Below are positions 1-64,000 of a stretch of 64,000 bases of DNA, piece by piece. Made by a program: the position numbers and the translations under genes. This DNA is from Candidatus Woesearchaeota archaeon CG10_big_fil_rev_8_21_14_0_10_45_16 (GTDB lineage: Archaea; Nanobdellota; Nanobdellia; Woesearchaeales; GW2011-AR9), in assembly GCA_002762785.1 (NCBI GenBank), contig PCXY01000005.1:456849-520848 (forward strand), given 5' to 3'. Position 1 is the stretch's first letter; each line of letters begins with the position of its first letter. The notes below the pieces were generated by a model. It saw only the letters and a program-made list of their open reading frames with translations, searched no databases and had not been told where the DNA came from.

Positions 1-117
1 CGGGAGTTAGGCATCACCTTGCGGCGGGAGATGGTCAGCAAACGGCCCAGGATCAATAAGCCAGGCTCAGTTAAGGATAGAGAACAGCGCGACATCAATT
101 CTTGGTATTATGGCTGA
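1..117 (+). CDS. 3' end of an unidentified gene (partial)
   Basis: Frame 1 is open from the first base to a TGA at 115-117 and encodes 38 residues rich in Arg, Lys and Asp, ending NSWYYG. The gene enters from outside the window, so neither its start nor its family can be seen. It would overlap the convergent lipid-kinase-like gene by 10 bp, which is normal for this compact genome. The short open stretch could be chance, hence the modest confidence. Confidence 0.45.
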   Translation, partial: RELGITLRREMVSKRPRINKPGSVKDREQRDINSWYYG

Positions 118-1100
118 TATTTTACAAATTGCGCTCTTGCTTCCCGGCTGACCTCGATCTCTAAAGAAGAAACATCTGGAAGAAGATCGCCGGCTATCTG
201 GACCGGGAACGGTTTATCTGCGGAAAATTGAAGGTGGTCTGCCCGATAATCTTCAAAACCTTGATAGGTTCCGGCAAAGATCCTGCGCCAGTTGAAAGCC
301 AATCGTAAAGGTAGTAACCTTGATTCTCCATGGGCAATCCGTAATTGGGCCAGACCTTCTTCTCTGGCTTCCGCCGCGTAAGGGAAAGCCCGCAGACCAT
401 AGCCGTAATGTTCCATAACATTGATGCCGATGACTCTTGAATACAAGTCTGGATCTATGTTTGTTACATCTTCATGAGATCCATCCTCTCGTCTGTGTCG
501 CAGTCTTCCTTTAGTTTGCATCTCGATCGGGATAGCTTCATTGTTCCAAAGTTCATGGACGCCTTCTAGAAGAGCGGCCATAAGGTAGCCGGATAATCCC
601 CTAGATAGAAACTTGCCAGCTTTCTTGCGTTGGTCGTATTTCTTGATAATACCTGCATCCCAGCCCATCCCGGCAAAGGTGCAATAAGAAGTATCTCCAT
701 CGGCCTTGACTTCTAACAAAGGAACGTCCAATGTCGGAACGTCCGCTGTTGCTGTTTTCAAAAGATATTCCAGCATCCTCAACGGGCGGGCACCTCCAAG
801 ATCATGAGCGATAGCGTTGCCGTTTCCAGCTTTGGCGCAGGCAATCCGTGGCAGTCGGTCAAGACTTTCCTTTTTTCTAAGGTTCTGTAAAGCCTGGATG
901 CCAGAAGTGACGGTGCCGTCGCCGCCCACGAAGAAGATGGTGTCCATCTCTACTAGCTTTTCGACTATTTCCGGCAGATCATTGGGTCTTTTGGTCACAT
1001 AAAATGAATCTTGATCAGAGATAAGAAACATCCCCCCGATCAAGGCAGGGCTGACTCTAGTGGCATTGTTGTTGACGATCACTCCTACTCTCTGTTTCAC
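108..1100 (-). CDS. diacylglycerol/sphingosine kinase-like protein
   Basis: This 330-residue protein belongs to the DAGK catalytic-domain superfamily (LCB5/YegS type), which phosphorylates lipid or NAD-like hydroxyl groups with ATP. The N-terminal VGVIVNNNA strand and the nucleotide-binding FFVGGDGT motif near residue 62 are visible. The true lipid substrate in an archaeon is unknown. I chose a GTG start at 1100 because a GGTGA ribosome-binding site lies 5 nt upstream; in-frame TTG codons further upstream have no such site. It lies downstream of the cupredoxin lipoprotein, DUF4870 and lgt genes on the same strand, so a membrane-lipid role fits the context, but this is inference. Confidence 0.8.
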   Translation of the reverse strand: MKQRVGVIVNNNATRVSPALIGGMFLISDQDSFYVTKRPNDLPEIVEKLVEMDTIFFVGGDGTVTSGIQALQNLRKKESLDRLPRIACAKAGNGNAIAHDLGGARPLRMLEYLLKTATADVPTLDVPLLEVKADGDTSYCTFAGMGWDAGIIKKYDQRKKAGKFLSRGLSGYLMAALLEGVHELWNNEAIPIEMQTKGRLRHRREDGSHEDVTNIDPDLYSRVIGINVMEHYGYGLRAFPYAAEAREEGLAQLRIAHGESRLLPLRLAFNWRRIFAGTYQGFEDYRADHLQFSADKPFPVQIAGDLLPDVSSLEIEVSREARAQFVKYQP

Positions 1101-1130
1101 TCCAATCACCAAAAACAAAAAAGAAAAAAT

Positions 1131-1592
1131 TTATCCGACGATGATGCTTCCTTGGACAGCCGGATCGTATTGGTCGTAGTAGCTGTAGACACCTTTCTCA
1201 GTGAAAGTGTGGCTGACCATGCCGCCGGTAGGTAAGGTTACATCTACCAGGCCATCGTTGAACGTTACGGTGTGATGAACGCCCTGTTCTGGATTTTGGT
1301 CATCCATCTTGTCTGGATTGCCAAAGCCTTCGTAACTCTCGACGTCGTCAAACTCTTGTTCTTCACGGTAATCAACATTGACCCATTCAACGGTATCGCC
1401 GGCCTTGATCTCAAGGTCGCGAGGCATGAACTGGCCGCTTTCCATGATCACTTGGTAAACCTGTCCGCTTTCTGTAACGGATGTATCAACCATCTCAGCG
1501 GTCGGCTGAGCAGTTTGCGGCTGCGTCTGTTCGACTGTGCAGCCTGCTAATAGAACACCTATCACCAACAATACTGCTGTGATATATTTCAT
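1131..1592 (-). CDS. cupredoxin-like lipoprotein lacking the copper Cys
   Basis: The 153-residue protein starts with a hydrophobic signal ending in the lipobox LLAGC (Cys 18), so it should be lipidated and anchored outside the membrane. Residues 45-153 resemble the plastocyanin/azurin fold: FMPRDLEIKAGDTVEWVN, a HH pair (near 106-107), and a C-terminal GVYSYYDQYDP strand. In active type 1 copper proteins this last strand carries Cys-His-Met; here Tyr/Asp replace them, so classical blue-copper binding is doubtful. An acidic insert (about 75-105) interrupts the fold. The nearby lgt gene supplies the enzyme expected to modify it. Confidence 0.8.
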   Translation of the reverse strand: MKYITAVLLVIGVLLAGCTVEQTQPQTAQPTAEMVDTSVTESGQVYQVIMESGQFMPRDLEIKAGDTVEWVNVDYREEQEFDDVESYEGFGNPDKMDDQNPEQGVHHTVTFNDGLVDVTLPTGGMVSHTFTEKGVYSYYDQYDPAVQGSIIVG

Positions 1593-1602
1593 TTTATTCC
1601 TC

Positions 1603-1926
1603 CTACATTCCTCTAAACCACTGTTGAGCGTACGGACCGAGAACAGGCACTTCTTTCATCTCTCCCTGGATGGCGTAGATCAGGCCCATCAGCCATAAGA
1701 TGGTCAACAAAAACCACAAGATGGTATCCAGGAACCTGATGAAGTTGAACGTCAGGACGATTCCCATCACGATGCCGGTAAGATGGATCATCAGCGACTG
1801 CCTTACGTGGAAGGAAATCAGCTGATCCTTCTTTTCCTGGTTCAGGATAAAAGCTACGATCAAACCCACAAAAGTGATGTAGGAAACGATCGCAATCACT
1901 TTCCGATCATCAGTATGCTTGTCCAT
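1603..1926 (-). CDS. DUF4870/Tic20-like small membrane protein
   Basis: The 107-residue protein has three hydrophobic segments and the family-like QLISFHVRQS stretch between the first two. DUF4870/Tic20-like proteins are small membrane proteins of unknown biochemical role. The ATG at 1926 is chosen because GGTGA, overlapping the lgt stop, lies 8 nt upstream; a GTG at 1938 that overlaps the lgt stop codon is the alternative. Translational coupling with lgt is likely. Confidence 0.75.
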   Translation of the reverse strand: MDKHTDDRKVIAIVSYITFVGLIVAFILNQEKKDQLISFHVRQSLMIHLTGIVMGIVLTFNFIRFLDTILWFLLTILWLMGLIYAIQGEMKEVPVLGPYAQQWFRGM

Positions 1927-1934
1927 GTTCTCTT

Positions 1935-2753
1935 TCACCCTAATTTTAATTGTCCTTTATAATGCTTTAGGAAGATCCAGAGGGCCGCCACTATCATGGC
2001 CAGGCTGAACCATTGGCCCAGGCTAAGGCTCCAGTAGAGGATGTCCTGCCTATAAAAGTCTACTATGAAGCGGCCGAGACCCTCCCAGAAGACCAAATTC
2101 AAGAAAATAAAGCCTGGCTTGAACGTAGTGAGAGACAGGTCACGAGTGCCAACGACTCGACCTGGCTTGAACGTAGTGAGTTTGTTTTTTGACTGCAGGA
2201 ACAGCAGCCAGCCGAAGATGACGAAGCGTTTGGCAGCCGCATAGAGTGTGCTGGGATGCCTACATAGGTCATCATAATCTGGAAAGACCACGCACCAGGG
2301 GCCGTTCCAAGCTCTTCCTATGAGCTCGCCATTGACGAAGTTGGCGACCCGGCCAAGAGCCAGGGCAAAGATGCCGGGAACGGAAAGGATGTCTGCCACT
2401 TTCCAGAAATTGATCTTTTTCTTCTTGCAGTAGATCCAGGCGGCGGTGAACGAACCTACTAATCCGCCATGGAAGCTCATGCCTCCCTGCCAGATCTTGA
2501 AGATGTTGGTGAAGCTAGAAAGGTAATATTGCGGTTCCCAGAAGATCTCAAACAGCCTGGCACCGATGATCAGGCCTAGCATCAGGTAAAACAGCAGGTC
2601 CCAGACATCGTCCTTGCTCAGGCCGACTTCTTCGCGATGTCTCTGGAGCCACCATAATCCTAGGAAGAAACCCAGAACATAGACTAGGCCATACCATCTG
2701 ATCTCTAACGGACCAAGGTGCAGCAGTGTCGGATCAAGCTTGTATACCCACAT
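1935..2753 (-). CDS. lgt: prolipoprotein diacylglyceryl transferase (bacterial type)
   Basis: Lgt transfers a diacylglyceryl group from a phospholipid to the lipobox cysteine of prolipoproteins. Family signatures are intact: GGMSFHGGLVG (about 90-100), the signature LGRVANFVNGELIGR (about 133-147), RHPSTLYAA, and the last helix with GLGRFIVDFYR. Seven membrane segments fit the family. An unusual 16-residue in-frame duplication (two LTTFKPG copies) enlarges the cytoplasmic loop before the last helices. Canonical Lgt is generally held to be absent from characterised archaea, and archaeal ether lipids would make the donor unusual. Five or more lipobox proteins in this window are plausible substrates. 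Confidence 0.93.
   Translation of the reverse strand: MWVYKLDPTLLHLGPLEIRWYGLVYVLGFFLGLWWLQRHREEVGLSKDDVWDLLFYLMLGLIIGARLFEIFWEPQYYLSSFTNIFKIWQGGMSFHGGLVGSFTAAWIYCKKKKINFWKVADILSVPGIFALALGRVANFVNGELIGRAWNGPWCVVFPDYDDLCRHPSTLYAAAKRFVIFGWLLFLQSKNKLTTFKPGRVVGTRDLSLTTFKPGFIFLNLVFWEGLGRFIVDFYRQDILYWSLSLGQWFSLAMIVAALWIFLKHYKGQLKLG
2113..2180. repeat. 48-bp-period direct repeat with internal hairpin inside lgt
   Basis: A 20-bp sequence beginning CCTGGCTTGAACG occurs identically at 2113-2132 and 2161-2180. The 28 bp between them contain an imperfect palindrome (AGGTC-ACGAGT at about 2136-2147 facing ACTCG-ACCT at about 2155-2163). The unit is 48 bp, so the reading frame of lgt is kept and 16 residues are added. 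This resembles protein-coding palindromic elements in design, but a simple tandem duplication explains it equally well. Confidence 0.85.
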
Positions 2754-2860
2754 AGAAATCTATCCTGGAGTTTGGATTATATTAATCTTTTGCATTACCG
2801 GAAACTTTATATAGTCTCTCCCTCTCCACAAATCATCTTAAAAAGTGAGGGTGAGTCATC

Positions 2861-3124
2861 ATGAATGAGAAAGATAAGGTTTATTCTAAAGAACTAGTGG
2901 GCAAGACTGTCGTTTCCAAATCAGGAAAGAAATTCGGTGAGGTCGGAGACATGATTTTTGAGGTCGGTTCCGGAGAGCTGATCCATATCGTCCTGAAGGC
3001 TCCTACTTCGTACATCGACAAGCTGGAATTGGAGAAGACCAAAGATAATGAGATATTGATCCCGTTCTCAGCCGTCATCGCCAGCGGTGATTACATCGTT
3101 GTCGCTGAAGAAGATATCATCTGA
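2861..3124 (+). CDS. PRC-barrel domain protein
   Basis: The 87-residue protein is a single PRC-barrel: ELVGKTVVSKSGKKFGEVGD followed by an IHIVLKA strand and LIPFSAV. Small archaeal PRC-barrel proteins act as protein-interaction modules, some in cell division or RNA metabolism; which applies here is unknown. A TATA box (TTTATATA, 2806-2813) predicts a transcript start near 2835, and GGGTGA at 2849-2854 is a clear ribosome-binding site, so unlike most first genes here this one has a leader. A T-rich run directly after the stop (3124-3133) probably ends transcription. Confidence 0.85.
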   Translation: MNEKDKVYSKELVGKTVVSKSGKKFGEVGDMIFEVGSGELIHIVLKAPTSYIDKLELEKTKDNEILIPFSAVIASGDYIVVAEEDII

Positions 3125-3169
3125 TTTTTTTTTACAAATATTTATATAATAATTCTGTCTTTGTCGAGT

Positions 3170-3775
3170 ATGGCAAAAAAAGTGTCTGGAGGTTCGACCA
3201 AAGTTAAAGCTTCACAGAAGCCGGCTGCGGTGGAATTATCTCTCTTCCAACAGCTGAAGATGCTGATCATCAAGCCAGCTGACTTCTTTACGCAAGTGGC
3301 GCCAGAGAAGAGTTTAGGACAGACATTGCTGTTTGATGCGGTCCAGTCGTTTGTCGGTCTTCTGCCGCTGGCATTATTCTATTCGTTCTTGTTCACCTTC
3401 CTAAGTTTTGGCAGTTTAACAGTTCCTCTTTTCGTTGTCGGACTTCCCGTGATCACTGTGTTATTCAACTTCATCGTCGCAGGAGTTTCCCATCTGATCC
3501 TGAAGATTGCCGGAGCTCAAGGGAATTATCTTGATACGTATAGGGCACAGATATATTCTGTCTTTCCTTCCGCAGTAGGTATGTTTTTCTTTATTATCGG
3601 CGGTGGATTATTAGGATTCTATTCTTACTATCTGCAGATTGTCGGTTTCGCCAAGATGCATAAGATCTCTTATCTGCGGGCTGCCGCTCCGTTGATAACG
3701 TATGTGGTGCTGGGATTGATTATAGCAGTGTTCATGTTATCATTCTTTGTAGCTTTTGTAGCTAGAAGTATGTGA
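3170..3775 (+). CDS. YIP1-family membrane protein
   Basis: The 201-residue protein has a basic N-terminus, then about five hydrophobic helices (residues 50-195) arranged as in the Yip1 family, including the amphipathic lead FFTQVAPEKSLGQTLLFDA. Yip1-domain proteins are poorly understood in prokaryotes. The ATG at 3170 lies 26 nt after the centre of a TATA box (3141-3148), indicating a leaderless transcript; a TTG nine bases upstream is less likely. Confidence 0.8.
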   Translation: MAKKVSGGSTKVKASQKPAAVELSLFQQLKMLIIKPADFFTQVAPEKSLGQTLLFDAVQSFVGLLPLALFYSFLFTFLSFGSLTVPLFVVGLPVITVLFNFIVAGVSHLILKIAGAQGNYLDTYRAQIYSVFPSAVGMFFFIIGGGLLGFYSYYLQIVGFAKMHKISYLRAAAPLITYVVLGLIIAVFMLSFFVAFVARSM

Positions 3776-3782
3776 GGTGGTT

Positions 3783-5483
3783 TCACTTCTCCAACGCTTT
3801 CTCTATCTTTGGTAGAGACCAGCAGTTCAAGACGTCCTTCTTCTCTGCCCAGCCTCTTCTGGCTAATTGTAAGGCTAGCGAACCGGAAAGCTGTGAGGCA
3901 TCATGGGCATCTGAACTTAAAGCGAAAGAACAGCCGTTTTTTTTCGCTGCCTGAACATTTTCACCGGAGAGGTCCATCCGTCTCGGCGAGCCGTTGATTT
4001 CCAAGAACACGTCCTGCTGTTTACAGGTCTGGAAGACTTTCTCTAAGTTTAATCTCAAAGGTTCTCGTTCATTAAGTAATCTGTCTGTAGGATGGCCTAG
4101 GATGTTGATTGGATAGTTTTCTAAAGCAGAGCAGACTCTTTTGGTCATTACTGAGCTGTCCATACGTGTAGAAATGTGAACTGAAGCGATGACGACGTCG
4201 AGTTGTTTCAATCTTGAAGCAGGCAGCGGCAAAGTTCCATCCTTAAGGATATCTATCTCCACACCAGAGAACACTTTCAGCCCGACTTTCTTCTGGACTT
4301 TTTCTATCTCTTTCAAATAATCTTTCAATCTCTTTTCGGTAAGGGGGTTGGTGATGCCGATCGGTCCGAAATGGTCGTTGAACGAGATGAATTTCATCTT
4401 GAGTTCTTCTGCTCTCTGGGCCATCTCTAACAAGGAACTGTCGCCATCGCTCCAGGTAGAATGGTTATGGAACTGACCTTTCACGTCTTTTTTCGTTATC
4501 AAAGTTGGCAGCTTTTTCTTCAGCGCTGCTTCAATCTCGCCCATGTTACCACGTATTTCTGGTTCGATATAATCCAGGCCCAGCTTCTGATAGATCTCTT
4601 CTTCAGTACGGCCGGCCACCCACTTTTTTCCTTTAAGTTTGAATAAACCATATTCACTTAGGGTCAAGCCTTTCTTGAGGGCCAACTTCCGCAATTCAAC
4701 GTTATGCTGTTTGTTGCCGATGAAATACATCAAGGCAGAACCAAACTCCTTTTCTTTGACGACGCGGAGATCGACCTGCATGCCATTTGATAGTATGATG
4801 GAACTTTTCGTCAGCCCTTTGGCCAGGACCTTCTTGACGTCTTTCATTGCGGTGAAGGCTTTCATCGCCTTTTCTGGATCAGCAGAGACGGCCAGGAAGT
4901 CGAGGTCACCGACAGTTTCTTTTCCTCTTCTGAAAGAGCCGGCCACTTCGATATTTTTCACCTGTTTCTCCATCTGCTTGATGATACTGTTGACGATAGG
5001 GATAGCCTGGGCGTAGAGAAATCGTTTAGGTCGGTTCTTGACGACTTCAATATTTTCCGCTAACTGCTGTTCGGTCTTTTCTCCAAAACCTTCTAATTCC
5101 TTTATCTTTCCTTTCTTGATGGCGTCCTGAAGGCTCTTGAGGTCTTTTATACCCAGCTTTTGGTATAGGGTCTTGATCTTTTTTGGTCCTAATGAGGGGA
5201 TGAGGTTCAGTTCTTCGACGTTGATCTTGACCTGTTTTTTCAGTTTCTCGTAATACTTCAACTTGCCTGTTTCAAGAATTTCTATTATCTTTTCTGCGAT
5301 ATGCTTGCCTACGCCGGGGATGTTTTCCAATTCTCCTTTTTTATAGATGTCTTCAATATCTTCCGGCAGTGATGCTATGGACATGGCCGCTTTGCGGTAG
5401 GCCTGCGGCTTGAACTGAATCTCTTGTAATTCTAGAATATCTGCAATATTGTTCAGGATACCGGCGATAAGCTGGTTTTTCAT
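3783..5483 (-). CDS. polX: family X DNA polymerase with PHP domain
   Basis: The 566-residue protein has the bacterial/archaeal PolX layout: N-terminal 8-kDa and helix-hairpin-helix segments (IPGVGKHIAEKI, IPSLGPKKIKTL, LEGFGEKTEQQL), the polymerase palm with GSFRRGKETVGDLDFL and the third acidic residue in VDLRVV, then a PHP phosphoesterase domain with HNHSTWSDG, DHFGP, GVEID, GHPTDR and SSDAHD metal ligands. It fills short gaps in base-excision repair and the PHP domain gives 3'-5' exonuclease or 3' end-processing activity. The ATG at 5483 is 26 nt from the TATA centre (5505-5514). It is divergent from a lysine-rich protein; their promoters share 77 bp. Confidence 0.95.
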   Translation of the reverse strand: MKNQLIAGILNNIADILELQEIQFKPQAYRKAAMSIASLPEDIEDIYKKGELENIPGVGKHIAEKIIEILETGKLKYYEKLKKQVKINVEELNLIPSLGPKKIKTLYQKLGIKDLKSLQDAIKKGKIKELEGFGEKTEQQLAENIEVVKNRPKRFLYAQAIPIVNSIIKQMEKQVKNIEVAGSFRRGKETVGDLDFLAVSADPEKAMKAFTAMKDVKKVLAKGLTKSSIILSNGMQVDLRVVKEKEFGSALMYFIGNKQHNVELRKLALKKGLTLSEYGLFKLKGKKWVAGRTEEEIYQKLGLDYIEPEIRGNMGEIEAALKKKLPTLITKKDVKGQFHNHSTWSDGDSSLLEMAQRAEELKMKFISFNDHFGPIGITNPLTEKRLKDYLKEIEKVQKKVGLKVFSGVEIDILKDGTLPLPASRLKQLDVVIASVHISTRMDSSVMTKRVCSALENYPINILGHPTDRLLNEREPLRLNLEKVFQTCKQQDVFLEINGSPRRMDLSGENVQAAKKNGCSFALSSDAHDASQLSGSLALQLARRGWAEKKDVLNCWSLPKIEKALEK

Positions 5484-5560
5484 GACGGAAGGAAAGATAG
5501 GATTATATTTATAGGTTGCGACCAGTAACATTTAAAAAGATTAATCTCGTCCTTTACATC

Positions 5561-6004
5561 ATGGCAGAAGAGAAGCTGGACTTAGAGCAGGATTCTTTCA
5601 AGAAGAAGTTTAGGAGACTATTCAGCATGTGGAGAAGGCATCATAAGAAGGTGCCGAAGTACATCAACCTCAATGAGATCTATCGGGAAGAGGATAAGCT
5701 GATAGAACGCAGCGTGAAGGAAGCTGTCAGGAAGACAGTGAAAAAGAAGCATGCCGTCAAGAGAGTTTCTAAAAAGAAAGCATCGAAGAAGAAACCGGCT
5801 GTTAGAAAGGCAAAACACGCCTCTAAAAAGAGATCAGTGTCATTCAAAAAGGCAAACTCTAAACATTCAAAGACTGTCAAGAGAAGATCGACCAAGACTA
5901 AGCATACTAAAAAGGTTTCAAAGAGGGCTGTTAAAAGAACTCCCCAGAAACATCCTCACAAACGGTCTCCTCCGCAAAAGAGAAAAGTAAAAAAGAAAAA
6001 ATAA
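5561..6004 (+). CDS. lysine/arginine-rich basic protein (H1-like tail)
   Basis: The 147-residue protein has an acidic first 20 residues, a basic amphipathic stretch (KKKFRRLFSMWRRHHKKVPK) and from residue 55 onward a low-complexity tail of Lys, Arg, Ser, Thr, Ala and His resembling linker-histone or ribosomal-protein tails. Nucleic-acid binding is the natural inference; there is no recognisable fold. The start at 5561 lies 26 nt from a TATA-like TTTAAAAA (5531-5538). Its stop codon directly abuts the stop of the convergent lipoprotein gene. Confidence 0.65.
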   Translation: MAEEKLDLEQDSFKKKFRRLFSMWRRHHKKVPKYINLNEIYREEDKLIERSVKEAVRKTVKKKHAVKRVSKKKASKKKPAVRKAKHASKKRSVSFKKANSKHSKTVKRRSTKTKHTKKVSKRAVKRTPQKHPHKRSPPQKRKVKKKK

Positions 6005-6565
6005 TCAACACTCTTCTTCTACATCCGTCAACGTCAGCTGGAAATTCACCCGTGAGATGGTGGGATGCTTGATGGCTTGACTGCTCTGGCCTTCATCTAA
6101 CAGTAGGGCGTATTCTCCCAGGACTTTGCCGGCGTTTTTCATCAGCACCTTGACCGGCAGTTTAAAACTTCCTGGGCAGTAATCAGGGAATGATATAACT
6201 TTCCATTCTACGGCTCCGGCGGCAGTATAACTTCCTTGGGATTTCTTCAGGGTCAAAGTCTCACCGTCGCTGGTCAATAAGGTAGCTGATTTGAAACTGC
6301 ATTTCTTCTCACAGTTACCGGCGTAAAGATCGTCCAGCTTCTGGCAGGAGCTGTCGATGCATAAGTCGCCTTGCGGACATTCGTTGTCATAGACACAGCT
6401 TACGGGAGCTGTTTCCTGCGGTTCTTCAATGACAGCTGGCTGTTCCGGAACGATGGCTTCGGACACTGGTTCCTGCGCCGGTTCAGCCTGCGGCTGTTGG
6501 AGTTCGCAGCCAACTGCAAGAAAAACTGTAATCATGAAACATGTGAAGATAATACTTTTTTTCAT
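6005..6565 (-). CDS. Cys-rich lipoprotein
   Basis: The 186-residue protein begins MKKSIIFTCFMITVFLAVGC, a signal peptide with a lipobox (AVGC). A Pro/Glu/Gln linker follows, then a compact Cys-rich module CVYDNECPQGDLCIDSSCQ that resembles Dickkopf/EB-type disulfide modules, then a beta-rich domain (about 95-186) with two more cysteines. Function unknown; the cysteines are probably in disulfides outside the cell. The ATG at 6565 has a GAGGT site 8 nt upstream; an upstream extension of the frame is rejected because it would overlap the neighbouring promoter. Confidence 0.75.
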   Translation of the reverse strand: MKKSIIFTCFMITVFLAVGCELQQPQAEPAQEPVSEAIVPEQPAVIEEPQETAPVSCVYDNECPQGDLCIDSSCQKLDDLYAGNCEKKCSFKSATLLTSDGETLTLKKSQGSYTAAGAVEWKVISFPDYCPGSFKLPVKVLMKNAGKVLGEYALLLDEGQSSQAIKHPTISRVNFQLTLTDVEEEC

Positions 6566-6629
6566 TATATCGACCTCTTGTGGAGTAAGAACCCTAATGT
6601 TTATATGTTTTTTTACTTTTATCTTAGTA

Positions 6630-7178
6630 ATGGTAACTGGTATCTTGCTAGGTCGTGGCATCTCACCCAGAGGAAAGCTTTCCTATGGCGGCAGGAAACG
6701 AGCTAAGAAAGCTCTTCAACTGTTTAAACAAAAGAAAGTAGATAGAATTATTCTCAGTGGTGGTCACACTAGTCATAAAAATCCGGAACTTTCTGAAGCT
6801 GGATTATTCTCTGATTATCTGATAAAGAAAGGAGTGCCGCGACAGAAACTGTTCTTAGAAGAATCATCATTAGAAACTATCGGCAATGCGGTTTTCTCTA
6901 AGAAGGTTTTGTTGAAGAGACAGTTCGGAAAAAACATTCTTGTCATCACCAGCGATTATCACCTACCAAGGTCATTGTTTATCTTCAAACATGTCTTTGG
7001 TCCATTATACCAGATAGACGGTGCTTCCTGCCGCACTTTAATCTCTAAATTAAGACATAAGAGCAAGGAATTTGTCTCGTGGAAGATTGATGAGCAGTTA
7101 TTACGGAAGATTCCCGTAGGCGACCATCGGCAGGCTGAAAAAGCGATAAAGAAGTATATTCCGATGTATGGGGAGTAA
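6630..7178 (+). CDS. YdcF/SanA-like DUF218 protein
   Basis: The 182-residue protein matches the DUF218 (YdcF/ElyC/SanA) fold: GILLGRGIS at the N-terminus, RAKKALQLFK, the RIILSGG strand, a LEESSLETIGNAV helix start and VITSDYHLPRS. In bacteria these proteins are linked to envelope polysaccharide homeostasis; the reaction is not established. The ATG at 6630 sits exactly 26 nt from a TATA centre (6600-6607). The upstream in-frame ATG at 6597 would place the TATA box inside the coding sequence and is rejected. Confidence 0.82.
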   Translation: MVTGILLGRGISPRGKLSYGGRKRAKKALQLFKQKKVDRIILSGGHTSHKNPELSEAGLFSDYLIKKGVPRQKLFLEESSLETIGNAVFSKKVLLKRQFGKNILVITSDYHLPRSLFIFKHVFGPLYQIDGASCRTLISKLRHKSKEFVSWKIDEQLLRKIPVGDHRQAEKAIKKYIPMYGE

Positions 7179-7218
7179 CCTCAAAAGCTTTATAAAAGAC
7201 CTTCCCTCAATTCTCCCA

Positions 7219-10035
7219 ATGGCAGTAGACTGGAGTTCCATCCAAAAGAAGTGGCAGGACAAGTGGGCTGAGGCAGAGCTTGGCAAAGCCTCCATAAAGA
7301 AGGATAAAGAAAAGTTCTTCATGATCTTCGCTTATCCTGGAATTTCCGGCTTCCTACACGTCGGCCATATGCGCGGTTTCTCTTACACTGATGCTATCTG
7401 TCGTTACGAACGATTAAACGGAAAAGAAGTTCTCTTCCCAGTGGGCACGCACGCTTCCGGCAATCAGGCTATCGCTTTCGCCAATAAGGTCAAGAACAAC
7501 GACAAGGATTGGATCGATTACCTTCTGAGAAACGGCTGTCCGCAAGAGAAGATCAAAGAGTTAGAAGATCCTCATAAAATTATTGAGTACTTCAATCAAG
7601 TTTACATTAACGATTATTGGAAGAAGTTCGGTTTCTTATGCGATTGGGATAGATTTACTTGTACTACTCTTCCAGACTATGAAAAATTTATCCAATGGCA
7701 GTTTAAAAAACTACAGCGGAAAGATCTTCTGACCCAGAAACCATATTTTGCCACGGCCTGTCCGGTCCACGGTCCCGTCGCCGTTGACCCTTCCGAGACA
7801 GATATTTCTAAAGGCGGCAATGCTGAGAAGAATGAATATACTTTATTGAAGTTCAAGCTTGGAAATGACCGCCTTGTTGCTGCTACCCTGCGTCCAGAGA
7901 CGATGTACGGTCAGACCAATCTCTGGATCAATCCAGAGGGGCATTATGTTCGTGTTGCCGTCGATGGTGAAGATTGGATCATGAGCAGATTGGCAGCCGA
8001 CAAATTAAAATTTCAGAAAGATGATGTCATACTTAAAGAAGATGTTGACCCCAAAAAGCTGATCGGAAAGTTTGCTGCAGCTCCAGTCATCGAGCGGGAA
8101 ATCCTCATCCTGCCGGCATCTTTTGTCGATCCGGCAGTTGGCAGCGGCATCGTCACCTCCGTTCCGGGGGATGCTCCCTATGATTATGTCGCTTTGCGGA
8201 CTTTACAGGATGATGAAGATGAATGCCGTAAATATGGCCTGGACATAGAAGCTGTCAAGGATATCCGTCTGATACCGATCATCACTTCTAAAGGCTATGG
8301 CGAGTTCCCAGCGAAAGAGATCGTGCAGAAGATGAACATAAAGACGGCAGACGATCCCAAGCTGGAAGAAGCGACCAAAGAGATCTACAAAGCCGGCCAC
8401 CATACTGGAATCCTTAGAGAAAACTGCGGGCCGTATGCCGGCAAGCGCACGGAAGAAGCCAAAGAGCTGATGAAAGCAGACCTTATCAGTAAAGGGAACG
8501 CCGATGTTTTCCATGATCTCAGCGAGGAGGTCATCTGCCGCTGTGGAGAACGTGTTGTCATCAGCCGTATAGACGACCAGTGGTTCATCCGTTATTCTGA
8601 TCCAGAGTTGACTGAAAGGAGTAAGGAACAGGCGAAGGAGATGCGCATCTTTCCTCAGGAATATGCTGAAAACATGCCTTCCGTCCTGGACTGGTTCGGC
8701 GACAGGGCCTGTGCCAGGCTTGGCAATTGGCTGGGCAGTAAGTTTCCGTTTGATGACCGCTGGACAGTCGAGCCTATCAGTGATTCTACTTTGTATCCTG
8801 CTTATTATATCGTCTCCAAGTTCGTCAACCAAGGAAAACTGAAAGCTGATGATCTGACTGAAGAGTTCTTTGATTATGTTTTCCTGGGAGAAGGCAAAGG
8901 TGAAGGATCGTGGAAGGAAGTTCGTGAGGAGTTCGATTATTTCTATCCTCTTGACATCAATCTCGGCGGAAAAGAGCACAAGACCGTCCATTTTCCTGTC
9001 TTCCTGATGAATCACGTCGCCATCCTGCCTGAAGAGAAATGGCCGAGAGGCATCTTCATCAACTGGTGGGTTACCGGCAAGGGCAGTAAGATCTCTAAGA
9101 GCAAAGGCGGCGCGGAACCGATCCCCGAGGCCATGGAAAAGTACGGCGTGGATGCTATGCGTCTTTATTATGCGCATATCGGCAGTCCGCATGTGGACGT
9201 GGTCTGGACGGAAGAGACAGTCATCAATTACAAGAACGCTTTAGAGAGGATCTATACTCTCGCTCAGGATCTCCGGCAGCTTGACGGTAAGAAAGGATCT
9301 ATCGATGACTGGCTGCTGTCAAGAGTCAACCGGCGCATCCAGGCTGTTGATGAGGCCATGAAGCAGTATGACCTTCGTACTCTTGCTTCTGAAGTGTACT
9401 ATTCTTTCTATGATGATCTTCGTTGGTATATCCGGAGAGGCGGCGAGAACAAAGCTGTCATCAAGGAGGTCTTTTCCATCTGGTGCCGGCTGATGAATCC
9501 GATCACACCACATCTTAGCGAGGAGTTGTATGAAGGAAACACTTTCGCATCTGAGAGCGAGTGGCCGGCTGTCGATAAAGAGAAGATCAGCGGCCAAGCT
9601 GAAGCCGGCGAAGAGCTGGTCAAAGAATGCATGGACGGTATGCGCGCGGTCCTGAAACTGGCCAAAGTAGAGAAACCGCAGAAGTTTACTTTGTTTGTTG
9701 CCGAGGCCTGGCTGTATGAATTATTTTTAGTCTTATCTAAAGAGATAAAAGTGACAAGAAATATTGGCGAGATCATGAGAACAGTTTTGGAGCATGAGCC
9801 TTTTAAAGTTAAAGGAAAAGACGTTAGCAGGATCGTCACTTCTGTCTTGAAAGATGTTAGTAAACTACCTTCACAAGTCACTTCTCAGGAAGCGGAGCTG
9901 CAAGTTCTTCAGGAAGCGAAAAGATTCTTAGAAGCAGAGTTTAGTTGTCCGGTCGAGGTTGTCAAAGCAGATGAGTCTGATAATCTGAAAGCTAGATCAG
10001 CCATGCCTGGAAGGGCAGGTATCGTGGCGGAGTAA
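7219..10035 (+). CDS. leuS: leucyl-tRNA synthetase, archaeal type
   Basis: The 938-residue enzyme charges tRNA-Leu. The class I signature appears as YPGISGFLHVGHMRG near residue 38 and the KMSKS loop as GSKISKSKGG near residue 622. An editing (CP1) domain with TLRPETMYGQTN lies between them, and the archaeal-type C-terminal region completes the normal length. The start at 7219 is 26 nt from the TATA centre (7190-7197); an upstream in-frame ATG lies within the previous gene. Its stop directly abuts the stop of the convergent protein kinase. Confidence 0.96.
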   Translation: MAVDWSSIQKKWQDKWAEAELGKASIKKDKEKFFMIFAYPGISGFLHVGHMRGFSYTDAICRYERLNGKEVLFPVGTHASGNQAIAFANKVKNNDKDWIDYLLRNGCPQEKIKELEDPHKIIEYFNQVYINDYWKKFGFLCDWDRFTCTTLPDYEKFIQWQFKKLQRKDLLTQKPYFATACPVHGPVAVDPSETDISKGGNAEKNEYTLLKFKLGNDRLVAATLRPETMYGQTNLWINPEGHYVRVAVDGEDWIMSRLAADKLKFQKDDVILKEDVDPKKLIGKFAAAPVIEREILILPASFVDPAVGSGIVTSVPGDAPYDYVALRTLQDDEDECRKYGLDIEAVKDIRLIPIITSKGYGEFPAKEIVQKMNIKTADDPKLEEATKEIYKAGHHTGILRENCGPYAGKRTEEAKELMKADLISKGNADVFHDLSEEVICRCGERVVISRIDDQWFIRYSDPELTERSKEQAKEMRIFPQEYAENMPSVLDWFGDRACARLGNWLGSKFPFDDRWTVEPISDSTLYPAYYIVSKFVNQGKLKADDLTEEFFDYVFLGEGKGEGSWKEVREEFDYFYPLDINLGGKEHKTVHFPVFLMNHVAILPEEKWPRGIFINWWVTGKGSKISKSKGGAEPIPEAMEKYGVDAMRLYYAHIGSPHVDVVWTEETVINYKNALERIYTLAQDLRQLDGKKGSIDDWLLSRVNRRIQAVDEAMKQYDLRTLASEVYYSFYDDLRWYIRRGGENKAVIKEVFSIWCRLMNPITPHLSEELYEGNTFASESEWPAVDKEKISGQAEAGEELVKECMDGMRAVLKLAKVEKPQKFTLFVAEAWLYELFLVLSKEIKVTRNIGEIMRTVLEHEPFKVKGKDVSRIVTSVLKDVSKLPSQVTSQEAELQVLQEAKRFLEAEFSCPVEVVKADESDNLKARSAMPGRAGIVAE

Positions 10036-11256
10036 TCATTTCCTCAAGACGATCGGTGGTGCTTCTTTAGGATCGTAACCTGGGTCTTCTTCTTCAGGAG
10101 CTTTTGGCTGTACTTTTAGTGTATTTCTTTCTCTCTGATCTGCGATGACAAATTCTGAGATTAATCCTTCTAACTCAGCAAAACTCCGTCTGTTTGGGAT
10201 AGGACTTAGGGGACTATTTTTAGAACTAAGGACCTCACAAAGACCGTCCAAAAAATTGACGGGATATTTTCTTTGACTTGCAAGACCTATTGCTCCTGTA
10301 AATGCATTAAGTGCTAAAGTTTTTTGTACTTTAACGTCATAATCCATCAGATGATTTTCTAGAAGGTATAGGTCTAATTTCGTTGGATTCTCAGGATCTA
10401 TCCACGGAAAATCTCTCTTTTCAGTAAATAATTCGTAAGCTATCAGACCGACTGCGAAACGGTCAGGGTTTGGAAAGTTATCGATTCCTCTTACCTGTTC
10501 AGGAGCCATGTACATCGGCGTTCCGGCAATCAGGTCGTCCTCCAGATAAACTTGGCAAAGGAAACTTCTAAGGTTCTCATCCTCTGGATAAGATCCATAA
10601 ACAAGGCCAAAATCACCGATACAAGCTTTTTCTTCTCTACGACTGTAAAGAATATTATCTGGTTTCAAGTCTCTATGCCACATCCCTTGTTCTTGGATAG
10701 CTTTGACTCCTTCTATAGTATCTCTTAACGCTTTCAGTTTTTGGTTGAAAGAAAAAGCAGTGTAGACATCTCCAAGAGGGCGACCTGCATCCTCCATAAC
10801 TGTCAGGACACAAAGGCCACCAACATTAACAACTTCTTGTTTTATGAGGTTAACAATGTTGGGAGAACCTTGCAGCTTTTTCAAAGCGGCTCCTGCGGCT
10901 AACATATTCTGCAGCACCAACGGTTGGTTTATTTTCTGCCCCGGTTTATATGGGTGATCAGCATCACGGTATAATCGTACATTTTGAGTTAACACTGAAT
11001 CATTATAAGTAACTTCAAATACAGTTGAACCATCTTTTCTTTCTCCAGCATATCTTAATGAAACCGGGGTCATGGGGAGGGCTGCATCCGGAAGTCTATC
11101 TGGGTTGTTGTCGATTGTTATCCTGGTCAGCAGCGCTACTTTTCGTGTTTCTCTGACTGGTCGATAAAGTTTGCTGAAAAAACCAGATGACTGATGGGGA
11201 TCTGTTTCATAAAGTTCTCCAAATCGTCCTATATGCGCTTTTACTTCTTCTACCAT
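10036..11256 (-). CDS. Hanks-type Ser/Thr protein kinase, divergent N-lobe
   Basis: The 406-residue protein carries an intact kinase C-lobe: catalytic loop HRDLKPDN (about 195), IGDFGLVYG, the activation-segment anchor GTPMYMAPEQV and DRFAVGLIAYELFT. A canonical glycine-rich loop and VAIK lysine cannot be recognised in the first 110 residues, so ATP binding may use a divergent N-lobe or activity may be reduced. The C-terminus is an acidic, Pro-rich tail. There is no membrane segment, so it is cytoplasmic. The start is 26 nt from a TTTAAATA box (11279-11286). Confidence 0.85.
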   Translation of the reverse strand: MVEEVKAHIGRFGELYETDPHQSSGFFSKLYRPVRETRKVALLTRITIDNNPDRLPDAALPMTPVSLRYAGERKDGSTVFEVTYNDSVLTQNVRLYRDADHPYKPGQKINQPLVLQNMLAAGAALKKLQGSPNIVNLIKQEVVNVGGLCVLTVMEDAGRPLGDVYTAFSFNQKLKALRDTIEGVKAIQEQGMWHRDLKPDNILYSRREEKACIGDFGLVYGSYPEDENLRSFLCQVYLEDDLIAGTPMYMAPEQVRGIDNFPNPDRFAVGLIAYELFTEKRDFPWIDPENPTKLDLYLLENHLMDYDVKVQKTLALNAFTGAIGLASQRKYPVNFLDGLCEVLSSKNSPLSPIPNRRSFAELEGLISEFVIADQRERNTLKVQPKAPEEEDPGYDPKEAPPIVLRK

Positions 11257-11365
11257 ATCTCTTCTTATTCTATCGCTGATTTAAATACCTTTCGTATTGT
11301 GACTACTGGTAGATAGGGACACAAAAGCAGCAATCTTTATTAAGCTGGAAAGCCCCATTTTGCCC

Positions 11366-11833
11366 ATGTTCAGTAAAAAGACCATCCTCTCTATCGCTAT
11401 CGCGCTGATATTGGCTCTTTTTATAGGTTACGGTATCGAGGTGTTTGATGCTGCTCCTGACCAGCCAAGGGATGCGTTCTTTACTCAGGAAGAATGTGAA
11501 CAAGCTGGCTTCTCCTGGCAGGAAACGCCGAAAAGGGCGGTAGAAGATCTGGAAACAGGGTATTGCGATACTTATGAAAAGTACAGCCAGGAAGCTGCTA
11601 AACATAACAAAGTTGTCTTCATAGTTTCTATCATCGCTGGTCTTATCGCCATCATCTTAGGGATAGTCTTGAAGATGGATGCGGTCTCCACAGGCATCTT
11701 AGCTGGCGGTGTGTTGATAATCTTGTACGGTACTATCCGCTACTGGCAGCTGGCCAGCAACATCCTGAAATTTATCCTGCTAGGGATAGCTCTGGCCGTC
11801 TTGTTGTGGCTGGGTTATAAGAAGCTGAAATAA
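11366..11833 (+). CDS. membrane protein of unknown function
   Basis: The 155-residue protein has an N-terminal helix (about 5-22), an extracytoplasmic stretch with two cysteines (CEQAGFSW and YCDTYE) and three further helices (80-150). I do not recognise a family. The ATG at 11366 lies 26 nt from a TATA-like TTTATTAA centre (11336-11343), so it is probably leaderless. It is followed 19 bp later by the PUA gene. Confidence 0.65.
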   Translation: MFSKKTILSIAIALILALFIGYGIEVFDAAPDQPRDAFFTQEECEQAGFSWQETPKRAVEDLETGYCDTYEKYSQEAAKHNKVVFIVSIIAGLIAIILGIVLKMDAVSTGILAGGVLIILYGTIRYWQLASNILKFILLGIALAVLLWLGYKKLK

Positions 11834-11852
11834 GGATCCCTCTTAGAAACAA

Positions 11853-12308
11853 ATGAAAGTCACACAGTTACGAAGCAAGGATCTTAATGCTTTGCTAGAG
11901 CAATATCATCTTTCATTCTCTAAGAAGGATTCCGTGCAATTACAGGAAGGCGAGCATAAGCTGATACTGGTCAATAAGAAACCATGTTTCTTCTATTATG
12001 GAGAGAGGGTCATACCTACCGTCAAATTTTTATTGGAGCAGAATGTCCTTGATCCGATCACCGTGGACATGGGAGCTGTCAAGTTCGTCGTCAACGGGGC
12101 TGACATCATGCGGCCGGGGATCGTCGCTATCGATCCTAAGATAAAGAAGGATGGAGTGATTTCCATCATCGACGTGAATAATAAGAAACCACTGGCTGTG
12201 GGAATAGCTTTATATGGCGCGGCGGAGATGGAGAAGATGTCTTCCGGCAAGGTTATAAAGAACATCCATTACTTTGGAGATAGTATCTGGAAAAATGATA
12301 ATCAATAA
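11853..12308 (+). CDS. PUA-domain RNA-binding protein
   Basis: The 151-residue protein has an N-terminal pre-PUA domain and a C-terminal PUA domain (about 70-145: VDMGAVKFVVNGADIMRPGI, then AVGIALYGAAEM). This is the layout of archaeal MCT-1/Tma20-like and related RNA-binding proteins, involved in translation or RNA modification. The specific target is unknown. It overlaps the downstream DUF192 gene by 14 bp, implying co-translation. Confidence 0.82.
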   Translation: MKVTQLRSKDLNALLEQYHLSFSKKDSVQLQEGEHKLILVNKKPCFFYYGERVIPTVKFLLEQNVLDPITVDMGAVKFVVNGADIMRPGIVAIDPKIKKDGVISIIDVNNKKPLAVGIALYGAAEMEKMSSGKVIKNIHYFGDSIWKNDNQ

Positions 12309-12624
12309 GACCCAAAACATCCTTGTCTCTAAGCAGGAAAGAGTCTGTTCGACGTCGTTGTCACAGATGAGGGGCCTGATGTTCAGGAAGCGGCAGAACT
12401 GCCTGATGACCTTTCCGGAAGAGCGGAAAGTTTCCTTACACATGTTCTTTGTCTTCTATCCGATAGATGCTTTGTTGTTAGACAAGAACCGTAAGGTGGT
12501 GGAAATCTACCGCAACCTTAGACCGTTCCGTTTCTGGTTCCCTCAGAAGAAGGCCAAGTATATCTTAGAGATGGCTTTTCCCGGGAAGTATAAGTTGGGA
12601 GACGTGTTGAAGCAAGAAACATAA
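12295..12624 (+). CDS. DUF192-family protein
   Basis: The 109-residue protein shows the DUF192 pattern: an early GLMFRK strand, then LHMFFVFYPIDALLLDKNRKVVEI and a final ILEMAFPGKY. DUF192 proteins are small beta-barrel proteins of unknown function. The ATG at 12295 lies within the end of the PUA gene. It ends just before the ArsR promoter. Confidence 0.8.
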   Translation: MIINKTQNILVSKQERVCSTSLSQMRGLMFRKRQNCLMTFPEERKVSLHMFFVFYPIDALLLDKNRKVVEIYRNLRPFRFWFPQKKAKYILEMAFPGKYKLGDVLKQET

Positions 12625-12626
12625 GA

Positions 12627-12656
12627 TTTATATATCATATGATATTTAGATCATAT
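12627..12656 (+). promoter_or_regulatory. arsR-copA promoter with palindromic operator
   Basis: A TATA box (TTTATATA, from 12627) has its centre 26 nt before the arsR ATG at 12657. Between them lie a perfect 14-bp palindrome ATATCATATGATAT (12632-12645) and an overlapping inverted repeat ATATGAT-N6-ATCATAT (12637-12656) that ends at the base before the start codon. The 7-6-7 layout fits an ArsR dimer site, and binding there would block TBP and the transcript start. Autorepression is inferred. Confidence 0.75.
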
Positions 12657-12971
12657 ATGGAACATACTTCAGAGGTCTACAAGATCTTCTTCAGCTCTTT
12701 AGCCAGCCCAAACAGATTACAGATCATCAACCTTCTAAGGAAAGGCGAGAAGAATGTCACGGAGATATCGCAAAGCCTCAAATTTGAGCAGACCATGGTC
12801 TCGCATAACTTGAGACGGTTGGAAAGATGCGGCATGGTCTTTGTCAAAAAAGAAGGGAAGAACCGTTATTATTCATTGAACAACAAGACGATCAAGCCGC
12901 TGCTGGAACTGATAGATAAGCACACCAACCAGTACTGCCGGCACATCGTGAAGGGGGGAGATTGCGCATGA
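12657..12971 (+). CDS. ArsR-family winged-helix repressor
   Basis: The 104-residue protein is a compact ArsR/SmtB-type w[23 protein letters not shown], the recognition helix [17 protein letters not shown], and a beta wing [12 protein letters not shown]-terminal [10 protein letters not shown] pair plus the recognition-region Cys could bind metal. Its stop overlaps the copA start (ATGA), and its promoter holds a palindromic operator, so it most likely represses the copper operon and lets go when it binds Cu(I) or another thiophilic metal. Metal identity is inferred from copA. Confidence 0.88.
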
Positions 12972-15589
12972 AAAAGACAAGCAAAGTTAAAGATCCTATC
13001 TGCGGCATGGAGATTGATGCTAAGAAAGCGACATTTAAATCAGAGAAAGATGGAAAGATATATTATTTCTGCAGTGCTCATTGCCAGCAGCAGTTTGAGG
13101 GGAAAACATCGAAGCATCCTGAACAGAAGAAAGCGGATCCTGTAGGAGACGGGAAAGTCAGCATCCAGATAACCGGGATGTCCTGCGCTAGCTGTGTGGC
13201 TAAGATCGAAAATGCCCTGAAGAAGAAGGAAGGAGTGAAGAACGCTTCTATCAATTTTGCTACAGAGAAAGCGATGGTAGAATATGACCCGAAGAAACTT
13301 TCTGTTACAGAAATAGAAAGTGTCATCGAGGATACTGGTTATAATGTAGTTAAGAAAGAGCCGGCCGGCATCCAGACAGTAAAGTTAAAGATCATCGGCA
13401 TGGACAATCCGCATTGCGTCGGCACTATCAACGGCGGTCTGGAGTCGCTGCCTGGCATCAAAGAGAAGAAATTAGCGGTAACAGAGAAGGCAGTCATCAG
13501 CTATGATCCCCAGAAAGTAAGCTTGGAAAAGATCAAGAAGACTATCAGTGATCTCGGCTATAAGCCATTAGAAGAGACCGCTTCTGTCGATACAGAGAAA
13601 CAACAAAGGGAACGTGAGATCACGATCCTGAAAAAAAGAACGGCGGTTGCTGTAATTTTTTCACTACCTCTCTTGTACATCGCGATGATCGCGCCTTTCT
13701 TCAGTTTGCCCTTAGCTGGTTTCATCCGTGATAATACTGCTGTGATCCAGCTGCTATTGGCTTCTCCAGTGATGGTTGCTGGCTCGGTGTTCTTCTCCCG
13801 TGGCCTCTTAGCTTTCTTCAAGACCAAAGCTGCTACCATGGATACATTAGTCGCCATCGGTACGGGCACGGCGTTCATCTATTCGATTATCCAGTCTGTA
13901 TTATTGTGGACGGGAAAAGCGACTGAAGTCCATCTTTATTATGAAGTTGCTGCTTTATTGATCGCGTTTATCCTGCTGGGTCGTTTCCTGGAAGCAAGAG
14001 CCAAAGGGAAGACGTCGGAAGCGATCAAGAAACTGATCGGGATGCAGGCTAAGACCGCCTTGGTGAAAAAGGGAAGCAAAGAGGTTGAAGTTCCTATCGA
14101 AGAAGTCCAGGCTGGCGACTTGATAATCGTCAAGCCGGGGCAGAAGATCCCGGTCGATGGCATCATTACAGAAGGTCATTCTTCCATAGATGAGAGCATG
14201 ATCACTGGTGAAAGTATCCCTGTGGAGAAAGAGAAAGGGGCCAGGGTTATTGGTGCTACTCTAAACAAATCCGGCTCGTTTGTCTTCAAAGCGACCAATG
14301 TCGGTTCCGAAACTGCTTTAGCCCAGATCATAAAATTAGTTGAAGAAGCGCAGGGCAGTAAAGCGCCGATTCAGAAGCTGGCGGACACTATCTCTGCTTA
14401 CTTCGTGCCGGCAGTATTGGGCATCGGCATCATCGCCTTTTTGACATGGTATCTTCTTGGTATGGGTCTCTCTTTCGCTCTTACTGCTTTCGTCGCGGTC
14501 ATCATCATCGCCTGTCCTTGTTCGTTAGGATTGGCGACGCCGACGGCTATCATGGTCGGCACTGGTAAAGGAGCTGAGAACGGCATCCTCATCAAGAGCG
14601 CGGAAGCTTTGCAGAAAGCGCATCAGATCGATACTCTTGTCTTTGACAAGACGGGAACATTGACGAAAGGCAAGCCTGAAGTTACTGATATTATAGTTAT
14701 GGGTGGTCTTTCTGATAAAGAAGTTTTAGAATATGCTGCCATAGCTGAAAAACGAAGTGAACATCCCCTTGGGGAAGCCATCGTCAAAGAAGCGCAGAAG
14801 AAAAAGATAAAATTGGCTGACCCTACTAATTTCAAAGCAATCACCGGTCGAGGACTAGAAGCCAAACACAAAGGAAAAACTATCCTTCTTGGAAACCGTA
14901 AACTTATGGAAGAAAGGAAGATAACGGTTAATAATATTGAAGAGAAACTTCAAAAATTGGAAAATGAAGGGAAGACAGCGATGATTTTAGCTGTTGATCA
15001 GAAAGCTGTCGGCATCATCGCTGTCGCTGATACTATCAAAGAATATTCACCAAGAGCCGTGGAGATCCTGCATCAGATGGGAAAAGAGGTTATCATGATC
15101 ACTGGTGATAACCAGCGGACTGGTGAAGCTATCGCTAAACTGGCTGGCATCAAGAAAGTTTTAGCTGAAGTATTGCCGGAAGATAAAGCCAGTGAGGTCA
15201 AGAAACTGCAGTCGCAAGGCAAGAAAGTAGCGATGGTCGGCGACGGCATCAATGACGCGCCGGCCTTAGCACAAGCTGATATCGGCATCGCCATCGGTTC
15301 CGGAACAGATGTGGCTATCGAATCGGCGGATATTGTCCTTATCAGAGATGACCTTAGAGATGTCGTCAAAGCCATGGAATTAAGCAGCTACACCATGAAG
15401 AAGATCAAGCAGAACCTGTTTTGGGCTTTCTTTTACAATACAGCCGGCATCCCTTTGGCGGCCGGAGTATTGTATCCTTTTACAGGTTGGCTGCTCAGTC
15501 CGATCATCGCGGGAGCGGCCATGGCTTTCAGTTCAGTTTCGGTGGTCAGCAATTCCCTGCTGATGAAACGGTGGAAACCGAAATTATGA
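12968..15589 (+). CDS. copA: copper-exporting P1B-type ATPase
   Basis: The 873-residue pump moves Cu(I) out of the cytoplasm at the cost of ATP. N-terminal order: a YHS/TRASH-like metal domain ([18 protein letters not shown]), an HMA domain with GMSCASC, and a second HMA domain in which the CxxC is reduced to a single Cys (GMDNPHC). The core has IIACPCSLG in the membrane, the phosphorylation site DKTGTLTKG, the HP motif [14 protein letters not shown] and TGES. The start overlaps the arsR stop (ATGA) and a GGGGGAG site lies 8-9 nt upstream. Confidence 0.95.
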
Positions 15590-15606
15590 AAAAAAAGAGG
15601 TGTATG

Positions 15607-16119
15607 ATGAAAAATAGAATGGTCGTGTTGTTTTTGATAGCATCGTTGTTCTTGATGCTTATGTCTGTCTTCGCAATGGCAGATGGTGATGAAGATTTCA
15701 CGCAGGCAGCTGGGCTGATCGACAGCAAAGTTTCCTGTGATGACCTGAGCGAGGATCAATTAGAGATGATCGGCGATTATTATATGGAGCAGCTGCATCC
15801 CGGCGTTGCCCACGAATACATGGATGCGATGATGGGCGGCGAAGGTTCCGAGAGCTTAAAGCAGGTGCATCTCAGCATGGCGAGGAGGTTCTATTGCGGT
15901 GAATCTCAAGGTTACGGCATGATGGGCGGTTATTCATCGGGGATGATGTACCGCGGCGGCATGATGGGAGGGGCCAACTGGGCCTATTCAGGTTACAGAT
16001 GGTGGCATGGCCTGAGCTACGTCTTGTATATTCTGCTGTTGATAGGCCTGGTCGTCTTAGTCTGGCTTTGGATCATGGTCCTATTGAAGAACAAAGGTAG
16101 GAAAACAAAAAAGAGGTGA
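15607..16119 (+). CDS. Met-rich secreted/membrane protein of the copper operon
   Basis: The 170-residue protein has a signal peptide (about 1-25), an acidic helical domain with two Cys (SCDDL and FYCGES), a methionine/glycine-rich segment (GMMGGYSSGMMYRGGMMGG, about 102-122) and one C-terminal membrane helix followed by a Lys/Arg tail. Met-rich motifs bind Cu(I) outside the membrane, so it probably buffers copper or hands it on after export by CopA. The ATG at 15607 has GAGGTG 4 nt upstream; ATG 15604 and the ATGA-overlapping 15586 are alternatives. Confidence 0.78.
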   Translation: MKNRMVVLFLIASLFLMLMSVFAMADGDEDFTQAAGLIDSKVSCDDLSEDQLEMIGDYYMEQLHPGVAHEYMDAMMGGEGSESLKQVHLSMARRFYCGESQGYGMMGGYSSGMMYRGGMMGGANWAYSGYRWWHGLSYVLYILLLIGLVVLVWLWIMVLLKNKGRKTKKR

Positions 16120-16122
16120 ATT

Positions 16123-16374
16123 ATGGCGACGAAAAAATGCAACGAGCTAGCTGCAGGGTATGCGGCGGCTGTTCTTTCAGCTGCAGTCATGCTGCTGTTG
16201 GGAATATTAGGGAACCTTAACATCTACATGGGGGCTGTAGAGCAGATGATCAAATGGCACGCTTTCTTTTCCCTGGACGTGTTGGGGATCATCACCGGGA
16301 TGATCGAAGCGGCGGTCATCGGTTTCGTGCTGGCGTATCTGCTGGTCTGGCTCTACAATAAGTTTAATAAATAG
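16123..16374 (+). CDS. small two-helix membrane protein (DUF5676-like)
   Basis: The 83-residue protein has two hydrophobic helices (about 12-30 and 52-76) and a Cys near the N-terminus (KKCNELAAGYA). It resembles the small membrane proteins called DUF5676 found in metal-handling clusters; I am not certain of that match. A GAGGTGA site lies 3 nt before the ATG and only 3 bases separate it from the previous stop, so it belongs to the copA operon. Confidence 0.72.
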   Translation: MATKKCNELAAGYAAAVLSAAVMLLLGILGNLNIYMGAVEQMIKWHAFFSLDVLGIITGMIEAAVIGFVLAYLLVWLYNKFNK

Positions 16375-16393
16375 GTAGGGTGTTTTAAAGCTG

Positions 16394-16882
16394 ATGGAGA
16401 TAACCAAACGGAACGCAGGGTATTTTTTTATCATTCTTTCTATTTTCCTGTTAGGGATCCTTATCTTTGTAAGGCTTAACTTTGACAGCGAAGCAGTCTT
16501 TCTCTGCGAAGCGGTAGCAGCCAATCCGGTCCTGACCATGGAGGATTGTCCAGCCCATACCAGTTCCACCCCTTGGCTGCTTACGTTGGCGTTTGTCATC
16601 GCTGCTGCGATCTTCTTTGTCGGCGTCTATTTCCTGCTGCCGGAGAAGACAACTACTGTAAAGCATTTTCAAAAAGCTGATCTCTCTGCTTTCGATAGTG
16701 ATGAGAAGAAAGTGTATGATCTTCTGAAAGAGAAAGGCGGTTCAGCTTACCAGAGTGATATTGTCAAGGCTTTAGAGATGAGCAAGGTCAAAGTCACAAG
16801 GGTTCTTGATTCTTTAGAACATACTCATTTGGCGATAGAGCGGAAGAGAAGGGGCATGACCAATATTGTTGTGCTGAAGTGA
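16394..16882 (+). CDS. membrane-anchored winged-helix regulator
   Basis: The 162-residue protein has two membrane helices (about 8-28 and 60-82) around a short external loop holding two Cys and one His (CEAVAANPVLTMEDCPAH), then a cytoplasmic MarR-like winged helix (about 105-162: VYDLLKEKGGSAYQSDIVKALEMSKVKVTRVLDSLE is its core region). The layout suggests a one-component sensor that detects metal or redox state outside and regulates transcription directly. No partner kinase is present. Its position at the end of the copA operon supports a copper role, which is inference. Confidence 0.75.
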   Translation: MEITKRNAGYFFIILSIFLLGILIFVRLNFDSEAVFLCEAVAANPVLTMEDCPAHTSSTPWLLTLAFVIAAAIFFVGVYFLLPEKTTTVKHFQKADLSAFDSDEKKVYDLLKEKGGSAYQSDIVKALEMSKVKVTRVLDSLEHTHLAIERKRRGMTNIVVLK

Positions 16883-16919
16883 GCATCAGATTTATAAAAA
16901 AGCAGCCTAAATTATGGTC

Positions 16920-17975
16920 ATGCAGACGTATGATCCAAATACTTTTATTTCAGTAGATTCTATCGAATTATCAGATGATACCCAGAAACTTCTGGAGAGA
17001 TCTCGGGAAGTCTATCTTGATAATTTTTCGGGCCGCACTTGGTACGGCCGCTGCATCTTCTTAAGCTGGTATTGTTCGCTAGGCGACTGCACTTTCTGCT
17101 TCCGTTCCACGCAGAAGCATAAGATCCAGCATCCGGCCGGTTCGAAACGATCCATGGGTTCGGTGCTGCTGGAAGCTTTGTTCTGTAAGGTTTTCCATTG
17201 GCGGATTGAGTTCCTTACCGGTGGTTATGGGATGATGCCTTTTCCTGAGCTGCTGGAATTTGCTAAAAATGTCAGCACGGTCTATGGCGAGAAGATCTGG
17301 TTAAATATTGGGGTTATTTCCCCAAATCATCTGGAAGAACTACGACCTTACGTGAAGGGCATCTGTGCTTCCATGGAAACCTTGCATCCGCAGATCCATA
17401 AAGAGGTTTGTCCCAGCAAACCGATAGAGCCGTACGATAAGATGTTTTCTACTTTAACTGGTTTCAAGAAGAGTATCGCTGTGATCGTCGGCTTAGGAGA
17501 TACGGTTGAGGATATGCACTATCTTTTTGATTTCATCCGGAAGCATGATCTGGACAGGATCACGTTATATGCTTTGAAACCGATCAAAGGTGGAGCGTTT
17601 ACGCAAGGGCCGTCTGTGGAAGAGTATGTTAGGTGGATTGCGTTATTGCGGATAAATTTCCCTCGATTGGAAATCATAGCTGGCACCAACTTACGACGCA
17701 GTGAGGAAGTCGGGTATCTGATGAGAGCCGGGGCTAATGCTATCACCAAGTTTCCAGCTACCAAGCAGTTTGGCACATCTCGAGCAGCGATGGTGACAGA
17801 TCTTATACAAGATGAAGGCCGTGATTTTGTAAGTAATCTTATCGATTGTTCTAGTGTCGATTGGCAGAATGAAATTGATTCTTTGGAGATTGAAGAGCAG
17901 TACAAAGAGCAGATGCGGAAGAGTTTGCCTTTGTATCTTAATGGTTTTAATAGTGGTTCTGAATCTGATTCTTGA
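16920..17975 (+). CDS. radical SAM protein with CX4CX2C cluster motif
   Basis: The 351-residue protein has a radical SAM barrel whose three cluster cysteines lie in WYCSLGDCTFC, spacing CX4CX2C rather than the usual CX3CX2C. Later features (EFLTGGYG, WLNIGVIS, VIVGLGDTVEDMH, ITLYALKPIKG, IIAGTNLRR) resemble the BioB-like barrel. The substrate is unknown. ATG 16920 lies exactly 26 nt from the TATA centre (16891-16898), so it has its own leaderless promoter and need not belong to the copper operons on either side. ATG 16914 is the alternative. Confidence 0.82.
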   Translation: MQTYDPNTFISVDSIELSDDTQKLLERSREVYLDNFSGRTWYGRCIFLSWYCSLGDCTFCFRSTQKHKIQHPAGSKRSMGSVLLEALFCKVFHWRIEFLTGGYGMMPFPELLEFAKNVSTVYGEKIWLNIGVISPNHLEELRPYVKGICASMETLHPQIHKEVCPSKPIEPYDKMFSTLTGFKKSIAVIVGLGDTVEDMHYLFDFIRKHDLDRITLYALKPIKGGAFTQGPSVEEYVRWIALLRINFPRLEIIAGTNLRRSEEVGYLMRAGANAITKFPATKQFGTSRAAMVTDLIQDEGRDFVSNLIDCSSVDWQNEIDSLEIEEQYKEQMRKSLPLYLNGFNSGSESDS

Positions 17976-17993
17976 TTCCCGATTCCTGATCAC

Positions 17994-18007
17994 TGAAACT
18001 AGTTTCA
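17994..18007. promoter_or_regulatory. 14-bp perfect palindrome upstream of second copper operon
   Basis: TGAAACTAGTTTCA is a perfect palindrome located 54 bp before the start of the HMA-TauE-cupredoxin gene. It follows a set of degenerate heptamers (TGATTCT, TGATTCC, CGATTCC) at about 17966-17990. It is a candidate operator for the downstream copper genes; it differs from the arsR operator, so a different regulator would be needed. Confidence 0.5.
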
Positions 18008-18060
18008 ACATTATCTTAATAAGGCGTTTCACCCGTAGACCACAGCAGGTGATGAAGCCT

Positions 18061-19737
18061 ATGAAGAAACTAGAACTATGTGTGTCAGGGATGAAATGTT
18101 CCAGCTGTGAAGTGCTGATAGAAAGAAAACTCCAGGAAGTCCCTGGCGTTAAAAAGGTCAAGGTAAGCCGGGCTAGAGAGAAAGCCCAGATCGAATGCCG
18201 GGAAGATATCAAAGTAGAAGACTTGCAGAAAGCGCTGGAGGGAGATGGTTATACTCTCTCTACCCAGCAGCTTACGAAAAAGAGGCGATATGCAGAGATA
18301 GGGGCCGTTTTCTTGTTTATAATCGGCGCTTATCTTCTCCTGAAACAGTTTGATATCCTTCCCCAAGGTTTAGGCATCAGCGACTCTATGAGTTATGGTT
18401 TTATCTTTATGATCGGTCTGGTGGCAGCTACCTCTACCTGCCTGGCCGTAGCCGGCGGATTACTACTGGCAGTTGCTGGCAAATTTAATGAGCGCCATCC
18501 TAACCTGACAGGCTGGCAGAAATTTCAGCCGCATATCTCATTCAACATTGGCCGTATCGTGTCATACACCTTATTTGGCGGTCTTATCGGCATGCTTGGT
18601 TCTGTACTTACCATCTCGCCTAAAGCAACTGGTCTTATCACCGTCGGCGCCAGTCTGTTGATGATCCTGATGGGCCTGCAGATGCTACAGATCTTCCCCG
18701 GACTGGACAGGATCCAACTGAAGATGCCGAAGTTTATCGCGCATAAGATCTATGCAGCCGGCCATGATAAAGAACAGAAGTCAAGCAGGATCACCTCATT
18801 TTTCTTTGGTGGTCTTACGTTCTTCCTGCCGTGCGGCTTTACCCAGGCTTTGCAATTATATGTTTTAGGTACGGGCGATTTCCTTACGGGGGCCTTGACC
18901 ATGTTGGCTTTCTCGCTGGGAACACTTCCGGCTTTAGCTGGTATCGGCGCTTTTTCCAGCTTCGCTAAAGGCCGTACCCAGAAGCATTTCATGACTTTTT
19001 CGGCAGTATTGGTCATCATCCTGGGATTGGTGAATGTGCCGAACGGTCTGGCTTTGACCGGAGCGACCGCTTCAGTTTCAGATGCCGGAGATATGGCCAA
19101 GATCATCGATGGAAAACAGATCGTGGAGATGAAGATCGTCGGTCTTGACTATTACCCCTCAAACTTCAAAGTGCTGCAGGGTGTTCCAGTGGAATGGAGA
19201 GTGGACGGTAGCAAAGCAGAAGGCTGCGCTCAAGTTATTTCGATCCCTTCTTTGAACAAGGTTGAGTTTGTTCCACCAAGCGGTATAAAGACCATCGAGT
19301 TTGTGCCTGAAAAAGCAGGAAAAATCTCATTCTCCTGCACTATGGGCATGACTACGTATGGAGCTGGTTTTGAAGTTGTTTCAAATACAGAGGTTGCTGT
19401 TCCAACTTCCGACGCTTTGGCTAAACCAGAGGCGGCACCAGCCTGCAATCCTGAATATCAACAATGCAACGTCCAGAAGATCCAGATGGAAGTTTCCCGC
19501 GAGAGAGGGTTCTACCCTAATGTCTTGGTCGTCAAGAAAGGCATTCCAGTGGAATGGGAGATCGACACTAAGCTGCAGATCGGCGGCTGTATGGGGACTA
19601 TGGTGATACCGGAGTATGGTGTTGCCCATAGGCTGGCGCTGGGGAAGACAACTTTAAGATTTACACCGACAAGAAGCGGAACCTTCCCGTTCACCTGCAG
19701 TATGGGAAGTAAGATGGGAGACATAGTCGTGACGTAG
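18061..19737 (+). CDS. HMA - DsbD/TauE-like transporter - double cupredoxin fusion
   Basis: The 558-residue protein has an N-terminal HMA domain with a CSSC metal site (GMKCSSCEVLIE), then a DsbD/CcdA/TauE-like membrane domain of about six helices (85-330; STCLAVAGG and FLPCGFTQALQ with membrane cysteines), then two cupredoxin-like domains (about 355-445 and 460-558) each ending in a Cys-Met strand (FSCTMGM; FTCSMGSKMG). It likely moves copper or electrons from the cytoplasmic HMA to external cupredoxins. The ATG at 18061 is preferred because AGGTGAT lies 6 nt upstream; ATG 18052 overlaps that site. Confidence 0.88.
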   Translation: MKKLELCVSGMKCSSCEVLIERKLQEVPGVKKVKVSRAREKAQIECREDIKVEDLQKALEGDGYTLSTQQLTKKRRYAEIGAVFLFIIGAYLLLKQFDILPQGLGISDSMSYGFIFMIGLVAATSTCLAVAGGLLLAVAGKFNERHPNLTGWQKFQPHISFNIGRIVSYTLFGGLIGMLGSVLTISPKATGLITVGASLLMILMGLQMLQIFPGLDRIQLKMPKFIAHKIYAAGHDKEQKSSRITSFFFGGLTFFLPCGFTQALQLYVLGTGDFLTGALTMLAFSLGTLPALAGIGAFSSFAKGRTQKHFMTFSAVLVIILGLVNVPNGLALTGATASVSDAGDMAKIIDGKQIVEMKIVGLDYYPSNFKVLQGVPVEWRVDGSKAEGCAQVISIPSLNKVEFVPPSGIKTIEFVPEKAGKISFSCTMGMTTYGAGFEVVSNTEVAVPTSDALAKPEAAPACNPEYQQCNVQKIQMEVSRERGFYPNVLVVKKGIPVEWEIDTKLQIGGCMGTMVIPEYGVAHRLALGKTTLRFTPTRSGTFPFTCSMGSKMGDIVVT

Positions 19738-19753
19738 ATGGAGGAAAAGAACA

Positions 19754-20398
19754 ATGATGAATTCACATAAGATTTTGATAGTGCTGATAATCGCCGCCGC
19801 ATTGGTGATAACATTAAACACAACCCTGGCGGCGCAGGGAAGAGCCATCGCTTCGTTAGAGTTACCGGCGGAGCCTGCAACATATTCCAACGTCGTGCCG
19901 ACAGGAGTTCCACTCATCTATGGTGAAGAACTCGGGCTGCGTTATGATGATGTTTCACCGACTGATCCACAACGGGCTGATACGGCTATCCGTTATCTCG
20001 CGCAATACGATATGGGGTTGCAGCTGGAAGGCGAAAGTCTTGATCGTTACATCAACATCCTCTACAAGATGGAAAATGGCATCTCCTGTGAGTATTGCTG
20101 CGGCGCGCGTTCTATAATCTTTGAGAACGGCGAACCTGCCTGCGGCTGCGCCCACAGTTTCGCCATGAGGGGTCTTGCTAAATATCTTTTGACCCAGCAC
20201 GGCAGTGAGTACAGCGATGCGGAGATCTTAGAGGAGCTTGGAAAATGGAAGACGCTTTTCTTCCCAGGCCAGATGGGCCTGAAAGCGCAGATGCTTGAAG
20301 AACAAGGTATCGAGTTCAACTACATCAACCTTGCCAGCAACAAGTATCGAGGAATAGAACAAGGCCAGGCCGCTGGCGGCATGGTCGGAGGCTGCTAA
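19754..20398 (+). CDS. secreted Cys-rich protein with MVGGC tail
   Basis: The 214-residue protein starts with a signal peptide (cleavage likely after LAA, about 27). A Cys cluster CEYCCGA plus CGCAHS (about 113-138) resembles PCYCGCG-type metal-binding motifs and could bind copper. It ends in GGMVGGC, the same last five residues as the next gene's product. GGAGG inside those codons is also the ribosome-binding site of the next gene. I know no characterised homologue; the copper role comes from context. Confidence 0.75.
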   Translation: MMNSHKILIVLIIAAALVITLNTTLAAQGRAIASLELPAEPATYSNVVPTGVPLIYGEELGLRYDDVSPTDPQRADTAIRYLAQYDMGLQLEGESLDRYINILYKMENGISCEYCCGARSIIFENGEPACGCAHSFAMRGLAKYLLTQHGSEYSDAEILEELGKWKTLFFPGQMGLKAQMLEEQGIEFNYINLASNKYRGIEQGQAAGGMVGGC

Positions 20399-20399
20399 A

Positions 20400-20633
20400 A
20401 TGAAAGAATTAGAGGAGATGGAAATGATGAAAGAACATACCCCTGCAAAGAAGAGCCGGGACAAGAATACCACTATCACCTACGTCCTTATCGGGGTGGT
20501 GGCGATCGTCCTGATCCTGGCCGTCTACCAGACGTTCACCTTGCTTGGTCTGCAGGGAACGGCAGGCAACGCTGTAGGAGCTGCCTCTTCCCTGGCGCCG
20601 AAAGCTCTGCCAGCGATGGTCGGAGGCTGTTAA
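20400..20633 (+). CDS. single-pass membrane protein with MVGGC tail
   Basis: The 77-residue protein has a charged N-terminus, one membrane helix (about 26-49) and an external Ala/Gly-rich stretch ending AMVGGC. The tail is identical in its last five residues to the preceding gene's. Orientation with the tail outside is inferred from the charged N-terminus. A GGAGG site lies 9 nt before the ATG, within the preceding gene. Confidence 0.7.
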   Translation: MKELEEMEMMKEHTPAKKSRDKNTTITYVLIGVVAIVLILAVYQTFTLLGLQGTAGNAVGAASSLAPKALPAMVGGC

Positions 20634-20634
20634 G

Positions 20635-21102
20635 ATGAGACTGATGAAGATGCTTCTGATCCTGTCTCTATTGGCAGGGATGATCTACCTGGCTGGCTGT
20701 CAGGGAAAAGAAGAGGCGCCTTCCCGTTTCCCGGAAAGCAAGCTGGCAATCTTCAAGTCTTCCAGTTGCGGCTGCTGCGGGATCTTCTCTCAGTACATGG
20801 GCCGGGAAGGGTTTGATGTATCCGTAACCAATAATGAACAGATGGAACAGCTGAAAGCTGAGCATGGCGTACCGCCGGAACTGCAGAGCTGCCACACTAC
20901 CATCGTCGGCGATTACTTTGTAGAAGGCCACATCCCGGCTGAAGCGTTTGACAAGCTGCTGACGGAAAAGCCGGACATAAAAGGGATCGCTATGCCTGGG
21001 ATGCCTTCAGGCAGTCCAGGGATGCCCGGATCGAAACAAGGGCCTTGGATCATCTACGCTGTGCACAACGACGGTTCGACCAGCGAGTTTATGAGGATCT
21101 GA
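20635..21102 (+). CDS. DUF411 metal-binding lipoprotein
   Basis: The 155-residue protein has a lipobox (YLAGC, Cys 22) and then a DUF411 domain: SSSCGCCGIFSQYM, a GVPPELQSCHT strand, GDYFVEGHIPAEAF and the Gly/Pro/Met-rich GIAMPGMPSGSPGMPG. DUF411 proteins are found in bacterial copper and silver clusters and are thought to bind metal through these Cys and Met residues. It would sit on the outside of the membrane, tethered by lipid. Confidence 0.88.
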   Translation: MRLMKMLLILSLLAGMIYLAGCQGKEEAPSRFPESKLAIFKSSSCGCCGIFSQYMGREGFDVSVTNNEQMEQLKAEHGVPPELQSCHTTIVGDYFVEGHIPAEAFDKLLTEKPDIKGIAMPGMPSGSPGMPGSKQGPWIIYAVHNDGSTSEFMRI

Positions 21103-21113
21103 GGTGAGGAAAG

Positions 21114-21572
21114 ATGGAGTCCAGCCACTGCCAGAGATCAAAGAAAGTTCCTGAAGAACTTGGAGGAAAGACAGCCAGTATAGCCGGCGGCCTCTCAGGG
21201 GCCGCAAGCATCATGGGGTCCTGGCAGATATGCCATAGCGTCTGCCTTGGTCTGATATCTGTATTGGGTTTGATAGGGATAAGTTTGACGGGCATGCCGC
21301 TGGCGTTTTTGACCGGAATCGCTTTACCTCTCTGGATCCTGGCAGTATTGATGCTCGGCTTGATGTTTTATCTTTACTTTAAGCATGGCTGTGTCTCCAA
21401 AAATCTTCTCTTTGTCAACATGGGCCTTATCTTTGCCGGCACACCGTTTCACTCGTTGGAGCCGCTGCAGGATCTGTTCTGGATATTTGGGGGGACTATC
21501 ACTGTGTTGGGTTTGTTCCTTTATATCCGGGAGAAGGTGTTAATACGGAAGGTGAGGCGACACAATGCATAA
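21114..21572 (+). CDS. four-helix membrane protein of the copper cluster
   Basis: The 152-residue protein has a basic N-terminal tail with one Cys (SSHCQRSKK) and about four membrane helices (30-145). A CHSVC motif in the first helix and HGC at the end of the third could carry a soft metal, as in MerC/MerT-like transporters, although sequence similarity is only suggestive. A GAGGTGAGG site precedes the ATG. It overlaps the next gene by 8 bp. Confidence 0.68.
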   Translation: MESSHCQRSKKVPEELGGKTASIAGGLSGAASIMGSWQICHSVCLGLISVLGLIGISLTGMPLAFLTGIALPLWILAVLMLGLMFYLYFKHGCVSKNLLFVNMGLIFAGTPFHSLEPLQDLFWIFGGTITVLGLFLYIREKVLIRKVRRHNA

Positions 21573-22005
21573 ACCAATCCTTGTCGGATCCAGCATCATC
21601 GTCGGCGGGCTACTGATCTGGTTGATAGTCCTTAATCTGGGGATCGGTTTGCAGGACCAGACATATCCTGTCGATGATGGGGCAAAAGGTTTTGAAACAA
21701 AATCGACCGGCACTACAGCCATGGGCGATGTTGCTATCCAGCTATCTCCGCATGGTGTAAACGATGGAAAGATGAAAGTTGACGTTTCGATAGATACTCA
21801 TTCTGTCGAATTGGGCGATTTTGACCTAAAAGAGATAACCACTCTTCATATAGCAGGAAAGAAGTTTAAGCCAGTTGAGGCTTCTGGTCTGTCTGGACAT
21901 CATGCTTCCGGTATGATGGTATTTGACATAAACGTTGACCCCGATGAGTTCACCATCGTAATAGAAGGCATCCCAGAACAGCATGAAAGGAGGTATGTTT
22001 GGTAG
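21565..22005 (+). CDS. membrane-anchored beta-rich protein of the copper cluster
   Basis: The 146-residue protein has one N-terminal membrane helix (about 6-27) followed by a beta-rich external domain (45-140) with LSPHGVNDGKMKVDVSIDTHSVELGDFD and a HHASGMMVFD stretch, whose His and Met residues could bind copper. No known family is recognised. GGTGAGG lies 7 nt before the ATG, and a strong GGAGGT near its 3' end serves the next gene. Confidence 0.65.
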   Translation: MHKPILVGSSIIVGGLLIWLIVLNLGIGLQDQTYPVDDGAKGFETKSTGTTAMGDVAIQLSPHGVNDGKMKVDVSIDTHSVELGDFDLKEITTLHIAGKKFKPVEASGLSGHHASGMMVFDINVDPDEFTIVIEGIPEQHERRYVW

Positions 22006-22007
22006 AG

Positions 22008-22565
22008 ATGGCAGCTAAAAAGATCAGATCATTAAGTTTGAGCAAAGTTTTGTTTTTTCCACTTTCTCTTCTCTTGTCGCTTCCAGTAGTCAAGGCTCAC
22101 TGTCCTCTCTGTACAGCCGGCGCGGCGGTCGCTGCCGGAGGAGCGGTCTATCTTGGAGTTAACCCAGTTGTCGTCTCGCTGTTCGTCGGCGCTTTCGCTG
22201 TCTCGACCGGCTGGTGGGCTTCCACCTGGATCAAGAAACGATATGTGCCATTCCAGAAGACGATCATCGTCGTCCTTTCTTTCCTTCTGACAGTCCTTCC
22301 GATATTGCCTGTCATCAGCGGTCAGCCGTATCCATTGTACCTCTCGCTTGTCGGCGAGTACGGTTCCTGGCTGCACCGTATCTATCTGATCAATACCTCG
22401 TTGTTGGGAAGCATCTTTGGCGGCCTTATCGTCTCTTCAACACCTTGGCTGAGCAGGAAGATCAGTTCCCTGCGTGCAGGCGGCAAGGTCTTTCCTTTTC
22501 AGGGAGTTATCTTGACGTTGTTCCTTTTGATAGTCGCAGGGACGCTTATGCAGGTGATACTATGA
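22008..22565 (+). CDS. multi-pass membrane protein with N-terminal HCPLC motif
   Basis: The 185-residue protein has a signal-like first helix ending at VVKA, then HCPLC right at the start of the exposed part, and four further membrane helices. HCPLC could bind metal or carry out thiol exchange. The start is uncertain: TTG at 21999 is 4 nt from a strong GGAGGT, while ATG 22008 is 13 nt away. It overlaps the next gene by 4 bp (ATGA). Confidence 0.68.
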   Translation: MAAKKIRSLSLSKVLFFPLSLLLSLPVVKAHCPLCTAGAAVAAGGAVYLGVNPVVVSLFVGAFAVSTGWWASTWIKKRYVPFQKTIIVVLSFLLTVLPILPVISGQPYPLYLSLVGEYGSWLHRIYLINTSLLGSIFGGLIVSSTPWLSRKISSLRAGGKVFPFQGVILTLFLLIVAGTLMQVIL

Positions 22566-23014
22566 ATGAGATTATCGCTGTGTTTTCTGGGATCTTTGGA
22601 TTGTTCTTGTTGTTATTGATGATCAAAGAGATCTTTCAAAGTAAGATGAATGTGAAATTCTGTGTTTTGTGCACGGCGGTAACTCTTACCTGGGTGTCTC
22701 TTCTTGTATCGTATAAGCTGGGTTATTTCAACGACAGCAGGATTATCGCGCTTTTGGTCGGCAATACTATCTTAGGAATATTCTATCTTGTCGAGAAGAA
22801 GGTTTCCGAGAGATTGAGGTTTTTCCGCCTGCCGTTCTACCTGACGCTTCTTACCTGCGGTTATCTGCTGTTAGGTATTCCTTCACAGCTACTTTTAATC
22901 ATCACCTCCTTGGCTGGATTATGGATGCTGTTTGGAGGGGTTTATCTCTTCCAACGCAATCCAGTCTTAAACTCATTTGTCAAAAAAGTGGTTGAGTGCT
23001 GTAAGAACTGGTGA
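22562..23014 (+). CDS. multi-pass membrane protein with CVLC motif
   Basis: The 150-residue protein has about four membrane helices and two Cys pairs, CVLC (about 35-38) and the C-terminal VECCKNW. It is the last gene of the copper region. Four-base overlap with the preceding gene indicates coupled translation, and both carry a CxxC in or next to a helix, so the two may form a complex. Family not recognised. Confidence 0.66.
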   Translation: MNEIIAVFSGIFGLFLLLLMIKEIFQSKMNVKFCVLCTAVTLTWVSLLVSYKLGYFNDSRIIALLVGNTILGIFYLVEKKVSERLRFFRLPFYLTLLTCGYLLLGIPSQLLLIITSLAGLWMLFGGVYLFQRNPVLNSFVKKVVECCKNW

Positions 23015-23061
23015 GCGCTGTACAGAAATCTTTATAAGTGAAAAGTTTCCGCAAAATGTCT

Positions 23062-23304
23062 ATGGTGATCTACGGAAAGAAACAGCATCATATGCCCAGA
23101 TACCAGCCGATACGATCTCCATTACCAAGAATCGGACCAGCTGGTCGTATGGTCAATCTGGAAAGGATTGTCGGTGCCGAAAATGTTGATCATCATAGAA
23201 GAGCGTGGATGAACCAACAGGATTACGTCCGGCTGGCCATAAACGCTCAAAGAAACCTTCCTAGAGTGCCTACGGCAGTTCTTCTCTCGTTGTTGTATCG
23301 GTGA
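23062..23304 (+). CDS. small basic protein, unknown
   Basis: The 80-residue protein is rich in Arg, Pro and His and has no membrane segment. A TATA box (23031-23037) predicts a transcript start near 23060, so ATG 23062 fits best; ATG 23056 and GTG 23038 are in the same frame. Function unknown. The gene stands alone between the copper region and the nucleoside phosphorylase. Confidence 0.5.
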   Translation: MVIYGKKQHHMPRYQPIRSPLPRIGPAGRMVNLERIVGAENVDHHRRAWMNQQDYVRLAINAQRNLPRVPTAVLLSLLYR

Positions 23305-23357
23305 TTGTATTTTAGATTCAGAAGTATTATAAATCGGCAGTTATGCCGACTAACATA

Positions 23358-24278
23358 ATGAGTTTAGAACGGCTGCAAAAAGCGTTGGATTTTCAGGCTT
23401 TTTACGAGCAGAAAGTAGCTCAAGCAGCTGATTATATCAAAGAGAGATTATCTGGTCTAAAGCCTGCTTTCGGAGTCGTTCTTGGTTCTGGACTTGGTGA
23501 ATTAGCTGGATCGATAGAAGGTGCCGTCACGATACCTTATAGTGATATTCCAAATTTTCCAATGACAACCGTTCCCGGTCATGAAGGGACAATGTTCATA
23601 GGAACATTGGAAGGCGTCCCGGTCGTCGGGATGAAAGGTCGAAAGCATTTCTATGAAGTGGCTGATGGACCTCTAAATACCGGGATGTTACTGACAGTTT
23701 TTCCTGTCCATGTTCTGGCAAGTCTAGGTGTTGAAAATTATTTTGTCACCAACGCTTCTGGCGGTCTGAATCCAAATTATAAAGTAGGAGACGTTATGAT
23801 CATCACTTCTCATATCAACCATATGCCCAACCCTCTTCTAGGTCGTCATCATGATTTTAAAAGAGTTGGCAGCCAGGATCAGGTCTGGAGATTCCAGCCG
23901 ATGAATGGAGCGTATGATAAAGAACTAACTTCTCTGCTTAGAGATGCTGGATTTAGTCATGATAGTCATGTCCATGAAGGCACTTACATGGCAGTCACAG
24001 GCCCAACGTATGAAGCCGAAGCTGAGGCTATCGCTTTTAGGGACGGGTTTAAAGCCGATGCTGTCGGCATGTCCACTACTCCTGAAGTGATAATTGCCCG
24101 AAATAGGGGGATGAAAGCAGTTGGATTCTCTTGTATCACTAACGTTGTTACAGAAGATGGGATCAATGCGACCAGTCATGAAGAAGTTAAAGCGGTTCTT
24201 GAATCGTCCGAAGTAAAAAATAGGTTAACTTCTATCGTCAGAAAATTTTTCCGTTCATATCAAGAAGAAAATTCTTAA
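23358..24278 (+). CDS. purine nucleoside phosphorylase (trimeric type)
   Basis: The 306-residue enzyme splits purine nucleosides with phosphate into base and ribose-1-phosphate. It has the trimeric PNP/MTAP pattern: FGVVLGSGLGELA, TTVPGHEGTMF, MKGRKHFYE, TNASGGLNP, YMAVTGPTYEAEAE and VGMSTTPEVIIARN. It serves nucleoside salvage, expected in an organism with limited synthesis. The start at 23358 is 2 nt after the transcript start predicted from the TATA box at 23326-23333; ATG 23343 would precede it. Confidence 0.93.
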   Translation: MSLERLQKALDFQAFYEQKVAQAADYIKERLSGLKPAFGVVLGSGLGELAGSIEGAVTIPYSDIPNFPMTTVPGHEGTMFIGTLEGVPVVGMKGRKHFYEVADGPLNTGMLLTVFPVHVLASLGVENYFVTNASGGLNPNYKVGDVMIITSHINHMPNPLLGRHHDFKRVGSQDQVWRFQPMNGAYDKELTSLLRDAGFSHDSHVHEGTYMAVTGPTYEAEAEAIAFRDGFKADAVGMSTTPEVIIARNRGMKAVGFSCITNVVTEDGINATSHEEVKAVLESSEVKNRLTSIVRKFFRSYQEENS

Positions 24279-24310
24279 AAAAAGATAAAAAAAAGATAAG
24301 AAAAGAAAAT

Positions 24311-26500
24311 CTAAGCTCCTAGTTCTCCTTCACCAAGGCCTTTACGCTGGACGATCTGCTTTCTGATCTTCTCTTGCAGCTCACCAGGCAGCCTTTCGAA
24401 GGCCTGGTCTATCAAAGAACTGTTGCCGCGACCAGCAGTAGCTGAACGAAGATCGTTGCTCCAACCGAAAAGTTCACCAACCGGAATTCTTGCCGTGATG
24501 ACGGTGATGTCGCCTTCCTGTCCCATGTCTAGCAATTGGCCTCGTTTGGAGGATACCAGCTTGGAAACTTCTCCCACATATTCGTTTGGACCCTCGATCC
24601 TCATGATCTGTAAAGGTTCGTACAATACTGGGCGAGCTTGCATGATCGCTCCTCGGATACCTTCACGGACGGCAGGGTACATCTGAGCTGGACCACGGTG
24701 GATAGCGTCCTCGTGCAAAGTACAATCCATCAGGCTTACTTTCATGTTGACACATGGTTCCTTAGCCAGAGGGCCTGCTTTCATGACGTCTTCAAACATG
24801 TCTAATACCAGTTCCATGATCTCGTTGATCTGGACGATACCTCTTGTCTGGTCCATGAACAAGTTACCGTTGCATTCAGCTTTGACATTGCCGGCGGTCT
24901 TGGTGTCCCAGCCGCATTCATCCCGTAAGAATGAGACGACGCTTTCTTCTTTCTTCTTGTATCGGCCGTTCGGAAGCTTGTTGTCTTTGATACCTTTGAT
25001 GATCTCTTCTTCTAAAGGTTCGACTTTAAAGTACAGCTTGTTGTGTTTATTCGGCGACTTTCCTTCTACTTCGGGGCTTTCATTGGTGATCGCTTCCCGG
25101 TAGACGACGATCGGCGGAGAGGTCTTGACTTCCACGCCTTTCTCTTTGATGATCCTGTTCTCGATAACTTCCAGATGGAGCTCTCCCATGCCATGAAGTA
25201 GGTGTTCGCCGGTCTCTTCGTTGATCTCGACCAGTACGGTAGGATCTTCTTTAGAGACTTGTCTCAGGACTTCAATAAGTTTTGGCAGATCGCCTGGTCT
25301 CTTAGCTTCGATCGCTTTGGTGACGACCGGATCAAAGATGTGAGTGATCTTTTCGAAAGGTTCAGTCTTGCCGCCGGTGGTGACAGTCTCTCCAGGGATT
25401 CCAGCTCGTAGACCGCCGACACCGATGATGTTTCCAGCAGGAACGTTATCGACGATCTCCCGCTTGGCGCCGTTATAGATGTAGACTTGCTGCACTCTTC
25501 CAGGCACGTTGGCCATGTTTAGGAATACTTCTGCTCCTTTCCGCATAGTTCCGCCGAACAGGCGGCCGGCAGCGATCTCTCCTGCCTGCGGGTCGACAAC
25601 AACTTTGGTGATGACAAAGAAAGTTCGCCCGTTAGGGTCGCATCTGACAAGAGCTTTTCCATCAGCGCTATCCATGTCGCCTTGCCAGAGGCGGGGAATC
25701 CTATATTCCTGGGCCTGGATCGGGTTCGGATGATGCCTAGCGCTCATGTTAAGGATGACTTCGTGCAGTGGCGCTTTCTTGGCCAGCACTTTGTAGGATT
25801 CAGGGTCATCACTAGTGTAAGCGTCGATGATGTCTTTGAAACTTACGTTATGTTTCTGCATGTACGGCAGGCTGATCGCCCAATTATGAAACGCTGAACC
25901 GAATGCGACAGAACCGTTCTCGATACTGACCTGCCACTTCTCTTTCAACTCTTCAGGAGCCAGGCCTTTGATGATCGAATTGACTTTGGTGATGTGCTTG
26001 ACAAAGCGTTCCTGCATCTGCTGCGGTGTTAATTTCAGCTCTTTGATAAGCCGGTCAGTCTTGTTGATGAACAATACAGGTTTTACTCTTTCTCTCAAAG
26101 CCTGTCTCAGGACAGTTTCGGTCTGAGGCATGACGCCTTCAGAAGCGCAGACTAAGACGATAGCACCGTCGACAGCTCTCATCGCTCTGGTGACGTCGCC
26201 GCCAAAGTCGACGTGTCCCGGGGTATCGATCAGGTTGATAAGAAATTCTTTTCCTTCCACGGCGTGGACCATGGAGACGGACGCGGAATCGATAGTGATG
26301 CCTCTTTCCTGCTCGTCCTCGTGGAAATCTAATACTCGGGCTTTTCCTGCAAGATGTTCAGACATCATGCCGGCTCCCATCAATAGGTTATCAGAGAATG
26401 TCGTCTTGCCGTGATCAATGTGTGCGCAAACTCCAATATTACGGATCTGCTGCGGTTCTTTCATCAGCCGCAGCACCTTGTCAACCATTTTTTCTGCCAT
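24311..26500 (-). CDS. fusA: translation elongation factor EF-2
   Basis: The 729-residue GTPase moves tRNAs through the ribosome. G-motifs are intact (CAHIDHGKTTF, DTPGHVDF, INKTD), as are domains II-V ending in GWSNDLRSATAGRG. The domain IV tip reads LHEDAIHRGPAQ, keeping the histidine that is turned into diphthamide in archaea and eukaryotes. A GAGGT site lies 12 nt upstream. It is the last gene of the L7Ae-S28e-L24e-ndk operon, in the place where many archaea have infB. Confidence 0.96.
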   Translation of the reverse strand: MAEKMVDKVLRLMKEPQQIRNIGVCAHIDHGKTTFSDNLLMGAGMMSEHLAGKARVLDFHEDEQERGITIDSASVSMVHAVEGKEFLINLIDTPGHVDFGGDVTRAMRAVDGAIVLVCASEGVMPQTETVLRQALRERVKPVLFINKTDRLIKELKLTPQQMQERFVKHITKVNSIIKGLAPEELKEKWQVSIENGSVAFGSAFHNWAISLPYMQKHNVSFKDIIDAYTSDDPESYKVLAKKAPLHEVILNMSARHHPNPIQAQEYRIPRLWQGDMDSADGKALVRCDPNGRTFFVITKVVVDPQAGEIAAGRLFGGTMRKGAEVFLNMANVPGRVQQVYIYNGAKREIVDNVPAGNIIGVGGLRAGIPGETVTTGGKTEPFEKITHIFDPVVTKAIEAKRPGDLPKLIEVLRQVSKEDPTVLVEINEETGEHLLHGMGELHLEVIENRIIKEKGVEVKTSPPIVVYREAITNESPEVEGKSPNKHNKLYFKVEPLEEEIIKGIKDNKLPNGRYKKKEESVVSFLRDECGWDTKTAGNVKAECNGNLFMDQTRGIVQINEIMELVLDMFEDVMKAGPLAKEPCVNMKVSLMDCTLHEDAIHRGPAQMYPAVREGIRGAIMQARPVLYEPLQIMRIEGPNEYVGEVSKLVSSKRGQLLDMGQEGDITVITARIPVGELFGWSNDLRSATAGRGNSSLIDQAFERLPGELQEKIRKQIVQRKGLGEGELGA

Positions 26501-26539
26501 GTTGATTTATACCTCTTGATTTTGCTTAGGATACTTTAC

Positions 26540-27019
26540 CTAAAAAACATGCTTTTCATGTACGGTCTGGTAGCTGTGAAGTTCTTCTTTCTTGAACCAC
26601 AAAGCTACTTCGATCTTGGCCTCTTCAACGGTGCCGGAAGCATGGATCAGGTTCTTGATGGCGATCCCTTTCTGATCAGCATAAGCATAGGAATGATGCG
26701 CAAAATCGCCGCGGATTGTTCCCGGCTGAGCCGCTTTCGGTTCGGTAGCGCCGACCATCTTCCGTACCAGCTCAACAGCATGCAGTCCTTCAAGGACGAA
26801 AGCCACGACCGGACCTTCGGTGATCATGCTCTCCAGTCCAGGGTAGAACTTTTTCTCGACGTGAGCTTTGTAATGTTCTTTAGCGAATTTTGGATCGACC
26901 CATTTCATCTTCATGCCGACGATCTTTAGTCCGGCATCCTCAAACCGCTGCAGGATTCTGCCGCTGAGACTTCGCTGTACACCATCAGGTTTGATAAGGA
27001 CCAAAGTCTGTTCCATCAT
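26540..27019 (-). CDS. ndk: nucleoside diphosphate kinase
   Basis: The 159-residue enzyme equalises nucleoside di- and triphosphate pools by a phosphohistidine intermediate. Visible motifs: IKPDGVQRSL at the N-terminus, the GATEPKAAQPGTIRGDF loop and the active-site histidine in NLIHASGTVEEA (the usual family text is NxxHGSD). The start overlaps the L24e stop (ATGATG around TGA), so the two are co-translated. Confidence 0.94.
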   Translation of the reverse strand: MMEQTLVLIKPDGVQRSLSGRILQRFEDAGLKIVGMKMKWVDPKFAKEHYKAHVEKKFYPGLESMITEGPVVAFVLEGLHAVELVRKMVGATEPKAAQPGTIRGDFAHHSYAYADQKGIAIKNLIHASGTVEEAKIEVALWFKKEELHSYQTVHEKHVF

Positions 27020-27315
27020 TGTTCCTCACCTGCTTCGCTCTTCTCTACGGCTTTCTTGGCTGCCGGCTTTTCTTCTTTTGCAGCAGCTTTCTTCACCTTT
27101 GGAACAGCAGCTTCTTTTTTTTCTCCTGCTTCTCCTTTTCGGTTTTCCTTGCGGAAGAACTCAGTCCAGCGCACCTTGCGGGGGATCCTCTTCAGCTTTA
27201 AGTAATTCTTCTTGCACTTTGAGTTCTTGAAGAAAAGGACTTTTCCTTCCTTGAGCACGTACATGATCCCGGTACCTTCCGGAATGTCTTCTCCTGAAAA
27301 AGAGCATTTAGGCAT
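27016..27315 (-). CDS. rpl24e: 50S ribosomal protein L24e, altered zinc ribbon
   Basis: The 99-residue protein has the L24e core (KCSFSGEDIPEGTGIMYV, NSKCKKNYLKLKRIPRKVRWT). Typical L24e carries a four-cysteine zinc ribbon; here two Cys are replaced (CSFS in place of CxFC, and FFK in place of xFC), leaving two, so zinc binding is probably lost. A long Ala/Lys/Glu-rich tail (65-99) is added. The ATG at 27315 has GAGGTG 7 nt upstream. Confidence 0.93.
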   Translation of the reverse strand: MPKCSFSGEDIPEGTGIMYVLKEGKVLFFKNSKCKKNYLKLKRIPRKVRWTEFFRKENRKGEAGEKKEAAVPKVKKAAAKEEKPAAKKAVEKSEAGEEQ

Positions 27316-27358
27316 GGTAAGCACCTCTGGCGTCGTTTATGATGTCATTGTTATGCAT
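27308..27358 (-). CDS. possible 16-codon leader peptide before rpl24e
   Basis: A 16-codon frame (starts MHNNDII, ends AYHA) runs from ATG 27358, which has GGTGAT 4 nt upstream, to a TAA that overlaps the rpl24e start. The two initiation regions are alike (GGTGATTACCATG and GGTGCTTACCATG), so this could be a duplicated start region or a coupling peptide. Translation is not proven. Confidence 0.35.
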   Translation of the reverse strand: MHNNDIINDARGAYHA

Positions 27359-27375
27359 GGTAATCACCTGTTGTT

Positions 27376-27672
27376 TTATTTACGGCCGCCCCGTCGTCCG
27401 CCGCCTAGACGCTGCGCTTCGATCTCTGTCTCTAACAGCATCAAGGTGTCGCCGATCTGGACCGGGCCTTTAACGTTGCGCCTGATGGCCTTGCTCTTGT
27501 CGCGGCCGTCGAGGATCAGGCACATCACCTGAGTAAGCTCGCCGCGGCTTCCTGCTCTGCCGACGATCTCTTTGACCTCAGCAGGGATGCCTTCAGTGAA
27601 CTGAACTTCCCCTTCGCTTCTGCTTTCAGACGTTTCTTTCACGTCTCTTTTTCTTTTTTTGTCATCAGCCAT
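27376..27672 (-). CDS. rps28e: 30S ribosomal protein S28e
   Basis: The 98-residue protein has the S28e core: [43 protein letters not shown] charged 25-residue N-terminal extension and a Gly/Arg C-terminal tail are longer than usual. S28e lies near the mRNA exit of the small subunit. It is the second gene of the operon, 10 bp after L7Ae. Confidence 0.95.
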
Positions 27673-27682
27673 GGGAGTTCAC

Positions 27683-28000
27683 CTATTTGTTGTTCATGCT
27701 TTCTATGATCGCTTTGGCATCTCCTTCCTTGACGACAGCTACGGCTGCGGTCGCTACTGCTAGTCCTGCAGCAGCACCAAGATCTTCTTTCTTGGATACT
27801 TCAGCGCAGGGGATGTTTTTCTCTTTACAGAGTAGCGGCAGATGCATGACAACTTCTTTAGGGTTGACGTCAGCTGCGTAAACTACGAGTTTAGCAGTGC
27901 CTTTTTCGATAGCTTTGGTAGTTTCATTAGACCCTTTCCTTATCTTTCCGGTTGTGCGGGCAATCTCAACCGCTTCCAATACTTTTGCTTCATCAGCCAT
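27683..28000 (-). CDS. rpl7ae: ribosomal protein L7Ae
   Basis: The 105-residue protein has the kink-turn-binding L7Ae core: RKGSNETTKAIEKGTAKLVV, AADVNPKEVVMHLP, CKEKNIPCAEV and KEDLGAAAGL. In archaea it belongs to the 50S subunit, box C/D and H/ACA RNPs and RNase P. A TATA box (CCTATAAA near 28034) and GAGGT 9 nt before the ATG mark it as the first gene of the operon ending with EF-2. Confidence 0.95.
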   Translation of the reverse strand: MADEAKVLEAVEIARTTGKIRKGSNETTKAIEKGTAKLVVYAADVNPKEVVMHLPLLCKEKNIPCAEVSKKEDLGAAAGLAVATAAVAVVKEGDAKAIIESMNNK

Positions 28001-28160
28001 TATCGTTCGACCTCGCTTTGTTTTTATCGTTTATAGGGTATTCAAGAAGAATCCTTGATACCTCCTCATACCGAGTCATTGGTATAGCTAGTCAGAACTG
28101 TGGTTCTTTTATAAAGATTGTGGCCAAAACCTTTATCTATGATTATACTTTAGCCATCAC

Positions 28161-29156
28161 ATGGTCCCTGAGGCTGTCACCCTTTTGATAGGCATTGTCA
28201 TAATCCTCTTTCTCGCAGATGTCACCATCCGTGAATCGCTGCGTCTGGCCAAGCATTTTCGCTGGTCTGCCACGTTTGTAGGATTGACGATACTTTCCAT
28301 CGGCACCAGCATCCCGGAAATCATGACTGCGGTTATCGGTAGTATCGATATCTTGAGGGATCAGGCCATGAAAGACACCATCTCTGGACTGGTCCTTGGC
28401 ACTAATGTCGGTTCAGATATCTTTCAGCAGAGCCTCATCCTGGCCGTTGTCGGTATCATCGGTACCATCACTGTCATAAAAGAAGATCTGCTCTCAGAAC
28501 TGGGGGCGCTGATAATGGGGGCCGTCCTGATGCTGCTGGCGGCTTTGGGTGGTTTCATCAACCGGCTGGAAGGTTTCATCATGCTGGGGACTTACCTCGG
28601 CTACCTGTTCTATCTTGGACAAAGGCAGAAGAGGGCCAATTCTTTGGAGAAGATCACTAAGAGAAAGCTTAACAGCGGCCGCTTGAGCAAAGGAAGAATA
28701 ACATTAGAGATCCTGATCATCCTTGGCGCTTTTGTGATTATGGGCTTTACCGCCAATCAGGTCATCAAAGCTTCTACCGTCCTGGTGGCGCAGCTTCCCA
28801 TCAGCGCCTCGTTCTTTGGCGTGATATTGTTAGGGGTGGCATCGGCCTTGCCGGAGTTGACTACGGCATTGATCGGCGTGTTCAGGGGCAATAAAGAGAT
28901 CTCTTCCGGCGTCCTTATCGGCAGCAACGTCACTAACCCTCTCCTCGGTATCGGCTTAGGGGCGTTTATCTCCGGGTATCATGTACCAAATGTCATCTTC
29001 CTCTACGATCTGCCGGTCAAGATCGGGATCGCGGGATTGTTGTTCTTCTTCCTTTATAGAAAAGAGAAATTAGGCCGATGGGAAGCTTTTGTCTTGATCG
29101 CTCTCTTCTTTATGTATCTCCTGTTCCGGCAGATCTATTTTCCGGTGGATTTTTGA
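28161..29156 (+). CDS. CaCA-family sodium/calcium exchanger
   Basis: The 331-residue membrane protein has the two inverted alpha repeats of the exchanger family: GTSIPEIMTAVIGS with GTNVGSDIFQ (about 48-105), and GVASALPELTTALIG with IGSNVTNPLLG (about 225-275). It probably exports Ca2+ in exchange for Na+ or H+. The ATG is exactly 26 nt from the TATA centre (28132-28138). Its 3' end overlaps the convergent phosphatase gene by 22 bp. Confidence 0.92.
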   Translation: MVPEAVTLLIGIVIILFLADVTIRESLRLAKHFRWSATFVGLTILSIGTSIPEIMTAVIGSIDILRDQAMKDTISGLVLGTNVGSDIFQQSLILAVVGIIGTITVIKEDLLSELGALIMGAVLMLLAALGGFINRLEGFIMLGTYLGYLFYLGQRQKRANSLEKITKRKLNSGRLSKGRITLEILIILGAFVIMGFTANQVIKASTVLVAQLPISASFFGVILLGVASALPELTTALIGVFRGNKEISSGVLIGSNVTNPLLGIGLGAFISGYHVPNVIFLYDLPVKIGIAGLLFFFLYRKEKLGRWEAFVLIALFFMYLLFRQIYFPVDF

Positions 29157-29935
29157 GTTTTTGATTTAGCTTTAAATTGATTTACAATCACGCGCCAAAT
29201 CTCCTTATTCCTAGCAACGACGAGGGTCTGTTTCTGCTTCGGATTCCATCTCAACGGTTTCCCATCTAATCTGGATATAATCCCCCCAGCCCTTTGAACG
29301 ATCAACGCTCCGCAAAACTCGTTTAATGTTTCTGCTCTAACCTCCACGTAAGCATCATAGTTCCCTGTGATAATTTTAGCCGTCTGTAATTGGCCGCCAT
29401 AGTTGTAAACATAATAATCTTCTGCTGCCAGTTTTTTCATCCCTTCGTAGAACCTCTTCAATCTCAGGAAATATGGGGCCCAACCTAATATTATCTTTTT
29501 TCCTTCTATCTTCTTGGGGATAGAAATAGCTTTATTGTTTTTATAGGATCTTCTCAAATCACAATGATAGATGTCTCCCGTTGCGATATCTCCAACAAAG
29601 GCATAAGCAGGATGATTGCCTATTATAACCATCATCGCTACAGAGCAGAATGACTTTTCTCCCCGTAAGTAAAGATGAGTGTTATCAAGGGGGTCAAGGA
29701 TAATGTTGATTTTTTTATCTCCAGTACCTAAAATAATTGTCTCCTTTTCTTCTTCGGAATGGATCAAGCCGGATATCTTTTCATGTTTAAGAGATTTGAT
29801 GATGGTATCATTGGCGATTACGTCAGCATTTGTCTGGACATTTACCTGATCTTTAACAATCTCCACTCTTTTTATGTTTTTCAATGCTTTTAAAGACTGT
29901 CTGATACATTTGATACCTATTGGTGTCCAGTTCAT
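29135..29935 (-). CDS. inositol monophosphatase-family protein
   Basis: The 266-residue protein follows the IMPase/FBPase/CysQ metal-phosphatase pattern: NADVIANDTII, SEEE (about 61-64), ILDPLDNTHLYLRG for the DPLDGT motif and a C-terminal EFCGALIVQRAGG in place of the usual WDxAAG. The last change loses the conserved Asp of that motif, so activity or specificity may differ. The start is 26 nt from a TTTAAATA box (29958-29965). Confidence 0.83.
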   Translation of the reverse strand: MNWTPIGIKCIRQSLKALKNIKRVEIVKDQVNVQTNADVIANDTIIKSLKHEKISGLIHSEEEKETIILGTGDKKINIILDPLDNTHLYLRGEKSFCSVAMMVIIGNHPAYAFVGDIATGDIYHCDLRRSYKNNKAISIPKKIEGKKIILGWAPYFLRLKRFYEGMKKLAAEDYYVYNYGGQLQTAKIITGNYDAYVEVRAETLNEFCGALIVQRAGGIISRLDGKPLRWNPKQKQTLVVARNKEIWRVIVNQFKAKSKTQKSTGK

Positions 29936-30039
29936 CTTAATAAGAAAGAAAACGTCCTTTAAATATTTGTCTCTATGATCACTTCAACTTCCTTCAAACC
30001 TATCGCAACCTATTTAAATCTGGTTCTTATCTGGGAGAT

Positions 30040-30642
30040 ATGGCCAAGACCAACTTCCTGTTAGTGGACCTGAACGAGTCCAAGACCAAAAAATTGGCTG
30101 AGACGATAACTTCAGATACCAGCAGGAAGATATTGAACTTCTTGACAGAGAAGGAAGATTCTGAGCAGAATATCGCGAAATCGTTGAACATCCCTATCTC
30201 TACCGTCCATTACCATCTGCAAAAATTGCAGGAAGCTGGTCTGGTGGTCGTGGAAGAATATCATTACAGCCAGAAAGGACGGGAGATCAACCATTACAAG
30301 TTGGCGAACAAGTATATCATCATCGCTCCTAAGAAGGTATCTGGACTACGAGAGAAGTTGAAAGGGATATTGCCCGTAAGTTTGGTTATACTTGGTATCA
30401 GCGCGGTGATGAAAGTGGCGTCTACCGCAACTTTTGCGCGGGATCCGGTGATGCAGGCTTCACCGATGGCTGAGGCTGCTGTCGATTCGTTGGCGATGAT
30501 GGAACCGCAGATGGCCAAAGCTGTGGAGTCTTCCGTCGTCTCCAGCCAGCCGGATATCGCTTTCTGGTTTTTGTTGGGCGGAGCTGCGGCGATCGTCCTG
30601 CTTGCAGTATATCAGCTGATCATGGCAAAACTTAGGAAGTGA
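30040..30642 (+). CDS. winged-helix regulator with membrane C-terminus
   Basis: The 200-residue protein has an ArsR-like winged helix (about 20-90: SRKILNFLTEKEDSEQNIA, STVHYHLQKLQEAGLV), a membrane helix (about 105-128), an external segment rich in Met (DPVMQASPMAEAA, LAMMEPQMAKA) and a second membrane helix (172-196). Like the protein at 16394 it could sense an external signal and act directly on DNA. The start is 26 nt from TATTTAAA (30011-30018). Its stop directly abuts the convergent methyltransferase stop. Confidence 0.78.
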   Translation: MAKTNFLLVDLNESKTKKLAETITSDTSRKILNFLTEKEDSEQNIAKSLNIPISTVHYHLQKLQEAGLVVVEEYHYSQKGREINHYKLANKYIIIAPKKVSGLREKLKGILPVSLVILGISAVMKVASTATFARDPVMQASPMAEAAVDSLAMMEPQMAKAVESSVVSSQPDIAFWFLLGGAAAIVLLAVYQLIMAKLRK

Positions 30643-30651
30643 TCATTTCTG
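30637..30651. repeat. 15-bp direct repeat, left copy (AT-rich block)
   Basis: AAGTGATCATTTCTG occurs here and again at 33548-33562, identical over 15 bp. The two copies bound exactly the AT-rich three-gene block between them; this copy contains both abutting stop codons (TGATCA). Confidence 0.7.
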
Positions 30652-31332
30652 CGCGTAGACTAAAGCTGTATTAAACCTTCGATATACTACTTCTACATCT
30701 CTAAAGCCGATTTCTCTAAGCCAGTCTACTTGATCTTCTAGCGGAGCTAGTTTGTTAAGATGTTTATGATGGTGCGCCCATTCTCTTAAAGAATCTTCAT
30801 CTTGAGCATTTTCAACAAGATGATGGAAATGTCTTGCTTCATTGAGAGCAGCTTCCTCTTCGTTTCTGTATGTTACTAAATCACCAAAGATAAAAGCTCC
30901 TGTATCTTTTATAGAATCGTAAATTCTTTGGAAAAGTCTTTTTTTATCCTCATCGGTCTCTTGATGATGGATACTAATTACAGAAACAACAAGATCATTG
31001 TCTTCTGGAAGCCCAATCTTTGAATAATCTCCATTTACAAATTTTACATCATATTTGGATAAACGACCTCTTGCTCCAGCGAGCATCTGTTCAGAAAAAT
31101 CAACTACCACATATTCTGCATTTGGTCTTTTTCTCAATATTCTTTCTGCAGTTAATCCTGTGCCAACACCTAATTCTAGGATTTTAGGTTCTTCTGGTAA
31201 TGATTCTACTAATTGATCAATATGTTTGTGTAATTCTTCATGTCCAGGAATAGAACGAACGATCTGGTCATCATATTTTTTTGTTTCATAATGATCATAA
31301 TTCAGTTCATCTGGTTTAACATTAGTTGCCAT
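30643..31332 (-). CDS. SAM-dependent methyltransferase
   Basis: The 229-residue protein has a class I methyltransferase fold: ILELGVGTGLTAERIL (motif I), VVVDFSEQMLAGA, FVNGDYSKIGL and VVSVISIHHQ. The C-terminal third is His- and acid-rich and ends in a family-like substrate segment. The substrate is unknown. It lies 4 bp downstream of the class V aminotransferase and has a GAGGT site, so the two are probably one operon. Base composition is clearly more AT-rich than in most neighbours. Confidence 0.85.
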   Translation of the reverse strand: MATNVKPDELNYDHYETKKYDDQIVRSIPGHEELHKHIDQLVESLPEEPKILELGVGTGLTAERILRKRPNAEYVVVDFSEQMLAGARGRLSKYDVKFVNGDYSKIGLPEDNDLVVSVISIHHQETDEDKKRLFQRIYDSIKDTGAFIFGDLVTYRNEEEAALNEARHFHHLVENAQDEDSLREWAHHHKHLNKLAPLEDQVDWLREIGFRDVEVVYRRFNTALVYAQK

Positions 31333-31336
31333 TTTA

Positions 31337-32698
31337 TTACCTCTTTGTCCACGTTCCTGTGGTATCGTTTTGTTTATACATCTGTGAGTAATGTTCTATT
31401 CCATTCTGGGAAATTTCATTTACAGCAGAAATTAATCTTGTAACATCTTCTCGATTATTCACTAATCCAAAACTAGCCCTCACAACCCCTGGAATATTTC
31501 TTGTAATTCCTCTGTCGATCTCTTCAGAAATATTTAGGTCTTGTTCATCAGAGATGTTCTTTAGTTTTCTCATTAATTCATACGTACAAAATGAGCCTGC
31601 TCTTACTCCGATTCCGTAATCGTCTCTTAGGATTTCCGCAGTTAACCTACTATCCATTCCTGCAATATCAAAAGGAATAACGCTTCCTAGTTCTGATTCC
31701 GAAACATAAACTTCTACTCCATCTGTATCTTTTAATCCTCTATAAGCAGTTCTAACGAGATCAGATTCATATTCATGGATCCTATCATAGCCAATTGATT
31801 CTAACACTTCCGCTGCTTTGGCGATAGAAATTGCCCCGACTGCGTTAGGTGTTCCTGGATCATGAGCTTGAACAGTAGGAAATCTCTTTAATTGTAAATC
31901 TCTTGAGATGTAAGTAAGATTCCCGCCACCAATCTGGTAAGGTGTTGCTTGATCAAAAAAATCTTTTGGTCCAATTAAAACTCCGCCACCAAAAGGAGCA
32001 TACATTTTATGTCCTGAAAAAGCGACGAAGTCTAGATGTCTGGGGGTATCCTGAGGCAAAACGTCAACTTTTTGATGCTGGATTAACTGACAAGCATCTA
32101 CTAGAATCATTGCACCATACCTGTGGGCAAGTTCTGCTAAGTCGTGAATGGGAGTTTTATACCCTGTGACATTCGAACTGCCTGTTATTGCAAGAAGTTT
32201 AATATCACCATGTGTTTTGAACATCTCTTCAACATCTTCAATATTTAGAGTTCCATCTGAATTTGTTCTATATTGAATTACATCATTTCCAGCTAACCAT
32301 GGAAGCAGATTAGAAGAGTGTTCAATATCAGAAACTAGGACTTTTCCTGGTATTTTGGACCATAATTGAGCAGCGTGATTGATTGCTTCAGTAGTGTTTT
32401 TTGTAAAAACAACATAATTATCTAACGAAGCTCCCGTAAATTGCTGGACTTTATCTCTTGCATCTTCATAACTTTGAGTAGACATTCTTGATCTTTGTCC
32501 TGAACCTCTATGCACGCTTCCATAAGTTCTTAGAAATTCAGCAACAGCTTCATTAACTGCTGAAAAGGGGGTTGTAGTAGCAGCGTTATCTAGATTAACA
32601 TCTCTTACTGTTCCTCTCGTTGTTTCTACTAAGAGTTCTAGACTGCCCTCTGGAAAAAATGGTTTTATTTCTTCTTCCCAACTAATTTGTCTTTCCAC
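31337..32698 (-). CDS. class V aminotransferase / cysteine desulfurase-like
   Basis: The 453-residue PLP enzyme resembles SufS/CsdA: VNLDNAATTTP, VVFTKNTTEAINHAAQ, VSDIEHSSNLLPW, ILVDACQLIQHQ, the PLP lysine in AFSGHKMYAPFGGG and a candidate active-site Cys in VRAGSFCTYELM. It could release sulfur from cysteine or act on another amino acid. No SufU/SufE/IscU partner is visible; its partner here is a methyltransferase. The start is a GTG at 32698, close to the transcript start predicted from TTCTTAAATACT upstream. Confidence 0.88.
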   Translation of the reverse strand: MERQISWEEEIKPFFPEGSLELLVETTRGTVRDVNLDNAATTTPFSAVNEAVAEFLRTYGSVHRGSGQRSRMSTQSYEDARDKVQQFTGASLDNYVVFTKNTTEAINHAAQLWSKIPGKVLVSDIEHSSNLLPWLAGNDVIQYRTNSDGTLNIEDVEEMFKTHGDIKLLAITGSSNVTGYKTPIHDLAELAHRYGAMILVDACQLIQHQKVDVLPQDTPRHLDFVAFSGHKMYAPFGGGVLIGPKDFFDQATPYQIGGGNLTYISRDLQLKRFPTVQAHDPGTPNAVGAISIAKAAEVLESIGYDRIHEYESDLVRTAYRGLKDTDGVEVYVSESELGSVIPFDIAGMDSRLTAEILRDDYGIGVRAGSFCTYELMRKLKNISDEQDLNISEEIDRGITRNIPGVVRASFGLVNNREDVTRLISAVNEISQNGIEHYSQMYKQNDTTGTWTKR

Positions 32699-32797
32699 AG
32701 TAGTGATTCTTATGGGGAGTAGTATTTAAGAATAGTCCCCCCCTTTGTGGGTTACTACTAGGAAGATTAATAAAGAAATGAGCTTATTTCTATTAAA
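32699..32797. promoter_or_regulatory. divergent promoter with AGTAGTA/TACTACT inverted repeat
   Basis: The 99-bp gap between divergent genes contains a TATA-like TATTTAAG for the leftward operon and an AT-rich TTAATAAA for the rightward TrmB gene. AGTAGTA (about 32718-32724) faces TACTACT (about 32753-32759) across a C-rich spacer. This is a candidate site for the adjacent TrmB-family regulator. Confidence 0.45.
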
Positions 32798-33553
32798 ATG
32801 GACGAAACATTGCTCGAAAAGCTAGGGCTAACAAAAGGAGAAATAAAAGTCTATTTAGCCCTCAATAGGTTAGGAGAATCTACCGTTGGACCTATCGGAA
32901 AGGAAAGTAAAGTTTCTAAATCAAAGATGTATGACATTCTGGATAAATTGATTGAAAAAGGGCTAGTCGGTTATATCACAAAAGAGGGGACAAAATATTT
33001 TATGGCGAATGATCCGCACATGATCCTAGACTATATTGAGAAAAAGGAGGATGAATTAAATTTAACCAAGAAAAATGTGGTTACAGAAGTATTACCTCGA
33101 TTAATGATGCAAAGAGCATCTGTTTCTAAGAAGAGAGTTGCAGAGATGTATGAAGGATTTCAGGGGATAAAAGCCATCCGCGAAGAATTGATGATTAATT
33201 TTAAGTCAGAAGATACTCTTTTTGTTTTGGGTGCGCCAAAAGTTGCTAATGTGAAATGGGAAGGTTGGTTTTTAGATTTTCATAAGAGAAGAATCCAGAG
33301 AAAAGTAAAGATGAAGATAATTTATAACGCAAATGCTAAAGAGTATGGAAAAGTTAGAGAAAAGATGAGATTTACAGAAGTAAAATATTTTCCAAATAAG
33401 CTGGTAAGCCCTAATTGGATCGATATCTTTCCAGACGCGGTATTGTTCGTCATGGTTCTAAAGAATCCGGTCGCTTTTGTCGTAAGGGACACCGAGTTGG
33501 CTAATAGTTTCAGATCCTACTTTGAGATCATGTGGAAGAATTCAATAAAGTGA
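32798..33553 (+). CDS. TrmB-family transcriptional regulator
   Basis: The 251-residue protein has an N-terminal TrmB winged helix (LEKLGLTKGEIKVYLALNRL, SKSKMYDILDKLIEKGLV), a coiled-coil segment (about 75-105) and a C-terminal sensor-like domain. It is divergent from the desulfurase-methyltransferase operon and probably controls it; the ligand is unknown. It shares the AT-rich composition of that operon and its stop codon lies in the right copy of the 15-bp repeat. Confidence 0.87.
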   Translation: MDETLLEKLGLTKGEIKVYLALNRLGESTVGPIGKESKVSKSKMYDILDKLIEKGLVGYITKEGTKYFMANDPHMILDYIEKKEDELNLTKKNVVTEVLPRLMMQRASVSKKRVAEMYEGFQGIKAIREELMINFKSEDTLFVLGAPKVANVKWEGWFLDFHKRRIQRKVKMKIIYNANAKEYGKVREKMRFTEVKYFPNKLVSPNWIDIFPDAVLFVMVLKNPVAFVVRDTELANSFRSYFEIMWKNSIK

Positions 33554-33562
33554 TCATTTCTG
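33548..33562. repeat. 15-bp direct repeat, right copy (AT-rich block)
   Basis: AAGTGATCATTTCTG matches 30637-30651 exactly and contains the TrmB stop codon. Beyond the 15 bp the copies still match at alternate bases (GCGCG against GTGTG). After this copy the base composition returns to the surrounding level. Confidence 0.7.
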
Positions 33563-33600
33563 TGTGAACCATTAAAAATAGCCACTTCTTATGCTGCTGT

Positions 33601-33768
33601 ATGGATGACTGCCAGTATGAGAAGCTAGTAAAAAGATTATGCATCGGGGCTCTTCTTCTGGGCGCCGCCGCCGGCTTCTACGTCAGTTCGATCCAGACAG
33701 ATAGGATACGAGAATATCGTCCTCCTAATGAGAGCGTGTACACAAATCAGGATTATCAAGGACGATGA
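33601..33768 (+). CDS. small single-pass membrane protein
   Basis: This 55-residue frame encodes MDDCQYEKLVKRLCIGALLL and continues through one membrane helix to a charged, Tyr/Asn-rich tail. The ATG is exactly 26 nt from a TTAAAAATA box (33571-33580), and the stop overlaps the next start (ATGA), which argues for a real gene. Function unknown. It resembles the next protein in layout. Confidence 0.6.
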   Translation: MDDCQYEKLVKRLCIGALLLGAAAGFYVSSIQTDRIREYRPPNESVYTNQDYQGR

Positions 33769-34097
33769 ATGACGACAAGCTTTTAGATCACTTGACCACC
33801 GGCTTTACTATCGCTGCCTTTGTCGCAGGTTTAGGTATGGCTCATATATATGATAAAAATAAAAAAGAAAAAGATTTACTTTCTCACTCTGCGGACTATC
33901 AGCCACACTATCAAAGCGATGATAGCATATGGAACCAATACAAACAGCAAGCTGAAGATACTATTGATGCTGCTCACCAGCTTTCTCACCAGTTCAGAGA
34001 ACTTGACGAAGACGATGTTGCTGTATGCAGATTGCTTCTCCATCAGGTTGACAGATACGGTCGTATATTCGATCCTCTGATCGACCCTTTTCAATGA
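33765..34097 (+). CDS. small membrane protein overlapping an antisense gene
   Basis: The 110-residue protein has one membrane helix (about 12-28, TTGFTIAAFVAGLGMAHIY) and a polar C-terminal region. From 33876 on it is antisense to the DUF4349 gene, an overlap of 222 bp. The first 37 residues are outside that overlap and look like the preceding small protein (KLLDHL against KLVKRL). The overlapping part may be a by-product of the other strand. Confidence 0.45.
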   Translation: MNDDKLLDHLTTGFTIAAFVAGLGMAHIYDKNKKEKDLLSHSADYQPHYQSDDSIWNQYKQQAEDTIDAAHQLSHQFRELDEDDVAVCRLLLHQVDRYGRIFDPLIDPFQ

Positions 34098-34751
34098 ATC
34101 TTCCAGATACTTGATGGTCCGTTCCTGATTGAAGATACGGTCGTTGAGGTTGATCTTGTCATTGACATCAGTGGCTTCCAGGTACATCTGCTGATAACGA
34201 AGCAGCCTTGCTCTTTCGACTTCCAGCTCCACTTGGGTATTGGTATAGGAACCGGTAACATCCTGCTGGTTCTCGTTAAAAGAGGTCACTTCTCCCAGTT
34301 CTTTTAGCTGTGAGATGATAGAATCATATTTATCCGTCTCCACTTTCAATGAATAGTAACCAGAAAAATAGGCTTCTCTTCCTTGTCCATATTTCTGCCT
34401 GTTTTCATTGAGGATGAACGAATCGGTGCTTTTTACAATATCTTTCAGTCTTGTTTCAGCCAGATCAAATTCACCACGTTCGGTCTCTAGCGACAACGAA
34501 CTGCTTTTAGTTATCTTCCGTTCCTCAACGTCGGGAGCGAAATCACCGCCGTAGTAGATGCCTGGAGCAGATTCTGCCACCATCCCTTTGACAGCGAAAG
34601 AATCGTCATAGGCAGAATTTCTAAAAAGACTTTCTGTAGAAGCGATCGGGCTGAATGCCGGTAGGAACAGCAATACTAAAACCACTAATACCAGCAGCCA
34701 GTTTTCTTTTAGTTTCAACAATTGTTTTTTTATCGTCATGATAATCACCAT
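33876..34751 (-). CDS. DUF4349-family membrane protein
   Basis: The 291-residue protein has an N-terminal membrane anchor, an external beta domain (SLSLETERGEFDLAETRLKD ... SGYYSLKVETDKYD), a coiled coil (QVELEVERARLLRYQQMYLE onward), and a C-terminal membrane helix. This is the DUF4349 layout, of unknown function in the envelope. The start at 34751 lies 26 nt from a TATATAAA box (34772-34779). Confidence 0.85.
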   Translation of the reverse strand: MVIIMTIKKQLLKLKENWLLVLVVLVLLFLPAFSPIASTESLFRNSAYDDSFAVKGMVAESAPGIYYGGDFAPDVEERKITKSSSLSLETERGEFDLAETRLKDIVKSTDSFILNENRQKYGQGREAYFSGYYSLKVETDKYDSIISQLKELGEVTSFNENQQDVTGSYTNTQVELEVERARLLRYQQMYLEATDVNDKINLNDRIFNQERTIKYLEDSLKRVDQRIEYTTVSVNLMEKQSAYSNIVFVKFSELVRKLVSSINSIFSLLFVLVPYAIIALIVWLIVRRVRK

Positions 34752-34792
34752 GAAGCAGAAAGAGAAAGGAGTATATAAATCTCCTGATGGTT

Positions 34793-35059
34793 TCAACTAT
34801 GGTTGAAGCCTATCGCAAACTCATCGACATTACTTTCCGGAACTAGTAGATATTCAAAACCGTCTTGTTTTAGGTGGTATGCTCCGTCCTCTCCTTCTTG
34901 GAAATCTTTTTCAGCATAAAGAGCAAGATCGCTTCCAGTCTTGATAAAAAGAGCATTACCTACCTTCTCCACGCTAGTAACCTTGCCAACATCTCCCGTT
35001 TGATTTTCTCCCAGATTTCTCTCAATAAGAAGACCGTCTAAGAATTGCGTATAATCCAT
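34793..35059 (-). CDS. hypothetical protein downstream of aspS
   Basis: The 88-residue acidic protein appears beta-rich and has no Cys and no membrane segment. It starts 3 bp after the aspS stop, so it is probably translated from the aspS transcript. No family is recognised. Confidence 0.6.
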   Translation of the reverse strand: MDYTQFLDGLLIERNLGENQTGDVGKVTSVEKVGNALFIKTGSDLALYAEKDFQEGEDGAYHLKQDGFEYLLVPESNVDEFAIGFNHS

Positions 35060-35061
35060 CC

Positions 35062-36426
35062 TTACTTCACCAGCTTGATATGAACATCTTTCAACTGGTC
35101 GCCATCCACGTCAGCTGGAGAATCCATCATCAAGTCCCTGGCTTCTTTGTTCTTAGGGAAAGCGATAACGTCGCGGATAGTCTCCCTGCCGGCCATCAGC
35201 ATCGACCATCGGTCTAGGCCGAAGGCGATACCGCCGTGCGGTGGGGCGAACTGCAGAGCATCCAGTAAGAAACCAAACCTATCTTTAGCCTGTTTGTCGG
35301 TCAAGCCCAGAGCCTTGAAAACTTTCGCCTGTAACTCATTGTCGTGGATCCTGATGGAACCGCCGCCTAGTTCAACTCCGTTCAACACCAGGTCATACGC
35401 TCTGCTTCTAACTTTAGCTTTGTCTTTCTCCAGGAATTCAACGTGTTCCAGATTGGGAGAAGTGAAAGGGTGATGCATGCTCACGAAACGGTTTTCAGTT
35501 TCGCTGAACTCGAACATAGGGAAGTTGGTGACCCACAGGAAGGCGAACTTCTTGCCAGTCTCTTTACGCAAGTCCGGCTTGTCAGACTTGTATTTTTTCA
35601 TCGCTTCATCATAAGATAATCTGGAGAACGGTATCTTGATATCTTCATCCAGCACCTGCTTGAAGACGTACTGCATCAGCTTCTCGATCAGGGCATACAT
35701 ATCTTCCTCTTCGATAAATGACATCTCCATGTCTAATTGTGTAAATTCCGGCTGCCTGTCCGCTCTAAGATCCTCGTCCCTGAAGCAGCGGGCGATCTGG
35801 AAATATCTGTCAAATCCTGCTACCATCAGCAGCTGCTTGAAGATCTGCGGTGACTGCGGCAAGGCGAAGAAATTACCTGGACAGGTCCTTGAAGGGACAA
35901 GATAATCACGAGCTCCTTCTGGTGTCGATTTAGCCAGGATAGGCGTCTCTACTTCCAGGAACTTCTGTTCGTCAAGAAAATCACGGACAGCTTTGACGAC
36001 TTTATGCCTCAGGACAAGAGCTTCCTGCATGGCTGGTCTTCGTAAGTCAATATATCTATATTTCAACTTGGTCTCTTCAGAAGACTCGATGGATTCATCT
36101 AATTCTAACGGTAACGGAGGAACGGCTTTGAGAACCTTGATTTCTTTAGCAGAGAGCTCGATCTCACCGGTACCTGGGCCTTTGACCTGGTTTTCGGGCC
36201 TGGCTACGACTTCTCCTTTGATCTGGAGGATGTCTTCCCTATTCAGGTTCCTGAACTCTTTAGCTAAATCTTTATCGAGAAACACTTGTGTTTTCCCATA
36301 TCTATCCCGTAGATGAAGAAAACCTATCTTGCCGCCGATACGGACGGAATCTATCCAGCCGGATAAAGTGACTGTCTTTCCAACTTCTTTCTTGGACAAT
36401 TCTCCACAGGTATGGGTTCGTAGCAT
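35062..36426 (-). CDS. aspS: aspartyl-tRNA synthetase, bacterial type without GAD domain
   Basis: The 454-residue enzyme charges tRNA-Asp (and possibly tRNA-Asn). The sequence is bacterial in type: STPEGARDYLVPSR, ALPQSPQIFKQLLMVAGFDR, CFRDEDLRADRQPEFTQLD, MHHPFTSP and AFPKNKEARDLMMDSPA. Bacterial AspRS is normally near 590 residues with a GAD insert between the KPDLR segment and the (V/I)xxFPMFE segment; here KPDLRKETGKKFAFLW joins them directly, so the insert is absent. The start is at the transcript start predicted from the TATATA box at 36451-36460. Confidence 0.94.
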   Translation of the reverse strand: MLRTHTCGELSKKEVGKTVTLSGWIDSVRIGGKIGFLHLRDRYGKTQVFLDKDLAKEFRNLNREDILQIKGEVVARPENQVKGPGTGEIELSAKEIKVLKAVPPLPLELDESIESSEETKLKYRYIDLRRPAMQEALVLRHKVVKAVRDFLDEQKFLEVETPILAKSTPEGARDYLVPSRTCPGNFFALPQSPQIFKQLLMVAGFDRYFQIARCFRDEDLRADRQPEFTQLDMEMSFIEEEDMYALIEKLMQYVFKQVLDEDIKIPFSRLSYDEAMKKYKSDKPDLRKETGKKFAFLWVTNFPMFEFSETENRFVSMHHPFTSPNLEHVEFLEKDKAKVRSRAYDLVLNGVELGGGSIRIHDNELQAKVFKALGLTDKQAKDRFGFLLDALQFAPPHGGIAFGLDRWSMLMAGRETIRDVIAFPKNKEARDLMMDSPADVDGDQLKDVHIKLVK

Positions 36427-36502
36427 AGATTGGCAGGAATAGGGGCGGCTTTTTATATATTTCTATGGGAAAAAAGAAGATAAATGAAATAAGGTCTTCA
36501 CT

Positions 36503-37717
36503 TTAAGATCGGAGTCTCCTTCCCCTTTCCGCAGCAATAACTTTCTTGATAGCATGCACATAAGTAGCTGTCCTGAAATCATGTCCTGAACCGTCATATG
36601 CTGTCCACAGCTGGCCGAAAGCAGCTACCATCTTCTCCCGCAGTTTCGTTTTCACGGTCTCTTCGTCCCACACCTGCTGATGCTGGTTTTGATACCATTC
36701 AAAGTAAGATACCGTAACGCCGCCGGCATTGGCCAGAACATCCGGCAGCACCAAAATATTGTTCTGGTGCAGGATCTCATCTGCTTCCGGGGTTGTCGGA
36801 CCGTTAGCTAATTCTAAGACGATCTTTGCTTTAACTTTGGTAGCATTATTCTCTGTGATAACCCCGCTTAAAGCGGCTGGAACAAGGATGTCAACGTCAA
36901 GTTCAAGTAATTCTTCATTTGAGATGTCTTTTCCTTCAGGAAATCCTTTGATTGTCCCTTGCTGTTCTTTGAACTGGATCACTTTATCAACATCTAATCC
37001 TTCAGCATCATAGGCGCCGCCTTTGGAATCGCTGACAGCTATGATGGTATACCCTGCTTCACGAAGCAGCTTGGCCATGTTCATGCCAGCGTTGCCAAAC
37101 CCCTGGATGGCTGCTCTTTTACCTTCCAGCTTCAGCTTAGCGGCAGCTTCTTCCAAGACGTAGACTCCTCCAAGAGCAGTCGCGATATCACGAACTTTAG
37201 AACCGCCCAGTTCCAGCGGTTTGCCGGTGATGAAACCAGGAGCTTTCGTCCCGGTCAATTTTTCAAATTCGTCCAGCATCCAGCCCATGATCTCTGGCGT
37301 GGTATAGACATCAGGCGCTGGAACATCCTTCTCTGGACCAAGATCTTGATAGAAAGCGCGGACATATTTCCTGCTTAACTCTTCCAGTTCTGCTTTTGAC
37401 AATTCTTTAGGATTAACTCTTACGCCGCCCTTGCCGCCGCCGAGAGGGATGTCGGCAACTGCCGTCTTGAGGGTCATCCAGAAGGCTAAAGATTGCACTT
37501 CGTCCAGATCAACTTCGGGATGGAACCGGATGCCTCCTTTGAACGGTCCCCGGGCATTGTTGAACTGCACCCGGAAAGCTGGATATCTTTTTCCACTGAC
37601 TTCCAACTCAGCCTGCAGTATCTTCTGCGGCGTTTCCAGGATAATCTTTTCTTCTGGCGTGATTCCGGCTAAGGGAGATACTTTTTCTAGAAACTTCTTA
37701 ACTTTTGCAAACGTCAT
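36503..37717 (-). CDS. gdhA: glutamate dehydrogenase
   Basis: The 404-residue enzyme interconverts glutamate and 2-oxoglutarate plus ammonia with NAD(P). Motifs: VQFNNARGPFKGGIRFHP, the catalytic region PLGGGKGGV, APDVYTTPEIMGWM, the Rossmann loop IQGFGNAGMN and VLPDVLANAGGVTVSYFEW. A GGTGGT site lies 5 nt before the ATG. In a reduced archaeon it may serve amino-acid fermentation or nitrogen assimilation. Confidence 0.96.
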   Translation of the reverse strand: MTFAKVKKFLEKVSPLAGITPEEKIILETPQKILQAELEVSGKRYPAFRVQFNNARGPFKGGIRFHPEVDLDEVQSLAFWMTLKTAVADIPLGGGKGGVRVNPKELSKAELEELSRKYVRAFYQDLGPEKDVPAPDVYTTPEIMGWMLDEFEKLTGTKAPGFITGKPLELGGSKVRDIATALGGVYVLEEAAAKLKLEGKRAAIQGFGNAGMNMAKLLREAGYTIIAVSDSKGGAYDAEGLDVDKVIQFKEQQGTIKGFPEGKDISNEELLELDVDILVPAALSGVITENNATKVKAKIVLELANGPTTPEADEILHQNNILVLPDVLANAGGVTVSYFEWYQNQHQQVWDEETVKTKLREKMVAAFGQLWTAYDGSGHDFRTATYVHAIKKVIAAERGRRLRS

Positions 37718-37756
37718 AAAACACCACCTTTAATGTATTTTAGGAAGATGAGAACA

Positions 37757-38320
37757 TCAGGAGTAAATAATACTTATGGAATCTCCTTCCTCTGGGACGT
37801 AGTAGGGAGAAAGAGCGTTATTTTCACCGTTGATAGTAGTAGTTATATTTTTGATACCATTGCTGCAGTACTGTGTACCATCAACAGCTAAGCAGTAACC
37901 ATCGTATTGGATCATGGCTTTCTCCAGGATCAAAGCGAGAGGCAGACTGGCAGAATAAACCTTCACTTTTTCTTCAAAGCGGACAAAGAGATCTTGGCTG
38001 CTGCTTCTGGTAGGGAGATCGACGGTTCCTTGGGGCGTTGCGATTTCTAAACTGAAACTTACAGGCTGCTGCCGGTAAGGATAAGAGTTGCCTTCATCAC
38101 AGGCGTTCTGGACGCATAAGTTCTGCGAACAGAGAACTTCTACCGGCTGATCGTCGCAAGTAAGATAACAGTCAGCATCAGTGCGACATAATCTTGGTTC
38201 TGCAAAGGTATATGGGTCTTCCTGGTTGTTTATAAAACCGGGCACCATGAAACCGATGATGAACAGCGATAAGAGTACGATCATCACCACTTTGCTGAAC
38301 ATCTTCTCATTCTTAGCCAT
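37757..38320 (-). CDS. Cys-rich exported protein, unknown
   Basis: The 187-residue protein has an N-terminal membrane or signal helix (about 9-29), a Cys-rich disulfide-type module (CRTDADCYLTCDDQ ... CSQNLCVQNAC) and a C-terminal domain whose last part (INGENNALSPYYVPEEGDSI) is reminiscent of ThiS/DUF4430-like beta-grasp folds. Function unknown. It lies directly downstream of the DsbA fusion but has its own TATA box 26 nt before the ATG. Confidence 0.68.
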   Translation of the reverse strand: MAKNEKMFSKVVMIVLLSLFIIGFMVPGFINNQEDPYTFAEPRLCRTDADCYLTCDDQPVEVLCSQNLCVQNACDEGNSYPYRQQPVSFSLEIATPQGTVDLPTRSSSQDLFVRFEEKVKVYSASLPLALILEKAMIQYDGYCLAVDGTQYCSNGIKNITTTINGENNALSPYYVPEEGDSISIIYS

Positions 38321-38368
38321 ATCATAAAAGAGAAAAAGAAGAAGTTAAAAAGCTTTCTGCTGAAAACC

Positions 38369-40006
38369 TTATTCAACCACTAACGTTCCACTCATGCCCC
38401 GCCAGTCTTCACAGCTGCTGCAAGAGAATTCGTAGGTTCCAGCCTTGCTCGGGGTAAATTCTACCATGGTCCTGCCGTCGACAGCCTTGCTGACGCTCAA
38501 GCCGGAGATGGCAAAAGTGTATGAGGGCAAGGCGAAGCTAGGTTCCGTATTATCAGGAAGGACTGTCAGCTGCACTGTGGTTCCAGACTTGACTTTCAGC
38601 ACATCGGGAGTGAAAGACCATTTCCGGGAGCTTACTGACAGTTCCTGGACCTTCACGGCCGGTTCTTGTGTTGGTGTTGGTTCGGGTACAGGCGGTTCTT
38701 CCTGTACAGGTTCTGGTATGATGACTTCGACAGGTTCTTCTACGCCTAGCATGGCATCAAGCCCTTTCTTGAACGTGGAGTAAGGCTGGTTGCCGCTCAA
38801 CAGCTCACCGTTGATGAAGAAAGCAGGAGTGCCGGTGACGCCGTTCTGTTTTCCCTGTTCCATATCTTCATTGACCTTGTCGAGATATTTCTGCGTGTTC
38901 ATACAGTCTTCGAACTTAGCTTGATCCAGGCCCAGCTCACCTGCCCATTTTGGATAGTTCGCCCATCGCAGATCGCTCTGCCGGCTGAAAAGCAGGTCGT
39001 GGTATTGCCAGAACTTACCTTGCTCATTGGCACATAAAGAAGCCAGAGCAGCAGCTTCTGCTTCGGGATGGCTTGGCAGTGGGAACTGCTTGAAGACCAA
39101 TTTTACCCTGCCGGTCTCGATGTAGTCTTTCTCCAGCTGTGGCAGTGTCTCTTTAAAGAACTGTCCGCAGAACGGGCATTGGAAGTCAGAAAACTCCACT
39201 ATGGTGATCGGCGCGCTAAGGCTGCCGACCATCGGATTTCCATCAACGGTGATCTCTTTGTTTGCATCGTCAGGATTTCCCAGCTGTTGTTCTGCTGGCT
39301 GTGTATCGTCTAAAGTGACGGCAGCTCCGGTAACTTCAAAGCCTTGCGGAAAAAATAGTTCGCCATCTTTGGTCATGTAAGAGTCGACGGTCTGTCCGGC
39401 GATAGATAAAGTTATCAGATAAAGATCTCCTTCTTCAGTTGAACTCAATACCTCGGCGGTGTACGGCGGCTGCAGAAGGTTATCATTTACAAACTCTAGC
39501 GCTTTCTGTTCTGCTTCCTGGATGGATATCGCCGTGCTGCTGCTCTCTTGCTCAGAAAACTGGAAGCCGTTGGTAAAGACAGCAAAGATCAATAATATCA
39601 GGACGATCCCGGTCAGGGCTTTCCAGGTTGAGATCTCTTTGAAAAGACTGGTCTCAGCATCAGCTGGTTCTTCCCAGGGATTGACTGGTTTAGAAGTTTC
39701 TACCGGTCTCTTCTCAGATTCCTTCTTCTCTTCGACAGCTTTTACCGGTTCTTCTTTGGGCGTCGGTTCAGATCTTTTCTCCATGAACTCGGCCGGCGCT
39801 TCCGGCGTCTTCATCTCGGTCACGACGATAGAATCGTTTTTCTCTTCTGATTTTTTTGAACTTGTTTTCTTTGCGGTAGCCTTCTTCTTAGTCTCTTTCT
39901 TAGGAGTGACGTCTTCTACCTTGATCTCTTCAAGGAAATCACTGTCGTCGATGAATTCCTCTCCGAAGTAGGACTCGTCTATTTCGTCAACATGCTTCTT
40001 TTCCAT
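38369..40006 (-). CDS. DsbA-like oxidoreductase fused to cupredoxin
   Basis: The 545-residue protein has a charged cytoplasmic tail of 125 residues, one membrane helix (about 130-148), a small beta domain (about 165-230), a DsbA-type thioredoxin domain with active site CPFC and the cis-Pro loop GTPAFF (about 265-425), a Pro-rich linker and a C-terminal cupredoxin-like domain (about 450-545) with FSCSSCEDWRGM. It should work outside the membrane in disulfide or copper-thiol chemistry. GGGTGA lies 7 nt before the ATG, and a TTTATAAA box lies upstream. Confidence 0.9.
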   Translation of the reverse strand: MEKKHVDEIDESYFGEEFIDDSDFLEEIKVEDVTPKKETKKKATAKKTSSKKSEEKNDSIVVTEMKTPEAPAEFMEKRSEPTPKEEPVKAVEEKKESEKRPVETSKPVNPWEEPADAETSLFKEISTWKALTGIVLILLIFAVFTNGFQFSEQESSSTAISIQEAEQKALEFVNDNLLQPPYTAEVLSSTEEGDLYLITLSIAGQTVDSYMTKDGELFFPQGFEVTGAAVTLDDTQPAEQQLGNPDDANKEITVDGNPMVGSLSAPITIVEFSDFQCPFCGQFFKETLPQLEKDYIETGRVKLVFKQFPLPSHPEAEAAALASLCANEQGKFWQYHDLLFSRQSDLRWANYPKWAGELGLDQAKFEDCMNTQKYLDKVNEDMEQGKQNGVTGTPAFFINGELLSGNQPYSTFKKGLDAMLGVEEPVEVIIPEPVQEEPPVPEPTPTQEPAVKVQELSVSSRKWSFTPDVLKVKSGTTVQLTVLPDNTEPSFALPSYTFAISGLSVSKAVDGRTMVEFTPSKAGTYEFSCSSCEDWRGMSGTLVVE

Positions 40007-40097
40007 AAAACTTCACCCTCTCCTCTTTTAGTTATTTTTTCTCCAGCTGTGAGAAATTTATAAAGATTTAGCTGGTTAAGAAGATATTATAAAAGAA

Positions 40098-40805
40098 TTA
40101 CTTTTCAACGCCATTGTGTTTGACTTTCACTACTTCTCCATCTTTGAGATAGATTATCTTCTTGGCATACCGGACCAGTTCGATATCATGGGTGATCAGG
40201 ATGATGGTCTTGCCGCCTTGACCATGTAAAGTTGCCAGCAGGTCCATCACTTGCTGTCCCGATGTCGAGTCAAGGTTGCCCGTCGGCTCGTCAGCCAGGA
40301 TGATGTCTGGGTCATTTACCAAAGCCCTGGCGATGGCCACCCGCTGCTGCTGCCCTCCTGAGAGTTCCGTCGGCTTGTGATGCATCCTGTCGGCCAGACC
40401 GACCTTAGCCAGCAGGTCTTTTGCTTTCTGCACCCTCTTCTCCTCGGAGACGTTCTGGAAGATTGTCGGCAGGGTTACGTTTTCCAAAGCCGTCAATGTC
40501 GGGATCAGGTTAAATTGCTGGAAGATGAAACCGATCTTACGGCCCCGCAGCTGAGCCAACTGTGATTCCTCCATCTTAGAGATGTCTTTTCCTTCCAGAA
40601 AGATAGCACCGCTGGTAGGCACGTCAAGGATCCCCACTTGGTTCATCAATGTCGATTTCCCGCTTCCTGAGGGGCCGATGATCACGGCGAAATCACCTTG
40701 ATCTATCTTGATGTTGACTCCTTTAAGGACTTCCAGTGAAACTTCGCCTATCTGGTAGGTCTTCCTGACATCGCGCAGTTCTATGACAGTTTTTTTTCCA
40801 GCCAT
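40098..40805 (-). CDS. ABC transporter ATPase (MacB/LolD type)
   Basis: The 235-residue ATPase has Walker A GPSGSGKS, the Q-loop FIFQQFN, signature LSGGQQQR, Walker [15 protein letters not shown] and the switch HD in ITHDIE. It is of the MacB/LolD subfamily that drives mechanotransmission-type permeases. It lies 51 bp downstream of two such permeases but also has its own TTATTTAA box 26 nt before the ATG. Confidence 0.93.
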
Positions 40806-40856
40806 CGTGTTTGTGGTGTGGTCTCTTTATTTAACTCTTTATTTAAGTTTGTCTGA

Positions 40857-42071
40857 TCATTCATAGCGAAGGCTGTCCACGGGCTTCTGTTTAGAGGCGC
40901 TTCTGGCCGGAGCCAGTCCTGAAAGACAGCCGATCAGGAATGAAAAGAACAGGGTTCCTGCAACCAGTAGGAGATCGATCTCGACGGAGAGGAAGGCCGG
41001 TCCAAGAAAAACGACGAAGGCTAGCTCCACCAAAAGGGCGAATCCGATCCCCAGGATAACGCCGATAAGACCTCCACCAAGTCCATATAATCCTGACTCT
41101 ATCAGGAACAGGTACAGGATCTGCGAATTTTTTGCTCCCAAAGCTTTCATGATACCGATCTCTTTAGTCCTTTGCAGTACGGATGTATACATGGTGTTCA
41201 TGATGCCGATGCCGCCGACAAAGAGGGAGATGGCAGCAATTCCTATCAGGACGATCTGGATCACATCAAGCACCACGCCGAAGGCTTCTGCAAACTGTTC
41301 GGGGGTCTGGATGGTGAAATCTTCTTCTCCTTCGTCGAGGTTTCTCGACTTTCGCAGTTCTTCGTTGACCTCTGCCGCCACCACGGCTGGATCATCCCCC
41401 GGCTGTGTCTGGACGATGATATATCCTACTTCGTCTTCCCTGTTGAAGACTTCGCCGAACGTATCTAATGGGATCAATCCTGATTGGTCATCTGGAGGTG
41501 AACCGATCTTTTCCAGGAAGCCGATGACTTTGAACTCCCGACCGTTGATAAGGATGGTATCGCCCAGCTCAACCGCTTTTTCAAACAAGGTATCTTGTGT
41601 GTATTCGTATCCTAGGATCACTTTGAACCGGTCGCCTTTCTCAAGGTTTCGGCCCTGCGCTATCTTCCAGGTCTGTGCTTCTCCGGCCAAAGCTCTCTCA
41701 TCAGGTTCGGTAGAGATACCGCTGACAAAATTGAAACGGACAACTTCATTGAACTCGTAACCGCTAGAAGCGTAGGCCAGGCCCGTGGCCCTTTTCACAC
41801 CTGCTGTCCGCTTGATAACTTCCAGGTCGTCTTCTGTCATCACCACGGAAGAGCCGATACCGGCAAAGGTTCCTCCTTTCGGACTGATGAACAGCTTGTC
41901 TTTTCCGAGAGCCTGGAACTGTCCTTCGATAGCATTTTCCAGACCCTGGCCTAGGGTGATCAATGAGACGATGGCTGCTATCCCGATGAAGACGCCGATA
42001 AGCGTCAACCAGGAGCGCAGTCTGCGTCTTTTGATCTCTCTCCAAGGTATGATGAAATAGTCTTTGATCAT
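40857..42071 (-). CDS. MacB/FtsX-type ABC permease
   Basis: The 404-residue permease has an N-terminal membrane helix with LRSWLTLIGVFIGIAA, a large external MacB-PCD domain (about 45-265) and three C-terminal helices with GGIGIMNTMYTSVLQRTKEIGIMKALGA. It acts with the ATPase at 40098 and probably pairs with the homologous permease next to it. The start overlaps the preceding gene's stop by 4 bp. Confidence 0.92.
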   Translation of the reverse strand: MIKDYFIIPWREIKRRRLRSWLTLIGVFIGIAAIVSLITLGQGLENAIEGQFQALGKDKLFISPKGGTFAGIGSSVVMTEDDLEVIKRTAGVKRATGLAYASSGYEFNEVVRFNFVSGISTEPDERALAGEAQTWKIAQGRNLEKGDRFKVILGYEYTQDTLFEKAVELGDTILINGREFKVIGFLEKIGSPPDDQSGLIPLDTFGEVFNREDEVGYIIVQTQPGDDPAVVAAEVNEELRKSRNLDEGEEDFTIQTPEQFAEAFGVVLDVIQIVLIGIAAISLFVGGIGIMNTMYTSVLQRTKEIGIMKALGAKNSQILYLFLIESGLYGLGGGLIGVILGIGFALLVELAFVVFLGPAFLSVEIDLLLVAGTLFFSFLIGCLSGLAPARSASKQKPVDSLRYE

Positions 42072-43288
42072 TTTCGTAATGCGTCCACTGGTCTTAATGC
42101 CGCCGCCTGTTTAGCCGGTAGAAGGCCGGAAGCGGCTCCGATGACAAATCCAAATAACAGCATCCCTACGATAACCAGGAGATCGAACTCGGCTTTGATC
42201 AACAGGCTGCCGGTGACCTGAAAAGCGATAAGTTCCACGCTCTTGCTGATCCCCATCCCCAGCAGGACGCCGATGACACCGCCGGTTATCCCCAGGATAC
42301 CGGATTCTATCAGGAACAATGACAAGATCATGTTTCGCTGCGCCCCCAAAGCTTTCATGATGCCGATCTCCTTAGTCCTTTCCAGCACAGCAGTATACAT
42401 AGTGTTCATGATGCCGATGCCGCCGACCAGTAAAGAGATGGCGGCGATACCGACCAGCACGCCCTGGACGATCAGAAGGATGTTGTTAAGGATACTAAGG
42501 ATGTCGCCTGGTGTCTGCACCAAAAAGTCTTCTTTGCCTTCTTCAACGCCGCGGCTTTTCCGCAGCTCTTTCTTGACGCTCTCCGCCACCTCTTCGATAT
42601 TCTCTCCCGATTTTATCCTTAAAGGGATGATGTCATATTCGTCTTGTATGTCCAGAACTTCCCTGAGAGCTGATTCTGGTACGACGATGGTGGAGTCTTG
42701 CTGCGGGTTGCCAGATTTTGCCAGGATACCGACCACGTCAAAGTCGATGTTCTGGATGCTGACGGTATCCCGCAGTTCTACCGGCTCGTCGAAGACGTCA
42801 TCGGCAAAGTTGGAGCCGACCATGACTTTGAGACGGTCACCCCGCCTGAGCAGCCGGCCGTTTTCGATCTTGTAATTGTTAGCTTCTATGACCAAATCTC
42901 GTTCATCTTCACTGCTCCCATCGGGGATAGTGACCACGAAATTGAACAGAATTTCATCTTTGAACTCCAGCTTTACCGAACGGATCAGTCTCCCTACGGC
43001 TAGGTCGACACCATTGGCCCTGGAGATGGCCCTCTTGTCATGTTCCGTCAAAGGATTGACGACACCCGTGCCTGGAGGACCGAAGGTGGTTTCTGCAGAC
43101 TGCACCACGAGCTTGTCAGTGCCAAGATTGACGAACTGCTGTTCAATGGCAACTTTAAGGCCCTGGCTCAGGGAGATGAGGGCTACCACGGCGGCTATGC
43201 CGATAAAGATTCCCAGCATGGTAAGCCAAGAACGAATCTTCCTTTGTTTCACTCCGCGATAGGCCAGGCGGACATAATCTTTGATCAT
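42068..43288 (-). CDS. MacB/FtsX-type ABC permease, paralogue
   Basis: The 406-residue protein has the same layout as the next gene (KIRSWLTMLGIFIGIAAVVA; GGIGIMNTMYTAVLERTKEIG; three C-terminal helices), and the pair arose by duplication. Together they probably form a heterodimeric permease. The upstream gene is a CARDB-type surface protein, which could be the periplasm-side partner in place of the bacterial MacA adaptor. Confidence 0.92.
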   Translation of the reverse strand: MIKDYVRLAYRGVKQRKIRSWLTMLGIFIGIAAVVALISLSQGLKVAIEQQFVNLGTDKLVVQSAETTFGPPGTGVVNPLTEHDKRAISRANGVDLAVGRLIRSVKLEFKDEILFNFVVTIPDGSSEDERDLVIEANNYKIENGRLLRRGDRLKVMVGSNFADDVFDEPVELRDTVSIQNIDFDVVGILAKSGNPQQDSTIVVPESALREVLDIQDEYDIIPLRIKSGENIEEVAESVKKELRKSRGVEEGKEDFLVQTPGDILSILNNILLIVQGVLVGIAAISLLVGGIGIMNTMYTAVLERTKEIGIMKALGAQRNMILSLFLIESGILGITGGVIGVLLGMGISKSVELIAFQVTGSLLIKAEFDLLVIVGMLLFGFVIGAASGLLPAKQAAALRPVDALRK

Positions 43289-43311
43289 CGTGCGTCTCCT
43301 TAGGTTCTGTC

Positions 43312-44550
43312 CTAAGAAGCTTTCTTCTGTTTTCTCGGTTTGTAATAACGGCGGTAGAGATAATAACCTCCAGCGCCAAGAATGATTATGAACAGATAGG
43401 AGAAGATACTGCTGCCTTCGATCACACCGTACTTCCTCAGCTTGTAGGATGAGAACAGTTCCAGCTCTAGGTCGAAGTCTTGTTGGATGGGCTTGTTGTT
43501 GGCATCATAGTATTGTAATCGCAGCGGGATATGGAGTGTATCGACCCCGCCGTTGACATAGATCGAGATGTCTTCACTTTCAGTGTCGTCAGCGTCGATG
43601 TCGCCGATGTAGAAGTAATCAGTAGGGGTGATCAACTGGTAATCTTCTGAGAGAAGCAGCCATAATTCCAGAAGTTTTACGTCAGTCGTCCCAGCATTGG
43701 CGATCTCTAGGGTGACTGTTCCTTCTTTAGAGCTTTGCATGACGGTGCTTCTCTTGATGTGAGCCCTGAGTTTTGGTATTTCTCCGACCTGCACCGCCAG
43801 AACATCGGTGATGGTCGTATTTTCACCCCGTTCATCGTTGAACTTTATGGTAAGGGGAACTTTGTACAATCCTGGTGTGGCTTCAGGATCGGCGATGATG
43901 TTGAATGTCAGCGCATCCTGGAATCCTGATTTCAACTGGTTAAGGATCCTTTCTGAAGATGATTGGTACGGTGCTAAAGGAAGAGTTTCGTCAGAGAAGT
44001 CTAGCTTAAAGCGGATGTCTTTTAATAACGAATCGGCCAGGTTCTTGACGACGAAGGTGATCTCTCCCGGCTGCCCCGGCGGGATCTGCTTGGCGTCGAT
44101 GGAGACGATATCAAGAACTGCATCATGGGTCTGGATGTCAACCAGGAACTCTTCATTGTTATAGACACGGACGTTGGTGCCCATCCGCACTTCTAGTTCT
44201 ATCTGGGTCTCTTTCTCGACGGCATCTTCATCGATCTTTACGTCATATTCGACCACGACAGTATCGGAGCCGGATCTGACCTTGCCGATGTTCCTCTCTT
44301 CTGAGCCTTCATAAAGCGAGAATGGGTATTGCGGCTTGAGCTTGACGATGACATCATCATCAGAGACTGGGCCACTGTTGGCGACCTGGAAACGCAGCTT
44401 GACGACCTGTCCTGGTTCGACCGGATCGGGAGACTGCGACAATAAAGTGAATTCCAACTGCGGGAAGTTGCTGATGATCGGAGCTTCCACCATCATTGCT
44501 GAGAGAAGGAACACGAGCAGTACTGCTGTTAAGACAACCACCTTTTTCAT
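43312..44550 (-). CDS. S-layer/CARDB-type exported protein with membrane anchor
   Basis: The 412-residue protein has a signal peptide, three or more CARDB/COG1361-like Ig domains (PVEPGQVVKLRFQVANSGPV; IPPGQPGEITFVVKNLADS; TVTLEIANAGTTDVKLLEL) and a C-terminal membrane helix followed by a basic tail. It faces outward and is the first gene of the ABC export operon. The ATG at 44550 is exactly 26 nt from the TATA centre; ATG 44556 is less likely. Confidence 0.85.
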   Translation of the reverse strand: MKKVVVLTAVLLVFLLSAMMVEAPIISNFPQLEFTLLSQSPDPVEPGQVVKLRFQVANSGPVSDDDVIVKLKPQYPFSLYEGSEERNIGKVRSGSDTVVVEYDVKIDEDAVEKETQIELEVRMGTNVRVYNNEEFLVDIQTHDAVLDIVSIDAKQIPPGQPGEITFVVKNLADSLLKDIRFKLDFSDETLPLAPYQSSSERILNQLKSGFQDALTFNIIADPEATPGLYKVPLTIKFNDERGENTTITDVLAVQVGEIPKLRAHIKRSTVMQSSKEGTVTLEIANAGTTDVKLLELWLLLSEDYQLITPTDYFYIGDIDADDTESEDISIYVNGGVDTLHIPLRLQYYDANNKPIQQDFDLELELFSSYKLRKYGVIEGSSIFSYLFIIILGAGGYYLYRRYYKPRKQKKAS

Positions 44551-44595
44551 AAGCATAAGGGGAGCTTTACCCTTTATAAAACTTTATCTTATGTA

Positions 44596-44779
44596 AAAAT
44601 AGCCAGAAAACCACTGGCTTTAGTCTGTGGATGTCCACAGCAAAGCAACAACTTTGCTGGGACGCCCAAGAAGCATAAAAATCAATAAAGATTGATTTTT
44701 AGCTCCAAAAACAGATTGTTGTCTGTTTTTGGGAGTCGTTGCTTCTTTGTGCGAATGGCCTGACTTTTCTGGCTATTTT
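44596..44779. repeat. 184-bp inverted-repeat module with nested hairpins
   Basis: Perfect 15-bp arms AAAATAGCCAGAAAA (44596-44610) and TTTTCTGGCTATTTT (44765-44779) enclose four further hairpins: CTGTGG-ATGT-CCACAG (44625-44640), AGCAAAG/CTTTGCT (44639-44658), an 11-bp stem with AAAG loop (44676-44701) and CCAAAAACAGA/TCTGTTTTTGG (44705-44732). AAGAAGCA and TGCTTCTT (44669-44676, 44740-44747) can pair around the last two. No protein is encoded. It may be a structured RNA or a mobile palindromic element. Confidence 0.85.
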
Positions 44780-44785
44780 GCATCC

Positions 44786-44865
44786 TAAAAATGCGTGGTC
44801 AGAGAAACCGTCTTACCCCACTCTAAAAGACGGGGTTTGAAAAAAGACGCTTTCACGCATTTTTA
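44786..44865. repeat. 80-bp inverted-repeat module
   Basis: Perfect 12-bp arms TAAAAATGCGTG (44786-44797) and CACGCATTTTTA (44854-44865) enclose an inner stem AAACC-GTCTT (44805-44814) facing AAGAC-GGGGTTT (44827-44838) with two bulged bases. It begins 6 bp after the preceding module. Confidence 0.82.
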
Positions 44866-44870
44866 TGATG

Positions 44871-44946
44871 TCAGCTCTGAAGAAAATCTCTTCGAGGGGT
44901 CACTGCCTCTTACATCAATCTTTTTTCGACAGGTCTTCGCAGCTGA
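44871..44946. repeat. 76-bp inverted-repeat module
   Basis: Arms TCAGCT-ct-GAAGA (44871-44883) and TCTTC-gc-AGCTGA (44934-44946) pair with a 2-nt internal mismatch loop and enclose a GAGG/CCTC hairpin (about 44894-44909). It begins 5 bp after the previous module, giving three in a row over 351 bp. Nothing further is seen between here and the promoter of the next gene. Confidence 0.72.
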
Positions 44947-45031
44947 TCCAGTTAGAGCCAAAACGGGTGCAGACATTACTCTCCAATAGTTAAAAAGTAT
45001 TAATAACTGGAAGAGGCTCAATAAGATAGAA

Positions 45032-45841
45032 ATGGAGTTTAAAGTAGAAAAAAGAATTTACCGGAATCTGGATAAATATCCTACCGACGATCTTAAGCTG
45101 GCTAAGAGATTTGCCACGGCCTTGCAGAAAGAGCTGGAAGATTTCCTGATGGGTGTGGTCGTCTTTGGCAGCAGCGCCCGCCGCACTTCGGATGAGCACA
45201 GCGACATCGATGTGATGGTCATCACCGATGATGCTTCTTACATCGTCAATGAGGCGCTTATCGAAGGTTACCGGCTGATCATCGAGAAGCTTATGCAGGA
45301 GATCTCTCCCCGGTTTCATATCACTTCGATCACATTCACCAGTTTCTGGGAGCAGGTCAAGGCCGGCGACCCGATCATGATCAACATCCTGCGTGACGGC
45401 GTGCCGTTATATGACCTCGGTTTCTTCGATCCGATGCAGCGATTATTGCAAAGCGGCCGTATCCGGCCTTCCGAAGAGAGCATCTGGCATTATTTCGGCC
45501 GTTCACCGCGGACGCTTCTTAACTCCAGGTGGCATGTCCTTCAGGCTACTTTAGATCTTTATTGGGCAGTCATCGACGCGGCCCATGCCGCCCTGATGCG
45601 GGCTAACCAGATCCCTCCGACACCGGAACATGTTGCTGAACTGCTGGACAAAGTCTACGTCAAGAAACGGCTGATGGAGAAAAAATACGTCGATACCATG
45701 GAGAAGTTCTATCGGTTGAGTAAAGACATCACCCACCGTAAGATCAGTGAAGTGACCGGGAAAGAGTACGATGCGCTGTTTAAAGAAGCTGATGACTTCG
45801 TCAAGCGGATGAAACGGCTGGTGGAGAAAGGAAGGTTTTAA
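45032..45841 (+). CDS. nucleotidyltransferase-HEPN fusion protein
   Basis: The 269-residue protein has an N-terminal MNT-type nucleotidyltransferase domain (VVVFGSSARRTSDEHSDIDV, with the GS and DxD catalytic residues) and a C-terminal helical HEPN-like domain (about 150-269). Separate MNT and HEPN proteins form toxin-antitoxin pairs in which MNT AMPylates the HEPN RNase; here both parts are on one chain. The HEPN RxxxxH is not clear, so RNase activity is uncertain. A TATTAATA box lies 30 nt before the ATG. Confidence 0.8.
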   Translation: MEFKVEKRIYRNLDKYPTDDLKLAKRFATALQKELEDFLMGVVVFGSSARRTSDEHSDIDVMVITDDASYIVNEALIEGYRLIIEKLMQEISPRFHITSITFTSFWEQVKAGDPIMINILRDGVPLYDLGFFDPMQRLLQSGRIRPSEESIWHYFGRSPRTLLNSRWHVLQATLDLYWAVIDAAHAALMRANQIPPTPEHVAELLDKVYVKKRLMEKKYVDTMEKFYRLSKDITHRKISEVTGKEYDALFKEADDFVKRMKRLVEKGRF

Positions 45842-45890
45842 TCTTCTCTAACCCAAAACCTTTAATAACTCTGTATTCTCAACAAGCGAT

Positions 45891-47585
45891 ATGAACAGCA
45901 AGATCCTTACTTACGTGCTGAAAAATGCTCTGGATTTCAACGGTTCTGTAAACCCCAAAGCAGTATTGGGTATGGTGTTACGAGATGATCCCTCATTGAA
46001 GGGTGATGTTCCAGGTGTTCTCAAAGATATTGAGAAAGTAATAACGGAGATAAAACCATTAAATCAACAGCAGATCAAAGAGAAATTACAGAAACTTTCT
46101 CCCGAACTTCTAGAGGAAAAAGAAGAAGTTACAGCGGGACCTTTGAAAGCCCTGCCTAATGCCGTCAAAGGCAAAGTAGTCGTACGGATCGCTCCTTCGC
46201 CGTCTGGAGCCTTGCACATCGGGCATGCCTACGGCGCTGCTTTGAATGCTCTCTATGCTGACATGTACGATGGAAAATTTATCCTGCGTATCGAAGATAC
46301 CAATCCTGAGAATATCTATCCGAAAGCCTATGAACTGATCCCGGAAGACGGCAACTGGATCACCGGTGATGCCGTCACCAAAACTATTGTCCAATCTGAG
46401 AGACTGGGCATGTATTATGACTGCGCTGAAAAGATGGTCGCTAAAGGCCAGGCTTATGTCTGTACTTGTGATGCTGATGAGTGGCGGGAGAAGAAGAATA
46501 AAGGAGAAGCCTGTCCCTGCCGGGATCTTAACAAGAAGGAACAGCAGCAGAGGTATGCCAAGATGTTCAGCAGCTATGCGGAAGGGGAGGCAGTTCTTAG
46601 ATTAAAGACCGACATCAAAGACAAGAACCCGGCCATGCGCGATTTTGCGATCATGCGGGTCAATGAGCATATCCATCCTAAGACTAAGAAAGAGCAAAGG
46701 GTCTGGCCGCTGATGGTCTTCTCCGTCGCTGTCGATGATCACGATCTTGGCATCACTCATGTCCTGAACGGCAAGGATCACGCCGATAACGCTAAGAAAG
46801 AGATGATGATCATGGATTGTTTCGGCTGGAAACATCCTGAATATAAGCATTGGGGAAGGATCAACTTTGAAGGCTTTGACCTTAGCACTTCCAAGACGCG
46901 GTTAGCTATCGAACAAGGCGAATACACCGGTTGGGATGACATCAAACTGCCGTTCCTGCCGGCTCTCAGAAAGAGAGGTTATCAACCGGAAGCCTTCCGC
47001 AAGTTTGCGGCTAAAGTCGGTCTCAGCTTAAATGACAAGACCGTCTCTAAGGAAGAGTTCTGGAAGATGATCAACGCGTTCAACCGGGAGATTATAGAAC
47101 CGAAAGCGAACCGTTATTTCGCAGTCGTTGATCCGGTCAAGGTAAAGATCGAGAAAGCGCCCAGCAAAAAAGCGATGATCGACCTGCATCCTGATTTCCC
47201 ACAGAGAGGAAAACGCGTGCTGGAGGTGAAAGGCGAGGTCTATCTGATGAAGAAAGACCTTGATCTTCTGGTCCCCGGCAAGATCCACCGCCTGATGGAC
47301 TATTGCAACGTTGAGATGAAAGGAAAAAAGCTTGGTTTCGTCTCGGAAGCTTATGAAGAATATAAAAATTCTCCAGAGAGAGGGGCGATCATCCATTGGG
47401 TGCCGGTCGAGACCGCGCTGCCGGTGGAGATCATGATGGACAACGGTGTGGTCAAGAAAGGTTTTGGCGAAAATTCATTAAAAGATGCCAAGAAGGGGGA
47501 CATCGTCCAGCTGGAACGGCAGTTCTTCGCCCGCGTCGACAAGAAGGGGAAAGACAAAGTCGTCTTCTGGCACCTTCACGCATAG
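45891..47585 (+). CDS. gltX: glutamyl-tRNA synthetase, archaeal type
   Basis: The 564-residue class I enzyme charges tRNA-Glu and, in archaea without GlnRS, also tRNA-Gln for later amidation. It has an archaeal N-terminal extension, RIAPSPSGALHIGHAYGAAL, a Cys cluster (CTCDADEW and CPC), the KMSKS equivalent LSTSKTR and an archaeal/eukaryotic beta-barrel anticodon domain. The ATG is exactly 26 nt from the TATA-like TTTAATAA centre (45861-45868). Confidence 0.95.
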   Translation: MNSKILTYVLKNALDFNGSVNPKAVLGMVLRDDPSLKGDVPGVLKDIEKVITEIKPLNQQQIKEKLQKLSPELLEEKEEVTAGPLKALPNAVKGKVVVRIAPSPSGALHIGHAYGAALNALYADMYDGKFILRIEDTNPENIYPKAYELIPEDGNWITGDAVTKTIVQSERLGMYYDCAEKMVAKGQAYVCTCDADEWREKKNKGEACPCRDLNKKEQQQRYAKMFSSYAEGEAVLRLKTDIKDKNPAMRDFAIMRVNEHIHPKTKKEQRVWPLMVFSVAVDDHDLGITHVLNGKDHADNAKKEMMIMDCFGWKHPEYKHWGRINFEGFDLSTSKTRLAIEQGEYTGWDDIKLPFLPALRKRGYQPEAFRKFAAKVGLSLNDKTVSKEEFWKMINAFNREIIEPKANRYFAVVDPVKVKIEKAPSKKAMIDLHPDFPQRGKRVLEVKGEVYLMKKDLDLLVPGKIHRLMDYCNVEMKGKKLGFVSEAYEEYKNSPERGAIIHWVPVETALPVEIMMDNGVVKKGFGENSLKDAKKGDIVQLERQFFARVDKKGKDKVVFWHLHA

Positions 47586-47664
47586 GATTTAGTCATTATC
47601 GTCTTGATTTAAGAAAGATTTAAAAGAAGCAACTATTTCTTTTCATCAGTAAAGGGGGTTATCT

Positions 47665-48126
47665 ATGGCAAAAATCGCGCGTGACACACCATTGGCCGAG
47701 ATCACCTTGCGCCGCTATGAAAAACCGACGATGGAAGGGCGTGAGCTGGTCCGCAAGTTCTGTCTTTCAGTGGGATTGTTGCAGCCGGGCGATTCCCGGG
47801 ATGTTGTTGTTGACGTGCTTCATGTTCTTTTACAGGCTAAACAGCGTAAAGAAGAGCTTCATTCTGAGGAGATCAAGAATCATGTCATGGATTACCGCAA
47901 GAAGAACGGTCTACAGATGCTGGGCATAGCCTCCTCTAACATCAGAAGGCAGCTGAAACGCCTTAAAGATCTTCATCTCATCGAGACCAATGCTAATCTT
48001 TACCGCATCAACGAATGGAACAATGTTTCTGAGATCTTTGAGGAGAAGATGCATGATTTCTTATTACAGTCGGTGTTGAGCAGGGTGCGTGATTATGTTT
48101 CGCAGATAGATAAAGAGTTTAATTAG
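47665..48126 (+). CDS. winged-helix DNA-binding protein, unknown role
   Basis: The 153-residue protein has an N-terminal TLRRYEKP segment and GLLQPGDSRDVVVDVLHVLL, followed by a winged-helix region (MLGIASSNIRRQLKRLKDLHLIE) and a C-terminal helix. It looks like a regulator family restricted to small archaeal genomes. A GGGGGT site precedes the ATG and a TTTAAAAG box lies about 43 nt upstream, so it has a short leader. Confidence 0.7.
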   Translation: MAKIARDTPLAEITLRRYEKPTMEGRELVRKFCLSVGLLQPGDSRDVVVDVLHVLLQAKQRKEELHSEEIKNHVMDYRKKNGLQMLGIASSNIRRQLKRLKDLHLIETNANLYRINEWNNVSEIFEEKMHDFLLQSVLSRVRDYVSQIDKEFN

Positions 48127-48215
48127 AGAAGACTTTGTAAAAAGGAATTTTAGGTAAAATAAAACTCTAAAAATCTCAAACTAAGCCAAAAATTCCGCCA
48201 TTTCAAATCCTCTTC

Positions 48216-48254
48216 AGAACTTTGCACATCAAAAAACCGATTATGCAAAGTTCT
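48216..48254. terminator. 11-bp stem-loop between convergent genes
   Basis: AGAACTTTGCA (48216-48226) and TGCAAAGTTCT (48244-48254) are perfect inverted repeats around a 17-nt A-rich loop, ending at the base next to the VTT gene stop. It could end transcription from either side. The remaining gap (48127-48215) is AT-rich with no gene. Confidence 0.55.
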
Positions 48255-48845
48255 CTAAAGAAGTTCTCCAGCTACCGGCCAGATGATGCCGGCGAAGTAG
48301 GCTAATATCGCATATTTGAGGACGAGCCCGATGGCGCTGATGGCGATCAATCTCCATAACTTATAACGCACCATGCCGGCCGCCACCGATATCACTGGTG
48401 ATGATAACGGCAGCAGGTTGAATGAGAAGATAGTCCAGTCACCGTACTTCTTGATCCTTTCTTTTACTTTCTCATAACGTTTCTCGCCGATCAAGTCGCT
48501 GATGATCTTACTGCTCATCAGGTAGCCAAAGCTATAGTTAAAGAATTGGGCGGCGATAGCTGTAGCGACGGCGAGGATAGCGATAGTCAATGGCGGATAG
48601 CCGGCGGCGATGAAAAATGGCACCAACGCTTCGACTGGCATCAATAAGAAGAAGATATATCCGGCAAAATTAAGGATGATGAATGAGCTGAGGTCTGGTC
48701 TTGCTTGTTGGAAGACCTGCTTTCCTAAAGTTGCTGAGATGAGGAAGACGACTAATCCTAATGAGACCAGACCGAGGATGGTCCTCTTCTTGATCTTGAT
48801 CCTGTCATGCAGGTGCGTTTTCAGGTCTTCGAATCTCTGGTTCAT
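48255..48845 (-). CDS. VTT/DedA-family membrane protein
   Basis: The 196-residue protein has a basic N-terminal tail, then the VTT (SNARE-associated/DedA) domain with FFIAAGYPPLTIAILAV, the re-entrant FNLLPLSSPVISVAAGM segment and five to six membrane segments. Family members move or flip lipids. The start lies about 29 nt from a TTTAAAAG box (48871-48878). Confidence 0.85.
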   Translation of the reverse strand: MNQRFEDLKTHLHDRIKIKKRTILGLVSLGLVVFLISATLGKQVFQQARPDLSSFIILNFAGYIFFLLMPVEALVPFFIAAGYPPLTIAILAVATAIAAQFFNYSFGYLMSSKIISDLIGEKRYEKVKERIKKYGDWTIFSFNLLPLSSPVISVAAGMVRYKLWRLIAISAIGLVLKYAILAYFAGIIWPVAGELL

Positions 48846-48901
48846 AGAAGGGTTTATTTATTCTTTCTAAGTTTAAAAGGGTTGTGGTGAGAAATAAGAA
48901 A

Positions 48902-48974
48902 TAGCCCCGCGCGGATTCGAACCGCGGTCAATGCCTCCAAAGGGCACTATGATAGTCCACTACACCACGGGGCT
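48902..48974 (-). tRNA. tRNA-Gln (TTG)
   Basis: The minus strand folds into a full cloverleaf: acceptor AGCCCCG/CGGGGCT, D arm from GTGTAGTGG, anticodon stem GTGCC/GGCAT with loop CTTTGGA (anticodon TTG), and T arm CCGCG-GTTCGAAT-CCGCG in outline. The discriminator is A; CCA is not encoded. A TTTATAAATAAG box about 30 nt upstream (49001-49010) is the likely promoter. Confidence 0.95.
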
Positions 48975-49078
48975 CTGATTATAGGTCATCTCTTTATACT
49001 TATTTATAAAATTTTAGGTAGGTTACCAGCCAAAACCTATAAAAACCCCAAGTGTTTAATATACCCAAAAAGAGGTAG

Positions 49079-49411
49079 ATGATGAGACGTCTTATCACTG
49101 TGTTATTGCTCCTGACCGTATTTCTGGCAGGCTGCGACAGTATCGACCCGGAAGAAAGTGCGGTCTTTGAGCCGGTCATCAACACCGTTCACGAGCTGCA
49201 AGTCATCGTCGGCGGTATCTTCGGTCTCTATCTCGTCCTGATCATGGTCCGTATCTATTATGAACGGAAGAAGGTTAAGATATTACAAGATATCAGGTAT
49301 GACCTGGACCATAGCAACATGGACAAAGGCATCGCTTACTCCCGTCATCGGCAGGGACGTTTCAAAGCTTTCGTGGGTAAGATAACCCAGTTATATCATA
49401 ACAGAAAATGA
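49079..49411 (+). CDS. lipoprotein with membrane helix
   Basis: The 110-residue protein has a signal ending in the lipobox FLAGC (Cys 19), a short external stretch, a membrane helix (about 40-62) and a basic cytoplasmic-type tail with a coiled-coil tendency. Lipidation plus a second helix is an unusual combination. GAGGT precedes tandem ATGs; a CCTATAAA box lies upstream. Function unknown. Confidence 0.68.
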   Translation: MMRRLITVLLLLTVFLAGCDSIDPEESAVFEPVINTVHELQVIVGGIFGLYLVLIMVRIYYERKKVKILQDIRYDLDHSNMDKGIAYSRHRQGRFKAFVGKITQLYHNRK

Positions 49412-50088
49412 AATACGCAATAAAGAAACGGGTCTTCAAAGCTTATCCTAAACTGCAGATAGGCTTCATCGTCGTCCAGAATATGGATAACAAGAAGCAT
49501 TACAAACATGCCAAGCACCTGGTGCAGGACGCTTCAGCGTATCTTAGGTTGACGTTTAACCGTGAGACCTTACAGAACCATTACCTTCTCAAACCGTGGT
49601 CGGTCGCCCGGGAGGATCTCGGAAAAAAGGCCAGGCATTATCATACTTCGGTAGAAAGATTATTGTCACGGTCGCTTAACCGCCAGAGCATCCATGCGCC
49701 AGATGTCCTTACCAATATTATCCAGTTCCAATCGTTGAAATATATCGTGCCGATGAGCGCTGACAACCTGGAAAAGATCGACAAGGAGATCAGCTACGAT
49801 CTTGCTAGCGGTAAGGAACGCCGTTCTATCCTTAAAAGTTTGCACAAAGACGATATCTATCACAAGGATCGTTCCGGCATCCTGGGAGCAAGTCTTGATC
49901 ATTGGCGGAACAGGAAACTGAAACTTAAGCCGTCTTCTTCATCAGCCGTTGTCCACGTGGTAGCTCTTCCTCCAGTAAACAGGAAACAGCTGCAGCAGAT
50001 CCTGAAGGAGACGGAAGAACTGATCCATGCTTTCTGCGGCGGTAAGACCAAGACGTTCATCTTGAACAAAAGTAAAAGTTCTGCTTAG
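49408..50088 (+). CDS. B3/B4 tRNA-binding domain protein (COG3382-like)
   Basis: The 226-residue protein resembles the stand-alone B3/B4 domain of the phenylalanyl-tRNA synthetase beta chain: FKAYPKLQIGFIVVQNMDN, KKARHYHTSVERLLSR and SLKYIVPMSADNLEKIDKEI. Such solo proteins may edit mischarged tRNA or bind nucleic acid. The start overlaps the preceding gene by 4 bp (ATGA), so they are co-translated. The stop overlaps the convergent pyrBI stop. Confidence 0.75.
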   Translation: MKYAIKKRVFKAYPKLQIGFIVVQNMDNKKHYKHAKHLVQDASAYLRLTFNRETLQNHYLLKPWSVAREDLGKKARHYHTSVERLLSRSLNRQSIHAPDVLTNIIQFQSLKYIVPMSADNLEKIDKEISYDLASGKERRSILKSLHKDDIYHKDRSGILGASLDHWRNRKLKLKPSSSSAVVHVVALPPVNRKQLQQILKETEELIHAFCGGKTKTFILNKSKSSA

Positions 50089-51548
50089 ACAAACTCGATC
50101 TGTTCTCTTTTCAGCGTCTTTTCGCAGTAATGGCATCTTAGCAATAAAGGTGACTGTGATTCGACGTGGAACTTGCTGACAGCCTGTTCATGATGTTCGG
50201 GCCGGCTGATGCAGTTGATGTTGCGGCAGATCACCAGCCCTTCCAGGCAGGACGGCAGGACCACTCTTCCTTTCTTGGTGACGTCCTGGTTCTCGATGAT
50301 GTTTATCGTCGCCCTTTCGGAGACGAGATAGACTTTCCACAGCTGTTTTGGTTCTAAAGTGATGTTATGGATGGCTAGCACGTCTTTGCGTCCGTACTTG
50401 CTGCTCTTGATATTCAAAGCTGGAACGATCTCTACCTGTTTTAGGTTTTCCAAAGCCAGGAGGTGGTAGACCGTCAGTCCTCTTCCTTGCTCGATATGGT
50501 CGATCAGGATACCGTCGTCTAACCGATAAAGAAGCCTTTCTCCTTTCTTGCTCCCATGTTCTATCGGTAGATCCTGCCAGAGCTGGCTGCCGTTGCTTTC
50601 AGGAAGGTCTTTTTTCTTGCTTTCCAGAAGCAGCTTGTTGATCACTACCTGACGGATAAACATGCCGTTCCTGGCCTGCTCAAAATAAAGAGCATGATCG
50701 GTGTTGTCGACATCTAAAGATATTTCTAGCTGTTCCTTTACCCTTGGCAGCGGATGCATCAGTTTCAGATCTGCTCTGCCCTGAGCCAGCAGCTGCGGCG
50801 TTATCCGGTACGTTCCTTGCACCTTCTGATACTCGTATTCGCCTTCCGGTCCCCGTGGGAAACGTTCTCGCTGGATACGGGTCATGTAGAGGATGTCAGC
50901 TGAAAGGGCTTCATGGATATTTTCAGTAATTGTCACCCGGCCGCCTTTCTTGACGAAGTTATCGATAAAATGCTGTGGCATCTGCAGGCTGGGCGGAGCG
51001 ACCAAGACAACTTCCACGTAATTGTAGAAGCTTAACCCTTGTAATAGTGAGTGGACGGTGCGACCGTACTTAAGGTCGCCGACCAAGGCAATCTTGAGAT
51101 TGTCGATATGGCCTTTGGCTTCTTTGATAGTCATGAGATCTAATAAAGTCTGGGTAGGGTGGCTGTTTGCTCCGTCACCGGCATTGATCACCGGGATCGG
51201 TAGAAGATCTGCCACGTACCTGGCAGCTCCATCCAGGTTATGTCTGATCACCACCAGGTCGGTGCCGTATCCTGCATACATCCTGACAGTATCGGCTAAT
51301 GGTTCGCCTTTCTTGACGGATGTCCCTTCGATACCAGAGAAGCCGATGATCTTCATCCCCAAACGTTGGGCGGCCATGCCGTGGCTCTCTCTGGTTCGGG
51401 TAGAGTTTTCAAAGAACAAAGAAGCCATGACTTTTCCCTGAGCTTTATTTTCTAGGAAGGTATTATCTTGTTTCAAGTTGATGGCGGTCGTGATGATCTT
51501 GTCGATCTCCTCGCGATCGAGGTCCCGCACAGAAATGATGTCAGACAT
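50085..51548 (-). CDS. pyrBI: aspartate carbamoyltransferase, catalytic-regulatory fusion
   Basis: The 487-residue protein joins both ATCase chains. Residues 1-305 are PyrB with carbamoyl-phosphate loop ENSTRTRESHG (usual form EPSTRTR), 80s loop SVKKGEPLADT, NSHPTQTLLDL and LMHPLPRVKE. Residues 340-487 are PyrI with a zinc site CRNINC ... CHYC. It makes carbamoyl-aspartate for pyrimidine synthesis. Fusion holds the two chains in equal amounts; such fusions are known in a few other lineages. The start lies 26 nt from a TTTAAAAA box (51573-51580). Confidence 0.94.
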   Translation of the reverse strand: MSDIISVRDLDREEIDKIITTAINLKQDNTFLENKAQGKVMASLFFENSTRTRESHGMAAQRLGMKIIGFSGIEGTSVKKGEPLADTVRMYAGYGTDLVVIRHNLDGAARYVADLLPIPVINAGDGANSHPTQTLLDLMTIKEAKGHIDNLKIALVGDLKYGRTVHSLLQGLSFYNYVEVVLVAPPSLQMPQHFIDNFVKKGGRVTITENIHEALSADILYMTRIQRERFPRGPEGEYEYQKVQGTYRITPQLLAQGRADLKLMHPLPRVKEQLEISLDVDNTDHALYFEQARNGMFIRQVVINKLLLESKKKDLPESNGSQLWQDLPIEHGSKKGERLLYRLDDGILIDHIEQGRGLTVYHLLALENLKQVEIVPALNIKSSKYGRKDVLAIHNITLEPKQLWKVYLVSERATINIIENQDVTKKGRVVLPSCLEGLVICRNINCISRPEHHEQAVSKFHVESQSPLLLRCHYCEKTLKREQIEFV

Positions 51549-51647
51549 TAAAATACTAACAGCACGGCGGATGTTTAAAAAGATTTCCAGTGATGAGGAT
51601 ATAGGTTCTGAGAAAAGTATTTAAAGAAAAAAGCATACATGTTCGTC

Positions 51648-52298
51648 ATGTGGGTCGCCAAGATTAGATTAAGACATGATTGTATCATTGGAAATCGTTG
51701 TAGAAAATTCAATATAATGATGCAATCTTTAGATCTTAATGAAGAAAAGAAAAATGGCAAGGTTTTGACTTCTTCCATTCACCAATTAATTGGAGATGAT
51801 AGGAATATTCAGAGATTTGTTAGCGATTTAAAGAAAGATGAGAGAACCGAATTTGTAGAATTTAATGGTCAAACATTATTTTTAGTTGAGACTGCAAAGA
51901 AAAAGCCTGCTTCTGAATTTTCAAAGAAGATGTTTTTTGTTAAACCAATGGTGCTTGATACTAATGGCTATGAACATTGGGAAATTGCTTCTCATAAAAA
52001 AGAAATATTAATGGATTTTATTAAGAGGGTAAAACCGTTGGTTGATGAGTTTGAATTGTTAAGTTTGAAAGATACTTCTCTTCAAAATGTTTATTTTCCT
52101 AAGGTTATGCCTAAACTAACTGCACTACAAAAGAAAGCGTTGGAATTGGCAATTAAAGAGGGGTATTATGAAACTCCAAAGAAAACAAATCTTAGAGCAT
52201 TAGCAAAATTAAGTAAAGTTTCTTTGGCTACATATCAAAAACATCTTCAAAAAGCAGAATCAAAGATAATTCCGGACATTCTCTCTTTCTTGAAATAG
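51648..52298 (+). CDS. HTH_10 (Bat-like) transcriptional regulator
   Basis: The 216-residue protein has an N-terminal sensor-like region (MWVAKIRLRHDCIIGNR) and a C-terminal HTH_10 domain (about 160-216: LTALQKKALELAIKEGYYET, LSKVSLATYQKHLQKAE) as in the haloarchaeal Bat family. The signal is unknown. The ATG at 51648 is exactly 26 nt from the TATTTAAA centre, so the in-frame ATG at 51639 is rejected. Composition is strongly AT-rich (about one third GC in a sampled line). Confidence 0.85.
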   Translation: MWVAKIRLRHDCIIGNRCRKFNIMMQSLDLNEEKKNGKVLTSSIHQLIGDDRNIQRFVSDLKKDERTEFVEFNGQTLFLVETAKKKPASEFSKKMFFVKPMVLDTNGYEHWEIASHKKEILMDFIKRVKPLVDEFELLSLKDTSLQNVYFPKVMPKLTALQKKALELAIKEGYYETPKKTNLRALAKLSKVSLATYQKHLQKAESKIIPDILSFLK

Positions 52299-52357
52299 GC
52301 GTACATGTTCGCTATAAAGTCTAAATAGGCTTAGGTTTAAATTCAAATGTTTTTTGA

Positions 52358-52954
52358 ATGACACCGGAAAAATTAGAAAAACTAGCAGAAGAAGGTTATG
52401 ATCTTAGCGAAGCTAGTCAATTTGACTGGCCTTATTTTAATGGAATCGGTGAAAGTATCAGGAAAATGATTAATAACATTAACCAGGGTAGTGAAAAAGG
52501 ATTGGTTTTCTTCCCTGGCGAAAGGGGTTGTTATGTGGTTCCAACCGAAAGACCTTATACTAGTTTATCTGTGAGAAAAAAGGGCCTCATTCTTGCACCA
52601 AGTAAAGATACCTATGTTCCATGTGCTGGAACTGCAGGATTACTGGTTTATTCATCAGAAGATCAAAGCCGAAGAGAACATATACGTGTTGAGTTTCCGT
52701 TCAGAAATACAGAAGTATGGGTTGTTGAATCTGCTAGGGGTGTTGAAATCATGCTATTTGACGACGTCGATGCAGATACTATTTCTCGTGAAGCAAAATT
52801 TTATAGGGTATATGATGCAGATATTTATCAACAATTTCGAGACCTTATACATGAATTAAAACAGAAAGGGCCAAAAAGATATATTCATTTCAAAACATTA
52901 AGCCAAGAACCAGTCTTTTATTTGCCACACGCAAAACCGATTGTCCCTAGGTAG
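52358..52954 (+). CDS. hypothetical protein in AT-rich block
   Basis: The 198-residue soluble protein has an N-terminal acidic helix and a beta-rich core (GLVFFPGERGCYVVPTERPY and YVPCAGTAGLLVYSS). No family is recognised. It follows the HTH_10 regulator by 59 bp, shares its AT-rich composition and may be its target. TTTAAAT-type boxes lie upstream. Confidence 0.62.
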   Translation: MTPEKLEKLAEEGYDLSEASQFDWPYFNGIGESIRKMINNINQGSEKGLVFFPGERGCYVVPTERPYTSLSVRKKGLILAPSKDTYVPCAGTAGLLVYSSEDQSRREHIRVEFPFRNTEVWVVESARGVEIMLFDDVDADTISREAKFYRVYDADIYQQFRDLIHELKQKGPKRYIHFKTLSQEPVFYLPHAKPIVPR

Positions 52955-53007
52955 ATTACTGTCTATCCCTACAAACGCTTATATACTACAAACGATTCTT
53001 TCGTCCC

Positions 53008-53196
53008 ATGAGAACTTCCTGGCTTGTCGGTTCGTTGATAACGTTCATCATAGGTTTCATCCTGACCATAACCATCGTCGGCGCAGTATTAGGCATCCCG
53101 TTATTGTCATTAAGTATCATCATCCTGATCATCGGCCTGTTCCTGCCGGCGCAGAAGAAAGTTCATATCCACCATCATCACCATCCTAAGAAATGA
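53008..53196 (+). CDS. small two-helix membrane protein with poly-His tail
   Basis: The 62-residue protein has two membrane helices (about 5-27 and 31-46) joined by a tight GIP turn, and ends VHIHHHHHPKK. The natural histidine run could bind Ni, Cu or Zn. The ATG is exactly 26 nt from the TATA centre (52979-52985), so the gene is probably real despite its size. Confidence 0.65.
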   Translation: MRTSWLVGSLITFIIGFILTITIVGAVLGIPLLSLSIIILIIGLFLPAQKKVHIHHHHHPKK

Positions 53197-53230
53197 TAAC
53201 GTTAATATACTCTTTCTTCTTCATCAGCAT

Positions 53231-53665
53231 ATGCGCAAGATACTGCTGCTGATCGTCATCATACTATTAGGTTTCTATCTATTCTCTGATCCTGTTCCGG
53301 ATCATTATCAGATCATCAAGCAGACCGGCATCAGCAGCCAAGGTTCATCGACAGGGGCCTGGTTTACGGCCACCGTCACTTATGAACTCCAGGATGGAGC
53401 GATAATCTCTGCTTCAGCATCTTCTTTTAACGGCAACGTTTCAGGCGAACGGACCTGTGAGCACCAATATGTCGACGACTGCTGGAACACTTGTGATGGT
53501 GAGAAAGCCTGCGGCCTTTTCCCGATGGAGACGTACGAAGAGCTGATAGAAAAAGCTGGTTTCCATCTGCCGTATGTCTGCGGTGGAGAAACCTGTTTCA
53601 GAGGCAGACGGCTGGTCTCTCTCAAAGAAGGGGATGAGAGTTGGGAAGTGATGGTGCTGAAGTAA
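53231..53665 (+). CDS. exported Cys-rich protein, unknown
   Basis: The 144-residue protein has a signal or anchor helix (3-18) and an external domain with six or more Cys (CEHQYVDDCWNTCDGEKACG; YVCGGETCF), likely in disulfides. The ATG is 26 nt from a TTAATATA box (53201-53208). No family is recognised. Confidence 0.65.
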   Translation: MRKILLLIVIILLGFYLFSDPVPDHYQIIKQTGISSQGSSTGAWFTATVTYELQDGAIISASASSFNGNVSGERTCEHQYVDDCWNTCDGEKACGLFPMETYEELIEKAGFHLPYVCGGETCFRGRRLVSLKEGDESWEVMVLK

Positions 53666-53714
53666 CTCCAAATTCCCCATAACCTATATAAATGACCTTC
53701 TTCTGTAATATCTT

Positions 53715-55415
53715 ATGGATTTTAAGCAAGAGATTATCAGCCTTCTCAGCAAGAAGATCGAGCTTCCGGAAGAAAAGCTCCAGCAACTGTTAACGGTTCC
53801 GCCGGACTCTAAACTTGGCGATTTCGCCTTTCCTTGTTTTTCCCTAGGCAAGAATCCGAAAGAGGCGGCAGAAAAATTAAAAGAGAAGATCGAGCTGCCA
53901 GAATATGTCACTAAGATAGAAGTCGCCGGCCCGTATCTTAACTTTTTCCTCAACCCTTCTTCTTTAGCGGAAGCAACTTTAACAAGCATCTATAAGCAGG
54001 CTAAGACCTATGGGGGGAATCAGGCAAAAGGCAAGCGCATCGTCATCGAGTACTGCGGGCCGAACACCAACAAGCCGCTGCATCTCGGTCATCTGCGGAA
54101 CATGGCCCTTGGCAATGCCGTCTGCCGTATCTTATCATTTTACGGCCACACGGTCATCCCTGTCAATATCATCAACGACCGCGGTGTCCATATCTGCCAG
54201 TCGATGCTGGCCTATCAGAGATGGGGCGGCAACAAAGAGCCTGACAAGAAGGGCGATCATTTTGTCGGCGATTATTATGTGATGTTTTCTAAAGCGGCCA
54301 AAGAAGACCCTGCTTTGCAGGAAGAAGCTCAGGAACTGCTGGTTAAGTGGGAGAATAATGATCCAGAAACAAGAAAACTGTGGCAGCAGATGAACAGTTA
54401 TGTCCTCAATGGTTTTTCAGAGACCTATAAACGGTTCGGCATCAAGTTCGACAAAGAGTATTTTGAATCGCAGTATTACTCCAAAGGTAAGGAGATGGTC
54501 ATGGAAGGTCTGGAGCAAGGCATCTTCCAGAAAGACGCGCAAGGGTCGATCATCGCCCCGTTGGAAGACCAGAAACTCCCCGATAAGATATTACTACGGG
54601 CTAACGGCACTTCTATCTACATCACTCAGGACATGTATCTAGCGGACATGAGGTACGCCGATTTTAAGTACAGCCAGATGATCTATGTCGTCGCTTCCGA
54701 ACAGCGTCTTCATTTCCAGCAGTTGTTCGCTATCCTAAAGAAACTTCGCAAGCCGTACGCGGAAAATATGTATCATCTCAGCTACGGCCTGGTGCATCTG
54801 CCGTCAGGAAGGATGAAGTCGCGGGAAGGCACGGTCGTTGATGCTGATGATGTCATGGATGAGACGTCTGCTTTGGCCAAAGAAGAAATATTGAAAAGAC
54901 ATGAAGGTATCGAAGAGAGCGAATGTTTGCAGCGCGCTGAAGCGATCTCACTAGCTGCCATCAAATTTTTCATGACCCGCACCGATCCGATAAAAGATAT
55001 CGTCTTCAATCCGGAGGAGTCTCTTAGTTTTGAAGGCGAGACCGGACCATATGTACAATATGCCCATGCCCGGATCTGTTCCATCCTGCGGAAAGCGCAG
55101 AGCGATCATCAGCAGTCGGTCGTCTTGACTGTCAATTTTTCACTTTTTACCTTAGAAGAAGAACAGAAACTGCTGAAATTGTTGGCCTCTTTCCCTGAGA
55201 TCGTCGAAAAATCAGCTTCTTCCTGCAAGCCGCACCATCTGGCCAATTATCTGGTGGCATTAGCGCAATCGTTCAATGAGTTTTACCATAAATGTCCGGT
55301 CCTTTCTGATATGAAAAACCAGACCAAAGCTCGCTTGCTGCTGGTGGATTCTACCAGGCAGGTCCTGGAGAACGGTCTGGGTCTTCTGGGGATAACTGCT
55401 CCTGAAGAGATGTAA
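53715..55415 (+). CDS. argS: arginyl-tRNA synthetase
   Basis: The 566-residue class I enzyme has the N-terminal additional domain (about 1-90), the HIGH equivalent NTNKPLHLGHLRN, the KMSKS equivalent GRMKSREGT, YAHARICSILR and an all-helical DALR anticodon domain at the C-terminus. The ATG is exactly 26 nt from the TATATAAA centre (53685-53692). It is followed at 1 bp by a Cys-rich protein and then CutA. Confidence 0.95.
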   Translation: MDFKQEIISLLSKKIELPEEKLQQLLTVPPDSKLGDFAFPCFSLGKNPKEAAEKLKEKIELPEYVTKIEVAGPYLNFFLNPSSLAEATLTSIYKQAKTYGGNQAKGKRIVIEYCGPNTNKPLHLGHLRNMALGNAVCRILSFYGHTVIPVNIINDRGVHICQSMLAYQRWGGNKEPDKKGDHFVGDYYVMFSKAAKEDPALQEEAQELLVKWENNDPETRKLWQQMNSYVLNGFSETYKRFGIKFDKEYFESQYYSKGKEMVMEGLEQGIFQKDAQGSIIAPLEDQKLPDKILLRANGTSIYITQDMYLADMRYADFKYSQMIYVVASEQRLHFQQLFAILKKLRKPYAENMYHLSYGLVHLPSGRMKSREGTVVDADDVMDETSALAKEEILKRHEGIEESECLQRAEAISLAAIKFFMTRTDPIKDIVFNPEESLSFEGETGPYVQYAHARICSILRKAQSDHQQSVVLTVNFSLFTLEEEQKLLKLLASFPEIVEKSASSCKPHHLANYLVALAQSFNEFYHKCPVLSDMKNQTKARLLLVDSTRQVLENGLGLLGITAPEEM

Positions 55416-55416
55416 G

Positions 55417-55857
55417 ATGGTCTTTTCTCCTTTATGTCAACTGAACGGCGGCTGCATGGGCTGCTGCGGCCATGATTTTATCTCTAAAGAGAAGACAAAA
55501 GAGGCTATCGACAAAAATACTGAAGAGTTTGCTCTTATTCCAGAGAAAGATGAAAGGTCATTGTTAACTTTCCGCGATCGGGCTTATACGAGCGACCTTC
55601 GAGACGGCGTCTGCCGCAACCTTATCAAGAAAGACGGCTGCTTTCTCTGTCCATTGCATCCGGCCTTGAACAAGAAAGATCTGCGTATCGGCCATTGCGA
55701 CGTTAACTTTCTTTGCGATACGGCTAAGAAGTTTGCCGATTGGGATGAAAAAAAGCAGCAGCGATTCACCTTTTTTATCGAAAGCAGGAAGCTGGACAAC
55801 ATCTCTTATTCGATGCAGATGTCTTCCGGTTCATTATTGGCGGAGTTCACACGATGA
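55417..55857 (+). CDS. Cys-rich metal-binding protein, unknown
   Basis: The 146-residue protein has clusters CQLNGGCMGCCGHDF (about 7-21) and CRNLIKKDGCFLCPLHPALN plus GHCDVNFLC (about 67-102), suggesting zinc or iron-sulfur binding like YkgJ-type proteins, though the spacing does not match exactly. It starts right after argS and overlaps cutA by 4 bp. Confidence 0.68.
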   Translation: MVFSPLCQLNGGCMGCCGHDFISKEKTKEAIDKNTEEFALIPEKDERSLLTFRDRAYTSDLRDGVCRNLIKKDGCFLCPLHPALNKKDLRIGHCDVNFLCDTAKKFADWDEKKQQRFTFFIESRKLDNISYSMQMSSGSLLAEFTR

Positions 55858-56177
55858 TGTTTGTCTACACAACTTTATCCACGGAACAGGAAGCGAAGCG
55901 GATCAGTACAGTTCTTATCGAAAAGAAGCTCATCGCCTGTGCCAACCTCTTTCCCATACAGAGCATCTACGCTTGGGAAGGGTCTGTCAAGGAAGAACCA
56001 GAGTATGTTGTCTTGATGAAGACCACTTCTGAGAGAGCCGAAGACGCTAAAGCAGAATTGGAGAAGATCCATCCTTATGAAGTTCCGTGCATCTGTCTCA
56101 TCCCAGCTGATTCCACGAAACCCTTTGCGGGTTGGCTTCTTCAGGCGACGGCTCATACGAGAACATCAGATAGATGA
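55854..56177 (+). CDS. cutA: CutA-like divalent-cation tolerance protein
   Basis: The 107-residue protein has the CutA core: VYTTLSTEQEAKRIS, KLIACANLFPIQSIYAWEG, VVLMKTTSERAEDAKAEL and IHPYEVPCICLIP. CutA forms trimers and is linked to copper and other divalent-cation tolerance, with a poorly defined mechanism. The last 80 bp overlap the 3' end of the convergent membrane-protein gene. Confidence 0.9.
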   Translation: MMFVYTTLSTEQEAKRISTVLIEKKLIACANLFPIQSIYAWEGSVKEEPEYVVLMKTTSERAEDAKAELEKIHPYEVPCICLIPADSTKPFAGWLLQATAHTRTSDR

Positions 56178-56529
56178 TGAAATAGATCTCGAAGATGGAC
56201 AAAGCCACGCTGGCCAGCAGAAGATAGAACCCAGCGCTTTCTAAAACGTTAAAAGTCCCCAGGATCAATCCGAGAGCAAAGAACAATAAGACACTGATCA
56301 CATAATAAACCGGCAGGACCAGGAGCATGCCGGGGGCGCTTCCCCGGACGAAATAGGTCACGGTGACGATATTATACGCAAAAAATAGGAAAGTGACCAA
56401 AGCCAGGATACCTTCTCCGTAGGGGATGGATATCTCAAGGTAGCCCAAAACGTCGTTAGTCACATTGATGATGACAAACAACAGGGCCAGGAGAACATAG
56501 GCCTGGACATATCCCCTTTTTATATTCAT
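56098..56529 (-). CDS. four-helix membrane protein, unknown
   Basis: The 143-residue protein has four membrane helices (about 8-28, 38-58, 68-90 and 100-125) and a polar tail. The ATG at 56529 is exactly 26 nt from an ATATAAA box (56551-56558); a longer frame upstream would run through that promoter. No family is recognised. Confidence 0.7.
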   Translation of the reverse strand: MNIKRGYVQAYVLLALLFVIINVTNDVLGYLEISIPYGEGILALVTFLFFAYNIVTVTYFVRGSAPGMLLVLPVYYVISVLLFFALGLILGTFNVLESAGFYLLLASVALSIFEIYFIIYLMFSYEPSPEEANPQRVSWNQLG

Positions 56530-56635
56530 GTTGAAAGTATCTATTCTGGAATTTATATGTCTTTTTGTTATCGGGCCGTAAGACTCTTCAGAAACACCGT
56601 TATATTTATAAATAGGCCATTGTATCAGCCTATCC

Positions 56636-57151
56636 ATGGCACGAATACGCAAGAATTCCGCATACCAGAACCTGGAAAGACCGTACACTCGGATCAGTAA
56701 GTATACTAAGAAAAACTATGTCCGCGGCGGCTTTCCTAACATGAAAGTCATCAAGTTTGACATGGGAACACCTCAAAAACAGTTTGACACGACTCTTCAG
56801 CTGACTTCCGGGAGAGCCATGAACATCCGTCACAATTCTATCGAAGCAGCCAGGATGACTTCCAACAGGTTGCTGGAAAAGTCTATCGGTAAGGAATACC
56901 ATCTTCGTATCAAGATCTATCCGTTCCATGTCCTAAGGGAAAACCCTCTGGCTTCCGGAGCAGGAGCAGACAGGATGAGCACCGGTATGAAGAAATCATA
57001 TGGTAAGTCTATCGGCTGCGCTGCCAGAGTAAGAGATGGTCAGGCTCTGATGGAACTGAAAGTCAACAGTGCTAACCTAAAGGTTGCCCGTGAAGCATTG
57101 GCTCGAGCGGCTAAAAAATTTCCGTGCACTTGTAAAGTTCAGGTCTTGTAA
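56636..57151 (+). CDS. rpl10e: 50S ribosomal protein L10e (L16 family)
   Basis: The 171-residue protein has the L16/L10e core: NMKVIKFDMGTP, NIRHNSIEAARMTSNRLLEK, HLRIKIYPFHVLRENPLA, ADRMSTGMKKSYGK and AREALARAAKKFP. It binds near the peptidyl-transferase centre and helps position the A-site tRNA. The ATG is exactly 26 nt from a TTTATAAA box (56607-56614). Confidence 0.95.
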   Translation: MARIRKNSAYQNLERPYTRISKYTKKNYVRGGFPNMKVIKFDMGTPQKQFDTTLQLTSGRAMNIRHNSIEAARMTSNRLLEKSIGKEYHLRIKIYPFHVLRENPLASGAGADRMSTGMKKSYGKSIGCAARVRDGQALMELKVNSANLKVAREALARAAKKFPCTCKVQVL

Positions 57152-57195
57152 TTTTTGGCAAGTTTTATATATCATTTTTCTTTCCCTTCCAGTTG

Positions 57196-57873
57196 ATGTT
57201 TGGTTTTACAGAAAAAGAGGCGGCGGTGTTCAAAAGTCTTGACACTCCCTGGAAGATCCAGGAATATCTTAATAAGGTTCCGATCAATTTTGAGCTTGAT
57301 AGAGAGACCTCGTTGTCGCCGCGCAAGCTGCTGCAAGAAAATCGGGCTCATTGTATGGAAGGTGCGATGTTTGCTGCTGTCGCCTTACGTTTTCATGGGC
57401 ATCCGCCTTTGATAGTCGATCTGACAGCTACGGAAGATGATGACGACCACGTCATCGCCGTCTTTAAGCAGGATGGTCATTGGGGGGCTATCTCCAAGAC
57501 CAATCATGGTGTGCTGCGTTACCGCGAACCGATCTACCGCACCATCCGGGAGCTGGTCATGTCTTATTTTCATGAATACACCACCCCTGACGGGAAGAAA
57601 GTCCTTCGTTCATATTGTCTGCCGGTCAACCTGGCCCGTTTTGACAAGAGAGGCTGGATGACTGCCGAAGAAGATGTCTGGTACATTCCCGATTACCTGG
57701 TGGAAGTAGCCCATAAAGAGATCCTTTCTGATAATCAAATAAAAGCTCTTCGCAGAGCAGATTCTATCGAGAGAGAGGTCGGCAAGATCGTCGAGTGGAA
57801 GAAGCCGGAAGTAGAAGAAGTTGCTGCGATCGATGTTGCTGAAGGTATCGGGATAACAGTCGAGAACGATTAG
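57196..57873 (+). CDS. transglutaminase/papain-fold protein
   Basis: The 225-residue protein has a likely Cys-His pair typical of transglutaminase-like folds: AHCMEGAMFAAVAL (Cys about 53) and DDDHVIAVFKQDGHWG (His about 90), followed by SKTNHG. It may be a peptidase or a peptide-modifying enzyme. The ATG at 57196 is 28 nt from the TATATA centre (57164-57171); a TTG directly before it is in frame. Confidence 0.72.
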   Translation: MFGFTEKEAAVFKSLDTPWKIQEYLNKVPINFELDRETSLSPRKLLQENRAHCMEGAMFAAVALRFHGHPPLIVDLTATEDDDDHVIAVFKQDGHWGAISKTNHGVLRYREPIYRTIRELVMSYFHEYTTPDGKKVLRSYCLPVNLARFDKRGWMTAEEDVWYIPDYLVEVAHKEILSDNQIKALRRADSIEREVGKIVEWKKPEVEEVAAIDVAEGIGITVEND

Positions 57874-58475
57874 ATCTTTTTGAATCTTGGCACTTGTCTG
57901 CCGTCTATCGTAACATCTTCTTCAAAATCTTTCTTCGGCCTGATCCAGAGAGGATCTTTTCCAAATTCTGAATCATATAAGCCTTGGTAGATGACGTGTT
58001 CTTCTAAAGTTTCGGAATGTCTGGCAGTGCCGAGAACTTGGTAGTGATTGCCTTTGTAATGCTGGTATCTATCGATTGATCTGTTCAGGTCAAACCCGTC
58101 TTTGATAAGGTTGATGATCGGCTGGAACAAGGGCTGCGGAAGAGCATCCCAGGAGAACCACTTTATTCCCTCGCATTTATCCGGTTCTTTATTGGTTATA
58201 TCTCCTTCTTTATACTCAGCTGTGCAGAAGATAGTAAGATAATGTTTGTTTTCAAATATGTCGTTGGTGACAGAAGCGAAACGGATGTTTTGGATCGTGA
58301 TCCCGACTTCTTCTAAAGTTTCTCTTTTGGCGCAGTCTTCATAGGATTCACCAAATTCCAAGTGGCCGCCGGCCAGTCCCCAGGTGCCTTCCCCGTGCGC
58401 TCCTTTCCTTTTAAGCAGCAGGAACTTACCGTCTTTGATGATGAACACGCCTAATCCTACTTTTGGCCTTTCCAT
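57870..58475 (-). CDS. Nudix hydrolase fused to DUF1653 domain
   Basis: The 201-residue protein has a complete Nudix box (GGHLEFGESYEDCAKRETLE with the REXXEE glutamates, about 37-59) after VGLGVFIIKDGKFLLLKR, then a C-terminal DUF1653 domain (YQHYKGNHYQVLGTARHSET, YQGLYD, LWIRPKKDFEE). It probably hydrolyses a nucleoside diphosphate derivative. The start lies 26 nt from a TTTAAAT box (58497-58504). Confidence 0.9.
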   Translation of the reverse strand: MERPKVGLGVFIIKDGKFLLLKRKGAHGEGTWGLAGGHLEFGESYEDCAKRETLEEVGITIQNIRFASVTNDIFENKHYLTIFCTAEYKEGDITNKEPDKCEGIKWFSWDALPQPLFQPIINLIKDGFDLNRSIDRYQHYKGNHYQVLGTARHSETLEEHVIYQGLYDSEFGKDPLWIRPKKDFEEDVTIDGRQVPRFKKI

Positions 58476-58510
58476 GGGTTGCGGGAACAGAAAGAGGTTT
58501 AAATGTATTG

Positions 58511-59968
58511 CTATACTTCTTCACCAACGATACTTCGCAGCATATGGTCCACCACTTTTACCTTGATCCGTTTCTTCAGCGGCAGCCGTCCTTTCACGCC
58601 GATCACCAACGGATAGGTTCCCATCTGTCTGCAGAAAGTGGTCTTGCCATCGTACATCTCCGTAAAGACGTCAGTCAACACTGTTCCTTTGGGCAATAAT
58701 CTTTCTAGCATCGGGAAATCGATCTTCTGACGGATCTCGTTGCGCCACTTCCAGTAATACTGCTTGTTCTTCCGTAAGAATTTGTTGCCGCCATGTTTCT
58801 CCAGGAAAGTTCCCGGCAATACAGCCACCTGCCGGATATTGATCCGTCGTAATAACAAGTCTTCAGCCATGACTTGTGATAACGCTTCCATGTTTTTCTT
58901 GTGGGTTTCTTTAGTTTCATTAAGCAACCCGAAGATGATGTTGATCCCAGGCAAAAATTTGTGCAACCCGTTCTCGCCGCGGACAGCTCCGTATTTATTG
59001 ATGATCTTGATAGCTTTCATAGCGATCAACGGCATGGTGTTCAAGAGGTTAGCTTTAACAACTTCGGGATCGAAACTTTCCACGCCAAACGCAGCGATGT
59101 TGCCGGATGTACAGTATTCGACAACAGCTTTGGTGATCTCTTCTCCGCCTGGCTTGACCACGGAATTGGGATTGACGTTATCGATATGGAGCATCTCTAC
59201 TTCCGGACAGGCTTCTCGTATCTCTTTCAGCATCTCGATGGGCCTGTCAGAAGCATAGAAATCGGCCTGTTTGCCAAGACGGAAATATCTGGCTCCTCTC
59301 TGATAGTATGCTTTGGTCTCTTTGACTACATCTTCTTTCTTCCGGTTGACAAAACTATTTTTCAACGGTTCGGTACAGAAACTGCACTTTCCGACGTTGC
59401 AGCCTCGTCCTGTCTCTATCTCGATGACTCTTCTGTCAGGTATCTGTCTGATGATATCGACGCCTTCCAGCACGTACTTCTCCAGTTCTTCAAAACTGGC
59501 GTCATAATTGGTAACGTCGTCAAATGAAGAGAGATCTTCTTTCTCAAAGAATTTGCCGCCTTCCAGCTGGGTGCCGAAGACAGCCGGTCCGGTCAATATC
59601 TTCTTGCAGTTGATATCTTTCAGCAAGGGGATCACTTCATGTAAGGTTCCTGGAAGAGCAGTCAGGTATTTTCCCGGGACGTGGACACCAAGGATGACGA
59701 TCAGGACATCCGTCTCCGGCAGGACTTCAGATGCTTTATTATTGGTCAGGTTGTAGATCAGGATGTTGGTCTTTTCTTTTTCAGATGTTTCTTTTTTGAT
59801 GTTATCATATTTTTTCCATAACCTCAAGTCGTCAATTGTCAGGTATGCTACTTCATGTCCTTCCTGTTTAAACTTGCCAAATAAATATCTTGGATAAGTT
59901 CCTAAGTACGGTGGCACGCCTAAGCCGGAGGCTTCATCAGTATAGCAGTCAAGGATGGTGTAATGCAT
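58511..59968 (-). CDS. radical SAM protein, COG1031-like
   Basis: The 485-residue protein has an N-terminal cobalamin-binding-like Rossmann region (about 1-160) and a radical SAM core with cluster motif GRGCNVGKCSFCTEP (CX4CX2C), FRLGKQADFYA, HIDNVNPNSV and GINIIFGLLNETKE. It matches the uncharacterised archaeal Fe-S oxidoreductase group COG1031. The substrate is unknown. The start is 26 nt from a TTTAAATA box (59993-60000). Confidence 0.87.
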   Translation of the reverse strand: MHYTILDCYTDEASGLGVPPYLGTYPRYLFGKFKQEGHEVAYLTIDDLRLWKKYDNIKKETSEKEKTNILIYNLTNNKASEVLPETDVLIVILGVHVPGKYLTALPGTLHEVIPLLKDINCKKILTGPAVFGTQLEGGKFFEKEDLSSFDDVTNYDASFEELEKYVLEGVDIIRQIPDRRVIEIETGRGCNVGKCSFCTEPLKNSFVNRKKEDVVKETKAYYQRGARYFRLGKQADFYASDRPIEMLKEIREACPEVEMLHIDNVNPNSVVKPGGEEITKAVVEYCTSGNIAAFGVESFDPEVVKANLLNTMPLIAMKAIKIINKYGAVRGENGLHKFLPGINIIFGLLNETKETHKKNMEALSQVMAEDLLLRRINIRQVAVLPGTFLEKHGGNKFLRKNKQYYWKWRNEIRQKIDFPMLERLLPKGTVLTDVFTEMYDGKTTFCRQMGTYPLVIGVKGRLPLKKRIKVKVVDHMLRSIVGEEV

Positions 59969-60062
59969 GCTATCGTTGTTTCTTTTCTGCTTTTTAAATA
60001 TGTTGCTCCTAGCAGGTGATTATCTGCAGAATGTTTATAAAAAAAGCCCTGTTCTGAAGCGT

Positions 60063-60509
60063 ATGAGATATGCTTCATTAGTACTTGCGCTTGGAATGAC
60101 TGCCTGCGGTTCTGCACCTCAGATTAGTGTTGAAGAATGCGGTAGGTTGTATAATGCTGCTGATCCGGTTGTTCCTGATCAAGTGCCTGCCTGGTGTCAG
60201 AATCTTGTCGAGACATCGGTGAATCACCATCTAAGTGATGTTCTTAGAGTTAATAAACATTCTAGTTTTGAATCACAGATAGCTGTCAGGAGAATGCTTT
60301 CTGAAGTGACGCCTACCCAATGTGAAGGCTTAAGAGGGAGTTATCTCTCGGATCTTACTGCTTTTGAAAGTAGCTTTGACACCTGGACTGCTGATGTTGA
60401 AGCTCGTTTTTGGAGCCTGGGCAGAGAGTATCGGATGCTGAAGGCCGAAGTTACCGAAGACCTTGTCAAGAAAAAGGCTGATGCAGAGGAGTATGATTGT
60501 AACAGATGA
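60063..60509 (+). CDS. putative lipoprotein, unknown
   Basis: The 148-residue protein starts MRYASLVLALGMTACGSAP, a short signal with a weaker lipobox (MTAC). The rest is helical with four further Cys (ECGRLY, WCQNL, QCEGL, YDCNR), possibly two disulfides. The ATG is exactly 26 nt from a TTTATAAA centre (60034-60041); an upstream frame extension is rejected on that ground. Confidence 0.65.
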   Translation: MRYASLVLALGMTACGSAPQISVEECGRLYNAADPVVPDQVPAWCQNLVETSVNHHLSDVLRVNKHSSFESQIAVRRMLSEVTPTQCEGLRGSYLSDLTAFESSFDTWTADVEARFWSLGREYRMLKAEVTEDLVKKKADAEEYDCNR

Positions 60510-60586
60510 TCGTATCAAAGAAGTCTTAAGATTATTAAGGTAGACTACAACAATTCTTTAATACTAATGACAACTCCTTCTACAGC

Positions 60587-61219
60587 ATGGTCTATAAGAT
60601 CGGTCTTATCGGCACCCATGGAACAGGCAAGACTGCTCTCGCTGCCTTACTCTCCGGCGAACTGAAACGAAGAAGGATAGAAGCCAAGTTTATCGGCGAG
60701 GTGGCGACGGAAGCAAAAGAAAGAGGTCTGCCGATCAATGAAGGCACTACTTTAGCCACGCAGCTGTGGATACTGCATACCCAGTTTGCTAAAGAGCTGG
60801 CATATAGCAGCCAGCTCGAAGGCCGGCCGAATTATGAGGTCATCATCTGCGACCGCGGTCCAGATAATTATTGTTACTTGGAACATAACTTAGGAAAAGA
60901 TGAGTATGCCCTGCAATTGACGTTAGGCCATCTCAAAGCCGCTCCGTATTCGCAGCTGTATCTACTGCCGGTGACTGATACGGAGATCCAGACGGGCAGT
61001 GGTGTGAGGGCCTTAGATAAAGAGTTTCAGAAAGAGATGGACCAAAAGATCAGGAAATTTCTATCTGCTCACGGCATCCCTTTCATCGAGCTGCCTAAAC
61101 CGTCCCTCAGCGACAACTTTCGTGACATCTGGATCAAGATGATCGTCAACCAGACTTTGAAAGACCTCGGCCACCCGGAAGAGTTCTTCATGCAGCAGAC
61201 CTTGTTTGATTTTGAGTAG
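60587..61219 (+). CDS. P-loop NTPase/kinase, NadR-like AAA_28
   Basis: The 210-residue protein has an N-terminal Walker A GTHGTGKT, FIGEVATEAKERG, a VIICDRGPDNY Walker-B-like strand with DRG typical of small-molecule kinases, and a C-terminal IPFIELPKP strand. It most resembles NadR-type or AAA_28 ATP-binding kinases. The substrate is unknown. The ATG is 26 nt from a CTTTAATA box. Its stop lies 7 bp before the MITE-like element. Confidence 0.8.
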   Translation: MVYKIGLIGTHGTGKTALAALLSGELKRRRIEAKFIGEVATEAKERGLPINEGTTLATQLWILHTQFAKELAYSSQLEGRPNYEVIICDRGPDNYCYLEHNLGKDEYALQLTLGHLKAAPYSQLYLLPVTDTEIQTGSGVRALDKEFQKEMDQKIRKFLSAHGIPFIELPKPSLSDNFRDIWIKMIVNQTLKDLGHPEEFFMQQTLFDFE

Positions 61220-61226
61220 GGAAGAA

Positions 61227-61565
61227 CGTACGTATTTAGTTGCGTTTCTTGTGAGCGCAGCACGGCGCGATTACGGGAGCATCTTTAAGTGAAATAAGCA
61301 GAAATCCTCTGGATTCGCTTAGAGAAGAAACCACTTCTCTGGCGCACTGATAAGATGGTTTTCTTATCGTGTGCATCCTGGGGATGCAAGAAAAGTGGAA
61401 TCTAGCACTTTTCTGCACAGAGATCAAATCTTCGTTTGATTTCTTGTGAATGCGAGTTATCACTCAGGGGATTTCCGCCGCTTCTCAGCATTTTCTTTAA
61501 TAGAATACTCGTCTCTCCCGTGCGCTTCGATGGGCGGCGCTCACCTACTTAACTAAATACGTACG
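61227..61565. mobile_element. 339-bp MITE-like element with 15-bp TIRs and 6-bp TSD
   Basis: Perfect terminal inverted repeats CGTACGTATTTAGTT (61227-61241) and AACTAAATACGTACG (61551-61565) are flanked on both sides by GAAGAA (61221-61226 and 61566-61571), as left by transposition. No protein is encoded. Inside are many stems: GTGAGCGC/GCGCTCAC (61251-61258, 61537-61544), GCACGG/CCGTGC, AGAGAAG/CTTCTCT, a 13-pair stem around GATAAGA/TCTTATC (61342-61374), GCATCC/GGATGC, AGAAAAGTG/CACTTTTCT (61389-61414) and ATCAAA-TCTTCG-TTTGAT. The element separates a kinase gene from the tRNA-Ile promoter. Confidence 0.75.
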
Positions 61566-61610
61566 GAAGAACAAAATCTTTAAAAAGAAGCCACAGTTCC
61601 AGCAAATAAC

Positions 61611-61724
61611 GGCCCCGTGGCTTAGCCTGGTAGAGCGCACGACTGATACGTTGACGGTACGGCAATGTTCGGAACGTCAGTGACTGAAATCGTGAGGTCC
61701 TGAGTTCAAATCTCAGCGGGGCCA
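61611..61724 (+). tRNA. tRNA-Ile (GAT) with 40-nt intron
   Basis: The exons form a full cloverleaf: acceptor GGCCCCG/CGGGGCC with discriminator A, D stem GCTT/GAGC, anticodon stem CACGA/TCGTG, loop CTGATAA (anticodon GAT at 61645-61647) and T arm CTGAG-TTCAAAT-CTCAG. An intron of 40 nt (61649-61688) sits after position 37, the usual archaeal site, and would be cut by the splicing endonuclease. CCA is not encoded. A TTTAAAAA box (61579-61586) just after the MITE-like element is the promoter. Confidence 0.95.
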
Positions 61725-61900
61725 TTTTTTCTTGATTAAAAAACGGTCAAAGTTTTCTTTTCCCTCATTCTCCACTATATATTCCATTGTCTCTAAATCT
61801 TTAAATAAGAGTTGTCATTCAAAAATCATAAAAATTTTAGGTTCCTGAGAATGTTCGCATGTTTTCCAGGATACTTACAACATAGTGGGGGGTGTATTTC

Positions 61901-62887
61901 ATGAAAAAAGAAGTGGTCATAGCAGGACTTATCATATTGATTCTAATATTTACCGTAGGCTGTGATTATAAAGCCTATGATCTCCAAGATCAGCCGACGT
62001 CTGATACCAGCCTGGTTGATGAGATCGCCCAGATCGAGGAGGATCTGGCTCAGGAAGTAGAAGATGTTCCTGTCGTCGAGGAGGAAGTAGTCATTCCCGA
62101 GCTGACGGAAGAACCGCAGATGGAGGGCGACGTCCAGGTTGTCCGTGTTAAAGAGAATGAGTTCGTACGATTAAAGCCGACAGTCACTGATCCTGATAAC
62201 GATCCAGTTACCTGGTCGTTCACTAAACCTTTGGATGCTAAAGGCGATTGGAAGACCCAGTACAGCGATGCCGGGGAATATATGGTCACCCTTACTGCGA
62301 CTGACGGCAAGCTTACCACTTCCAAGAAGATCAAGCTCGTTGTTGAACGGGTCAACGTCCCGCCGACGATCAGCGGCGTCAAAGACATCACCGTCCGCGA
62401 GGGAGAGGTGGTCCGTTTCGAACCGCAGGTCAGCGACCCTAACAAGGATCCGATCACCGTCACCATCTCCGAACCGTTGAAAGGCGGTTCTTTTGTAACT
62501 GATCATACCAGCGCCGGGCAGTATACAGTTACCGTGAAAGCTAATGACGGCGAACTTAATGCTGAGCAGTCATTCAAGTTGACGGTCCTTGATGTAAATG
62601 TCAAGCCGGAGATAAAGAATGTCCAGGATGTCACTGTTGTTGAAGGCGAGCTGGTCCAGATCAAACCGGAAGTGACCGATCTTGATGAAGATCAAGTGGA
62701 TGTCTCCATCTCTGAACCTTTGGGCAGCGACGGCAAATGGCAGACTAGCTTCACCGATCATGGTGAATACTTCGTCACTGTCACGGCTGACGACGGCAAG
62801 GACAAGGTCACCAAGCGTGTCAAGGTGACTGTCCAGGATGTCAACAAGGCTCCAGAGATTGTCGATGTCTCTTTGGCCGTCAATTAA
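61901..62887 (+). CDS. lipoprotein with three PKD/cadherin-like repeats
   Basis: The 328-residue protein has a signal with lipobox FTVGC (Cys 21), an acidic linker (30-75) and three Ig-like repeats of about 82 residues, each with VREGEVVRFEPQVSDPNKDP-type starts and a GEYxVTVTAxDG end. Such repeats build stiff surface stalks, often Ca-binding. A GGGGGGTG site lies 8 nt before the ATG and a TTTAAATA box about 97 nt upstream, so this gene has an unusually long leader. Confidence 0.88.
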   Translation: MKKEVVIAGLIILILIFTVGCDYKAYDLQDQPTSDTSLVDEIAQIEEDLAQEVEDVPVVEEEVVIPELTEEPQMEGDVQVVRVKENEFVRLKPTVTDPDNDPVTWSFTKPLDAKGDWKTQYSDAGEYMVTLTATDGKLTTSKKIKLVVERVNVPPTISGVKDITVREGEVVRFEPQVSDPNKDPITVTISEPLKGGSFVTDHTSAGQYTVTVKANDGELNAEQSFKLTVLDVNVKPEIKNVQDVTVVEGELVQIKPEVTDLDEDQVDVSISEPLGSDGKWQTSFTDHGEYFVTVTADDGKDKVTKRVKVTVQDVNKAPEIVDVSLAVN

Positions 62888-62924
62888 TTTTTTTTCTTAC
62901 TTTAACTCAAGAAGGTTGTAAACG

Positions 62925-64000
62925 ATGGCTGCCATGATACGGAAGATTGCGCTGAGCGTGTTCATTCTCCTGCTTGTCATAAACCTAGCGTTAGCCGCCA
63001 CCAGGACCTTCAGAGCTGAAGAGACGGATTTCGTGAAGATTATCCCGGAAGCTGTTGATCTCGACCTGGATCAGATAACCTACACCTTCTCTCCGCCGCT
63101 GGATGAGAAAGGCGAATGGCAGACCGATTATGGCGATGCCGGCGAATATGACCTGGACATCACCGCTTCCGACGGCAAAAACGAGTCTGTTGAGCGTGTC
63201 CATCTTATCATCAACAAGAAAAACCAGCCTCCAGTCCTAGAAAAAAACAAGATCAGCGTCTCTGAAAACCAGCAGGTTGACCTGAAGAAACTGGTGGATG
63301 ATCCAGATGATGATGTATTGGAATTTAAGTTCCAAAAACCGTTTGACAAAGACGGCCTCTGGAAACCCTCTTTTACAGATGCTGGTGTCTACCTCGCTTC
63401 GTTTACCGTCAGTGATGGCCAGCATGAGACAATAGGAAGAGTTGAGGTTACGGTCATCAATGCCAACCAGCCGCCGCATATCACTAAAGTCTTCAGGGAA
63501 GATGATCTAACTTTAGAAGAGGATCAGGAACTATCATTTTTCGTCGAAGCTGAAGATGGAGATAAAGATGGTCTCTCTTACGAATGGCTTCTTGACGGGA
63601 CTAAGATCGCGACAAAAAAAGATGGGAAGTATCAGTTCGGATTTGACAGCGCCGGTGACCACACCTTAAAAGTGGTCGTGACTGACGGTTCTGGCAAGAC
63701 AGAAAGGTCTTGGGCAGTCCATATAAGCAACAAGAACCGCAAACCAACATTGTCTATCTCTCCGGTGATCGCCAATGAAGGCGATGCTGTCACTCTTCCT
63801 CTTCCCAAGAAAGATGCTGATGGTGATGATATTGCCTATGCCTTTGAAAAACCGTTCAATACTGACGGTATCTGGCAGACATCGTTTGATGATGCCGGAC
63901 AATATGAAGCCAGGATCGTCGCTTCTGATGGTCAGCTGGAGACAGCAGCCACGGTGCCGATAACCATTTTAGATGTAGATAGGGTTCCGCAGCTTGATCT
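62925..64000 (+). CDS. PKD/cadherin-like repeat surface protein (partial)
   Basis: An open frame runs from ATG 62925 (or 62934) to the window edge: a signal peptide (RKIALSVFILLLVINLALA) and then at least four Ig-like repeats of about 75-90 residues with the pattern GEWQTDYGDAGEYDLDITAS. Unlike the preceding protein it has no lipobox Cys, so it is secreted or anchored elsewhere in the missing C-terminus. It starts 38 bp after the lipoprotein and shares its repeats, so they probably act together on the surface. Confidence 0.85.
   Translation, partial: MAAMIRKIALSVFILLLVINLALAATRTFRAEETDFVKIIPEAVDLDLDQITYTFSPPLDEKGEWQTDYGDAGEYDLDITASDGKNESVERVHLIINKKNQPPVLEKNKISVSENQQVDLKKLVDDPDDDVLEFKFQKPFDKDGLWKPSFTDAGVYLASFTVSDGQHETIGRVEVTVINANQPPHITKVFREDDLTLEEDQELSFFVEAEDGDKDGLSYEWLLDGTKIATKKDGKYQFGFDSAGDHTLKVVVTDGSGKTERSWAVHISNKNRKPTLSISPVIANEGDAVTLPLPKKDADGDDIAYAFEKPFNTDGIWQTSFDDAGQYEARIVASDGQLETAATVPITILDVDRVPQLD

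Follow-up and report, generated by a model that had tools for sequence, protein, structure and literature searches.

Probable nested palindromic insertions in a Woesearchaeales genome, and a double-hairpin element that may take up an inverted copy of its target dinucleotide

Positions 44590-44946 of the DNA analysed here (64,000 nucleotides of contig PCXY01000005.1 of Candidatus Woesearchaeota archaeon CG10_big_fil_rev_8_21_14_0_10_45_16, hereafter the window) are very probably a stack of inserted DNA palindromes, and the double-hairpin elements (DHEs) to which one of them belongs are, with the same confidence, mobile elements that are non-autonomous and have a 2-nt step as their insertion site (Table 1). 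The stack falls into three modules. An A-element, made up of modules 1 and 2, appears to lie beside a relic of repeat family D, which accounts for module 3; a double hairpin occupies the loop of A-element hairpin 1, and a 60-nt DHE would then have inserted into that double hairpin's own loop. DHEs are dispersed, have exact empty sites, follow a w-w'-w rule and occur nested. With confidence that falls somewhat short of even, we propose that, in one DPANN family, a 60-nt double hairpin may acquire its 2-nt target in inverted form, in mid-element, at each insertion, which would yield nested, always self-complementary structures.

Table 1. Features of the window discussed in the text (positions are those of the window; hp, hairpin)
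Feature	Position	Strand	Remarks
A-element copy (modules 1 and 2)	44590..44869	+	hairpin 1 44596-44779, junction GCATCC, hairpin 2 44786-44865; ends TATG...ATGAT
Level-1 double hairpin [TCC hp GGA][CGC hp TGCG]	44634..44753	+	follows GGATG within the hairpin 1 loop
Level-2 DHE with flanks, AG-CA-hp1-G-CT-C-hp2-GG-AG	44672..44735	+	geometry scan; model match G000:C3:501520-501583
Innermost hairpin of module 2	44813..44845	-	inverted relative to other A-element copies seen (sequence comparison)
Family D relic, internally deleted, bulk of module 3	44874..44935	+	34-nt left end common to about 13 copies
Family E copy	61228-61564		ends GTACGTATTTAGTT...AACTAAATACGTAC; several hairpins and the second DHE
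Second DHE, TG-CA-hp1-G-CA-C-hp2-TG-TG	61385..61448	+	geometry scan; model match G000:C3:518233-518296; inside family E

Double-hairpin elements and the w-w'-w rule

A DHE has the form w-CA-hp1-G-w'-C-hp2-TG-w, in which the 2-nt flank w is duplicated and w', between the hairpins, is its reverse complement, so that each hairpin stem extends into the flank. The stems are AT-rich and variable, CAACGA and AAACTA are the preferred loops, and the loops of hp1 and hp2 are reverse complements in type (CAACGA/TCGTTG), as are the element ends CA...TG. The w-w'-w form was read from a geometry scan for two stem-loops, each with a 10-bp stem and a 6-nt loop and separated by a 4-nt spacer (at most two mismatches per stem), that imposed nothing on flanks, loops or spacer. 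The first 12 finds obey the w-w'-w rule without exception, one of them having GG for TG; an initial reading with a 3-nt target gave way to the 2-nt rule once all geometry-selected examples had been tabulated.

Over 1.25 Mb of genomic stretches, the scan returned 100 contexts representing 69 independent insertions; much of this DNA had been chosen for matches to the covariance model described below, so that the yield per base gives no estimate of density, and the complementarity rule was not used in selection. CA is present in 67 of the 69 insertions, TG in 66, the duplication in 62 and the mirrored middle in 60, and both rules hold in 58. When the middles were permuted among elements, the mean was 13 matches and the maximum 24 in 2000 trials, compared with the 60 observed. 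The dinucleotide w is mostly TG, TA or CA, followed by TT, AG, AA and CG.

The genomes compared are metagenome-assembled, one per species, and many are incomplete. A covariance model built from the geometry finds, with w left unpaired, matched 45 of 49 family genomes at an E-value of 0.01, with up to 80 matches per genome (most palindromes being counted on both strands). At 1e-6, in a phylum-wide sample, 15 of the 23 genomes from the family had matches, and not one of the 170 genomes from elsewhere in the phylum did. Within the genomes searched, DHEs are thus restricted to one archaeal family. Viral contigs contained no match to two common DHE hairpins or to the end of the A-element.

Exact empty sites were recovered for several insertions (L032 vs. 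L058, 97.9%; L071 vs. L073, 98.2%; L180 vs. L172, 97.2%; and, within the same genome, L174 vs. L172, 98.6%). The level-2 DHE of the window, once removed together with one AG, leaves a sequence that aligns gaplessly to L009:4851-4992 (96.5% over 142 bp), and likewise to L047 and others. DHEs are found inside one another, in other repeats, in tRNA-like sequence and in a protein gene, where the element interrupts a frame of the Bro-N family that reads through 280 aa without the 62 nt and has uninterrupted homologues.

Several further contexts were noted. A locus with tandem tRNA-like sequence (L081:1460-1880; G033:C197) carries a DHE in the D-arm region of one copy, the other copy being uninterrupted; a second DHE adjoins a tRNA-like copy on this contig, and a Y1 transposase gene lies just upstream (912-1346). 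In L130:1440-2695 (G019:C43), an A-rich stretch that resembles a template repeat from a diversity-generating retroelement contains a DHE and is situated upstream of a reverse transcriptase frame (RVT_1). A conserved segment of approximately 70 bp, possibly a small RNA, occurs in the window (48189-48259, minus strand), L017:24-95, L208:5345-5415 and L201:2712-2783, and is interrupted by a DHE in L206. Finally, a larger repeat in genome G001 (loci L151-L159), present in eight or more near-identical copies, contains a DHE whose middle is one base off (TT/TA/TT), indicating that the DHE was amplified there as a passenger.

Insertion and the origin of the middle dinucleotide

DHEs appear to spread by transposition, with w' possibly set by the target at insertion and a folded single strand presumably being what the enzyme recognises. 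Independent insertions whose hairpins differ at no more than 5 of 52 positions form 35 pairs; the middle differs in 24 of these, against a per-site divergence of 7.5% in the hairpins. Not all of these pairs are independent of one another, and AT-rich stems could converge. A fixed guide would change no faster than the rest of the element, and these comparisons therefore favour a middle that is reset at each insertion rather than a fixed one. In the simplest scheme with this outcome, the target would be cut with a 2-nt stagger that exposes w and w' as 3' overhangs; one hairpin would be joined to each 3' end, fold-back would fill exactly the two single-stranded bases, and the resulting complementary ends would anneal. 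Four insertions with an intact duplication and a middle that is one base off count against this fold-back scheme.

One candidate for moving DHEs is a Y1 transposase of the IS200/IS605 type acting in trans. No IS200/IS605 TnpA or TnpB was found in the window's genome, and Y1 transposases are present in 17 of the 49 family genomes. Of the 17 genomes that have at least 20 DHE matches, 7 contain a Y1 transposase, as do 10 of the 32 others, which, in a set with many incomplete genomes, is no clear association.

Such an enzyme could also account for the mirrored middle in another way, which we consider doubtful for DHEs. Here the middle dinucleotide would be a fixed guide of the IS200/IS605 type that base-pairs to both the target (left w) and the element's own right end (right w); Y1 TnpA would move single strands, and w-w'-w would reflect recognition instead of templated copying. 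One-base-off middles would then be tolerated mismatches, and the Y1 gene in G033 lies only a few hundred bases from two DHEs. The A-element would fit as well: as expected of a fixed guide, nearly every copy has AT for w, following TTAT (TTAT(G) stands to the left of nearly all copies, and the right end ATGAT also has AT), and the inner part of its hairpin 1 partially resembles TAGCCAGAAATCCCACTGCTTTAGCTGTGGGATGAATGGCG beside a Y1 transposase gene in the relative L090. Against this stand the near-identical hairpins with different middles in 24 of the 35 pairs, L140 and L205 having no hairpin difference at all, and the DHE-rich genomes G029, G068 and G001, in which no Y1 was found. The guide mechanism may apply above all to the A-element; resetting of the middle is the favoured reading for DHEs.

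Composition of the intergenic stretch

The stretch lies between divergent genes, one running leftward from 44556 (weak CARDB match) and one rightward from 45032 (nucleotidyltransferase domain). The preliminary description of this DNA had reported three closed modules of 184, 80 and 76 bp joined by linkers of 5-6 nt, and this architecture is borne out, with linkers of 6 and 5 nt. The arms of module 1 (44596-44610/44765-44779) are 15 nt long and 100% complementary over a span of 184 bp, and those of module 2 (44781-44797/44854-44870) are 17 nt long with one mismatch (94%), the module spanning 80 bp from 44786 to 44865. The closing helix proposed for module 3 fares less well: its 13-nt arms (44871-44883/44934-44946; span 76 bp) have two mismatches (85%), and this helix is weak and partly coincidental, since the repeat relic in module 3 stops near 44935.

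The window's own genome (1.18 Mb, 6 contigs) was searched with the stretch (63 matches at E-values up to 10), and both ends of modules 1 and 2 recur together as a unit running from TTATG to ATGAT. This A-element has five further copies in the genome, four of them complete and one divided between the ends of contigs C4 and C5, and ten more genera of the family contain relatives of it. A pattern for its 3' end matched 20 contigs in a search of 84,980 species genomes; each of these contigs bears the label Woesearchaeota, Nanoarchaeota or archaeon. Copies without nested insertions measure about 140-165 nt. Hairpin 1 has AT-rich closing arms and an inner hairpin of the CCATTGGCTTTAGCCAATGG type, and its sequence varies among genera, yet every copy folded has a closed stem. 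Hairpin 2 has two inner stems and terminates in ACGCATTTTTATGAT; across 15 copies from 9 genera, pairing is kept, and 8 of the 26 predicted pairs show compensatory changes (a double hairpin at the junction was removed by hand from row L070 of the alignment).

A-element copies differ by extra hairpin pairs in the loops and at the junction, and the window copy is one of these. The clearest insertions lie nested within module 1, where the preliminary description had missed them. The level-1 unit is absent from L012 and L053, where GGATG directly precedes AATGGC, and L009 and L047 have it without the inner DHE, which in the window occupies its loop; as a whole, the level-1 unit breaks the 2-nt rule. 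The earlier statement that there is no target duplication likewise does not hold, as AG flanks the level-2 DHE on both sides and AT stands at 44591-44592 and 44868-44869.

Family D, represented in module 3, has about 14 copies in the genome and terminal inverted repeats, a flanking duplication being doubtful when judged by eye. Intact copies are about 135-165 bp long and the window copy about 62 bp. The relic aligns to a short D copy (L023) with a score of 56, compared with a shuffled maximum of 28; its right end alone is weak, 8 of 500 shuffles being as good. Family E is a further repeat in the genome, and its copies outside the window contain an A-element or different double hairpins. One A-element sits inside a family E repeat of which other copies lack it. 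The ends of C5 and C4 (L011:1-66 and L014:1-71) both stop inside A-element copies within family E, and the assembly probably broke there at one nested palindrome.

The preliminary description had offered two explanations for the stretch. That each module is an independent palindromic insertion is very improbable. Palindromic insertions are indeed what we find, and module 3 is a different repeat; it is the separateness that fails, as modules 1 and 2 co-occur in most copies with the junction GCATCC followed by TAAAAATGCG, or close variants, and form one element.

The other explanation, a single folded RNA, drew on the strength of the fold. Compared with dinucleotide shuffles, the 366 nt from 44590 to 44955 fold as RNA with -134.2 kcal/mol on the plus strand (z -8.4), with z -7.8 on the minus strand and, as DNA, with z -8.25, values reached by no shuffle in any of the three cases. 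Equally good folding of both strands is expected of a DNA palindrome and is no argument for RNA. The stems of the independent DHE insertions contain 1344 Watson-Crick, 5 G-T and 11 other pairs, and this near-absence of G-T pairs fits a DNA palindrome better than an RNA, as selection acting on RNA folding should allow more G-U pairs. A three-domain structured non-coding RNA is therefore the least probable reading, despite the strong fold and the compensatory changes in hairpin 2: modules 1 and 2 (five further sites in the genome) and module 3 (left end at about 13 other sites) are different dispersed repeats found apart, with copies in many relatives as well, and such scattering is what the preliminary description had itself named as refuting the RNA; hairpin content and orientation vary among copies, and a search of Rfam at gathering and relaxed thresholds gave no family in the region, only tRNAs elsewhere in the window reaching threshold. 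Single A-elements or DHEs may nevertheless be transcribed.

Relation to known elements and implications

To our knowledge, no mechanism has been given for the mobile double hairpins long familiar from fungal mitochondria. In Allomyces and Schizosaccharomyces, these elements consist of adjacent hairpins of about 30-60 nt that are dispersed and merge with each other (PMC10085805); in yeast, GC clusters have AG or ACT duplications on either side (PMC4478555). DHEs are likewise two adjacent hairpins, dispersed and inserting into one another; in contrast to the GC-rich mitochondrial elements, they are AT-rich and archaeal, and their mirrored middle dinucleotide is not described in either source (PMC10085805, PMC4478555). 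As a lead only, our own inspection of the printed sequence of yeast ACTCCTTCGGGGT clusters suggests that their first hairpin also looks closed by its flank.

REPINs, or REP doublets, are short non-autonomous dispersed units of two inverted hairpins with compensatory stem changes, and their movement in trans by the Y1 transposase TnpA_REP (RAYT) has been proposed (PMC3116915, PMC8266576). A DHE, too, unites two inverted copies of a hairpin unit in one repeat, but the tag GTAG/CGTC was not found at the foot of its hairpins, which reads wCA/Gw' with variable w, and no cognate Y1 (RAYT) was found in the window's genome. DHEs further differ in being archaeal, in having variable stems with preferred loops, and in their 2-nt duplication and mirrored middle. 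Of the two other repeats, the A-element may be compared with IS200/IS605 miniature elements for its hairpins, which partly resemble IS200/IS605-type ends, and for its conserved left border TTAT(G), but it has long outer inverted arms; a BLAST comparison with 15 Y1 loci yielded no autonomous copy sharing its ends and no full-length parent, only the partial similarity of hairpin 1 in L090. Compared with a classical MITE, family D has terminal inverted repeats and a doubtful target duplication, and DHEs have a 2-nt duplication but ends that are just CA/TG.

The best reading of these comparisons is that DHEs are mobile hairpins of the same general kind as REPINs and mitochondrial double hairpins, yet distinct by the mirrored dinucleotide. 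With neither the REPIN tag nor a cognate RAYT found, and differing from the mitochondrial elements in composition as well, they would constitute their own variant of double-hairpin elements. In the openly licensed literature (subscription literature being outside the search), we found no description of such elements in archaea or of the w-w'-w signature. DHEs would thus represent a prokaryotic counterpart of the mitochondrial double hairpins, present in dozens of genomes and with precise empty sites. The w-w'-w rule constrains how they insert, as any mechanism must explain the reverse complement of the target within the element. For these archaea, DHEs may explain folded, RNA-like intergenic segments and some contig breaks in assemblies, and they may serve as markers of recent movement.
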